Positions 1-38,162 of a DNA stretch of 38,162 bases are shown here, piece after piece. The notes beneath the pieces were generated by a model. The model ran no database searches, was not told where the DNA came from, and worked only from the letters and a program-made list of their open reading frames with translations. This DNA comes from Candidatus Zixiibacteriota bacterium (GTDB lineage Bacteria > Zixibacteria > MSB-5A5 > WJJR01 > JAJRUJ01). The stretch spans positions 1 through 38,162 of the forward strand of contig JAJRUJ010000078.1 of assembly GCA_024277855.1 (NCBI GenBank), given 5' to 3'. The position numbers were made by a program, and so were the translations under genes. Each line of letters begins with the position of its first letter. The stretch's first letter is position 1.

Positions 1-1
1 C

Positions 2-76
2 AACACGGATCGACCACATTCATCTCTTGGTGACAAAACACCGATGGAGGCCTATATTGAGACCAAGGCGGCATAA
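2..76 (+). CDS. IS3-family transposase (OrfB), C-terminal end only
   Basis: The window opens inside a reading frame that ends at TAA 74-76. Its 24 visible codons read ...RPHSSLGDKTPMEAY..., the typical extreme C-terminus of IS3-family OrfB transposases (the DDE integrase-core pattern RPHSSLG-x-x-TP). The catalytic core lies upstream of the window. A candidate right-hand end of the element follows about 40 bases downstream (115-140). Family assignment rests on this short but characteristic motif; the IS subgroup cannot be told. Confidence 0.8.
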   Translation, partial: NTDRPHSSLGDKTPMEAYIETKAA

Positions 77-114
77 TCAATCAAATCGAATCCACCTTAA
101 TACAGCCGCCAAAC

Positions 115-140
115 TGTCCAACAAACCGGGACCACTTCTA
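115..140. repeat. putative right terminal inverted repeat of the IS3-family element
   Basis: Downstream of the transposase stop the sequence begins TGTCCAAC and ends ...GACCACTTCTA. This resembles right ends of IS3-family elements, which often start TGTCCAAC and finish in a G/C-rich stretch followed by TTCA. The matching left end is outside the window, so the exact boundary is inferred. Confidence 0.5.
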
Positions 141-142
141 AG

Positions 143-346
143 GTCTTATCCGATTGGTTAAACTCATACGAATACCACCGCGACAAGGAGAAGCGTGAAT
201 TTATTGATCGCTTACACGTTGTATTCCCACTTGAAGCTTCTAAAGTACTTTTTATTATTTTATTAACTGATAAGGCCAAGGCCATCTCTGTCATAGCGGC
301 ATATACTAGTGTGATGCTTGGTAAGGCAAAGAGATTTGAAGGCTGA
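143..346 (+). pseudogene. orphan 3' gene fragment beside the IS end
   Basis: A frame without an ATG runs open from just after the putative IS end to TGA 344-346, about 67 codons. The product contains DWLNSYEYHRDKEKREF and a hydrophobic stretch around VLFIILL. The base composition is clearly AT-richer than the neighbouring genes. I do not recognise the family. The simplest reading is the tail of an accessory gene cut by the insertion element. It could also be a chance open frame. Confidence 0.35.
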
Positions 347-481
347 TGCTGGGTGGTCGCCTGGGTGGCCCATCCGCCGCGGCGGGCTGTGGGATCGTTC
401 CCGATTATTGAAATGCGCCTTGAAACCCGGAGCAAAGCTCCGGGCCATCCGAGATTATTGTTTTCTGCTGAAAAAAGAACG

Positions 482-503
482 GTAGGGTGGGCACCGCCCA
501 CCG
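482..503. repeat. dispersed GTAGGG-hairpin repeat, copy A
   Basis: GTAGGG is followed by a short palindrome, GGTGGGCA/CGCCCACC. A nearly identical copy lies at 10104-10125, and a variant with a different arm is at 30858-30883. The element sits directly behind the response-regulator stop codon. The flanking 347-481 holds other small palindromes (CCGCCGCGGCGG at 374-385; CCGGAGC/GCTCCGG near 427-442) and no gene. Confidence 0.6.
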
Positions 504-505
504 AT

Positions 506-1831
506 TTATTTCAGTCCGTATTTTTTCAACTTGGTATACAGCACCCGGCGGGTGATTTTGAGGATGTCCGCCGCTTTGGATTTATTGCCGCCGGCCCGAC
601 TGAGAGCATCTTCGATCAGTTGTTTTTCGGTTTGTTCCAGTCCGCCCGACAAGTCGGGGGCGGTCGGTTTGGGTGTTGAAGTCGGCGCAAGAAAACCGAG
701 CATCTCCTCGCGGATCGGCCCCCCATCGGCTAAGATCACCGCCCGCTCGAGCACATTGCGCAATTCGCGGACATTCCCCGGCCAGTGATAAGCGGTCAAA
801 CGGTTGAGAAGTGTCTTGCCGAGTTTGCCGTGCGTGTAATTGAGTTTTTTCAGGAAGTGTGCAGTCAAGATTGGAATATCATCCCGCCGGTCGCGCAACG
901 GCGGGACTTTGATCGGGAAGACACTCAACCGGAAAAAGAGATCTTCGCGGAATGTTCCTTCGGCGACTATTTTTTGCAGATCGCGATTTGTTGCGGCGAT
1001 GATGCGGACATTGGTTTTGATCGTGTCGGTCGAGCCGACGCGGGTGATTTCTTTTTCTTCCAGCGCGCGGAGAAGTTGCGCCTGGAAGCCCGGCGAGATT
1101 TCGCCGATTTCATCGAGGAACAGCGTCCCCCCCTCGGCAACCTCGAACCGCCCGGCTTTCTGCCGCACCGCACCGGTGAATGCGCCTTTTTCGTGCCCAA
1201 ATAATTCCGATTCGAGCAGCGTTTCGGAGAGCGAGGCACAATTGGTGGCGATAAACGGCATCTGGGCGCGTTTGCTCTGCTGATGGATCGCCCGCGCGAG
1301 GATTTCCTTGCCGGTGCCCGATTCGCCGAGCAGGAGTACTGTGGTATCGGTCTTGGCGACTTTGGAGACAAAGGTAAACAGTTGCCTGACCGTCGGTGAC
1401 TCGCCGACATAATCGTCATAAACCCGCCGATCAAAATCCTCGGCTAACTGTTCGACTCGCTGCAAAACGCGCTTTTTTTCGAGCAGACGGTTGACCAACA
1501 GGGTAACCTCATCCAAGTCGACCGGTTTGGTCAGGTAGTCAACTGCGCCGGCTTTCATTGCCGCAACTGCGGTGGCTGTCGAGCCATGCGCGGTCATCAT
1601 CACCACCGGCATTTCGGGATGAGACAAGGCCGCGGCCTCCAGCACAGCCAGCCCGTCGACCGGTTCCATTTTCAGGTCGGTCAGCACCAGGTCATACACC
1701 TGTTTTTTTAATTTGGCGATTGCGATCGTCGGATCGGTTTCGGCCTCGGCAGTGTAACCGGCATCCTCGAGGGTTCCGGCAAGGAGAATACCAAGCTTGG
1801 GTTCGTCGTCGATAATTAATATTCTGGCCAT
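506..1831 (-). CDS. sigma-54-dependent response regulator (NtrC/AtoC type)
   Basis: 441 residues with the full three-domain layout of an NtrC-family enhancer-binding protein. The receiver domain has acidic D8/D9 and phospho-acceptor D52. The AAA+ domain has Walker A GESGTGKE (169-176) and the sigma-54 contact loop GAFTGA (216-221). A C-terminal Fis-type helix-turn-helix is seen in GGNKSKAADIL...YTKLKKYGL. It should bind upstream enhancers and drive RNA polymerase-sigma54 by ATP hydrolysis when phosphorylated. It lies 5 bases after the histidine-kinase gene, so the two are an operon and a cognate pair. A near-consensus sigma-54 promoter sits just beyond the operon start (3298-3312) and is the obvious candidate target. 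Full length and no missing motif. Confidence 0.95.
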   Translation of the reverse strand: MARILIIDDEPKLGILLAGTLEDAGYTAEAETDPTIAIAKLKKQVYDLVLTDLKMEPVDGLAVLEAAALSHPEMPVVMMTAHGSTATAVAAMKAGAVDYLTKPVDLDEVTLLVNRLLEKKRVLQRVEQLAEDFDRRVYDDYVGESPTVRQLFTFVSKVAKTDTTVLLLGESGTGKEILARAIHQQSKRAQMPFIATNCASLSETLLESELFGHEKGAFTGAVRQKAGRFEVAEGGTLFLDEIGEISPGFQAQLLRALEEKEITRVGSTDTIKTNVRIIAATNRDLQKIVAEGTFREDLFFRLSVFPIKVPPLRDRRDDIPILTAHFLKKLNYTHGKLGKTLLNRLTAYHWPGNVRELRNVLERAVILADGGPIREEMLGFLAPTSTPKPTAPDLSGGLEQTEKQLIEDALSRAGGNKSKAADILKITRRVLYTKLKKYGLK

Positions 1832-1836
1832 CGGTA

Positions 1837-3129
1837 TTAATCTCCCGGTTCGGCGGCGGGTAAGGTGATGATAAACCGGCTGCCACCCTGCTTGCGCGGC
1901 TGATAGATCAATTTGCCGCCCATTTTTTCGATGCTGTTTTTCGCGGCGTAGAGTCCCAGGCCGGAACCCTGTGCGCGCGTCGTATGAAATGGTTCAAATA
2001 TCCGTTTGCGGTCTTTGCGGGGAACACCACTGCCCCGGTCGGCAACGGCAATGTGCACCTGCTCATGCGTGTGTTCGATCCCGACTTCGACAGTCGCCCC
2101 TTTTTCCGAGGCATCGACAGCATTGCGCACCAGGTTTTCCAGGGCACGGGCCAGCGAGTCGCCATCGGCAACGACCAGAATATCGGTTGCCGGAACGATC
2201 AAATTAATTTCGTGATCATGGCAATAATGTCTGGTGCGTCCGACAACAGCATCGACGATCGGTCCCAATTGCTGAGCTTTCGGAGAATCGACCCGGATAT
2301 CGGCAAACTGGAGATAACCGGTAAGTATGCGGTCGAGCCGGTCGGTTTCCTCGGGGATAAAATCCAGCAACGGCTTTTGTTTTTCCGGTTCCAGTTTGGC
2401 CAGCCGTTGGGCGGTGGCCTTGATGATCCCCAGGGGATTGCGGATTTCGTGGGCGATTACCGAGGCCATCCGACCCATCGCGAGCAGTTTTTCGGAGAGC
2501 AATAGTTGCCGTTCCCACGCCGCCTGTCGGCGGAAAAACCAGAAAAACAGACCGCCGACCGCGATGACAAAAATAATACTCAAAATATGTGAGAGCCAGA
2601 GACCGCGCTCGAAAACCTCGATGACGGAGAAAAAATCGGCGTCGGCCTCGAGCCGCACTACCGCTGCGACCTTGCCGTCGTCGGTAAGCACCGGGGCATA
2701 GGCCGATTTGTAGTAACCGTCCTCCCATTGGTAGGTTTCCGAAACGCCGGCGATCCCCGAAATTGCCGCCAGGAAAGTCGGGTAGTCCAGCCGCGAAACG
2801 ATTGCCACAGCCAATGAATCGGGTTCGTCGGTCAGCAGGTCGACAAAATTGGTGTCGAGCAGGCGGACATCGGGGAGGTCATGGGTGCGGCGGAATGCCT
2901 GCACTTTTTCGTAATGGGCCACAAAATCATCGACCGATAATAATCCGAGACCGATGTCCGGGTCGATCTGGCCGGCAAGATCGGTAGCCAGGCCAAGCAG
3001 GCGATCGCTCAGTCCCCGGTCCATCTCGGCCGTTACCGATTCGAGCGCCTGCCGGTAGCCCCAATTGAGCGCGAATAAAATTACCAGCGCGACCGTTCCG
3101 AAAATGATCAACCATTTACGCGATGACAC
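1837..3129 (-). CDS. membrane sensor histidine kinase
   Basis: 430 residues. A transmembrane helix (about 7-24) precedes a ~150-residue extracytoplasmic sensor domain, and a second helix lies at about 180-199. The HisKA domain has H227 in the H-box HEIRNPLG, and the C-terminal HATPase domain has N-, G1- (DRGSGVP) and G2-type (GSGLGL) boxes. Such kinases autophosphorylate on the His and pass the phosphate to their partner regulator, here the next gene. The start is GTG, chosen because GGAGGA lies 9 bases upstream. The sensed signal is not evident; the sensor region shows no obvious named fold by eye. Confidence 0.93.
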   Translation of the reverse strand: MSSRKWLIIFGTVALVILFALNWGYRQALESVTAEMDRGLSDRLLGLATDLAGQIDPDIGLGLLSVDDFVAHYEKVQAFRRTHDLPDVRLLDTNFVDLLTDEPDSLAVAIVSRLDYPTFLAAISGIAGVSETYQWEDGYYKSAYAPVLTDDGKVAAVVRLEADADFFSVIEVFERGLWLSHILSIIFVIAVGGLFFWFFRRQAAWERQLLLSEKLLAMGRMASVIAHEIRNPLGIIKATAQRLAKLEPEKQKPLLDFIPEETDRLDRILTGYLQFADIRVDSPKAQQLGPIVDAVVGRTRHYCHDHEINLIVPATDILVVADGDSLARALENLVRNAVDASEKGATVEVGIEHTHEQVHIAVADRGSGVPRKDRKRIFEPFHTTRAQGSGLGLYAAKNSIEKMGGKLIYQPRKQGGSRFIITLPAAEPGD

Positions 3130-3182
3130 CGTTTATCTATCCTCCCCGGTATTGAACAACCTTTGGACAACAAGAAACATAG

Positions 3183-3200
3183 TTGTACCAATCGGTACAA
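3183..3200. promoter_or_regulatory. palindrome, candidate enhancer site for the NtrC-type regulator
   Basis: TTGTACC-AATC-GGTACAA is a perfect 7-bp inverted repeat in the divergent region between the kinase and lipoprotein genes. Its centre is about 130 bases upstream of the start expected from the sigma-54 promoter at 3298-3312, a normal distance for an NtrC-type upstream activator site. Binding is inferred. Confidence 0.55.
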
Positions 3201-3297
3201 TCGACAAATAGATATTTTTTATACAGCTATCACTCTGAAGGAAGCAGTTATTTTTAACTTATGCAATAGCAGTGACTTAGGAAAAGCCATGGCCGGA

Positions 3298-3312
3298 TGG
3301 CACACATCTTGC
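3298..3312 (+). promoter_or_regulatory. sigma-54 promoter (-24/-12)
   Basis: TGGCAC-ACATC-TTGC matches the sigma-54 consensus TGGCAC-N5-TTGC at every defined position, with GG at 3299-3300 and GC at 3311-3312 in the required spacing. Transcription would begin near 3324 and run into the lipoprotein gene, which has a good ribosome site (GGGGAGAG) before ATG 3371. Confidence 0.85.
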
Positions 3313-3370
3313 AAAACAAGACTGCTAAACCGGCCTGACGGCCACAACCAAGACGGGAAAGGGGAGAGAA

Positions 3371-4438
3371 ATGAAGTACCGTTTTTCAATAACCGCCACG
3401 GTGCTGATAATTGTTGCCGGATTGCTTCTTGTTGGCTGCGGCAATGACTCAACACCGGTGGTCTCCGGGGAGACAACTGAACTCAATCTGGAGGATGATC
3501 TCGGCGGGTACAAAGCGACTGACGAAGCGCCGGGCTTTAATGACCCGGAAATTCTCAGTGTCATGGGAGAGGATGCCGCGCCGTCGTTAGCGGCCACCGG
3601 GACCCTCGATGTCGATTCCCTGCTGGATAATCCTGACTACAACATGTACTTAGTCGCCGTTCGTTGGGGGCAGTTGGAGGGTGATTCAACTGTGGCGGCG
3701 ATCACCGACTGGGCGGGAACGGCTTCAGTTATCCGTGGCGCAATCGTGCCCGGACGGGTCATCCGTTTCGAGCGCGACACCGATTCGCTGTTGCCGTTTG
3801 TCTCACAGTTGCAGGTATCCTGGGCATCACTGACCACGGTTCATTTCGATGGCATAATTTTCGTCGTTGCCGATCCGATAAACCCCGACGATGCCCTCAC
3901 GGTCGAAAGCTCGTTCACTTTCGCGACAGCGCCGTATACCGCCACATTCAACATGGCTGAGCTGGAGAACCTGGACACGATTATCACGGTAGACGACCTG
4001 GGCAACCAGGTGGCGATTTGTGCCCGTCAGATCAGACCATTTGCCTGCAACGAGGGTCTGCTGGAAGGTGTCTGGCGTCCGGACAACCGCACCGGCAGGA
4101 CCGGCAAGTTCTTCGGCAAATGGGTCAATAATGACGGGACTCTGGCTGGACATATTTCCGGTCACTGGGGAATCCGGGGCAATGGCGACCAGGTATTTTT
4201 CGGCAAGTGGATCAATCGCGCCGGTGTGTTCAAAGGATTCATCAGAGGAACATATCAACCCGATGAGGCCGTCCCGGGTCAGGGCACATTCCGCGGCGAT
4301 ATCCTAACCCGCAATAAAATCAAGATCGGTACGCTGGGCGGAGAATATCTCCATAATCCAGAAGCCAGCCGGGGCGGTTTCCTGCACGGAAGGTGGAGTA
4401 CATATTGCCCCGAAGACACCGAGGAGGGCGATGGTTAA
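3371..4438 (+). CDS. secreted lipoprotein with glycine/aromatic C-terminal repeats
   Basis: 355 residues. The N-terminus is a lipoprotein signal peptide with lipobox LVGC, so C23 would be lipidated. The middle part is beta-rich with no motif I recognise. Roughly residues 243-350 contain about three and a half degenerate ~30-residue repeats with the core FFGKW-x-N-x-x-G-x-x-x-G-x-I-x-G (FFGKWVNNDGTLAGHISG, then FFGKWINRAGVFKGFIRG, then weaker copies). This repeat architecture suggests a surface or extracellular structural module. It is preceded by a sigma-54 promoter and followed by a strong terminator, so it is a single-gene unit probably controlled by the divergent two-component system. Function unknown. 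Confidence 0.85.
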   Translation: MKYRFSITATVLIIVAGLLLVGCGNDSTPVVSGETTELNLEDDLGGYKATDEAPGFNDPEILSVMGEDAAPSLAATGTLDVDSLLDNPDYNMYLVAVRWGQLEGDSTVAAITDWAGTASVIRGAIVPGRVIRFERDTDSLLPFVSQLQVSWASLTTVHFDGIIFVVADPINPDDALTVESSFTFATAPYTATFNMAELENLDTIITVDDLGNQVAICARQIRPFACNEGLLEGVWRPDNRTGRTGKFFGKWVNNDGTLAGHISGHWGIRGNGDQVFFGKWINRAGVFKGFIRGTYQPDEAVPGQGTFRGDILTRNKIKIGTLGGEYLHNPEASRGGFLHGRWSTYCPEDTEEGDG

Positions 4439-4524
4439 TCCCGGTTGAAAACAGCCCCGGCGGCGGGCCGACTACCCCTGCCGTTGCGGTTAACGATAGA
4501 TGGCCATCCGGCCGCCCCGCAATG

Positions 4525-4556
4525 AACTCCCGCGCTCTCCCGGCGCGGGAGTTTTT
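4525..4556 (+). terminator. rho-independent terminator after the lipoprotein gene
   Basis: A perfect 11-bp stem (AACTCCCGCGC / GCGCGGGAGTT) with a 7-base loop is followed by a T run. Confidence 0.85.
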
Positions 4557-4578
4557 CTGTCTAACAAATATCTGGTGT

Positions 4579-4663
4579 CGTCTCCCCCGCGCAGACGGGG
4601 GCTTATTGGACTTAAGCGATTTCCACGGTTATTACGGAACGTCTCCCCCGCGCAGGCGGGGGC
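4579..4663. repeat. two tandem-spaced GC hairpin repeats
   Basis: GTCTCCCCCGCGCA followed by GGCGGGGGC or GACGGGGGC occurs at 4580-4602 and again at 4641-4663. Each forms a CCCCCG/CGGGGG hairpin. The second is followed by TAATTTTTT and could act as a back-up terminator. Only two copies, with a unique spacer, so this is not a CRISPR array. Confidence 0.6.
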
Positions 4664-4701
4664 CTAATTTTTTGTTGATTTGCCCAAAATGGATTTCCGC
4701 C

Positions 4702-4753
4702 TGTACCCTTGATCGTGTGGGCCAACATGAATATGTCGGTGCGTAAGGGTACA
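4702..4753. repeat. long-spaced inverted repeat upstream of the M6 peptidase
   Basis: TGTACCCTT (4702-4710) and AAGGGTACA (4745-4753) are perfect 9-bp inverted arms 34 bases apart, in the non-coding region before the peptidase promoter. It could be an operator pair or an RNA stem. Nothing else shows a function. Confidence 0.35.
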
Positions 4754-4822
4754 CACCAATCGGAAATTTGGTCATTTTTTCTCGTTTTGCGATATTAAGC
4801 GCGAAAAAGGAGCAAAAAATGC

Positions 4823-4850
4823 TTAGCAAACCGATAAAAATAGTTATATT
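4823..4850 (+). promoter_or_regulatory. candidate promoter of the M6 peptidase gene
   Basis: TTAGCA, 16 bases, TATATT. The -10 and spacing match other promoters in this window (rpmA, tRNA-Ala, the C1A peptidase). The expected leader is about 80 bases and includes a CTCGAC/GTCGAG stem just before the ribosome site. Confidence 0.45.
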
Positions 4851-4936
4851 TCACGTACCAGTCTGGATAGTTACCTCGACTTGGCGTCGAGACCGCCGAA
4901 GAAAAAAGTGAGAATCGCACCGGAAAGGGGAAATAG

Positions 4937-7522
4937 ATGTCGCGTCGGCCACTGAGACTGTCCGCCCTCACAGTTTTATTCTGCCTAATTCCAATTATTG
5001 CCCTCGCCAGCTCGATGAGCCCTGAATTATATGGCCAACTCAAACAGGAAGGTCGACTTGACACCGTGGTCAATCGCCTGGAAGATGCCCGCAACCGGGG
5101 GTATTTTCACATTCCCCGGCCGTCAAGCGCCAAACCCCTTTATGAACCGTCCGCCGGCGATGTCGACACCATCCGCGTCCCGGTAATCCTGGTCGACTTC
5201 TCCGACCACGTGTACACCAATTACGGCGGTGCTCCGGAGGCGTCGGATTTCGACAGCACCTTGTTTTCCTGGGGCGAAATGCCGACCGGCAGCATGTCCG
5301 AGTGGTATTGGGAAAACTCTTATGAGACTTTTTTTGTGCATGGCGACGTGGTCGGCTGGTACCGGATGCCTCATACGTATGCCTATTACGTCAATGCGCA
5401 AAACGGCTTCGGCTCCTGTCCCAATTGCGCGCGCGAGATGGTCAAGGATGCGGTGTATGCCGCCGAGTTCGACCTCGATTATTCCGATTATGACCGCAAC
5501 AATGACGGTTGGGTCGACGGTATTTTTGTAGTGTTTGCCGGTTATGGCGCTGAACAGACCGGTAACGATAACGATATCTGGTCGCATCGTTCTAGTATCA
5601 ATCCGATCACTCTGAATGGCGTCAAGGTTTCTGACTATTCGGTCGAACCGGAAGCGCGTACCGACGGTCATATCACCGACATCGGGGTATTCTGCCATGA
5701 GTTTGGCCATGTCCTCGGGTTGCCCGATCTCTACGACACCGATTATTCCTCAAGCGGGATCGGGCGCTGGTCGATGATGGCCGGCGGGAGTTGGAATGGT
5801 AGTGGTGATACCCCGGCCCATTTCGACGCTTGGTGTAAAAAAGAACTGGGCTTTACCAATCCGGTCGTCATCACGGCCAACGAGGCGGGCAGCCTGATCC
5901 CGCAGGCCGAATCTGAACCGGTGGCCTACCGTCTCTGGACCCAGGGCCTGGGCGGCTCACAATATTTCCTCGTCGAAAATCGGCAGTTGACGCTTTTTGA
6001 TGCCGCCCTGCCCGGCGAAGGGTTGCTCATCTGGCACATCGATGAAACGCGCAGTGGAAACTCGGATGAAACCCATCCACTTGTCGGTCTCGAACAAGCC
6101 GACGGGTTGTTTCAACTGGAGGCCGGCGCCGGGAGTAACGGCGGCGACCCCTGGCCGGGGAATACCGACCACCGGGAGTTCAGCGATTTCTCGACCCCGA
6201 ATGCGCATAATTATAACGGCGACCTGACCGAAGTCGGTGTCCTCGAAATCTCCGACTCGGACAGTTTGATGACCGCCGATCTGGAAATCGTCTACGGCCG
6301 TCCCTGGCTGTTTGCGGACGGGTCTTCGTTTAACGATCCGCTCGGCGACAACAATGGACGCGCCGACCCCGGTGAGTCCGACGTTGAATTTATTTATTCG
6401 ATTACCAACCTCGGTGCTGATGCCCTCGGCCTGACTCTTGGGGTAACCTGCACCGACCCGGAGCTGGTTTTTTCGAGTTCAACGTCCAGTTACGGCGATG
6501 TGCTGAATAAACAGCCGGGAGATAATTCCGCCGATCCAATCATTTTCTCGATCGATGCGGACTTCCCGCCGACGGTTGTCGAGTTTGAAATGACCTGGTC
6601 AGCCAACGCGGGCGAATATGCGCTGGTGGAAACGCTCAAGGTCAACATCGGCCCACCGCAATTTCTCGTTGTCGACGATGATCAGGGCAACCAGAATGAG
6701 TATGAGCATTATTTTACCTATCTGCTTGATTCACTGCGCGCGCCACATATCATCTGGGGGAAAGACACGCTCTCGACGCCGCCGGCTGATACGCTGACCG
6801 AATACCCGGTAACGATCTGGTTTACCGGCGATGCTCGCTCCGAGGTACTCTCGGCGGCCGATGTAGCCAATCTCAAATCGTATCTCGACGGCGGGGGGCG
6901 GTTGTTGTTGACCGGGCAGGATATCGCCCAGGATCTGGCTGACGACGCCGACTCTACATTCCTGCGCGATTATCTCCATGTCCGCTATATCCCCGGCGAC
7001 CCGATCATCGCCGCCGACGGTGTGCCCGGTGATCCGATCGGGAATGGACAGTTTGTCTCGCTGGGCGGACCGGGCGGGGCGTCAAACCAGAACTCCCCGG
7101 ATATTATCGAACCGGTTGACGGCGCCGCCGAGGTCTGCTACACCTATTATAACTCCTCGGATGCTGCCGGTGTTCGAGTGGCCGACGGTAATTACAAGGC
7201 CGTGTTTCTCCCGTGGGGAATGGAAGCGATCGCCAACGACCTGGGGTATACGACGCGCGAAGAAGTCCTCGAACGCGTATTTCAGTGGCTGGGGTGGTTG
7301 AGCGGCAATTACGTTCCGGGAGACATTAATTCCGATCTGTCAATCAACCCGGTCGATGTGGTGCTGATTGTCAACTTCGTTTATAAAGGCGGCGCCGAAC
7401 CACTGGTCATGAACAGTGCCGATGTCAACGGCGACTGTGCCGCCAACCCGGTCGATGTTGTCTTCATGGTCAACTATGTCTACAAAAGTATTGGAACGCT
7501 GTTGCCGGGATGTATTGATTAA
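4937..7522 (+). CDS. secreted M6-family metallopeptidase with dockerin-like C-terminus
   Basis: 861 residues with a Sec signal peptide (about 1-25). The catalytic domain carries the zinc motif HEFGH at 254-258, continued as VLGLPDLYD, and a downstream GRWSMMAGG Met-turn-like segment. This is the immune-inhibitor-A type of M6 peptidase. From about 454 onward comes a tail: a beta-sandwich-like region (NLGADALGL...), then an alpha/beta domain with WFTGD and LDGGGRLLLTGQDIA (a GATase1-like Rossmann pattern), then two dockerin-type calcium-binding repeats (GDINSDLSINPVDVVL and ADVNGDCAANPVDVVF). The tail is shared with the neighbouring cysteine peptidase. The start is chosen by GGAAAGGGGAAA before ATG. 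Probably degrades extracellular protein; surface attachment through the dockerin is inference. Confidence 0.92.
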   Translation: MSRRPLRLSALTVLFCLIPIIALASSMSPELYGQLKQEGRLDTVVNRLEDARNRGYFHIPRPSSAKPLYEPSAGDVDTIRVPVILVDFSDHVYTNYGGAPEASDFDSTLFSWGEMPTGSMSEWYWENSYETFFVHGDVVGWYRMPHTYAYYVNAQNGFGSCPNCAREMVKDAVYAAEFDLDYSDYDRNNDGWVDGIFVVFAGYGAEQTGNDNDIWSHRSSINPITLNGVKVSDYSVEPEARTDGHITDIGVFCHEFGHVLGLPDLYDTDYSSSGIGRWSMMAGGSWNGSGDTPAHFDAWCKKELGFTNPVVITANEAGSLIPQAESEPVAYRLWTQGLGGSQYFLVENRQLTLFDAALPGEGLLIWHIDETRSGNSDETHPLVGLEQADGLFQLEAGAGSNGGDPWPGNTDHREFSDFSTPNAHNYNGDLTEVGVLEISDSDSLMTADLEIVYGRPWLFADGSSFNDPLGDNNGRADPGESDVEFIYSITNLGADALGLTLGVTCTDPELVFSSSTSSYGDVLNKQPGDNSADPIIFSIDADFPPTVVEFEMTWSANAGEYALVETLKVNIGPPQFLVVDDDQGNQNEYEHYFTYLLDSLRAPHIIWGKDTLSTPPADTLTEYPVTIWFTGDARSEVLSAADVANLKSYLDGGGRLLLTGQDIAQDLADDADSTFLRDYLHVRYIPGDPIIAADGVPGDPIGNGQFVSLGGPGGASNQNSPDIIEPVDGAAEVCYTYYNSSDAAGVRVADGNYKAVFLPWGMEAIANDLGYTTREEVLERVFQWLGWLSGNYVPGDINSDLSINPVDVVLIVNFVYKGGAEPLVMNSADVNGDCAANPVDVVFMVNYVYKSIGTLLPGCID

Positions 7523-7561
7523 CTGATTATGGCACAGTAAGATCGGTCGACAAAATTTTGT

Positions 7562-7594
7562 CCGGGGCATTCGTAAGGGTGCCCCGGTTTTCTT
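7562..7594 (+). terminator. rho-independent terminator after the M6 peptidase
   Basis: CCGGGGCA (7562-7569) pairs with TGCCCCGG (7580-7587), followed by TTTTCTT. Confidence 0.85.
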
Positions 7595-7636
7595 ATAATA
7601 TCCTGTCTGAATCTCCCAAATTCCCCATGAAACCTC

Positions 7637-7664
7637 TTGGTATTTATTGGGTTTATTATATATT
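7637..7664 (+). promoter_or_regulatory. candidate promoter of the C1A peptidase gene
   Basis: TTGGTA, 16 bases, TATATT, located between the preceding terminator and the start codon at 7753. It lies inside the longer open frame that begins at 7558, which supports the downstream start for the peptidase. Confidence 0.5.
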
Positions 7665-7752
7665 TAAGAGTGATATAGTGCCGAATATACCGCAACGCGG
7701 CGTGGTTGGATCGCCGCAAAAGAACATAACTATATGTGGAAAGAGGTGTTAC

Positions 7753-9906
7753 ATGTTGGGTTGGGGCCACAGGGGAAAGAATGCGCTTTTCTGTCTGATG
7801 ATCATCGCTCTTGTATCAGTTTCAACCACCAATTCACAAGCCGAATTGACTCCGAAAGATATAACTGCATTACAGGAAAGAGCCGCCGCCGAGGGCTGGA
7901 CATTTGAGGTCGGCGAAAACGACGCCACCAAATACTCTCTCGACCAATTATGTGGTTTCAAGATGCCGGATAACTGGCAGGAACTGGCCCCGATCACCAA
8001 ATTTTCCACCACCGCAGAGCTACCCTCCACCTACGACTGGCGCGACCTGACCGGCCTCCCGCCGGTGCGAAACCAAGGCGGTTGCGGCAGTTGCTGGGCT
8101 TTTTCCACAGTCGGCGCTCTCGAATGCGCGATCCGGATCAAGGACGGCGTGGATGTCAACCTCTCCGAACAGTGGCTGGTCAGTTGTAATACCAACGGCT
8201 GGGGTTGTAACGGCGGCTTTTTTGCTCACGATTACCATGAATGGAAAACCGATCCCTGCAACGATTTCGGCGCTGTCCTGGAAACTGATTTCCCCTATAC
8301 CGCCACCGACGCCGCCTGTAATTGTCCTTATCCCCATCCCTACACAATCGAAAACTGGGCGTATATTGGTAACTCATACAGTGTTCCCAGCGTGGACGCC
8401 ATCAAGCAGGCGATCATGGAATATGGCCCGGTGTCGGTCGCTGTCTACGCCAATAGCGCCATGCAGGCCTATAACGGCGGCATTTTCAACGGCTGTGAAT
8501 CGGCCGGGACCAATCATGCAGTCGTACTTGTCGGCTGGGACGACAACCAGGGAACCAATGGTGTTTGGTTTATGCGAAACTCCTGGGGCGCCGGCTGGGG
8601 TGAGGATGGCGGGTATATGCGCATCGGCTACGGCTGCTCGCGGATCGGGGAAGGGGCCTGTTATATCGATTACGGTCCCCTCGGCCCGATGGTCATGCAG
8701 GATGATTTGGTTGTGGATGACGGAGCAGGCGACGGCAATGGTCGTCCCGATCCCGGCGAAACGGGAATCGAAATCCTGGTTACACTGACCAATTTCGGCC
8801 AGGATGCCCTGGGGTTGACGATCACCGCCACGGCTTCCGATCCGGAAATTGTCTTCTCGAACGCCACCTCATCGTTGGGCGATGTCCTGCGCTGGGAACA
8901 GACCGACAACACCGCCGACCCGATTGCCTTCGCCGTCGACAGCGAATTTCCGCCGACTATCGTCCAGTTCGAGCTGACTTACAGCGCTAATGGCGGCGAC
9001 TATACCAAGGTTGAGACGTTTGATGTCAATGTCGGCCAGCCACAGTTTTTCATCGTCGATGACGACCAGGACAACAGCGGTAACTACGAACAATATTATA
9101 CCGCCGGTCCGTATGCCGATCGGATACCTTTCGTCGTCTGGGGCAAGGACAGTCTCGGTACGCCGCCGGCCGATACAATGGCGGCATACCCGTACACTAT
9201 CTGGTTTACCGGCGATCACCGTCTCGATGTTTTGAGTTCGGCCGACGTGACCGCATTAACCGATTTCCTCGACGGCGGCGGGCGGTTGTTCCTGACCGGA
9301 CAGGATATTGCCGCCGACTTATCTGATGACGCCGATTCGACATTCCTGGTTAATTACCTGCATGCCCGCTTTGCCGCCGGCGATCCGCTTATTATGACCA
9401 ACGGTGTGGCGGGAGACCCGATCACCGATGGTCATCTCGTGGCGATCAGCGGCTCGGGTGGGGCGGCAAACCAGTCCTCGCCGGATATTATCGTCCCCGT
9501 CGATACTCACGCCTCGACAATCTATACCTACTATGGATCAAGTGACGTCGCCGGGGTGCGCGTAACAGACGGTGACTACCGCCTTGTCTTCCTGCCGTGG
9601 GGTTTCGAGGGTGTGGCCGATGATCTGGGTTATACCACCCGCGCCGAGATTTTCGGGCCGATCATCGACTGGCTGAGTATTACCGGTACGACGTATGTCT
9701 GCGGGGATGTGAACTCGGATCTCGCGGTCAATCCGGTGGATGTTGTGCTGCTGGTCAATTTTGTCTATAAGGGCGGCGACCCGCCCGCCATTGTCAATTC
9801 CGGGGATGTCAACACCGACTGCGCGGTCAACCCGGTCGATGTCGTCTTCATGGTCAACTTTGTCTACAAAGGTGTCGGTACCCTATTGCCCGGATGCGTC
9901 GAATAG
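7753..9906 (+). CDS. secreted papain-like (C1A) cysteine peptidase with dockerin-like C-terminus
   Basis: 717 residues from ATG 7753, chosen over the open frame start at 7558 because AAAGAGGTG lies just upstream and the product then begins with a clean signal peptide (about 1-30). A short pro-region precedes a papain-fold domain with oxyanion Q108, catalytic C114 in GGCGSCWAFS, H255 in TNHAVVLVGW, and N276 in RNSWGAGWG; all four are present. After about residue 315 the protein carries the same tail as the M6 peptidase: beta-sandwich-like region, GGGRLFLTGQDIA alpha/beta domain, and two dockerin-type repeats (GDVNSDLAVNPVDVVL, GDVNTDCAVNPVDVVF). Its neighbour with a different catalytic head but the same tail suggests joint extracellular proteolysis or display on one scaffold (inference). 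Confidence 0.93.
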   Translation: MLGWGHRGKNALFCLMIIALVSVSTTNSQAELTPKDITALQERAAAEGWTFEVGENDATKYSLDQLCGFKMPDNWQELAPITKFSTTAELPSTYDWRDLTGLPPVRNQGGCGSCWAFSTVGALECAIRIKDGVDVNLSEQWLVSCNTNGWGCNGGFFAHDYHEWKTDPCNDFGAVLETDFPYTATDAACNCPYPHPYTIENWAYIGNSYSVPSVDAIKQAIMEYGPVSVAVYANSAMQAYNGGIFNGCESAGTNHAVVLVGWDDNQGTNGVWFMRNSWGAGWGEDGGYMRIGYGCSRIGEGACYIDYGPLGPMVMQDDLVVDDGAGDGNGRPDPGETGIEILVTLTNFGQDALGLTITATASDPEIVFSNATSSLGDVLRWEQTDNTADPIAFAVDSEFPPTIVQFELTYSANGGDYTKVETFDVNVGQPQFFIVDDDQDNSGNYEQYYTAGPYADRIPFVVWGKDSLGTPPADTMAAYPYTIWFTGDHRLDVLSSADVTALTDFLDGGGRLFLTGQDIAADLSDDADSTFLVNYLHARFAAGDPLIMTNGVAGDPITDGHLVAISGSGGAANQSSPDIIVPVDTHASTIYTYYGSSDVAGVRVTDGDYRLVFLPWGFEGVADDLGYTTRAEIFGPIIDWLSITGTTYVCGDVNSDLAVNPVDVVLLVNFVYKGGDPPAIVNSGDVNTDCAVNPVDVVFMVNFVYKGVGTLLPGCVE

Positions 9907-10021
9907 TTCTTAGGAAGAACCAAAATGGGAGGAGTCGCGTAGGACCAATCACCGGTCCAGTTCCTTCCAGCCGTCCGGTTGCTGTTTGCGTCGAGTAGTT
10001 CTTTTCAAAATTGCAATCAAT

Positions 10022-10056
10022 AACCCCCGGGGAGTTAGTCACCCTCGGGGGTTTTT
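10022..10056 (+). terminator. rho-independent terminator after the C1A peptidase
   Basis: AACCCCCG (10022-10029) pairs with CGGGGGTT (10046-10053), with an inner GGG/CCC extension, then a T run. Confidence 0.8.
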
Positions 10057-10103
10057 ATGCAAATATTTCGAGATATCCTAATCGGTTTTCTTTTCCAGAA
10101 ACC

Positions 10104-10125
10104 GTAGGGTGGGCATCGCCCACCG
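10104..10125. repeat. dispersed GTAGGG-hairpin repeat, copy B
   Basis: Differs from copy A (482-503) by one base in the loop. As with copy A, it lies directly behind a minus-strand stop codon (lpxD). Confidence 0.6.
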
Positions 10126-10126
10126 T

Positions 10127-11176
10127 CTATCTCCCTTTTTCCAAAACCTTCAGTCGTTTTTCCAGTTCTTTAATTTTTTTGGCCATCTCCGGCAGTCGCC
10201 CGGTGTAGACATGCAGGCGTTTGGACAAGCCGATTTCGCGGGCCGGTGAACCGAGTACCCGCGCCCCTTCAGGCAAATCATGACCGACCCCGGCCTGGGC
10301 GGCGACAATCACGTTGTCGCCGATTCTCAGGTGGCCGATCAGGCCGGCCTGTCCGGCCAGGATGACATGCCGGCCAATTTTGGTCGAGCCGGAGACCCCG
10401 ACCTGGGAGACGACCAGCGAATGTTCGCCGATTTCCACATTGTGCGCCAACTGCACCAGGTTGTCGATTTTCGTCCCATTGCCGATCCGCGTTTCACCCA
10501 TCGTCGCGCGATCAATACAAACACAGGCCCCGATCTCGACATCATCCCCGATGACTACCCGGCCGACTTGCGGAATCTTGTGATGGACGCCGTGTTGTTC
10601 GGCATAACCGAAGCCGTCGGCGCCAATCACCGTCCCTGGATGGATACGCACCCGGTTGCCCCGAGTGCGCCGGGTCAGCACAGTGACGTTGGGGCCGATC
10701 GTGCTCTTCTCACCAATCGTCACCGCGCGTCCGACATAGCTTCCGGCCAGGATTTTGCTTCCCGCGCCGATGGTTGCGCCGTCTTCAACCACGACATTTT
10801 TCCCCAGGTGTACGTCGTCGCCGAGTTTTACCTCCTCACCGACTGCCGCCGTCGGGTCGACGCCCGGGGTAATGCCGAGATCGTCGGGATGGAAATGCCG
10901 CAGGGCGAGCATAAAAGCAAAATACGGTTGTGGATGGGCGATCAATACCGGGGTCGAGGCAGATGCATCGGCATAAAATTCCTCCTCGTCGGGAATGATC
11001 ACCGCCGACGCCGCCGTGGTCTTCAGGTAGGAGGCATACTTGCGGTTGGCGACAAACGCCAATTGCCCGGCGGTAGCCCGCTCGATCGCCTCTACCCCTT
11101 CAATGCCGACAGCGGTGTCGCCATGTTTAACAACACCGCCGATAATATCGACAAGTTGTTTGACACTCAGCGCCAC
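10127..11176 (-). CDS. lpxD: UDP-3-O-acylglucosamine N-acyltransferase
   Basis: 349 residues, normal for LpxD. It transfers the second (N-linked) 3-hydroxyacyl chain to UDP-glucosamine in lipid A synthesis, so the cell makes LPS. The N-terminal uridine-binding domain is followed by a left-handed beta-helix of hexapeptide repeats (for example VVIGDDVEIGACVCIDRATM). H245 in QLAHNVEIG corresponds to the family's catalytic histidine, and GADGFGY is conserved. A short C-terminal helix (KKIKELEKRLKVLEK) fits trimer packing. It is last in the bamA-skp-lpxD operon, the classical order, 3 bases after skp. Confidence 0.96.
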   Translation of the reverse strand: MALSVKQLVDIIGGVVKHGDTAVGIEGVEAIERATAGQLAFVANRKYASYLKTTAASAVIIPDEEEFYADASASTPVLIAHPQPYFAFMLALRHFHPDDLGITPGVDPTAAVGEEVKLGDDVHLGKNVVVEDGATIGAGSKILAGSYVGRAVTIGEKSTIGPNVTVLTRRTRGNRVRIHPGTVIGADGFGYAEQHGVHHKIPQVGRVVIGDDVEIGACVCIDRATMGETRIGNGTKIDNLVQLAHNVEIGEHSLVVSQVGVSGSTKIGRHVILAGQAGLIGHLRIGDNVIVAAQAGVGHDLPEGARVLGSPAREIGLSKRLHVYTGRLPEMAKKIKELEKRLKVLEKGR

Positions 11177-11179
11177 CGG

Positions 11180-11722
11180 TTAATCCAATTTGTTGAGTTC
11201 AGCCAGGATCGTATCGGTCAGGTCCAGCTCTTTTCGCGAATACGCGATGTTGCCGTTGACCGTATCGAAAATGTAATCATAATTATTCTCGATCGCCACT
11301 TTTTCGAGCACGGCGTTAATCTTCTCCAGGATCGGTTTTACCAGTTCCGCATTACGGCGTTCCGCCTGCCCGTCAGGTCCAAAAAGAGCGTTGGTCTGTT
11401 CCTGGAATTTCTGTTCGGCGGTGCGCAATTCGTCTTCCTTGCGGGTACGGGCGTCCTCCGAGAGGATCAACCGTTGACGCTGGTATTCTGCAGCGGCCGC
11501 TTCAAGTTCCTGCCGCACCGAGTCCAGTCCGGCCTGCCAGACGGCAATTTCTTTATCGAAATTCGCCTGTGCCTCGGCAAATTCTTTGAACTCTTTGCGG
11601 ATACGGAACGAATCGATATACCCGATTTTCCCCTCCGCATGCGCCGCGGCCGCCAGGGTGACCAGGGCAACGACGGTGAACGCGACCACCAGTAAACTGC
11701 GCCAAACCCGATTTGCCTGCAT
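11180..11722 (-). CDS. skp: periplasmic chaperone, Skp/OmpH family
   Basis: 180 residues from ATG 11722. The frame is open to 11776, but GGGAGGA lies 5-6 bases before 11722 and the product then starts with a signal peptide (MQANRVWRSL...AAAHA|EGKIGYID). The mature part has the Skp signature KIGYID at the N-terminus and a long charged coiled-coil (FKEFAEAQANFDKEI...RRNAELVKPILEKIN), the two arms that cage unfolded outer-membrane proteins. It lies between bamA and lpxD, where it would hand substrates to the BAM machine. Confidence 0.9.
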   Translation of the reverse strand: MQANRVWRSLLVVAFTVVALVTLAAAAHAEGKIGYIDSFRIRKEFKEFAEAQANFDKEIAVWQAGLDSVRQELEAAAAEYQRQRLILSEDARTRKEDELRTAEQKFQEQTNALFGPDGQAERRNAELVKPILEKINAVLEKVAIENNYDYIFDTVNGNIAYSRKELDLTDTILAELNKLD

Positions 11723-11759
11723 CAGATCCTCCCGAAATAAAATCGGTATTTTCGGTTTG

Positions 11760-14123
11760 TTAGAATGAACTTCCAAACTGGAAGTGTGGTTTCATTTTAC
11801 CTTTATTACTGCCTTGATACGGCCAACCGAAGTCAAAACCCATCATCCCCATCCCCGGGACCGATAATCGCAGACCGAAGCCGACCGAAGTGTACATATC
11901 GGAAAACGGGGCCATGTCCGTTACCCGTGCCCAAACATTTCCGGCATCAAAAAACACGAGTGTGTAAATCTGCTGGGCAACCAATGGCGCGGTTATCTCA
12001 AGATTCATCGTCGCCAGCGCACGTCCCCGTACGCGCAGATAACCGGGACCGTCGGTGGTGTAGTCGAACAGGCCGGTCTCGCGCGGTTCGTTGGGCACGG
12101 TGGCATAGATCGACGCGTCGTCATATCCGCGAATGATCCCGTCGGATTGTACGCCGCCGGCATAAAATCGCTCGGAGTGGGGCAGGCCGTTGATGTCGGC
12201 GGTGCCCTCGATCACTCCGATTTTGAATTTCGGCGCAAAAGCCAAACTGCCCCAGATCGGATGGTAATAGTTGTAGTTAAACGTGTTCTTGACATAATTC
12301 CATTGGCCGCCGAGAAGTCCGCCGCCGAACTCGACCCGGTAGACCGCCCGCGAGCCGGAGGTGGCAAACTCCGGGATGTTCCGTGAGTCGCGCAGGACGG
12401 AAAAGGAGGTCGATGAGGTTACCTGCGGCCAGGAGAGATGGTTCAGAGCATACTGGTCGATTTCTGAATACTCGACGTAGGTGTCGGAAAATTCGGTATA
12501 CGAAACATTTTCCAGGCGATAACTCCAGAAAACCCGGAAATAGTCATCGGGCCAGGTCAGGCGACGGCCAAACTGCAATCCGAACCCGCTCGATTCCTCG
12601 GTATAATCATTCGACCCGCTGATCAGCGTTTCATCCCAGATACGGTTGGTGCGGAAAACATCAAATCCCACCGTGGTCGGCGTATCTAAAAACCATGGTT
12701 CGGTAAAACTAAGTTGGTAGGCCTGCCGTCGCGAACCAAAATCGAGCACTAAATTCAGACTTTGACCATTTCCCCGGAAATTGGGCCAGCCCAGTGAGAC
12801 TGTGCCGACAAGTTTGTCCCGCGCCGAATACCCGCCTCCGACCTGGAACTGATTGGTCGGCTTTTCATCAACAGTGAAATTTAAATCCACGTCGCCGTTG
12901 TCGAGTATTTTATAATCGGGCTCCACTGAAGTGAAATAATTCAACGACATCGCGTTGCGCACCGAGCGAATCAATCCCGACCGGCGCAGCACCTGGCCGG
13001 GTAGGATAGCTAATTCGCGGCGGATCACTTTTTCCTTGGTCTTGGTGTTTCCCAGGATGTTGATCCGCCGCACATGCGCCGGGACACCTTCAGAGATTTC
13101 CAGGTCAATCGTGACGACTGAATCTTCGGTTTTGGTGTGCTCCTGTACGCGCGCATAGAGGTACCCTCGCTCCATGTAGGCGCCATAGACTTCGCTGACC
13201 GATTCCTCAAATTTTTCCTGGTTGAACACTTTCCCTTCATGGTGTTTCAGTACCCGGGATAACTGTTCGTCGGTAAACAACTCATTGCCCGTAAAGGTGG
13301 TTTTGCCGAAATAATAGCGCGGCCCTTCCTCGACAGTCATCTTGATGACCGCAGACTTGCCGTCTTCGGCCACGATAACTGTGTCGGAATGGATCACAAA
13401 ATCGAGGTAGCCCTCTTTATGGTAAAATTTGGTCAGCTTCTCTTTGTCCTCGGCATATTTTTCTTTGTCGAAATTACCGCCGCCGAATATCGATTTTAGA
13501 AATGACTTGGGTTTATTGGACATCTTGCCCTGTAATTGGTCATCGGAGAATGCGGTGTTGCCCTCGAAAGAGACTGCGGAAACCGCAACCTTGCTGTTTT
13601 CCTTGATTTCGAATTTGGCCGCTAAAAAGCCCGCCGAATCGGCCGGTGTGGTCGAGGGGTCGACCTGAGCCAAATAGTACCCCTCCGAATGGTAATGAGA
13701 GATAATCTTGCGCCGCGCCTCGGATATTTGATACGGGCTGACGACCTGACCGATCCGCAAACCGGAGAGTTCGGTCAGTTTGTCGTCTTTGATTTTCTTG
13801 TTCCCGTCAAACTCCAGTTTGGTCAGGCGGGGATACTCGTCGAGGCGAATCGTAATCTCCGCGCTGTCAGGATCGTCGGTGGCAATGACGACAACATCGG
13901 CAAAAAGCGACAAGCCATAAATCCGCCGGACCGCATCGGCAATAGCCGTCGTCGTCAACCGCGTACCGGCGCGCAACCCACTGACACTGCGGACCAGCCG
14001 CTCGTCGGTAGAGACATTCCCCTCAATCTTAATTGATTGGATAATCGGGTCGGCCAACGCATTGCCGGCCATGACCAACACCGCCACGCCGACCAAGGCA
14101 ATTACCAGCCGAGGGATAGGCAA
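11760..14123 (-). CDS. bamA: outer-membrane beta-barrel assembly factor BamA
   Basis: At least 787 residues: signal peptide, five POTRA domains (for example IQSIKIEGNVSTDERL, and VRRINILGNTKTKEKVIRREL in the fifth), then an Omp85 16-strand barrel containing the VRGR-like YLRVRGR and ending in terminal F (FQFGSSF), the usual BAM signal. It inserts beta-barrels in the outer membrane. The start is uncertain. TTG at 14121-14123 gives a signal peptide lacking an early Lys. ATT at 14130-14132, three codons upstream, gives MKYLPIPRL... and sits 5 bases after GGGGGGAA, a much better ribosome-site spacing. It follows the rplU terminator-like hairpin and precedes skp-lpxD. Confidence 0.95.
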   Translation of the reverse strand: MPIPRLVIALVGVAVLVMAGNALADPIIQSIKIEGNVSTDERLVRSVSGLRAGTRLTTTAIADAVRRIYGLSLFADVVVIATDDPDSAEITIRLDEYPRLTKLEFDGNKKIKDDKLTELSGLRIGQVVSPYQISEARRKIISHYHSEGYYLAQVDPSTTPADSAGFLAAKFEIKENSKVAVSAVSFEGNTAFSDDQLQGKMSNKPKSFLKSIFGGGNFDKEKYAEDKEKLTKFYHKEGYLDFVIHSDTVIVAEDGKSAVIKMTVEEGPRYYFGKTTFTGNELFTDEQLSRVLKHHEGKVFNQEKFEESVSEVYGAYMERGYLYARVQEHTKTEDSVVTIDLEISEGVPAHVRRINILGNTKTKEKVIRRELAILPGQVLRRSGLIRSVRNAMSLNYFTSVEPDYKILDNGDVDLNFTVDEKPTNQFQVGGGYSARDKLVGTVSLGWPNFRGNGQSLNLVLDFGSRRQAYQLSFTEPWFLDTPTTVGFDVFRTNRIWDETLISGSNDYTEESSGFGLQFGRRLTWPDDYFRVFWSYRLENVSYTEFSDTYVEYSEIDQYALNHLSWPQVTSSTSFSVLRDSRNIPEFATSGSRAVYRVEFGGGLLGGQWNYVKNTFNYNYYHPIWGSLAFAPKFKIGVIEGTADINGLPHSERFYAGGVQSDGIIRGYDDASIYATVPNEPRETGLFDYTTDGPGYLRVRGRALATMNLEITAPLVAQQIYTLVFFDAGNVWARVTDMAPFSDMYTSVGFGLRLSVPGMGMMGFDFGWPYQGSNKGKMKPHFQFGSSF

Positions 14124-14154
14124 ATATTTAATGTGAGTTCCCCCCTCACCAAGA

Positions 14155-14175
14155 GGCGCCGCGACACGCGGCGCC
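14155..14175 (-). terminator. strong hairpin between rplU and bamA
   Basis: GGCGCCGCG and CGCGGCGCC form a perfect 9-bp stem with a 3-base loop, 4 bases after the rplU stop. There is only a weak T tract on the minus strand (TCTTGG), so it may attenuate or mark an RNA end rather than stop all transcription into bamA, for which no clear separate promoter is visible. Confidence 0.6.
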
Positions 14176-14179
14176 TTCC

Positions 14180-14494
14180 TTACAAAGCCATCCCGGTGAT
14201 TTTCACCGTGGTGAATTGCTGACGGTGACCGTTTTTCCGGCGATATTTCGTCCGCCGCTTAAACTTGTAGACCAAGATCTTCTCGGTCCGTCCATGGGAG
14301 ACAATTTCACCTTTGACGATGGCATCGGCCAGGGTCGGTTTGCCGACCAATCGTTCGTCGCCTTTGGCGGCGAAGAGGACTTTGTCAAAAGTCACCTTGT
14401 CGCCGACTTCTCCGTCGAGTTTGGGGATATCGACTGTCTCACCCTCGGTAACCGGGAACTGCATGCCGCCGGTTTCAATGATTGCGTCTGTCAC
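14180..14494 (-). CDS. rplU: 50S ribosomal protein L21
   Basis: 104 residues, the usual size. The N-terminal AIIETGG, the central VLFAAKGD and the basic C-terminal segment KFKRRTKYRRKNGHRQQFT are L21 hallmarks. The residue after ETGG is Met where nearly all L21 proteins have Lys. It starts with GTG. A near-consensus promoter lies at 14543-14570. The usual partner rpmA (L27) is not next to it but about 22 kb away at 36287. Confidence 0.97.
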   Translation of the reverse strand: MTDAIIETGGMQFPVTEGETVDIPKLDGEVGDKVTFDKVLFAAKGDERLVGKPTLADAIVKGEIVSHGRTEKILVYKFKRRTKYRRKNGHRQQFTTVKITGMAL

Positions 14495-14542
14495 GTGTTC
14501 TGCTCCAACTACCGGTTTAATTCTCTACCCAGCAAATTCTCC

Positions 14543-14570
14543 AGTATACGTTTCCCCGGCCTATTGTCAA
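14543..14570 (-). promoter_or_regulatory. promoter of rplU
   Basis: On the minus strand: TTGACA, 16 bases, TATACT, then GG. This is the best match to the sigma-70-type consensus in the window. Expected leader about 40 bases. Confidence 0.8.
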
Positions 14571-15062
14571 GGTATTTCAACCATTTAGGCCCGTCTTGGT
14601 TCCCAATAAATACGTATCACGGGGTGGTTTGTTCCCCAGCGGAGGCGCGATTATTGTCATGCGGCAACCCGCTGCCCTCCGACCATTTATTGGAAAGCAT
14701 TGATTTAAATCATGTTTAAGTCTGGTAATTAGTTAGCTCAGGCGTGGCCCGCCGCGGCGGGTTTTAAGGCCCGGTTCAATAACATCAGGTCATCTTATTG
14801 CGAGTTAAAGAAAACCCGGCTCTCGGCTTGTCATTCCCGCCTTGCACCGAAGGCGCATTTGAGCGGGAATCCCGTTTGTTTTTACATAAGTTCAGGCAAT
14901 ACCCAAGCGGAACGCTTCGACTCTCAAACCCACCCGCCGTTCATCCGCTCACGGACTACACTTTTGGTGGGCTACGCACGGGTGTCCGTCCCCCATATAA
15001 CAAATCCTGTACGCAGACAACGCTATGCATATATTTCCTATTGCCCGGAGGCGAAGACAGTA
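14571..15062. other. non-coding region between divergent rplU and queG
   Basis: No convincing gene. It contains a GC palindrome (CCCGCCGCGGCGGG, 14748-14761, followed by TTTTAA) and a dispersed hairpin with arms CATTCCCGC (14832-14840) and GCGGGAAT (14863-14870). A related hairpin (CATTCCTGG/CCAGGAAT) lies at 34916-34954, and single arms occur near 30975. Confidence 0.5.
15008..15035 (+). promoter_or_regulatory. possible queG promoter
   Basis: TATATT at 15030-15035 with a poor -35 (TGTACG) 16 bases upstream; the -10 and spacing agree with the other promoters here. Confidence 0.3.
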
Positions 15063-15980
15063 ATGAACGCTACGACACAAATAAAAGACCAGGCGCGGGA
15101 AATCGGTTTCGACAAGGTTGGCATTGCGTCCGCCGGTCCAGCGCCGGGCGGCGGTCGACTGGACGAATGGCTGCATCGAGGATATCAGGCGGGAATGGTC
15201 TGGATGGCCCGCAATCGTGACCGGCGTACCGACGTTCGTGAGGTACTTCCGGGTGCAAAGTCGGTGATCTGCCTGGCCGTGAATTATTACACCCCACACG
15301 AATTAGCCCCCAACGAATTAAAAATATCGCGGTATGCCTGGGGCTTGGATTATCATCACTTGCTAAGTCGGATGTGTAAAGACCTGACCAGGCGGATCGA
15401 GAATGACCTGCCGGAGTCAAAAAATCTCTGGTATGTCGATACCGGGCCGGTGCTGGAAAAGGCCTGGGCGCAGGAAGCAGGGCTGGGCTGGATCGGCAAA
15501 AACGATGTGTTGATCAGCCGCGATTTCGGCAGTTGGCTGTTTTTGGGTGAGATCATTACCACGCTGGAATTGGAACCCGATAGCCCGGCATCCGATCATT
15601 GCGGCACCTGCACCAAGTGTATCGAGGCCTGCCCGACCGAGGCGATTGTCGAACCGTATGTTGTCGATTCCGGCCGCTGTATCTCTTATTTGACAATCGA
15701 ACATCGCGGCGATTGGCCCCCGGAGACAGCCGGCCGCACCGACGGCTGGGTGTTCGGCTGCGATATCTGTCAGGATGTCTGTCCATTTAACCGGTTCGGC
15801 CGGGAAACGGGTTTCGCAGATGAATTTAACCCCCGTGAGGGGATATTACAGGCGACGACCTGGCAGGGGATCGATCAGGAGAATTTTGTCCGACTGACAC
15901 AAAAAAGCCCGTTGCGCCGGGCTAAACATGAAGGGATGTCCCGGAATCTGCGGGCGGCGGGAATCGGCAATTCCGCTTGA
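15063..15980 (+). CDS. queG: epoxyqueuosine reductase
   Basis: 305 residues from ATG 15063, which follows CCCGGAGGCG; the open frame extends farther upstream but without a better start. QueG is a cobalamin- and iron-sulfur-dependent enzyme that reduces epoxyqueuosine to queuosine in tRNA anticodons. Visible are the substrate/B12 region (DTGPVLEKAWAQEAGLGWIGKN) and two ferredoxin-type clusters (CGTCTKCIEACPTEAIV and CDICQDVCPFNR). It is near the short end of the family, lacking the C-terminal HEAT-like extension of longer QueG proteins. It stands alone ahead of dxs, with a 205-base gap. Confidence 0.93.
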   Translation: MNATTQIKDQAREIGFDKVGIASAGPAPGGGRLDEWLHRGYQAGMVWMARNRDRRTDVREVLPGAKSVICLAVNYYTPHELAPNELKISRYAWGLDYHHLLSRMCKDLTRRIENDLPESKNLWYVDTGPVLEKAWAQEAGLGWIGKNDVLISRDFGSWLFLGEIITTLELEPDSPASDHCGTCTKCIEACPTEAIVEPYVVDSGRCISYLTIEHRGDWPPETAGRTDGWVFGCDICQDVCPFNRFGRETGFADEFNPREGILQATTWQGIDQENFVRLTQKSPLRRAKHEGMSRNLRAAGIGNSA

Positions 15981-16185
15981 CAAATAGCATAACAGACTAA
16001 TCTTAACCAGTTAGTGGCTCCCCGGGGAAATGCCGCTGACCGGTATCCGGCAATAACCAATAACCGGGGATTATAAAATCCGGGATCGAAACAATATTTA
16101 TGTAGTATACAAAGACAAGAGACATCTCCATTAATGGAACGGTCGAAGGCGGGCTGAATATCGGCCCGTCATCGCAGTTTACACG

Positions 16186-18135
16186 ATGAAACTGCTGCCC
16201 GCAATCAACAGCCCCCAGGACCTCAAGCGGCTCTCGCCTGCCGAGCTGTCCGACCTCTGCAAAGAGATTCGCGCTTACTTAATCGATGTCGTCACCGATA
16301 TCGGCGGTCATTTTGCGTCAAGCCTGGGGGCGGTCGAATTGACTGTTGCGTTACACTATTTGTATGACACGCCGAAAGACAAGATTATCTGGGATGTCGG
16401 CCATCAGGCCTACGTGCATAAAATCCTCACCGGCCGCGCCGAGCAACTCAGAACAATTCGGCGGTTTGAGGGTATCTCGGGATTCTGCAAGCGCAACGAG
16501 TCGGAGTATGACGCTTTTGGTGCGGGGCACGCCTCGACGGCGATTTCGGCGGCTTTCGGGATGGCCTGCGCACGCGATCATCGGGGTGAGGACTCGAAAG
16601 TCGTGGCGGTCATCGGCGACGGGAGTATGACCGGGGGGCTGGCCTTTGAGGGACTGAACAATGCCGGTGCCTCGGGAACCGACATCACGGTTATTCTCAA
16701 TGACAACAAGATGTCGATCTCACCGAACGTGGGAGCGCTGTCGCGTTACCTGGCCGAGGTGATCACCGATCCGGTTTACAACCGAATCAAGGCCGACATC
16801 TGGAATTCGCTGGGCAAAATCCCGCCACTCACCGGACCGTTGCGTGCGCTGGGTAAACGGATGGACGAATCCTTGAAAAGTTTTTTGACGCCGGGGATGC
16901 TCTTTGAAGATCTCGGGTTTAAATATGTCGGGCCGATTGACGGCCATAACCTCGAAGACGTGCTAAAGATTTTGGGCAAGACCCGCCAGCTCAAAGAACC
17001 GGTGTTGTTGCATGTGCTGACCCAGAAAGGTCACGGCCACAAGGCAGCCGAGGCCAACCCGACAAAATATCATGGGATCAAAGGTGCACCTAAAACACCG
17101 GTAAACCCGCACCAACCCGCGCCCGCCAAAAAACCGACCTACTCCCAGGCGTTCGGCTGGACAATGGAGCGGCTGGCGGCTCGTGACCGACGGGTAATCG
17201 CAATCACCGCCGCGATGGCTGAAGGGACCGGGCTGGCCGATTTCCGAAAAAAGTTTCCCAAACAGTTTTACGATGTCGGCATTGCCGAGGGTCATGGGGT
17301 GACTTTCGCCGGGGGTCTGGCCGCCGAGGGTCTGCGCCCGGTCTGCGCAATCTATTCAACATTCCTGCAACGGGCCTTCGACCACATCGTGCATGATGTG
17401 GCATTGCAGCGTCTGCCGGTCGTTTTCTGCATGGATCGGGCGGGGATTGCCGGGGAGGACGGCCCGACCCATCATGGCTGTTTTGATATTGCGTATCTTT
17501 CGGTAATTCCGGGAATGGTGGTAGCCGCCCCCAAAGACGGCGATGAACTGGCCGATTTGCTCTTCACCGCACTGGCGCAGGACAAGCAGCCGTTTGCGAT
17601 TCGATACCCGAAGGGCGACTGTTTCAAATGGACCGAACGGGAAAGTTATAATCCGTTACCGATCGGTAAATGGGAACGTCTGCGGTCCGGTGATGATGTG
17701 GCAATCCTCGCCGTGGGGTCGATGGTTGCGGTCGCGCAGGAAGCCGCCAAACGGCTGGCCGAGAGCAACATTAGCGTCGAGTTGATCAATGCTCGTTTTA
17801 TCAAACCTTTGGATACCGAGATGCTCACCGAACTGGCCGACGACCATGACCGCATTATCACAGTTGAAGAGGGTTGCCTGGCCGGTGGTTTCGGCAGTGC
17901 GGTAATGCAATCTCTGCGCGAACATGGTAATAACCAGCTGCAAATGCGCTCGCTGGGTTTTGAGGATGGTTTTATCCCCCACGGCCCGCGCGGTCTCCTG
18001 TTGGACCGGATGGGGCTTTCCGCACCGAGAATCGAGAAAGCCGTGCGGGAGTTTTTGGACGGCCAATCGACCGCTGCCGCTCGTCGGGGCGGTGTTCAAC
18101 CGCTGGCCGCGACGGCAAATCGCAAACATCGGTAA
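16186..18135 (+). CDS. dxs: 1-deoxy-D-xylulose-5-phosphate synthase
   Basis: 649 residues, normal for DXS. This thiamine-diphosphate enzyme condenses pyruvate and glyceraldehyde 3-phosphate in the first step of the MEP isoprenoid pathway. The ThDP/Mg motif GDGSMTGGLAFEGLNNAG...LNDN is intact, the N-terminal substrate region has DVGHQAYVHKILTGR, and the pyrimidine-domain segment IAEGHGVTFAGGLAAEG carries the catalytic Glu. The transketolase C-terminal domain follows. ispH lies 70 bases downstream, so first and last MEP steps are paired. There is no strong ribosome site before ATG 16186, but the start agrees with the family. Confidence 0.97.
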   Translation: MKLLPAINSPQDLKRLSPAELSDLCKEIRAYLIDVVTDIGGHFASSLGAVELTVALHYLYDTPKDKIIWDVGHQAYVHKILTGRAEQLRTIRRFEGISGFCKRNESEYDAFGAGHASTAISAAFGMACARDHRGEDSKVVAVIGDGSMTGGLAFEGLNNAGASGTDITVILNDNKMSISPNVGALSRYLAEVITDPVYNRIKADIWNSLGKIPPLTGPLRALGKRMDESLKSFLTPGMLFEDLGFKYVGPIDGHNLEDVLKILGKTRQLKEPVLLHVLTQKGHGHKAAEANPTKYHGIKGAPKTPVNPHQPAPAKKPTYSQAFGWTMERLAARDRRVIAITAAMAEGTGLADFRKKFPKQFYDVGIAEGHGVTFAGGLAAEGLRPVCAIYSTFLQRAFDHIVHDVALQRLPVVFCMDRAGIAGEDGPTHHGCFDIAYLSVIPGMVVAAPKDGDELADLLFTALAQDKQPFAIRYPKGDCFKWTERESYNPLPIGKWERLRSGDDVAILAVGSMVAVAQEAAKRLAESNISVELINARFIKPLDTEMLTELADDHDRIITVEEGCLAGGFGSAVMQSLREHGNNQLQMRSLGFEDGFIPHGPRGLLLDRMGLSAPRIEKAVREFLDGQSTAAARRGGVQPLAATANRKHR

Positions 18136-18205
18136 TCCTTGCCAAAGTTCCCCGGACAATCTGCGTATTGACCTGAGACGCAACCATAATTGCGCGGGGT
18201 AATTT

Positions 18206-19063
18206 ATGCGGATCGTCATCGATGAAAAAGCCGGACCGTGCGGCGGGGTAAAGCGGGTGATTAAACTGGCCGAGCGGAGTCTGGCCGCCGGAGACAACGT
18301 CGCCTCGCGCGGAGAAATCATCCATAACAACGTTGAAATCGCCCGGCTGGAAAAACTGGGACTGCAAACCAACAAGGAAACGTACACCGGTTCGGCCGAT
18401 AATACCGCTCAAAAACTCCTGATTCGCGCCCACGGCGCCGGGCCGGAGGTTTTCGAGCGGGCCAACCAAAGCGGGGTCGAGGTGATCGACGGTACCTGCC
18501 CCGTGGTTACCCGGTCGCAGAAAACCGCCAAAAAATATCACGACCAGGGATACCAGGTCGTGGTAGTCGGCAAGCCCAAACATGCCGAAGTCATCGCTAT
18601 CTTAGGGCATTGTGATAACCAGGCGAAAGTGGTGCACAACCTTGACGATATCGATCAACTCGATCCCCAGCGGCCGACATTTGTGCTGGCCCAGACAACG
18701 ATCAATGAGACCTATTTTTTCAAAATGCTCGCCGCGATTAAAAAACATGTAAAAACAGTCGAACAGCGTAATACGATCTGCGCGTTTGTCTCCAACCGGG
18801 AAGATCAACTGCGGAAATTCGCCGCCGAATGCGACGTGGTCCTGATGGTCGGCGGGAAAAACTCCTCTAATACCCGGGTGATGTTTGGTGTCTGCCAATC
18901 GGTCAACCCGCGTTCCTACTGGATCGAAACCGCGGAAGACATCGAGCCGCAATGGATGATCGACAGCGACGTCGTCGGCATTTCCGGTTCGGCCTCGACG
19001 CCCGACTGGCTATTGAAGAAAATCGCCGCAATCCTGCGCAAAGAGCACACATCCGCCACCTGA
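18206..19063 (+). CDS. ispH: 4-hydroxy-3-methylbut-2-enyl diphosphate reductase
   Basis: 285 residues. IspH (LytB) makes IPP and DMAPP from HMBPP with a [4Fe-4S] cluster. The three cluster cysteines are visible: C12 in GPCGGV, one in GTCPVV, and one in NTICAFVSNRED. The substrate histidines in IIHNN and KPKHAEV are present too, as is the GGKNSSNT loop. The residues after NTIC differ from the common NTICDAT, but the Cys is kept. It is encoded directly after dxs on the same strand. Confidence 0.96.
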   Translation: MRIVIDEKAGPCGGVKRVIKLAERSLAAGDNVASRGEIIHNNVEIARLEKLGLQTNKETYTGSADNTAQKLLIRAHGAGPEVFERANQSGVEVIDGTCPVVTRSQKTAKKYHDQGYQVVVVGKPKHAEVIAILGHCDNQAKVVHNLDDIDQLDPQRPTFVLAQTTINETYFFKMLAAIKKHVKTVEQRNTICAFVSNREDQLRKFAAECDVVLMVGGKNSSNTRVMFGVCQSVNPRSYWIETAEDIEPQWMIDSDVVGISGSASTPDWLLKKIAAILRKEHTSAT

Positions 19064-19139
19064 TTGCCTCTCACCAAAACACCGCCCCGCGATGTTTTCT
19101 CATGTACAAGTCTGATTCCCGAAATTAAAACCGGGGGCA

Positions 19140-20537
19140 TTATTTCCTGATTCGTCCGCGAGCGAGCGAGGCGATCACGCCGATTCCGCAGAGAATCGAA
19201 AAAGTAGTCAAAGCAGATTTAACGCAGGTCTGAAAGACCGGATAATATTCCGGGGTGATCTGGACGCGGCCGATCAACAGGGTAAAGATCAGCGTGGTAA
19301 TGCTCATGCTGATCATCTGGCCAAAGAGGCGCATCGTGCCGACCGAACCCGAGGCAATACCGTAGTAGCGCCGCTCGACCGAACCCATGATCGCGTTCAT
19401 ATTAGGCGAGGAAAACAACGCGTAACCGAAGCCGAGAATCGACAGGACTGCGATAATATACCAAAGCGCGGTCGAACCATCGACGATGGTCAGGGCGGCG
19501 AGTGAGAGCGCGGTAATCGCCATCCCGAGTGAGGCGACAATACGCGGCTCGATCCGGTCGGAAAGTTTTCCGGCCAGCGGCGAGAAAAGCGCCATCATCA
19601 CCGGCTGGGCGACCAGGACGGTCCCGGCCGCCTGGGGCGTCAGACCTTTGAGGTATTGCAGATAGAGACTCAGCAGGAAGGTCACGCCAAAAGTCGAGGC
19701 ATAGTGAATTAACGCCGCGAGGTTTGAAAACGCGAACGTTCGATTGGAAGAAAATAACCGGGTTTGAAAAACCGGGTGTTCCTGACGGCTTTCCCAGGTG
19801 GCGAAAACAGTCAGCCCCAGCAGTCCCGCACCAAGTAACCAGAAACCGAGGGCCTCGGGCATGATGGTCATGCCGTAGACGATGCCGATCACCGAGGGGC
19901 CATAGATCAGTGAGCCGACCAAGTCGAATTTTTCACCGCGCGCGTCGGCCCATTCTCCTTTGAGTTTGAGCAGGATCAACGGGATGACCGAAAAACCAAT
20001 CGGCACGTTGACCAAAAAGATACTACGCCAACCAAGATGTTGAGTGAGCAGCCCGCCGGCAAAGGGGCCAAGCGACAGCCCGGCGTAGACCGCAGCCACG
20101 GTGATGCCGAACACTCTCCCCCGCTCGTCGGGCGGGAAAACTGATGAGAGGATAGCGATCCCGGTGCCGAAAATCATTGCGCTGCCGACGCCGGAGAAGA
20201 TACGGGTCAAGAGTAACATCGTGCTGTTGACCGAAAGGCCGGAAAGCAGGGAACCCAAGGTGAAAATCGAGATACCCGCCATATACATCTTCTTGCGACC
20301 ATGGATATCGGCCAGCCGTCCGAACGGCACAAGACAGACTGCGGCGGTAAGCAGATAGGCGGTCGCCAGCCAACTGAGTAACACCGCGTCGATCTGCAAA
20401 TCCTGCTGGATGGCGGGCAGGGCGATATTAATCGATGAACCCATAAACGGGGTCACGAACGAACTGATCGTGGCGACAATCAATGCCGAGCGTTTGGTTT
20501 GCTCATCGGCAGGGGTCTGTTGGGTCGGGGCGGTCAT
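19140..20537 (-). CDS. MFS multidrug exporter, DHA2 (14-TMS) family
   Basis: 465 residues with about 14 hydrophobic helices. The first segment MGSSINIALPAIQQDL and motif A GRLADIHGRKK are typical of the EmrB/QacA branch of the major facilitator superfamily, proton-driven exporters of hydrophobic drugs. There is no EmrA-like partner or regulator next to it; it converges with ispH and is separated from clpC by a repeat-rich gap. Substrate cannot be inferred. Confidence 0.9.
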   Translation of the reverse strand: MTAPTQQTPADEQTKRSALIVATISSFVTPFMGSSINIALPAIQQDLQIDAVLLSWLATAYLLTAAVCLVPFGRLADIHGRKKMYMAGISIFTLGSLLSGLSVNSTMLLLTRIFSGVGSAMIFGTGIAILSSVFPPDERGRVFGITVAAVYAGLSLGPFAGGLLTQHLGWRSIFLVNVPIGFSVIPLILLKLKGEWADARGEKFDLVGSLIYGPSVIGIVYGMTIMPEALGFWLLGAGLLGLTVFATWESRQEHPVFQTRLFSSNRTFAFSNLAALIHYASTFGVTFLLSLYLQYLKGLTPQAAGTVLVAQPVMMALFSPLAGKLSDRIEPRIVASLGMAITALSLAALTIVDGSTALWYIIAVLSILGFGYALFSSPNMNAIMGSVERRYYGIASGSVGTMRLFGQMISMSITTLIFTLLIGRVQITPEYYPVFQTCVKSALTTFSILCGIGVIASLARGRIRK

Positions 20538-20640
20538 CTGGCAGGGAATTTATAAAAAAAAGCGAGTCTTGCCCAGAGGACAAAATCAGGACGATGACAG
20601 AATATTGCATCGCGGCACTCCCCGTCAAGGGCGCAGATGG

Positions 20641-20775
20641 GAATCTATTTCAAATAAATCAATAGATTCCCCCGGCTAAAGCCGGGGTTCTTACTGTTAC
20701 GGTTCATCTTGAACCGACCTCACCTCTGCTAACACAGAGACGAGGATTGCTCATTCATCCACGGCTAAAGCCGTG
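20641..20775. repeat. cluster of small palindromes with GGCTAAAGCC cores
   Basis: Three perfect inverted repeats occur close together: GAATCTATT/AATAGATTC (20641-20669), CCCCGGC-TAAA-GCCGGGG (20670-20687) and CACGGC-TAAA-GCCGTG (20760-20775). The last two share the core GGCTAAAGCC. Such TAAA-loop hairpins are seen as dispersed repeats and at IS200/IS605-type ends; no transposase remnant is visible here. Confidence 0.55.
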
Positions 20776-20795
20776 TGCTCTGTCTGCGACCGCAT

Positions 20796-20822
20796 AAAAA
20801 AACCCGCCTCTTGCGAGGCGGG
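20796..20822 (-). terminator. rho-independent terminator of the mcsA-mcsB-clpC operon
   Basis: On the minus strand CCCGCCTC-GCAA-GAGGCGGG is followed by seven T, 24 bases after the clpC stop. Confidence 0.9.
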
Positions 20823-20846
20823 CTGCAAATTGCGATGTAAGTCGAA

Positions 20847-23156
20847 TCAATTCTCTGTCGGTGTCGGGGTCGGTATCTTTTCTTCCGAACCATTGGTGTC
20901 CTGACGAGCCGAGATATCAAAGCCCAATTCCTCACCGCCTTCTTTCAGGTCGATTCGTACCTGACAGTCACCGGCAAACTGACCGCGCAAAATTTCCTCG
21001 GCCAACGGGTCTTCCAGATATTTCTGGATTGCCCGGCGCAGCGGCCGAGCGCCGAGCGTCGGTTCATAACCCTTGTCGGCCAAAAACTGTCGCGCGTCGT
21101 CGGTCAGCGTAAACGAAATACCGCGTTCGGCCAGCCGCTTGGCAACGTCGCCCAACAACAGTTCGACAATCTTGATGATTTCCGACATGCCCAGTGCACG
21201 GAAGATGATTGTCTCGTCTATCCGGTTCAGCAGTTCCGGGTTGAAGAGTTTTTTCATCTCGCCGACGACTTTCTTTTTCATATTCTCGTGGTCGCCCTCA
21301 ACTTGTTCCTGGGCAAACCCGACCGTCTTTCCGTCGTGAATTTCCCGTGTGCCGATATTCGAAGTCATGATCACGACGGTATTCTTAAAATCGACTTTGC
21401 GGCCGAAGCTGTCGGTCAGAGTGCCGTCGTCGAGCAGCTGCAACAGGATGTTATACACCTCCGGATGCGCTTTTTCAATTTCATCAAGCAGAACCACCGA
21501 ATACGGTTTGCGCCGCACTTTCTCGGTCAGTTGTCCGCCTTCTTCATAACCGACGTACCCCGGAGGCGCCCCGATCAACCGCGAGACGGCGAACTTTTCG
21601 AGGTGTTCGGACATATCGATCCGCACCAGCGCATCGGTATCCTCGAATAAAAATTCCGCCAATACCCGGGCCAGTTCAGTCTTACCGACGCCGGTCGGGC
21701 CGAGGAAAACAAACGAGCCGATCGGCCGACGCGGATCGCCGAGTCCGGCTCGTGAACGACGGATTGCGCGGGTGAGGGCCTTGATCGCCTCTTTCTGTCC
21801 GACGATTTTTCGGTTGAGTTCCTCCTCCATCCGGATCAACCGGCGAGATTCTTTCTCTTCCAGGCGGAACAACGGGATCCCGGTAATCACCGAAACGACC
21901 TCCGCGACATCTTCGCCGGTCAATGTATAGGTCTTCTTCTCGCGGTCTTCCTCCCACTTGCGTTTCTGTTCCTCAAGATCGTCGCGGAGAAATTTGAGCT
22001 TGTCGCGCAACTGCGCCGCTTTTTCAAATTCCTGGTTCTTGACCGCCTGTTCCTTCTCGGTAGCGGTGCGTTCGATCTCTGCTTCCAGGTCGGAAAACGA
22101 TTCGGGTCGGGTATACGAATTCAAATGTGCGCGCGAGCCGGCTTCATCGATTATGTCGATTGCTTTGTCCGGTTGATATTTCCCGGTAATATACCGGTCG
22201 GAGAGTTTGACCGCCTCGTCGATTGCCTCGTCGGAGATTAGAATTTTATGGTGTTCTTCATAGCGCGAGCGCAAACCGCGAAGGATCTCAACGGTATCTT
22301 TTTTCGACGGCGGCTCGACCATCACCGTCTGGAACCGGCGGTCGAGTGCGCCGTCTTTTTCGATATACTTGCGATATTCATTGAACGTCGTCGCGCCGAT
22401 GCACTGTAATTCGCCACGGGCCAGGGACGGTTTAAAAATATTCGACGCGTCGAGCGATCCCTCGGCGCCCCCGGCGCCGACGATAGTGTGCAACTCATCG
22501 ATAAAGATGATCACGTCTTTGGAGTTGACAATCTCATTTAATACCGCTTTGAGCCGTTCTTCGAACTGCCCGCGATACTTGGTGCCGGCGACCAGCGAGG
22601 CCATATCCAGCGTAACCAGTCGCCGATTTTCCAGTGTCTGCGGCACCTGGCCGGCAACGATTCGCTGGGCCAGTCCCTCGGCAATCGCGGTCTTGCCCAC
22701 GCCAGGTTCGCCGATCAATACCGGGTTGTTTTTCTTCCGGCGTGAGAGGATCTGGCTGACCCGTTCGATTTCGTGGTCGCGGCCAATAATCGGATCGAGC
22801 GCACTCCGACGGGCCATTTCGGTCAGGTCGCGGCCAAAATGGTCCAACGCCGGTGTCTTGGATTTCTTGCGCTTCTTGCCGTAGGACGACGGTTTGCCGC
22901 TGTTGATGTTTTTTAATTCTTCGTAGGCCTCTTTGTAATCGATATCATACATGGACAGGACCTGCGCCGCCACCCCCTCTTCGTCCTTCAGCAGGGCCAG
23001 GAGGATATGCTCTGTGTCGATATCTTTGGACTTGAGCGCCCGTGCTTCCTGTCCGGAAACTTCGAGTGTTTTCTTGGCCCGTGCGGTGAGGGGAAGTTGT
23101 CCCATTGTCATCGTGCCGCCGGATGGTTGGACCACTTCTTCAACAGACTGTTTCAA
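20847..23156 (-). CDS. clpC: ClpC-type AAA+ unfoldase, main part (downstream of an in-frame TAA)
   Basis: 769 codons that read on, in the same frame, from the 57-codon N-terminal piece at 23157-23330; only one TAA separates them. This part holds the rest of the Clp-N domain (second repeat DTEHILLALLKDEEGVAAQVL), D1 with Walker A GEPGVGKT and Walker B IIFIDELH, a UVR-containing middle region (EKEQAVKNQEFEKAAQLRD), and D2 with GPTGVGKTELA and VVLLDEIEKAH. ClpC unfolds substrates for ClpP and, in Firmicutes, takes proteins marked with phosphoarginine by McsB. The piece could be made by re-initiation at TTG, the codon right after TAA, but without the first Clp-N repeat. The total length without the stop (about 826) is normal for ClpC. 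Confidence 0.93.
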   Translation of the reverse strand: MKQSVEEVVQPSGGTMTMGQLPLTARAKKTLEVSGQEARALKSKDIDTEHILLALLKDEEGVAAQVLSMYDIDYKEAYEELKNINSGKPSSYGKKRKKSKTPALDHFGRDLTEMARRSALDPIIGRDHEIERVSQILSRRKKNNPVLIGEPGVGKTAIAEGLAQRIVAGQVPQTLENRRLVTLDMASLVAGTKYRGQFEERLKAVLNEIVNSKDVIIFIDELHTIVGAGGAEGSLDASNIFKPSLARGELQCIGATTFNEYRKYIEKDGALDRRFQTVMVEPPSKKDTVEILRGLRSRYEEHHKILISDEAIDEAVKLSDRYITGKYQPDKAIDIIDEAGSRAHLNSYTRPESFSDLEAEIERTATEKEQAVKNQEFEKAAQLRDKLKFLRDDLEEQKRKWEEDREKKTYTLTGEDVAEVVSVITGIPLFRLEEKESRRLIRMEEELNRKIVGQKEAIKALTRAIRRSRAGLGDPRRPIGSFVFLGPTGVGKTELARVLAEFLFEDTDALVRIDMSEHLEKFAVSRLIGAPPGYVGYEEGGQLTEKVRRKPYSVVLLDEIEKAHPEVYNILLQLLDDGTLTDSFGRKVDFKNTVVIMTSNIGTREIHDGKTVGFAQEQVEGDHENMKKKVVGEMKKLFNPELLNRIDETIIFRALGMSEIIKIVELLLGDVAKRLAERGISFTLTDDARQFLADKGYEPTLGARPLRRAIQKYLEDPLAEEILRGQFAGDCQVRIDLKEGGEELGFDISARQDTNGSEEKIPTPTPTEN

Positions 23157-23330
23157 TTAGGCGAGTTCGAGGCCGATATTGGTAATAATATCTATCGCCC
23201 GGCCTTCACCCAACCGAATCAGTCCGAGGAGAAGATGTTCGGTCCCGATGTAATCATGCCGCAGTCGAGCGGCTTCATCACGGGCATACTCGATGGCTTT
23301 GCGAGCAGCTTCGGTAAACATCTCGTTCAT
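23157..23330 (-). CDS. clpC: ClpC N-terminal fragment ending at an in-frame TAA
   Basis: 57 codons beginning MNEMFTEAARKAIEYA, containing the first Clp-N repeat GTEHLLLGLIRLGEG and ending GLELA before TAA 23157-23159. In ClpC homologues this point reads on as G-V-D-L-E-K-V-R-Q. The next codons here (TTG AAA CAG, i.e. LKQ) continue that alignment with the stop exactly in the place of the usual Lys, so the gene is interrupted by one nonsense codon, not an indel. ATG 23330 is preferred over GTG 23339 because GGGGGTGG lies 5 bases before it. Confidence 0.88.
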   Translation of the reverse strand: MNEMFTEAARKAIEYARDEAARLRHDYIGTEHLLLGLIRLGEGRAIDIITNIGLELA

Positions 23331-23436
23331 TCGTACCACCCCCGTGGGTCCTGCGCTGCGTTCCCTGCGCCCGCCTCATGCGGACCGGTTCCTTCTTACT
23401 ATATCGGTTGGCCGGGCGTCGATGTTTGACAGCTTT

Positions 23437-24558
23437 TTAGGCCTGGCCGGCCGATTCGTCGGACTCCTCCGACAAATCCGCAATAACGTTGTCCATTTCC
23501 CGGATTGCCGGCCAGAGCTTTTCCCGGACCAGCGCGGCTCGGGCAATGTCGCGATCTTCCGGCGACATCCGGCGCCCCATCAAACGCTGCAAGTGGGCCG
23601 GCTGGCCCGAAAGCAATAATTCGTTGACCATCGCAAAACTAATACCCTTGACGATCCCACCGGCAATCCCCAGCCGGACCGCAGAGAGCAGGTTCATCAC
23701 TTCCTCAGAAGTCAGCACTCGCGCGAGGGCCAGGATGCCCAGCGCCCGCCAGATTTTGTCCTTGATCTGATGCGGCGCATCACCAAAAAGTTTATTGCGT
23801 GCCTCCTCTTCATAGGCGATCAACTGACGGGTGATTTTCTCCAATGATTCGATCAGGTCCTCTTCGGACCGTCCCAGCGTCGTTTGATTCGAAATCTGGA
23901 ACAAGTTGCCCAAAACGTCCGACCCCTCGCCATAAAACCCGCGGACGGTCAGCCCGATTTTGCCGACCTGGGACAACACATTATCCATGTCGCGGGTCAA
24001 CACCAAGCCCGGTAGATGAATCAAGACCGAGGCGCGCAAGCCGGTACCGACATTGGTCGGGCAGGCGGTCAGATAACCCAGTCGCGGGTCGGTGTCGTAC
24101 TCCAGCACCGTGCTGAGCTTTTCGTCGATTTCTGTCGCGGTGGCCATCGCCTGGCGGATATTCATCCCCGAACCGACCGATTGAATCCGCAGATGATCTT
24201 CCTCATTAATCATTAAACTGGCGGTTTCATCATGGGTTACGAAAAGTCCGCGTATGTTATCGTCACGCAAAAACTCCGGGCTGATCAGATGGCGCTCGAT
24301 CAAAATTTCGCGCGAAAACTCATCGATTTGATCGGACATAAAATATGCGCCGGAATCGGCCACGCCGGTTTTCTCGGTAGCCACCTGGATCAGGTCCACC
24401 ACTTTCTGGTGTTCCTCGATCCCGGCTCGCTGGGGATAAAGATGATGGGCGATATTACGCGCCAACCGCACACGGCTGGAAAGCACGATGTCCGCCCGTT
24501 CTCCTTCGTCGGAGAGCCAGGCCGCCGGCTGATTACCCAAATCTTCGAGTGTCTTCAT
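23437..24558 (-). CDS. mcsB: protein-arginine kinase McsB
   Basis: 373 residues from ATG 24558, 4 bases after the mcsA stop; the frame is open to 24591, but that start would overlap mcsA. McsB belongs to the ATP:guanido phosphotransferases and phosphorylates arginines on proteins, marking them for ClpC. Family signatures are DIVLSSRVRLARN near the N-terminus, the nucleotide/active-site Cys region ACPTNVGTGLRASV, and RGFYGEGSDVLGN. It lacks the creatine-kinase N-terminal domain, as expected for McsB. It sits between mcsA and clpC in the same order as in Firmicutes. Confidence 0.95.
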   Translation of the reverse strand: MKTLEDLGNQPAAWLSDEGERADIVLSSRVRLARNIAHHLYPQRAGIEEHQKVVDLIQVATEKTGVADSGAYFMSDQIDEFSREILIERHLISPEFLRDDNIRGLFVTHDETASLMINEEDHLRIQSVGSGMNIRQAMATATEIDEKLSTVLEYDTDPRLGYLTACPTNVGTGLRASVLIHLPGLVLTRDMDNVLSQVGKIGLTVRGFYGEGSDVLGNLFQISNQTTLGRSEEDLIESLEKITRQLIAYEEEARNKLFGDAPHQIKDKIWRALGILALARVLTSEEVMNLLSAVRLGIAGGIVKGISFAMVNELLLSGQPAHLQRLMGRRMSPEDRDIARAALVREKLWPAIREMDNVIADLSEESDESAGQA

Positions 24559-24562
24559 CGTC

Positions 24563-25084
24563 TCATCCCGTTCGGTCGACCACAGGTTCACGCGGTCTCA
24601 GTGCACGGAGACGGTCGCGGATCACCGCCGCCTCCTCAAAGTTCTCATCTTCGATGGCGCGGCGGAGTTCCTCGCGCAATTTGATCTCTTCGGCCAGCGG
24701 CGCCATTTTCCCCGTACGCGAGCGCGGAGTGCGCCCCCGGTGAATCGTCGAACCGTGAATGCGGCGCAAAAGGTCTTCGAGCGGTTTGTCGAATGCCTTA
24801 TAGCACCCGCCACAGCCAAATCGTCCGATTTTGGTAAATTCAACGAATTTCATCCCGCACGCGGGACACTCCAGCTCGCTCATCGCGCCGGTGGCATCGG
24901 CGGTCGCTTCTTTGACCATCCCGGCCAGAAACTCGGCCAGCGGAAAAGGGACATCTTCCAGCGGGTTGCCAAAGCCTTTTTTCCGCGCGCAGTCCTTACA
25001 CAGATTAAGTTGGACTTTTTTGCCGTCCTTAGTCTGGGTCAGGTGAACGTTGGCTTCATTGCTGCCGCAATTTTCACATTTCAT
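24563..25084 (-). CDS. mcsA: McsA, zinc-finger activator of McsB
   Basis: 173 residues from ATG 25084 (MKCENCGSNEANVH); the open frame begins at 25168, but this start matches McsA N-termini and follows GGGGGTG. It has four CxxC pairs: CENC, CKDC, CPAC and CGGC. The C-terminal UVR motif LREELRRAIEDENFEEAAVIRDRL resembles the one in ClpC's middle domain. McsA activates the McsB kinase and links it to ClpC. It is first in mcsA-mcsB-clpC. The Firmicutes repressor gene ctsR, normally first, is absent. Confidence 0.92.
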   Translation of the reverse strand: MKCENCGSNEANVHLTQTKDGKKVQLNLCKDCARKKGFGNPLEDVPFPLAEFLAGMVKEATADATGAMSELECPACGMKFVEFTKIGRFGCGGCYKAFDKPLEDLLRRIHGSTIHRGRTPRSRTGKMAPLAEEIKLREELRRAIEDENFEEAAVIRDRLRALRPREPVVDRTG

Positions 25085-25152
25085 CTCCGACACCCCCAGT
25101 GTCGATTCGGGCCCTCCCCGCCGGAGCCGGCTGCGGACTCCGGTACAAACCA

Positions 25153-25178
25153 TACAGGCAAGTTTCATTTTGCCTGTA
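25153..25178. promoter_or_regulatory. inverted repeat upstream of mcsA, candidate operator
   Basis: TACAGGCAA and TTGCCTGTA are perfect 9-bp arms 8 bases apart, 70-95 bases before the mcsA start. The sequence is neither CIRCE (TTAGCACTC arms) nor a CtsR heptad (GGTCAAA direct repeats). It could be an operator for another stress regulator or a leader stem-loop. Confidence 0.45.
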
Positions 25179-25242
25179 GTGCTTATTGTCTATATCGGCC
25201 GTCATCGGTTTGTTCCCATCCCATTTCCCAAAATTCTGTCGT

Positions 25243-25560
25243 TTAGCCCCTTTGGGGAGCCATCGGCCCCTCAACTTCGGGTTCCAGCCGCCGGTCGACG
25301 ATCCGGTAGACGCGGTCGGACCGGCGGGCGAGGTCCGGATTATGAGTCGCAATCAACAATGCGCGACTATCCCTGTCTCTTAATACGCTCAAGAGTTCGT
25401 GAAGTCGCACGGCATTTTGCTCATCGAGATTGCCGCTGGGTTCATCGGCCAAGATTATTGCCGGCGAGCCGACCAGCGCCCGCGCCACCGCGACCCGCTG
25501 TTGCTCCCCGCCGGAAAGGGTTCCGGGTCGATGGTCGGCGCGGTCGGCCAGTCCGACCAG
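25243..25560 (-). pseudogene. lolD: LolD-type ABC ATPase, C-terminal part after an in-frame TAA
   Basis: 106 codons that continue without a frame change from the N-terminal part at 25561-25992. They contain the ABC signature LSGGEQQR, Walker [14 protein letters not shown] and the H-loop (LLIATHNPD). The only obstacle is TAA 25561-25563. The first in-frame GTG (25486-25488) lies after the signature motif, so independent translation would give a useless fragment. Without the stop the protein would be 249 residues, close to LolD length. Confidence 0.8.
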
Positions 25561-25992
25561 TTACAGAGCACGACCGGCCTCCGCCAGCGCTTCTTTTGAC
25601 TCAGTCTCCCGCACCAGAAGCGGCATGGCCACGTTCTCCAACGCCGTAAATCCCGAAAGCAAATGATGAAACTGAAAGACAAAGCCGAGTTTTTCGTTGC
25701 GCAGGCGCGCCCGGTCATCGTCGGCCAGCGCGTAGGGATTTGAACCGGCCAGTTCAACAGTCCCCTCACTTGGCGGATCGAGTGCGCCGATCATATGCAA
25801 CAGCGTCGACTTACCCACCCCGCTCGGCCCGATAATCGAGACCATCTCGCCCTCGGCGATGGTCAACTCGACATCGCGCAGGACCTCAAGCGTCCCACCC
25901 GGCGCATCGAAGACTTTAGTCAGTCCGCGAACACGGCAGATATCCGCGTTTTGTCCGTGCGATGTTTTTGCCTTGTCAATTACCATTATCAC
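25561..25992 (-). CDS. lolD: LolD-type ABC transporter ATPase, N-terminal part
   Basis: 143 codons with Walker [10 protein letters not shown] and the Q-loop region ([21 protein letters not shown]), a wording typical of LolD/MacB ATPases. It would power release of lipoproteins from the inner membrane together with the LolC-type permease encoded upstream. The frame stops at TAA after ...LAEAGRAL, where LolD homologues continue ...(E)-L-V-G-L-x-x-R-x-x-H-x-P. Exactly that follows here after the stop. The start is GTG 25992 or ATG 25986; neither has a good ribosome site. There is a 178-base gap to lolC without an obvious promoter. Confidence 0.85.
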
Positions 25993-26170
25993 ACACTTTG
26001 GGTTTGTCCGTTACCGCCCGGCGGGATGTCTGACCGGCTGTGGGCCTCTGTTGGCTATACGCTCACGAGCGGGGATATTTTCCCTGATTCAGCCGATTTA
26101 TTGACATCCCCGGTCTCTACCTATTAGACGATCAACGAACGACCACCGTTACACGTTTTCCCCATTACCT

Positions 26171-27400
26171 TTATTCGAGCCGGAATATTTCCACCGGATA
26201 CAGCTTGGCCGCGCGGCGCGCGGGGTAAATTGTCGCCAAAAATGAGATAACCAACGACACTCCGGCAATTAGCAGCACGTCCGGCGCCTGCACCACTATC
26301 GGCAGTGAGTCGATAAAATAGATTTCCGCCGGCAGCGGGATCAAATCAAAGGTATGCTGCAACCAACACAGCAACAGTCCGACACCCGTGCCCAGCACCG
26401 TACCGAATACGCCGATTAATGTCCCCTCGATGATAAAAATCCGCGTGATCCCTTTGGTCGCCGCGCCCATGGCCTTAAGGATCGCAATATCCTTGCGCTT
26501 GTCGATCACAATCATAATCAACATCGAGATAATATTAAACGCCGCCACCGCGACAATCAGACACAGCGCAAGAAAGAGCGCATATTTTTCCAGTTTCATC
26601 CAGGAGAACAAACTCTTGTGCATCCGCATCCAATCGGTGGCAAACAGCGGCGGCCCCAGCGCCTCTTCCAATTGGTGCGCGGTCTCACCGGCGGTCTCCC
26701 AATCGTCGGTCATTACCTGGAACCCGGTCACCCGGTCACCAAGCAAAAACAAATTCTGCGCATCGGTCAGATGGATATAACACAGATTGGCGTCATACTC
26801 ATACATCCCGGTCTCGAACATCCCGGAGACGACAAATTTCATCACTTTCGGCGAAAGCGTCATCGCCCCCAGGTCCTGTCCCCGCATCGAAAACAGGAAT
26901 ACTTCGTCGCCGATATCGGCATCCAGCCGTTCGGCAAGGGTTACTCCCAGCAGAATCTGACGCCGTTCAAGTGAATCGCGGCCGAGGGCATATTGGCCAT
27001 AAACGATCGCCTCTTTGAGGCGGGTAACATACTGCTCTTTCTCCGGTAAAATCCCGCGGACGACCAACCCGTCGTTTTCGGTCGCCGAAGAGATTGCCGC
27101 CTTATATAAAATAAACGGCGCGGCTGCCAGCACATGGGGTTGGGCGACAATGGTCGATTCAACTTCAGCGATATTGTCAATCCCCTCGGAGAATGCGTCG
27201 AAAATTGAAACATGCGCGGTAGTGTTGACAATCCGTTCCTTAACCGTGCTTTCGAACCCGTTCATCATCGCCAGGGCAAACGTCAGCGCCGCCACACCAA
27301 CGGTGATCCCCAAAATAGCAATCAACGTGATAATCGAAATAAACCCTTCTTTTTGCCGCGACCGCAGATACCGTCGGGCAATGAAGAGTGAGTAGCCCAT
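26171..27400 (-). CDS. lolC: lipoprotein-releasing ABC transporter permease, LolC/LolE family
   Basis: 409 residues. One N-terminal transmembrane helix (SIITLIAILGITVGVAALTFALAMM) is followed by a ~230-residue periplasmic domain and three C-terminal helices, the LolC/LolE/MacB plan. The start SLFIARRYLRSR is typical of LolC/E, and DKRKDIAILKAMGA is the conserved cytoplasmic coupling segment. With one permease gene and one ATPase gene it may work as a homodimer, as in bacteria with a single LolF-like permease; alternatively a second permease is elsewhere. It follows lysS by 63 bases. Confidence 0.9.
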   Translation of the reverse strand: MGYSLFIARRYLRSRQKEGFISIITLIAILGITVGVAALTFALAMMNGFESTVKERIVNTTAHVSIFDAFSEGIDNIAEVESTIVAQPHVLAAAPFILYKAAISSATENDGLVVRGILPEKEQYVTRLKEAIVYGQYALGRDSLERRQILLGVTLAERLDADIGDEVFLFSMRGQDLGAMTLSPKVMKFVVSGMFETGMYEYDANLCYIHLTDAQNLFLLGDRVTGFQVMTDDWETAGETAHQLEEALGPPLFATDWMRMHKSLFSWMKLEKYALFLALCLIVAVAAFNIISMLIMIVIDKRKDIAILKAMGAATKGITRIFIIEGTLIGVFGTVLGTGVGLLLCWLQHTFDLIPLPAEIYFIDSLPIVVQAPDVLLIAGVSLVISFLATIYPARRAAKLYPVEIFRLE

Positions 27401-27463
27401 GAAAATTTATGTCCCTTCCGGTCGCATGGTGGGGAAAAGGATCACGTCGCGGATCGACGGCGC

Positions 27464-28870
27464 TCAGGTCAACAGCATCACCAACCGGTCGACCCCAAAC
27501 CCGACTCCACCGGTGGGGGGCAGACCGTACGAAAGCGCGCGGAGATAATCCTCGTCCATCACATGCGCTTCATCGTCCCCTGCCTCGGCCTCTCTGCCCT
27601 GCGATTCGAACCGCGCCTTCTGGTCATCGGGATCGGTTAACTCTGAAAAGGCATTGCCGACTTCCTTGCCGCCGATGAATAACTCGAACCGCTCGGCGAG
27701 GGTATCGTCCTCCCGATGCGCCTTGGCCAGCGGGCTGATCTCCCGGGGATGGTCGATAATAAAGACCGGCGTATCGATTTTTGGCTCGACCGCATGGGAA
27801 AACACCGCATCGATTATCTGCCCGCGTGTTTTCTTGTCTGCAACATCCACGCCGGCCGACTCGGCCATCTTTTTGGCCTCCTCGACGGTACAGGAGGAAT
27901 AATCGTGCCCCGTTTCCTCTTTGATCGCCTCGAGTAGTCGTCGACGCGGCCAGTCACCGGAAATGTCGATTTCTTTCTCGCCAACCTGCAAAGTTTCCGA
28001 ACCACGAACCTCGCGGGCGACATATAAAATCAACTCGCGGAACAAGTCCATAATATCATGATAATCCAGATAGGCCGCATAGAACTCGACCATCGTAAAT
28101 TCGGGATTGTGTTCGCGGTCCATTCCCTCATTGCGGAAATCCTTGCAAACCTCATACACCCGATCCAGCCCGCCGACGATCAGACGTTTGAGATACAACT
28201 CGTCGGCGATCCGCAGATACAGTTTCAGATCCAGCGTGTTGTGATGGGTGACAAACGGCCGGGCCGCCGCCCCACCATATAACGGCTGCAACACCGGCGT
28301 TTCAACTGCCAGAAAGCCCCGGTCGTCCAAAAACCGCCGGATCGATTTCAGCGTTTTGGCCCGCGCCTCAAACACGGTTTTGACCTCCGGATTGACAATC
28401 AAATCCAGATACCGCCGGCGGTAGCGGATATCCACATCGGTCAGTCCATGCCATTTTTCAGGCAGGGGAAGCAGCGATTTGGCCAGCATCTCGAATGAAC
28501 TGACTTTGACCGTAATCTCACCGCGTTTGGTCCGGAATACTTCGCCGCCGGCCCCGATCATATCGCCGATATCGAAATCCCGAAATATCTCAAATTGTTC
28601 GTCGCCGATATCATCTTTGCGGAGATAGCACTGCAACTGGCCGGTCCGGTCCTGGATATGAAAAAAACTGGTCTTGCCATGCCCGCGAATCGACATGATC
28701 CGTCCGGCGACGGCCACTTGTTTGCCTTCCAGTTCATCAAAACTGCCGGTTACTTCAGCGTTGTAATGCGAGCGCTGGTAGGCGTAGGGATACGGATTGA
28801 TCCCACGTGCCCGCAGACGGTCGAGTTTTTCACGGCGATGGCCGATCGGGTCGGATCTTTCTTCGGTCAC
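27464..28870 (-). CDS. lysS: lysyl-tRNA synthetase, class II
   Basis: 468 residues from GTG 28870. The frame is open to 28966, but the promoter at 28904-28932 lies inside that extension, GGGGGAG precedes the GTG, and the product then begins like other LysRS proteins (HRREKLDRLRARGINPYP). The OB-fold anticodon-binding domain (VAVAGRIMSIRGHGKTSFFH) is followed by the class II core with motif 2 FRNEGMDREHNPEFTMVEFY and motif 3 GGVGFGVDRLVM. Full length. It heads lysS-lolC-lolD. Confidence 0.96.
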   Translation of the reverse strand: MTEERSDPIGHRREKLDRLRARGINPYPYAYQRSHYNAEVTGSFDELEGKQVAVAGRIMSIRGHGKTSFFHIQDRTGQLQCYLRKDDIGDEQFEIFRDFDIGDMIGAGGEVFRTKRGEITVKVSSFEMLAKSLLPLPEKWHGLTDVDIRYRRRYLDLIVNPEVKTVFEARAKTLKSIRRFLDDRGFLAVETPVLQPLYGGAAARPFVTHHNTLDLKLYLRIADELYLKRLIVGGLDRVYEVCKDFRNEGMDREHNPEFTMVEFYAAYLDYHDIMDLFRELILYVAREVRGSETLQVGEKEIDISGDWPRRRLLEAIKEETGHDYSSCTVEEAKKMAESAGVDVADKKTRGQIIDAVFSHAVEPKIDTPVFIIDHPREISPLAKAHREDDTLAERFELFIGGKEVGNAFSELTDPDDQKARFESQGREAEAGDDEAHVMDEDYLRALSYGLPPTGGVGFGVDRLVMLLT

Positions 28871-28903
28871 AACTCCCCCGGGTGAATGCTTCAATTCGCG
28901 GGG

Positions 28904-28932
28904 AATATACTCCCGCGCATGGTTCCAATCAA
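28904..28932 (-). promoter_or_regulatory. promoter of lysS
   Basis: Minus strand: TTGATT, 17 bases, TATATT. The expected start is about 27 bases before the GTG start codon of lysS. Confidence 0.65.
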
Positions 28933-29032
28933 TACGGGATATTGGTCGAATTGTGAGTTTTGGCAAGTTCTTGAGCAGACCCAGGCTGGTGCCCCACCGA
29001 GAAAGATGTCATTACCCGTTTTTTAATCAGAA

Positions 29033-29067
29033 GTCGTGTGGCCACCCCAAACTCGCTTTGGGGTGGG
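29033..29067 (+). repeat. REP-like hairpin, copy 1
   Basis: GTCGTGTGG followed by CCACCCCAAA, a 5-base loop, and TTTGGGGTGG. Copy 2 at 29987-30020 is nearly identical in the same orientation; copy 3 at 30582-30614 is inverted. It opens the accessory island behind the lysS promoter. Confidence 0.85.
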
Positions 29068-29180
29068 AAACGAAAGGCAAAATGATTGACAAGACTATAC
29101 TTGGATTTAACTTGTTACCGTCCACGCTTTTGAGGTGACAACAACTGACCGTGAGATGCAATTCTGAGGGGATGATAGGA

Positions 29181-29981
29181 ATGAGTCAACCTATTGAAGA
29201 AGAACAAAAATAAATCAAGCGCAGACGTGAAGTTTCGATCCGATTCCTCCAGAATTTCTTAGATTTCGCCACCCACACTCCTTCGACGACGGCTAGGATC
29301 ATTTCAGCCAAGTTTCGACGTACTCATTCAGTAAAACTAAGGAAATTACTGATTACAAAACTATTCTCCGAATACACTTCATCATTCGAACTCCTGGGAG
29401 CGCTATGTTTAGCGCTACAGCAGAGAAAAGCGCAGGATTTCATCGAGACGCTTTCCACGTATACTACACGAGAAGTCCGTCAGTTTTATGAAAATATTTA
29501 CTATGACTCGAATACTTTTGATTTAATGGAATTTGCAGAATTTCCGTCACTTGCCGATCTTAGGAAGCAAACAACCAATCCTGAATTGCTAAATGCCTTT
29601 GAGTACAGCGGCGTCGCGCTTTCGCGCCGGGTGCGCCAAGCAGCAGCTCTGCTCGGTGAATCAGGTTTTGTAACAGGACATATTCATAACAAGGTCAAAC
29701 ACGGATGCCTTTTCGTGGATGATCCAGAGATTATGAGAGATTACTACTCCTACGGAGATAACTGGCAGGCAGAAGATCGTGAAAACAGGGTGTACGTCAT
29801 TCCACGGGTGAAATTTGACAAGTCGAGTGGCCAGAGTCGGATGGACCGGCCTCCCGCTGTGTTAGATGCGACAGAGGAGTTTGCCCACAAGTTCGTGGTT
29901 AATACGCGTGAGCTTTGTCGATCGGCGCGCGAAATCATCGCGATGTCAATCGAGTTGAATAAGTTGGGGCTTCTTTGGTGA
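29181..29981 (+). pseudogene. unknown gene interrupted by one in-frame TAA at codon 11
   Basis: ATG 29181, preceded by GAGGGGATGATAGGA, opens a frame MSQPIEEEQK, meets TAA 29211-29213, and then stays open in the same frame to TGA 29979-29981: 266 codons in all. The first ATG after the stop is 29526, which would give 151 residues and discard 104 well-formed codons. The product is mixed alpha/beta-looking, rich in charged residues, with no signal peptide or membrane helix. Segments such as FVTGHIHNKVKHGCLFVDDPEIM and the C-terminal helix are distinctive, but I do not recognise the family. AT-richer than the flanking chromosome and framed by REP-like hairpins, so probably acquired. It may be a passenger of the transposase downstream or an unrelated accessory gene. 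Confidence 0.55.
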
Positions 29982-29986
29982 TGAAT

Positions 29987-30020
29987 GTCGTGTGGCCACC
30001 CCAAACTCGTTTTGGGGTGG
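29987..30020 (+). repeat. REP-like hairpin, copy 2, overlapping the transposase ribosome site
   Basis: Stem CCACCCCAAA (29996-30005) with TTTGGGGTGG (30011-30020). The ribosome site GGAGGT (30019-30024) of the following gene begins within the last two bases of the stem. Confidence 0.85.
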
Positions 30021-30029
30021 AGGTAGATC

Positions 30030-30578
30030 ATGAAAAATAAGCGTGTCCATTTCAATATACCAGGCCATATCCACGAGCTAACATTCTCCTGCTATCAGAG
30101 GCGTCCATTCCTGCGCAATGAATCCTATTGTCAGTATCTTGCTGATGCAATTAACCAGGCATGCGGAACACACAGTATTGAAGTCTGTGCATATGTCTTC
30201 ATGCCTGAACATGTTCATCTGTTGTTATATCCAACAATTGAGGAATACTCCATTGCTGAAATCTCGAAAAGTATCAAGCAATCATGCGCTCGCAGAGTCA
30301 TGATCCATTGCCGAAAAAACGATCCGGGACAGATGCGATATTTCGCCACCGGATTGACTTCGAAACCATATCGGTTTTGGCAGGGTGGTGGTGGGTACGA
30401 CCGGAATATTACCAAGCAGACCACATTGATAACTGTGATCAATTATATCCATGCAAATCCAGTCAGACGCGGCTTGGTGGAATCGCCTGAAAAATGGCAT
30501 TGGTCCAGTTTTCGGGATTGGAACGATCTTGGGGAGGGACCAGTCAAGGTTGACAGGGAGAGTATTCCCATGATCTGA
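30030..30578 (+). CDS. REP-associated tyrosine transposase (RAYT, Y1 family)
   Basis: 182 residues. It has the HUH motif HVH at 61-63 within FMPEHVHLLLYP and the nucleophile candidate Y139 in VINYIHANPVRRGLV, followed by WHWSSFRDW, all typical of the RAYT branch of IS200/IS605-like single-strand transposases. RAYTs nick and join REP hairpins and are usually single-copy domesticated genes. Here REP-like hairpins lie immediately before (copy 2) and after (copy 3, inverted), the classical RAYT/BIME layout. Translation starts at ATG 30030 with GGAGGT 5 bases upstream. Appears intact. Confidence 0.93.
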   Translation: MKNKRVHFNIPGHIHELTFSCYQRRPFLRNESYCQYLADAINQACGTHSIEVCAYVFMPEHVHLLLYPTIEEYSIAEISKSIKQSCARRVMIHCRKNDPGQMRYFATGLTSKPYRFWQGGGGYDRNITKQTTLITVINYIHANPVRRGLVESPEKWHWSSFRDWNDLGEGPVKVDRESIPMI

Positions 30579-30581
30579 AAT

Positions 30582-30614
30582 CCCCCCCAAACAAGTTTGG
30601 GAGGGCCACACGAC
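30582..30614 (-). repeat. REP-like hairpin, copy 3 (inverted)
   Basis: The reverse strand reads GTCGTGTGGCC followed by CTCCCAAAC / GTTTGGGGG, the same head as copies 1 and 2 with compensating differences in the stem. It begins 3 bases after the transposase stop codon. Confidence 0.85.
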
Positions 30615-30777
30615 CGAAATCCCAGGATGTTGGTTTCATTATGGCCCCAATCATAAATGTAATACCCCAAAGCATTTTAATAGCAATCCGAATGCCGAGG
30701 TTGACTAAATCTGCTAAGGGCAACTCTCACAATCCCGCCGCAAACAGTAGCGTACCCGACAAAAACAAAGTATGCAC

Positions 30778-30810
30778 AAAAAAAGGTCAAGGCCGGTAAG
30801 GGCCTTGACC
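30778..30810 (-). terminator. rho-independent terminator of the nfn operon
   Basis: On the minus strand a perfect 10-bp stem GGTCAAGGCC/GGCCTTGACC with a 6-base loop is followed by seven T. It lies about 215 bases beyond the nfnB stop; the region between holds only repeats. Confidence 0.85.
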
Positions 30811-30857
30811 TGGGGTAGTGCATCTATATGAAAAATACAACTCTTGCGATTTTGTCC

Positions 30858-30883
30858 GGCGGATGTGTGAACATCCGCCCTAC
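30858..30883 (-). repeat. GTAGGG-hairpin repeat, variant copy C
   Basis: On the minus strand GTAGGG is followed by a perfect 9-bp hairpin with arms GGCGGATGT/ACATCCGCC. It has the same GTAGGG head and position (behind a minus-strand gene) as copies A and B, but a different arm sequence. Confidence 0.5.
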
Positions 30884-31024
30884 ATCTGTCACCCCTGCCC
30901 GGCACAAGCGGATGAACTCCGGCACGGGTCCATTTTAAGGTCCGAACTTACTTTTAATTGGTTTCTCGCCTTCGCGGGAATGACGGTTTGTTGTTTTCTG
31001 CTATCCCACGCCCGACCGCGTCCG

Positions 31025-32527
31025 TTACTTTTTCTCTTTCTTTTCTTTCTTCGCCTTTGAGGCCGGAACCGGGGCTTCCTCTTTCGGCAGGTCCAGACCC
31101 TTCTTATCGATCAGCCAGTTGTGTATCCCGCGCGCGGCGATTTTGGCCTGCCCCATCGCGAGGATTACTGTCGCGCCGCCGGTGATGATATCACCGCCCG
31201 CAAAGACACCGTCGACCGAAGTCATGCCGGTTTCGCCGCTGGCTTTCACGATGCCCCACTTATTGGTTTCCAGGCCGGGGGTCGCCTCGATAATCAGCGG
31301 GTTGACTCCGAAGCCGAGCGCGAAAACAACCGTATTGACATCGACCTCGAATTCCGAACCCTCGATCGGCAGCGGACGGCGGCGCCCGGATTCATCGGGT
31401 GCGCCCAGTTCCATCCGTTGCAGGACGGCTTTCTTGACGAAATAATTATCGTCGCCGATAAACTTGACCGGTGCAGTCAGCCACTCAAAATTGACGCCTT
31501 CCTGCATCGCGTGCTCGAGTTCTTCGTTGCGCGCGGGCGCCTCTTCGCGGGTACGCCGGTAATAGACGGTGACATCCTCCGGCCCCATGCGGATCGAGGT
31601 CCGCGCCGAATCCATCGCCGTATTGCCCGCGCCAAAAACGGCAACCCGTTTGCCACAGTATACCGGCGTGGCCGAATGCGGGAAATTATCGGCGCGCATC
31701 AGATTGAGGCGCGTGAGGTATTCGTTGGCCGAATAGACCCCGTTAAAATTCTCACCCTCCACACCCGGGAACCTCGGCAAACCCGCGCCGGTTCCCAGGA
31801 AGATAGCATCAAAGCCCATCTCGTCCATCAACTCCTGCGGGCTGGCCAGTTTGCCGATGACAGTATTCACATGGATTTCAACACCCATCTTTTCGAGATA
31901 GGCCAGTTCGGATTTGATCACATCGCCCGGCAGACGGAAACGCGGAATGCCATAAAACAACACCCCGCCCGGCTGGTGGAGCGCTTCGTAAACAACGACC
32001 TTATGGCCGCGTTTGGCCATTTCGGAGGCGACGGTCAGACCCGCCGGTCCGGAGCCGATGACCGCAACCCTGCAGCCGGTTTGCGGCGGGATAACCGGAT
32101 CGACAACCAGGTTATGCGAGCGTTCGTAATCGGCGACAAAGCGTTCGAGACGGCCGACGGCGACCGGGGTATATTTCTTGGTCAGTACACAGACATTTTC
32201 GCACTGATTTTCCTGCGGGCAAACCCGTCCGCAAATCGACGGGAGCACATTGGTTTCTTTGATTTTCTGCGCCGCCTTGGCGAATTCACCGCGCGTGACC
32301 AGTTTAAGAAAGGCCGGGATATCGATATTGACCGGGCAACCGTCGATGCAGTGCGGAATCCGGCATTGTAAACAACGGTTGGCCTCGGTAATTGCGGTCT
32401 CCTCGTCGTAGCCGAGTGGGACTTCGTCGAAATTATTCCGCCGGATTTCCGGTTTTTGTTCCGGCATCGGCTGGCGGGGAATTTTCATCCGCTCGCGCGG
32501 GGTCAATTCTTTCGGTTCAATTGCCAT
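31025..32527 (-). CDS. nfnB: NfnB-type large subunit, NADH/ferredoxin:NADP oxidoreductase (GltD-like)
   Basis: 500 residues. The N-terminal region binds two [4Fe-4S] clusters (CLQCRIPHCIDGCPVNIDIPAF and CGRVCPQENQCENVC). An FAD site follows (VAVIGSGPAGLTVASEMA), then an NADPH site (VAVFGAGNTAMDSARTS with YYRRTREEAPA), and C-terminal GGDIITGGATVILAMGQAK. Alone this could be the glutamate synthase small subunit. The adjacent PyrK-like gene and the absence of a large glutamate synthase gene point to NfnAB, which couples NADPH, NAD and ferredoxin by flavin-based bifurcation. A Lys/Glu-rich tail (SKAKKEKKEKK) is unusual. It starts 12 bases after nfnA. Confidence 0.9.
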   Translation of the reverse strand: MAIEPKELTPRERMKIPRQPMPEQKPEIRRNNFDEVPLGYDEETAITEANRCLQCRIPHCIDGCPVNIDIPAFLKLVTRGEFAKAAQKIKETNVLPSICGRVCPQENQCENVCVLTKKYTPVAVGRLERFVADYERSHNLVVDPVIPPQTGCRVAVIGSGPAGLTVASEMAKRGHKVVVYEALHQPGGVLFYGIPRFRLPGDVIKSELAYLEKMGVEIHVNTVIGKLASPQELMDEMGFDAIFLGTGAGLPRFPGVEGENFNGVYSANEYLTRLNLMRADNFPHSATPVYCGKRVAVFGAGNTAMDSARTSIRMGPEDVTVYYRRTREEAPARNEELEHAMQEGVNFEWLTAPVKFIGDDNYFVKKAVLQRMELGAPDESGRRRPLPIEGSEFEVDVNTVVFALGFGVNPLIIEATPGLETNKWGIVKASGETGMTSVDGVFAGGDIITGGATVILAMGQAKIAARGIHNWLIDKKGLDLPKEEAPVPASKAKKEKKEKK

Positions 32528-32539
32528 GATGTCTCCCCC

Positions 32540-33385
32540 CTATGCCTTCACCGTCTTGGCGGCGATTTCGGATTCATAAAGCTTCATGGCTTCGGCTTCC
32601 TGCGGCTTATAGGTGCGCTGACGCATCGTCAACTCGTTGTAGTCGACGAGATGACCGTCGAAATCCGGGCCGTCGTAGCAGGCAAACTTGATTTTGCCGC
32701 CGACAGTCACGCGGCAGGCACCGCACATTCCGGTGCCGTCAACCATGATCGCGTTGAGTGAAACCATCGTCGGGATATTTTTCGGCCGGGTCAGTTCAGA
32801 AACGGCACGCATCATCGGCACCGGACCAACCGCCAAAACCGCGCCGACATCCTCATGGGCCATGATATCGGCGAGAGCATCGGTGACCAAGCCCTTGCGG
32901 CCGTAAGAACCGTCGTCAGTAGTGATGAATACTTCGTCGCAGGCGGCGCGGAGGTCGTCCTCCAATAACACGAGGTTTTTGGAGCGCGCGCCGACGATGC
33001 CGACAACCCGCCGGCCCTTGGCTTTTTGTTCGAGCGCCGAGGGGATCACTGCGCCGGTGCCGTATCCGCCGCCGATCACCACCGCCGTACCGCCCTCGGT
33101 GAGATGGGTCTGGCGGCCGAGCGGTCCAACGACGTCCCTGATCGAATCGCCTACTTCCAGGTCGATCAGCTTGTTGCTGGTATAGCCGACGGCCTGGATA
33201 ATCAACCGCAGGGTGCCTTCCTTTTCATCCCAGCCGGAAATCGAAAGAGGGATGCGCTCGCCGGTTTCATCAAGCCGGACAATAACAAACTGGCCCGGCC
33301 GGATTTTTTTGGCGATCCACGGCGCCTCGACTTTGAACATCACCGTCTTCGGGGCCAGTTCTTCTTTGTAAACGATCTTGTGCAT
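32540..33385 (-). CDS. nfnA: NfnA-type small subunit (PyrK-like FAD/[2Fe-2S] protein)
   Basis: 281 residues. The FAD-binding barrel has the RIPLSIS motif, the NAD domain has VVIGGGYGTGAVIP, and the C-terminal [2Fe-2S] ligands are in DGTGMCGACRVTVGGKIKFAC, followed by a further GPDFDGH typical of NfnA/sulfide dehydrogenase beta subunits. It pairs with NfnB to form the heterodimer in which electrons from NADPH are split between NAD and ferredoxin. It lies 2 bases after the unknown upstream gene and 12 before nfnB, a tight operon. A role in pyrimidine synthesis (PyrK) is unlikely because no pyrD is adjacent. Confidence 0.9.
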   Translation of the reverse strand: MHKIVYKEELAPKTVMFKVEAPWIAKKIRPGQFVIVRLDETGERIPLSISGWDEKEGTLRLIIQAVGYTSNKLIDLEVGDSIRDVVGPLGRQTHLTEGGTAVVIGGGYGTGAVIPSALEQKAKGRRVVGIVGARSKNLVLLEDDLRAACDEVFITTDDGSYGRKGLVTDALADIMAHEDVGAVLAVGPVPMMRAVSELTRPKNIPTMVSLNAIMVDGTGMCGACRVTVGGKIKFACYDGPDFDGHLVDYNELTMRQRTYKPQEAEAMKLYESEIAAKTVKA

Positions 33386-33387
33386 AC

Positions 33388-34491
33388 TCAGCCCTCCACG
33401 CCGGTGCTGGGGTCATGCTCACCGAACAACTCGGCAACTATTTTGATTCTTTGTTTGGGATCGAGTTGCAACCGCCGCTCGACATCGTTACGGATTTGCG
33501 AAAATTCCCCGGTGTCGCCGAGGTATCTATCGACAAGTTCTCGATTCTCATCGAGGATAGACAAAACATCGGCGGCGCGGGATTTAATCGCATCAAATTC
33601 GGTGAGATACGATTCGCAATATTCGGTAAACCACTTTTGTTCATTGCCGATTGTTTCGCCAAGGAAGGTAAAAACCGGCCGGAAGAAACCGAAATGGTCG
33701 TCGTCCAGGTCGAGAAACAACTGGTAATGATGGAACGAGATCAACTCCCCGTCGGTGTCCAGCAAATAATGATGATCGCGCATAATCGTGCCGAGCACAT
33801 CACCAACCGCGTCATGTTTGCCCGCCTGGGCGGCGATTTTTTTGGCCGAGGCGGCCAGCGAATCGTGCGAGGCCTCGGGAAGCTCGACCCGGCCCGGTTC
33901 TTCGAGTTCCAGAACATATTTGCCGTTGCCGGACGACTCGCCGAGTTCTATCGTGGTAACCGGGAGCGCAAATGCATCAGAGAATTTGTGAAATAACTCC
34001 TCGGCCGCCGGGAGATAATGGGAAACCTCGACTCGGACCTGCTTTTTGCCGCCGGTCCGGACGGTAATCGAAAATTCCGAATGGACAAAACGCAGGACTT
34101 CGACATCCTCGATTTCGAAATCGTCGGCGACATACCCGCCTTTTTCGAGGAGCCGCTTGATTGCCGCTTCCAGCCCGGTCGGCTTGAGTTTGAGTTGGAG
34201 AATATTCAGCCGGGTTTGCAGCGGCAGGAGGTTGATTGCGCCGACGGCCCATTTGAAATGAAAATCACTCGGCGGGAGCGGTCGCAAGGCGCTGCTACGC
34301 GGGTCGAGCATCCGGTCGACCGCGTCCTCCCAGTTCGGCGACCAGACACTGGAGAGGAAATGCCCCGGATGTTCGACACCAAGATCCGCGAGTAATTGTT
34401 TGCGGTCAGCGCGTGTCCGGGTAGCAGGGTCTTTGGCGAAATAGGATTTCGTCTTAATTTGCAAACTCTGAATTGCTTCGCCTGGCGTCAT
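33388..34491 (-). CDS. conserved-looking protein of unknown function, first gene of the nfn operon
   Basis: 367 residues, no signal peptide or membrane helix, acidic. The N-terminal helix region (SLQIKTKSYFAKDPATRTRADRKQ) is followed by a mixed domain with WAVGAINLLPLQTRLNILQLKLKP. The C-terminal half has HYQLFLDLDDDHFGFFRPVFTFLGETIGNEQKWFTEYCESYL and helices. I do not recognise a family and see no catalytic motif. It has a strong ribosome site (GGAGGGGAGAT) and its own promoter at 34609-34636, and runs into nfnA with a 2-base gap, so it is probably co-expressed with the bifurcating oxidoreductase. Confidence 0.85.
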   Translation of the reverse strand: MTPGEAIQSLQIKTKSYFAKDPATRTRADRKQLLADLGVEHPGHFLSSVWSPNWEDAVDRMLDPRSSALRPLPPSDFHFKWAVGAINLLPLQTRLNILQLKLKPTGLEAAIKRLLEKGGYVADDFEIEDVEVLRFVHSEFSITVRTGGKKQVRVEVSHYLPAAEELFHKFSDAFALPVTTIELGESSGNGKYVLELEEPGRVELPEASHDSLAASAKKIAAQAGKHDAVGDVLGTIMRDHHYLLDTDGELISFHHYQLFLDLDDDHFGFFRPVFTFLGETIGNEQKWFTEYCESYLTEFDAIKSRAADVLSILDENRELVDRYLGDTGEFSQIRNDVERRLQLDPKQRIKIVAELFGEHDPSTGVEG

Positions 34492-34608
34492 ATCTCCCCT
34501 CCACGGTTAGCCGTTCGGGATTTTTGTCTTTTCAGGATTCGACTTTCTAAACAGGTCGGTATTAATCATCTTTCCGACTCGGGTATTCCCTTATCGACTC
34601 AAACCGCG

Positions 34609-34636
34609 AATGTATAGTAAATTACGCCGCTGTCAA
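34609..34636 (-). promoter_or_regulatory. promoter of the nfn operon
   Basis: Minus strand: TTGACA, 16 bases, TACATT. Expected leader about 110 bases. Confidence 0.6.
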
Positions 34637-34701
34637 TGTTCGGGTCTGTCAGAAACGGCAAAACCTGTCAAAACCAGCATACGGGAGGGGGGCATTTTGA
34701 C

Positions 34702-34729
34702 TTGCCAAATCCGGGAAGGTGAATATATT
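34702..34729 (+). promoter_or_regulatory. promoter of tRNA-Ala
   Basis: TTGCCA, 16 bases, TATATT, then GG. It starts 70 bases before the tRNA and is nearly the same as the rpmA promoter (same -35, spacing, -10 and following GG). Confidence 0.6.
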
Positions 34730-34771
34730 GGACTGCCGGTCGGGCGATTGCCGATCGTTTTGTGTATTGAT

Positions 34772-34844
34772 GGGGCTGTAGCTCAGTTGGTAGAGCGGTA
34801 CGTTCGCAACGTACAGGTCGTCGGTTCGATCCCGATCAGCTCCA
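34772..34844 (+). tRNA. tRNA-Ala (anticodon CGC)
   Basis: A 73-base cloverleaf: acceptor GGGGCTG/CAGCTCC with the G3:U70 wobble that identifies alanine tRNAs, D arm GCTC/GAGC, anticodon arm GTACG-TTCGCAA-CGTAC with anticodon CGC (reads GCG), T arm GTCGG/CCGAT with TTCGATC loop, discriminator A. The 3' CCA is not encoded (CTT follows). Confidence 0.95.
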
Positions 34845-35209
34845 CTTTATTTCTTCAATTCTTCAATTTTCACCTTAAAGCGAGTCCGGGGGAAGTGCAG
34901 AATACAACAATCTGTCATTCCTGGCATTCGCCTTTGGCGGACATGACCAGGAATCCCGTTTCCTCCCTGGTTTTTGATGTATTAGCCACAACTGCCTGAT
35001 AAAACGACTAACGGGATCCCCACTCACTCTCGAGCAAGCCCTCTGACATCGGAAATAGCACAATTGTGATTATCGCATGATTGGTGATAGAACGTCGAGT
35101 GGGTTTATCATATCGGGCCTGTATAGTAGTCCTACACTTCTCATGTTGCCCCACTGTCACAACCCCACCCATGCCTTGACCTGCGAGCCAATAATCGTGA
35201 TCGTGGGAT
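34845..35209. other. non-coding stretch between tRNA-Ala and the deacetylase gene
   Basis: No gene seen. It contains a short direct repeat (CTTCAATT twice) right after the tRNA and a dispersed hairpin with arms CATTCCTGG and CCAGGAAT (34916-34954), related to the one at 14832-14870 and likewise followed by CCCGTTT. No integrase or tRNA 3'-end duplication is visible. Confidence 0.5.
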
Positions 35210-36061
35210 ATGAGCGATGACGCAGACATCACCCACTACCTCACGATCGATGTGGAGGATTGGTACCTGGCCCATCTGGAGTTTTTCGCCGATGCTACGG
35301 CGGGCTATAACGACCGGCCGGACGAGTCGGTTAACGCCGCGGTCGAGAAGACTCTCGATTTGCTGGACGAAACCCGGAACACGGCGACATTTTTTGTGCA
35401 AGGGACGGTCGCCGAGCATTACCCGGAGATTGTTCAGGAAATTGCGGCGCGGGGTCATGAGATTGGCTCGCATGGGTATTTGCATCGGCGGCTGATGCAT
35501 CTAAGCCCCGATGAGTTTGAACGGGACGTGAGATTATCGTTGGAAAAGCTGGCGCAAGCGGGGGCAACGGAAATTATGGGTTATCGTGCTCCCTGTTTCT
35601 CGATTACGCGAAAAACTATGTGGGCGGTGGATATTCTCCAGAAACTTGGTTTGGTCTATGATTCAAGCATCTTCCCGGTACGGCGAAAACTATATGGTAT
35701 CCCCGACTGGCCGCCCGAGCCAACGCGTCATGAACACGGGCTGTGGGAGTTCCCCCCGGCAACGGCCAAGCTGCTGGGGATGAATATGGCAATCGCCGGC
35801 GGCGGCTGGTTGCGGATGTTGCCATATTCTTTTATTGCCGGACAGATTCAGAGATCAAACACGCCTCGCGTGTTTTATTTTCATCCGTACGAGCTTGATC
35901 CGACCGGAGTGAAACTGCGGCATCGGTCAAAGAAGATATATACCCGGGCGGTAACGAGACTGGAACAAATGGGGATCGAGGCCAACCCGAAAAAGATTCG
36001 GCAATTATTGGCGGAATTCAAATTTCGGCAGTTGGCCGCTCATCCTGTTTTGTCTGAATGA
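35210..36061 (+). CDS. polysaccharide deacetylase, exosortase/PEP-CTERM-locus type
   Basis: 283 residues. The NodB-homology domain has the metal-site motif TIDVEDW (D14, D17) near the N-terminus, SHGYLHRRL with the zinc histidines, and YRAPCFSIT. The C-terminal part (VFYFHPYELDP...RLEQM) resembles the DUF3473 tail of deacetylases from exopolysaccharide/PEP-CTERM loci. It removes acetyl groups from N-acetylated sugars, probably in the cytoplasm or at the membrane since no signal peptide is seen. No exosortase or glycosyltransferase genes are adjacent, so it is an isolated member. The ribosome site is weak. Confidence 0.9.
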   Translation: MSDDADITHYLTIDVEDWYLAHLEFFADATAGYNDRPDESVNAAVEKTLDLLDETRNTATFFVQGTVAEHYPEIVQEIAARGHEIGSHGYLHRRLMHLSPDEFERDVRLSLEKLAQAGATEIMGYRAPCFSITRKTMWAVDILQKLGLVYDSSIFPVRRKLYGIPDWPPEPTRHEHGLWEFPPATAKLLGMNMAIAGGGWLRMLPYSFIAGQIQRSNTPRVFYFHPYELDPTGVKLRHRSKKIYTRAVTRLEQMGIEANPKKIRQLLAEFKFRQLAAHPVLSE

Positions 36062-36201
36062 CTTTTTCATCGACCCAAACTCTGAAGGGCGCAGGCACAA
36101 ACATATACCAACTACCGTATTTTATTCTCCTACAATAAATTATACTGGATTGCCCGAATGTCAATCAAATAACCAAGTTCACTCGTTAATAACGAAATCC
36201 C

Positions 36202-36229
36202 TTGCCAAGCGGTGATTTGGCTGTATATT
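36202..36229 (+). promoter_or_regulatory. promoter of rpmA
   Basis: TTGCCA, 16 bases, TATATT, then GG; about 50 bases of leader before ATG 36287. Confidence 0.65.
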
Positions 36230-36286
36230 GGGAAATTCAGTTCTGGGGCTGAGGTATGAGTCTGGCCCCGTGAAGGAGGAACAAAG

Positions 36287-36538
36287 ATGGCGCATAAGAA
36301 GGGTGTCGGGTCATCCCGTAACGGCCGCGACTCCAATGGACAACGACGCGGAGTCAAGGCCTACGGCGGCCAGATGGTCACCGCAGGGTCGATTATCATC
36401 CGACAGCGCGGGACACAGATTTTCCCCGGTGCGAAAGTCGGCATCGGCAAGGACTTCACGCTTTTCGCCCTGGAGGACGGTATCGTGGAGTTTGAGACCG
36501 TCGGTAAGGGCAAAAAGTTTGCTCATATCAGGAATTAA
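36287..36538 (+). CDS. rpmA: 50S ribosomal protein L27
   Basis: 83 residues. The N-terminal [19 protein letters not shown], which reaches the peptidyl-transferase centre, and [17 protein letters not shown] are signature L27 sequence. The leader has a consensus ribosome site (GGAGG). There is no Firmicutes-type cleaved N-terminal extension. It is monocistronic here: own promoter, immediate terminator, and neither rplU nor obgE next to it. Confidence 0.97.
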
Positions 36539-36565
36539 AAAAACCGGGCACCCGCCCGGTTTTTT
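36537..36565 (+). terminator. rho-independent terminator after rpmA
   Basis: ACCGGGC-ACCC-GCCCGGT followed by six T, with a matching A run on the 5' side. It overlaps the rpmA stop region. Confidence 0.9.
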
Positions 36566-36595
36566 CTTATCTGCTTCAGAGGAATTGGGGAACCG

Positions 36596-37435
36596 ATGAG
36601 AGAGATTACCACCGAAACCATCACCGAAACTGTCGCCCAAATGTGTATGTCGGCCAACTTCGAGTTGGGTGACGATGTCTATGCCGCGCTGGAAACCGCG
36701 CGAACCAAAGAGACCTCGCCGGTCGGCCGAGGGATCCTCGAACAGATCACACAAAACGCCGGCATTGCCAAATCCGAGGGTGTGCCGATGTGCCAGGACA
36801 CCGGGTATGCTGTTTTCTTCGTCGAAGTCGGGCAGGATGTTCATGTCAAGGGCAGCCTCCGTGAGGCGATTAATGCCGGGGTGCGCAAGGGGTATGAGGA
36901 AGGGTATCTGCGCAAATCGATCCTGAGTGATCCGATTAAGCGGGTCAACACCAAGGATAACACCCCGGCCCTGATTCATTTCGATATTGTGCCCGGAGAC
37001 AAAATTAAAATAATTATCGCCCCCAAAGGCGGCGGTGCAGAAAATATGTCGGAAGTCCGGATGCTCAAACCCTCCGACGGGGCGGAGGGCGTGAAAGATT
37101 TTGTAGTCGAGCGGGTGAACAAATCCGGCGGCAATCCCTGTCCCCCGGTGATCGTCGGGGTGGGGATCGGCGGCACATTTGAGGGCTCGGCGATTTTGGC
37201 CAAGAAATCTCTCTTGCGCGAGCTCGGCTCGAAACATCCCGCCCCGTTTTACGCCGAGATGGAGGCCGAACTGCTCGAACGAATCAACAAGCTGGGGATC
37301 GGACCACAGGGACTCGGCGGCAATACGACCGCGTTGGCTGTATTTATCACCACCGGACCGTGCCATATCGCCTCGCTGCCGGCGGCGGTAAATATGCAAT
37401 GTCACGCGGCCCGGCATAAATCGGCAATAATCTAA
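36596..37435 (+). CDS. class I fumarate hydratase (or L-tartrate dehydratase-like), alpha subunit
   Basis: 279 residues, the normal size of the separate alpha subunit of two-subunit, iron-sulfur class I hydro-lyases. Three cysteines that would hold the [4Fe-4S] cluster are in CQDTGY, GGNPCPPVIVGVGIGGT and GPCHIASLPAAVNMQCHAARH. It converts fumarate and malate in the TCA cycle together with the beta subunit encoded 45 bases downstream. Sequence alone does not separate fumarase from tartrate dehydratase; fumarase is the more likely general function. Confidence 0.93.
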   Translation: MREITTETITETVAQMCMSANFELGDDVYAALETARTKETSPVGRGILEQITQNAGIAKSEGVPMCQDTGYAVFFVEVGQDVHVKGSLREAINAGVRKGYEEGYLRKSILSDPIKRVNTKDNTPALIHFDIVPGDKIKIIIAPKGGGAENMSEVRMLKPSDGAEGVKDFVVERVNKSGGNPCPPVIVGVGIGGTFEGSAILAKKSLLRELGSKHPAPFYAEMEAELLERINKLGIGPQGLGGNTTALAVFITTGPCHIASLPAAVNMQCHAARHKSAII

Positions 37436-37480
37436 GTGTATCCAAAAACGTCCACTGAACGAATCTGACAGGTATGACAT

Positions 37481-38041
37481 ATGAGTGACCAGAAGAAAAA
37501 AATCCAGACTCCCCTGACCCGGGAAGCGGCGAAAGCGTTAAAAGCCGGGGACAATGTGTTGATTACCGGTACAATCTATACCGGCCGCGACGCTGCGCAT
37601 AAGAAGATGGTGGAAGCAATCGACAAGGGCGAAAAGCTGCCATTCAACCCCGAAGGACAGATTATTTACTATGTCGGCCCCTCACCGACGAAGCCGGGTA
37701 ACGCGATCGGTTCGGCCGGTCCGACGACCTCGTATCGGATGGATGCCTATTCCCCAAAGATGATCGAAGTCGGCATCTCCGGGATGATCGGCAAAGGCGA
37801 GGTGGGCCCGGGTGTAGTCGAAGCGATGAAGACTCACGGCGCGGTCTATTTTGCCGCGGTCGGCGGGGCGGCGGCATTGATCGCCCGCTCGGTTAAAGAG
37901 GCAAAAGTAATTGCTTATGAGGAACTTGGCGCGGAAGCGGTGCGTGAGATGAAAGTTGAGGATTTCCCGGTAATCGTCGCTCAGGATGCGCACGGCGGCA
38001 ATTTGTATATTGACGGCAAGGCCAAGTATCATCAGGCCTGA
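37481..38041 (+). CDS. class I fumarate hydratase, beta subunit
   Basis: 186 residues. Family motifs are GDNVLITGTIYTGRDAAHK, YYVGPSPTKPGNAIGSAGPTTSYRMD and KGEVGPGVVEAMKTHGAVYF, the substrate-binding swivelling domain that completes the active site of the alpha subunit. It is the second gene of the operon and is followed by a terminator at 38065. Confidence 0.93.
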   Translation: MSDQKKKIQTPLTREAAKALKAGDNVLITGTIYTGRDAAHKKMVEAIDKGEKLPFNPEGQIIYYVGPSPTKPGNAIGSAGPTTSYRMDAYSPKMIEVGISGMIGKGEVGPGVVEAMKTHGAVYFAAVGGAAALIARSVKEAKVIAYEELGAEAVREMKVEDFPVIVAQDAHGGNLYIDGKAKYHQA

Positions 38042-38064
38042 GTTTTCTTCACACACGATCATTT

Positions 38065-38097
38065 ACGGCGGGCGTTTCGACGTCCGCCGTTTTATTT
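38065..38097 (+). terminator. rho-independent terminator after the fumarase operon
   Basis: ACGGCGGGCG pairs with CGTCCGCCGT (one G-T pair) across a 6-base loop, then TTTATTTT. Confidence 0.8.
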
Positions 38098-38119
38098 TGC
38101 CGGTCGGAGGATATTGGCG

Positions 38120-38162
38120 ATGTCGGGTATTTTCGGTTTATACGATTTGGGTGGAACAGTCG
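38120..38162 (+). CDS. start of a gene cut by the window edge, possible class II amidotransferase-like protein
   Basis: ATG with GGAGGAT 8 bases upstream begins MSGIFGLYDLGGTV and then leaves the window. The opening resembles class II glutamine amidotransferases (MCGIFG...), but the second residue, normally the catalytic Cys, is Ser. Only 14 codons are visible, so the family call is tentative. Confidence 0.45.
   Translation, partial: MSGIFGLYDLGGTV

Follow-up and report, generated by a model that had tools for sequence, protein, structure and literature searches.

Exchangeable heads and C-termini of secreted peptidases in Zixibacteria suggest a cellulosome-like display system

Dockerins and cohesins occur widely outside cellulosomes, for the most part without an explanation. 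The nearest published counterpart of what is described here is a cellulosome-like dockerin/cohesin system proposed in silico for Candidatus Stygibacter of the Cloacimonadota (PMC8542988). Its likeness to the Zixibacteria described here lies in enzymes with signal peptides, S8 and C25 peptidases among them, that carry C-terminal dockerins, and in a cohesin-bearing protein that a T9SS-type C-terminal domain would attach. Particular to Stygibacter are a single scaffoldin of 3,755 aa that bears cohesins in tandem along with CBMs, and glycoside hydrolases. In contrast, the cohesin carriers here are of low valency, some with lipobox-like N-termini; the proteins read were mainly peptidases; and a shared ThuA-like accessory module and the repeated exchange of dockerins for T9SS tails set these bacteria apart. 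The type I dockerins of clostridial cellulosomes (3ul4, CelS 2mte and 1daq) have two calcium loops with D1/N3/D5/N9/D12, as do those described here, and cohesin specificity has been traced in published work to dockerin positions 10 and 11 (PMC8063739). The secreted deacetylase Agd3 contains a domain of the GATase1/ThuA fold that lacks the catalytic triad and was described by its authors as a carbohydrate-binding module (PMC7229062).

The window, which is the whole stretch of 38,162 nucleotides that was analyzed, is contig C66 of a 3.07 Mb genome (G000 in a comparison of 132 Zixibacteria genomes) and contains two adjacent peptidase genes (Table 1). The M6 gene product scored 232.8 bits against TIGR03296 (cut-off 110.8) and has the zinc motif HExxHxxGxxD as HEFGHVLGLPD at residue 254. 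The C1A gene product matched PF00112 with 172.6 bits and has all three catalytic residues of its family. The two catalytic heads are unrelated, each belonging to a family of its own (Peptidase_M6/TIGR03296 and papain-family C1). Translation of the C1A gene probably starts at the ATG at 7753, which follows an AAAGAGG and gives the protein a signal-peptide-like N-terminus, and not at the TTG at 7558 that opens the mechanically called frame (7558-9906). Elsewhere in the window (20847-24591), a ClpC-like AAA+ protein adjoins a protein with an ATP:guanido phosphotransferase domain, a pair that resembles the McsB-ClpC arrangement of the arginine-phosphate pathway; the host lineage has an outer membrane.

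Table 1. Features of the two peptidase genes in the window, and related or potentially interacting proteins encoded on other contigs of the source genome.
Feature	Location	Strand	Details
M6 (immune-inhibitor-A type) metallopeptidase gene	4937..7522	+	861 aa; PF05547, 4.6e-27; TIGR03296
M6 N-terminus, signal-peptide-like	within 4937..7522	+	MSRRPLRLSALTVLFCLIPIIALASS
M6 catalytic head	5177..6256	+	residues 81-440
M6 beta-sandwich module	6302..6655	+	residues 456-573; all-beta in AlphaFold2 model
M6 ThuA/GATase1-fold alpha/beta module	6656..7291	+	residues 574-785
M6 type I dockerin	7307..7480	+	PF00404
M6 dockerin calcium loops	7322-7357; 7421-7456	+	DINSDLSINPVD; DVNGDCAANPVD
C1A (papain-family) cysteine peptidase gene	7753..9906	+	PF00112, 1.6e-50; probable ATG start at 7753
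C1A catalytic head	8020..8661	+	catalytic Cys, His and Asn in QGGCGSCWAF, NHAV and NSWG
C1A beta-sandwich module	8686..9039	+	BLASTP match to M6 tail
C1A ThuA/GATase1-fold alpha/beta module	9040..9675	+	without Cys
C1A type I dockerin	9697..9870	+	PF00404
C1A dockerin calcium loops	9706-9741; 9805-9840	+	DVNSDLAVNPVD; DVNTDCAVNPVD
M1 peptidase, sandwich, alpha/beta, dockerin	contig C67		
Second C1A, sandwich, alpha/beta, TSP3 repeats	contig C70		TSP3 instead of dockerin
More distant M6, sandwich, alpha/beta, dockerin	contig C92		
M6, sandwich, alpha/beta, FlgD_ig/T9SS tail	contig C94, L070:5695-8510		broken frame
Cohesin with T9SS-type C-terminal domain	contigs C16, C129		
Cohesin proteins with lipobox-like N-termini	contigs C94, C52		LLAC; LLAGWGC (by eye)
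Cohesin+dockerin protein	contig C93, L074:3901-4851		317 aa
Further cohesin protein	contig C129		

The tails of the two gene products aligned without gaps over 406 residues, of which 246 (61%) were identical (530 bits, E=0, BLASTP of the two proteins); the match spans residues 456-861 of M6 (6302-7519) and 377-782 of C1A (8686-9903). A preliminary description of the locus had placed a shared tail of about 400 residues on these unrelated heads, and the alignment bore this out, its ends lying within a few codons of where they had been put. The tail consists of three modules: a beta-sandwich of 118 aa, an alpha/beta domain of about 212 aa and one type I dockerin. What had been taken for a dockerin pair is a dockerin indeed, but a single one with two calcium-loop repeats (PF00404). 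The comparison of silent sites proposed in the same description gave an NG86 dS of about 2, close to saturation, with 66 of 131 fourfold sites identical, where codon use would lead one to expect 51, and the same codon at 113 of 241 positions against 104 expected. The likeness of the tails is therefore old and held by selection, and recent duplication or conversion was rejected as the whole explanation of the match.

The alpha/beta domain was modelled with AlphaFold2 at a pLDDT of 89 and a pTM of 0.90. The best matches in the PDB were the ThuA-like structures 4jqs and 4pxy and GATase1 structures such as 2d7j, in agreement with the earlier guess of a ThuA or GATase1 fold; TM-scores were 0.53-0.61 when normalized to the length of the query and 0.47-0.69 when normalized to that of the target. 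A nucleophile Cys of the Cys-His-Glu triad was not found in the C1A domain and no Cys is invariant across the family, indicating that the domain is no conventional, active glutamine amidotransferase. A set of polar and aromatic residues that hardly vary (D10, W35, W56, Q89-D90, N145-Q146, S148, D150, E191, and R202) suggests a conserved binding site, and the domain probably binds a ligand or substrate in a non-catalytic role. Agd3 is similar in having the GATase1/ThuA fold within a secreted multidomain enzyme without a Cys-His-Glu triad, and 4JQS is among the nearest structures for both. The two differ in that no shared sequence family is known and in that W35, Q89-D90, N145-Q146, E191, and R202 are near-invariant residues of the Zixibacteria module's own.

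The tail was not confined to the two neighbors when other carriers were searched for. Six proteins of the source genome have the sandwich and alpha/beta pair, on three M6, two C1A and one M1 head. The M6 gene on contig C94 lies in two overlapping frames, reflecting a frameshift, a pseudogene or an assembly error. A gingipain-like C25 peptidase (L068:4566-7508, contig C70) ends in an NPVDVV dockerin and has no T9SS sorting domain; its gene directly adjoins that of the C1A homolog with TSP3 repeats, a second tandem of unrelated peptidases.

Matches to the alpha/beta profile were detected in 104 of the 132 Zixibacteria genomes, and relatives occur outside the phylum in Gemmatimonadota, Eisenbacteria and Calditrichota. 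Heads and tails were counted in 71 distinct alpha/beta proteins, taken from the best profile matches. M6 heads were the most numerous (40), followed by C1A (5), C25 (2), and M1 (1); the remainder had other heads, which by Pfam included C10 (3), C39-like, beta-propeller and PfpI/FG-GAP. A dockerin formed the C-terminus of 44 proteins, and a T9SS sorting domain (Por_Secre_tail/FlgD_ig) occupied the same place behind the alpha/beta module in 25; two proteins had neither and none had both. The alpha/beta tree required at least 11 switches between dockerin and T9SS tails, 8 when M6 proteins alone were counted, and at least seven changes of head. The window M6 and C1A gene products end in a dockerin and have no T9SS sorting domain, which is present in the homologs L070, L136, and L154. 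Across the source genome, 46 frames had a dockerin and 32 had FlgD_ig, with an overlap of one protein.

The head-swapping put forward in the preliminary description is thus real and wider than it suggested, extending to M6, C1A, M1, C10, C25, C39-like and other heads. Its view of the 400 residues as one targeting module did not hold: the sandwich and alpha/beta pair and the dockerin were exchanged independently among homologs, 25 of the 71 having T9SS tails and one C1A having TSP3 repeats, and a single targeting module was rejected. Among the tail modules, the dockerin alone is a plausible targeting part. The exchange of dockerins for T9SS C-terminal domains in related proteins argues that the two are alternative modes of holding a protein at the surface. 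Under ordinary domain shuffling, by contrast, the modules would be generic accessories bound for no shared location, and the neighbors would resemble each other merely as old paralogs. Such shuffling would account for alpha/beta modules behind beta-propeller and other non-peptidase heads, for their presence outside the phylum and for the near-saturated silent sites, but the wording of the dockerins and their distribution with cohesins argue otherwise.

The window dockerins scored 28.8 and 27.1 bits against PF00404 (cut-off 22.9) and matched solved dockerins at E-values of 5e-6 to 1e-5 by sequence comparison. Each has two calcium-binding F-hand repeats, with the loop D.N.D...N..D occurring twice in both M6 and C1A. 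The wording NPVDVVxxVNxVYK, noted earlier as unusual, is lineage-specific but not peculiar to the two genes. It is the dockerin style of the whole genome: Pro-Val stands at positions 10-11 in 49 of 72 repeats, and in both repeats of 22 of the 36 dockerins. The same positions are mostly Pro-Leu in the sister genus, Ile-Leu in family f10, Ser-Ala in f15 and Val-Gly in f8. When 14 dockerin positions were compared one by one in four families, the largest contrast was at positions 10 and 11, where identity was 0.79 and 0.77 within groups and 0.02 and 0.04 between families, values that none of 2000 label shuffles reached. Calcium ligands 9 and 12 and positions 18, 19, and 22 had almost no such contrast, and positions 20 and 21 were intermediate. 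Dockerins of the source genome and of the sister-genus genome G124 differed mainly at position 11, not 10.

A contrast at positions 10-11 that runs in step across unrelated proteins is not expected of a module that merely stabilizes the C-terminus, and neutral shuffling would not be expected to leave these positions nearly uniform over dozens of unrelated proteins per genome. The uniformity could partly reflect duplication of tails within genomes. As in clostridial dockerins, the recognition positions match in both repeats in most copies of the source genome. Unlike the clostridial dockerins, those of the source genome have Pro-Val as recognition residues, peptidases rather than cellulases as cargo and a host with an outer membrane, and they include a subtype with a C-terminal GC(V/I)(E/D) and a Cys in the second repeat. 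This Cys lies in the second calcium loop (e.g., window 7421-7519 and 9805-9903, each span including the C-terminal motif), and a disulfide is possible. The subtype is common to M6, C1A, M1, a protein on contig C106 and the sister-genus M6.

Candidate partners bearing cohesins, which the preliminary description had recommended looking for, are present: PF00963 gave seven matches on six proteins of the source genome. With other tail carriers and these cohesins in the genome, the outcome that would have spoken against the description, a tail limited to the two proteins and no cohesin, did not arise. The dockerin of the cohesin+dockerin protein carries the genome's own residues at positions 10-11, and the protein could be an adaptor or self-assemble. 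A cohesin profile built from the genome itself was applied to it and to 17 other genomes, with weaker matches taken down to E 0.01; it gave 17 matches in the source genome, where Pfam gave 7. Many cohesins of Zixibacteria seem to escape the Pfam model. The weaker profile matches may be other folds, and the cohesin-like domains might be nothing more specific than Ig-like modules. Multi-cohesin scaffoldins were not found by Pfam or the profile in the source genome: its proteins carry at most two recognized cohesins each, and nothing there looks like a large scaffold. An 1818-aa frame of G124 (contig C20) has four profile matches. Dockerin enzymes and cohesin proteins do occur together in one genome here, as in a cellulosome-type complex, with dockerins in 46 frames and cohesins in several proteins; the dockerin frames outnumber the cohesins (7 by Pfam or up to 17 by profile).

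Dockerins were detected in 127 of the 132 genomes, all of which also have cohesins, 118 by Pfam and the remaining nine by the own-genome profile. Pfam counts had made some genomes appear rich in dockerins and devoid of cohesins (G025-G027 and others), an exception that was dismissed when the profile detected cohesins in all nine. The five dockerin-less genomes (G006, G007, and G120-G122, of families f4 and f19) had no cohesin by Pfam or profile. This joint absence is a natural experiment in favor of dependence between dockerins and cohesins, and it rests on two independent clades, with one f4 genome 52% complete. Genomes of f19 keep alpha/beta proteins with T9SS tails (G120, G121, and G123). 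Since neutral shuffling would not be expected to produce the joint presence and absence of dockerins and cohesins, we consider ordinary domain shuffling an improbable account of the tails.

The PorU sortase of the source genome scored 640 bits against a cut-off of 420 and SprA was above its curated cut-off, so that a type IX secretion system is likely present; for a type II secretion route through GspD, two GspD-like secretin matches were both below the family cut-off. The window peptidases depart from this system in ending in a dockerin. A dockerin might itself be an alternative signal for export or retention, read for instance by the type IX or another system, with the cohesins being unrelated Ig-like domains. 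Dockerins and T9SS tails do occupy the same C-terminal place, have been exchanged for one another 11 times or more and are found together in hardly any protein, and the excess of dockerins over cohesins points the same way. Yet genomes without dockerins have no cohesins either while T9SS-tailed alpha/beta proteins persist, turnover is greatest at the cohesin-contact positions 10-11 and not at the calcium ligands, and one protein carries both dockerin and T9SS tail. An export or retention signal is, in our judgment, an unlikely role for the dockerin.

The match between the two neighbors may have a history of its own. The C1A gene has a positional ortholog in G124, likewise beside lpxD, skp and bamA, and the M6 homolog of that genome lies elsewhere, indicating that the adjacency of M6 and C1A is special to the window lineage. 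The heads are orthologous between the genera (74% identical for M6 and 64% for C1A), yet the C1A alpha/beta domain is only 52% identical between genera and 62-64% identical to paralogs within the window genome. The dockerins of the window C1A and M6 share 73% of their residues, whereas that of the G124 C1A ortholog is laid out differently. A clade of the two C1A tails was rejected by the AU test (p=0.03), as would follow if the C1A tail had been replaced, after the genera split, by an alpha/beta domain and dockerin from the M6 gene or a local paralog. A clade of the M6 tail pair was not rejected (p=0.12), the tree within the family is poorly resolved, and near-saturated silent sites make such an event undatable. 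A model in which every tail of the two genera evolves cleanly in concert was set aside, the AU tests supporting it only in part. Tail replacement is plausible rather than proven, somewhat short of an even chance in our estimate; it would add to the main model and explain why the two neighbors match.

Drawing on the computed homology, module boundaries, exchange of heads and tails, alpha/beta fold, dockerin wording and joint occurrence with cohesins, the reading that we prefer, with a probability of roughly 0.6, is a cellulosome-like display system for peptidases that is interchangeable with T9SS anchoring. The M6 and C1A gene products would be Sec-exported peptidases built of interchangeable parts, in which the beta-sandwich and the non-catalytic ThuA/GATase1-fold domain behind the head form an accessory pair, the latter probably serving to bind substrate or ligand. 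The calcium-dependent C-terminal dockerin most likely tethers the enzyme by binding a cohesin of an envelope protein. Candidate carriers of such cohesins are lipoproteins, T9SS-anchored proteins and the cohesin+dockerin adaptor, and the dockerin-tailed enzymes would have to cross the outer membrane before docking at the surface. Positions 10-11 of each repeat would act as the key, nearly uniform within a genome and turning over between families. Whether this extends to peptidase display throughout the phylum, with dozens of exported proteins per genome sharing a private key, dockerins swapping with T9SS tails and the ThuA-fold module traveling with the heads, we judge to be evenly balanced; positions 10-11 would then presumably be replaced between families together with the cohesins.

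As far as the open literature was searched, three elements are new: the exchange of dockerins with T9SS tails, the ThuA-fold module that accompanies the heads and the lineage code of two residues. That search, which covered open papers, found no work joining Zixibacteria with dockerins or with type IX secretion, and none under the name Zixiibacteriota among the matches listed. The Zixibacteria case ties non-cellulosomal dockerins and cohesins both to a defined class of enzymes, the secreted peptidases, and to anchoring by T9SS. Testable handles are offered by a lineage-specific two-residue code carried by dozens of proteins per genome and by the natural knock-out clades f4 and f19. A display system of this kind would help explain how these uncultured bacteria keep proteases at their surface.
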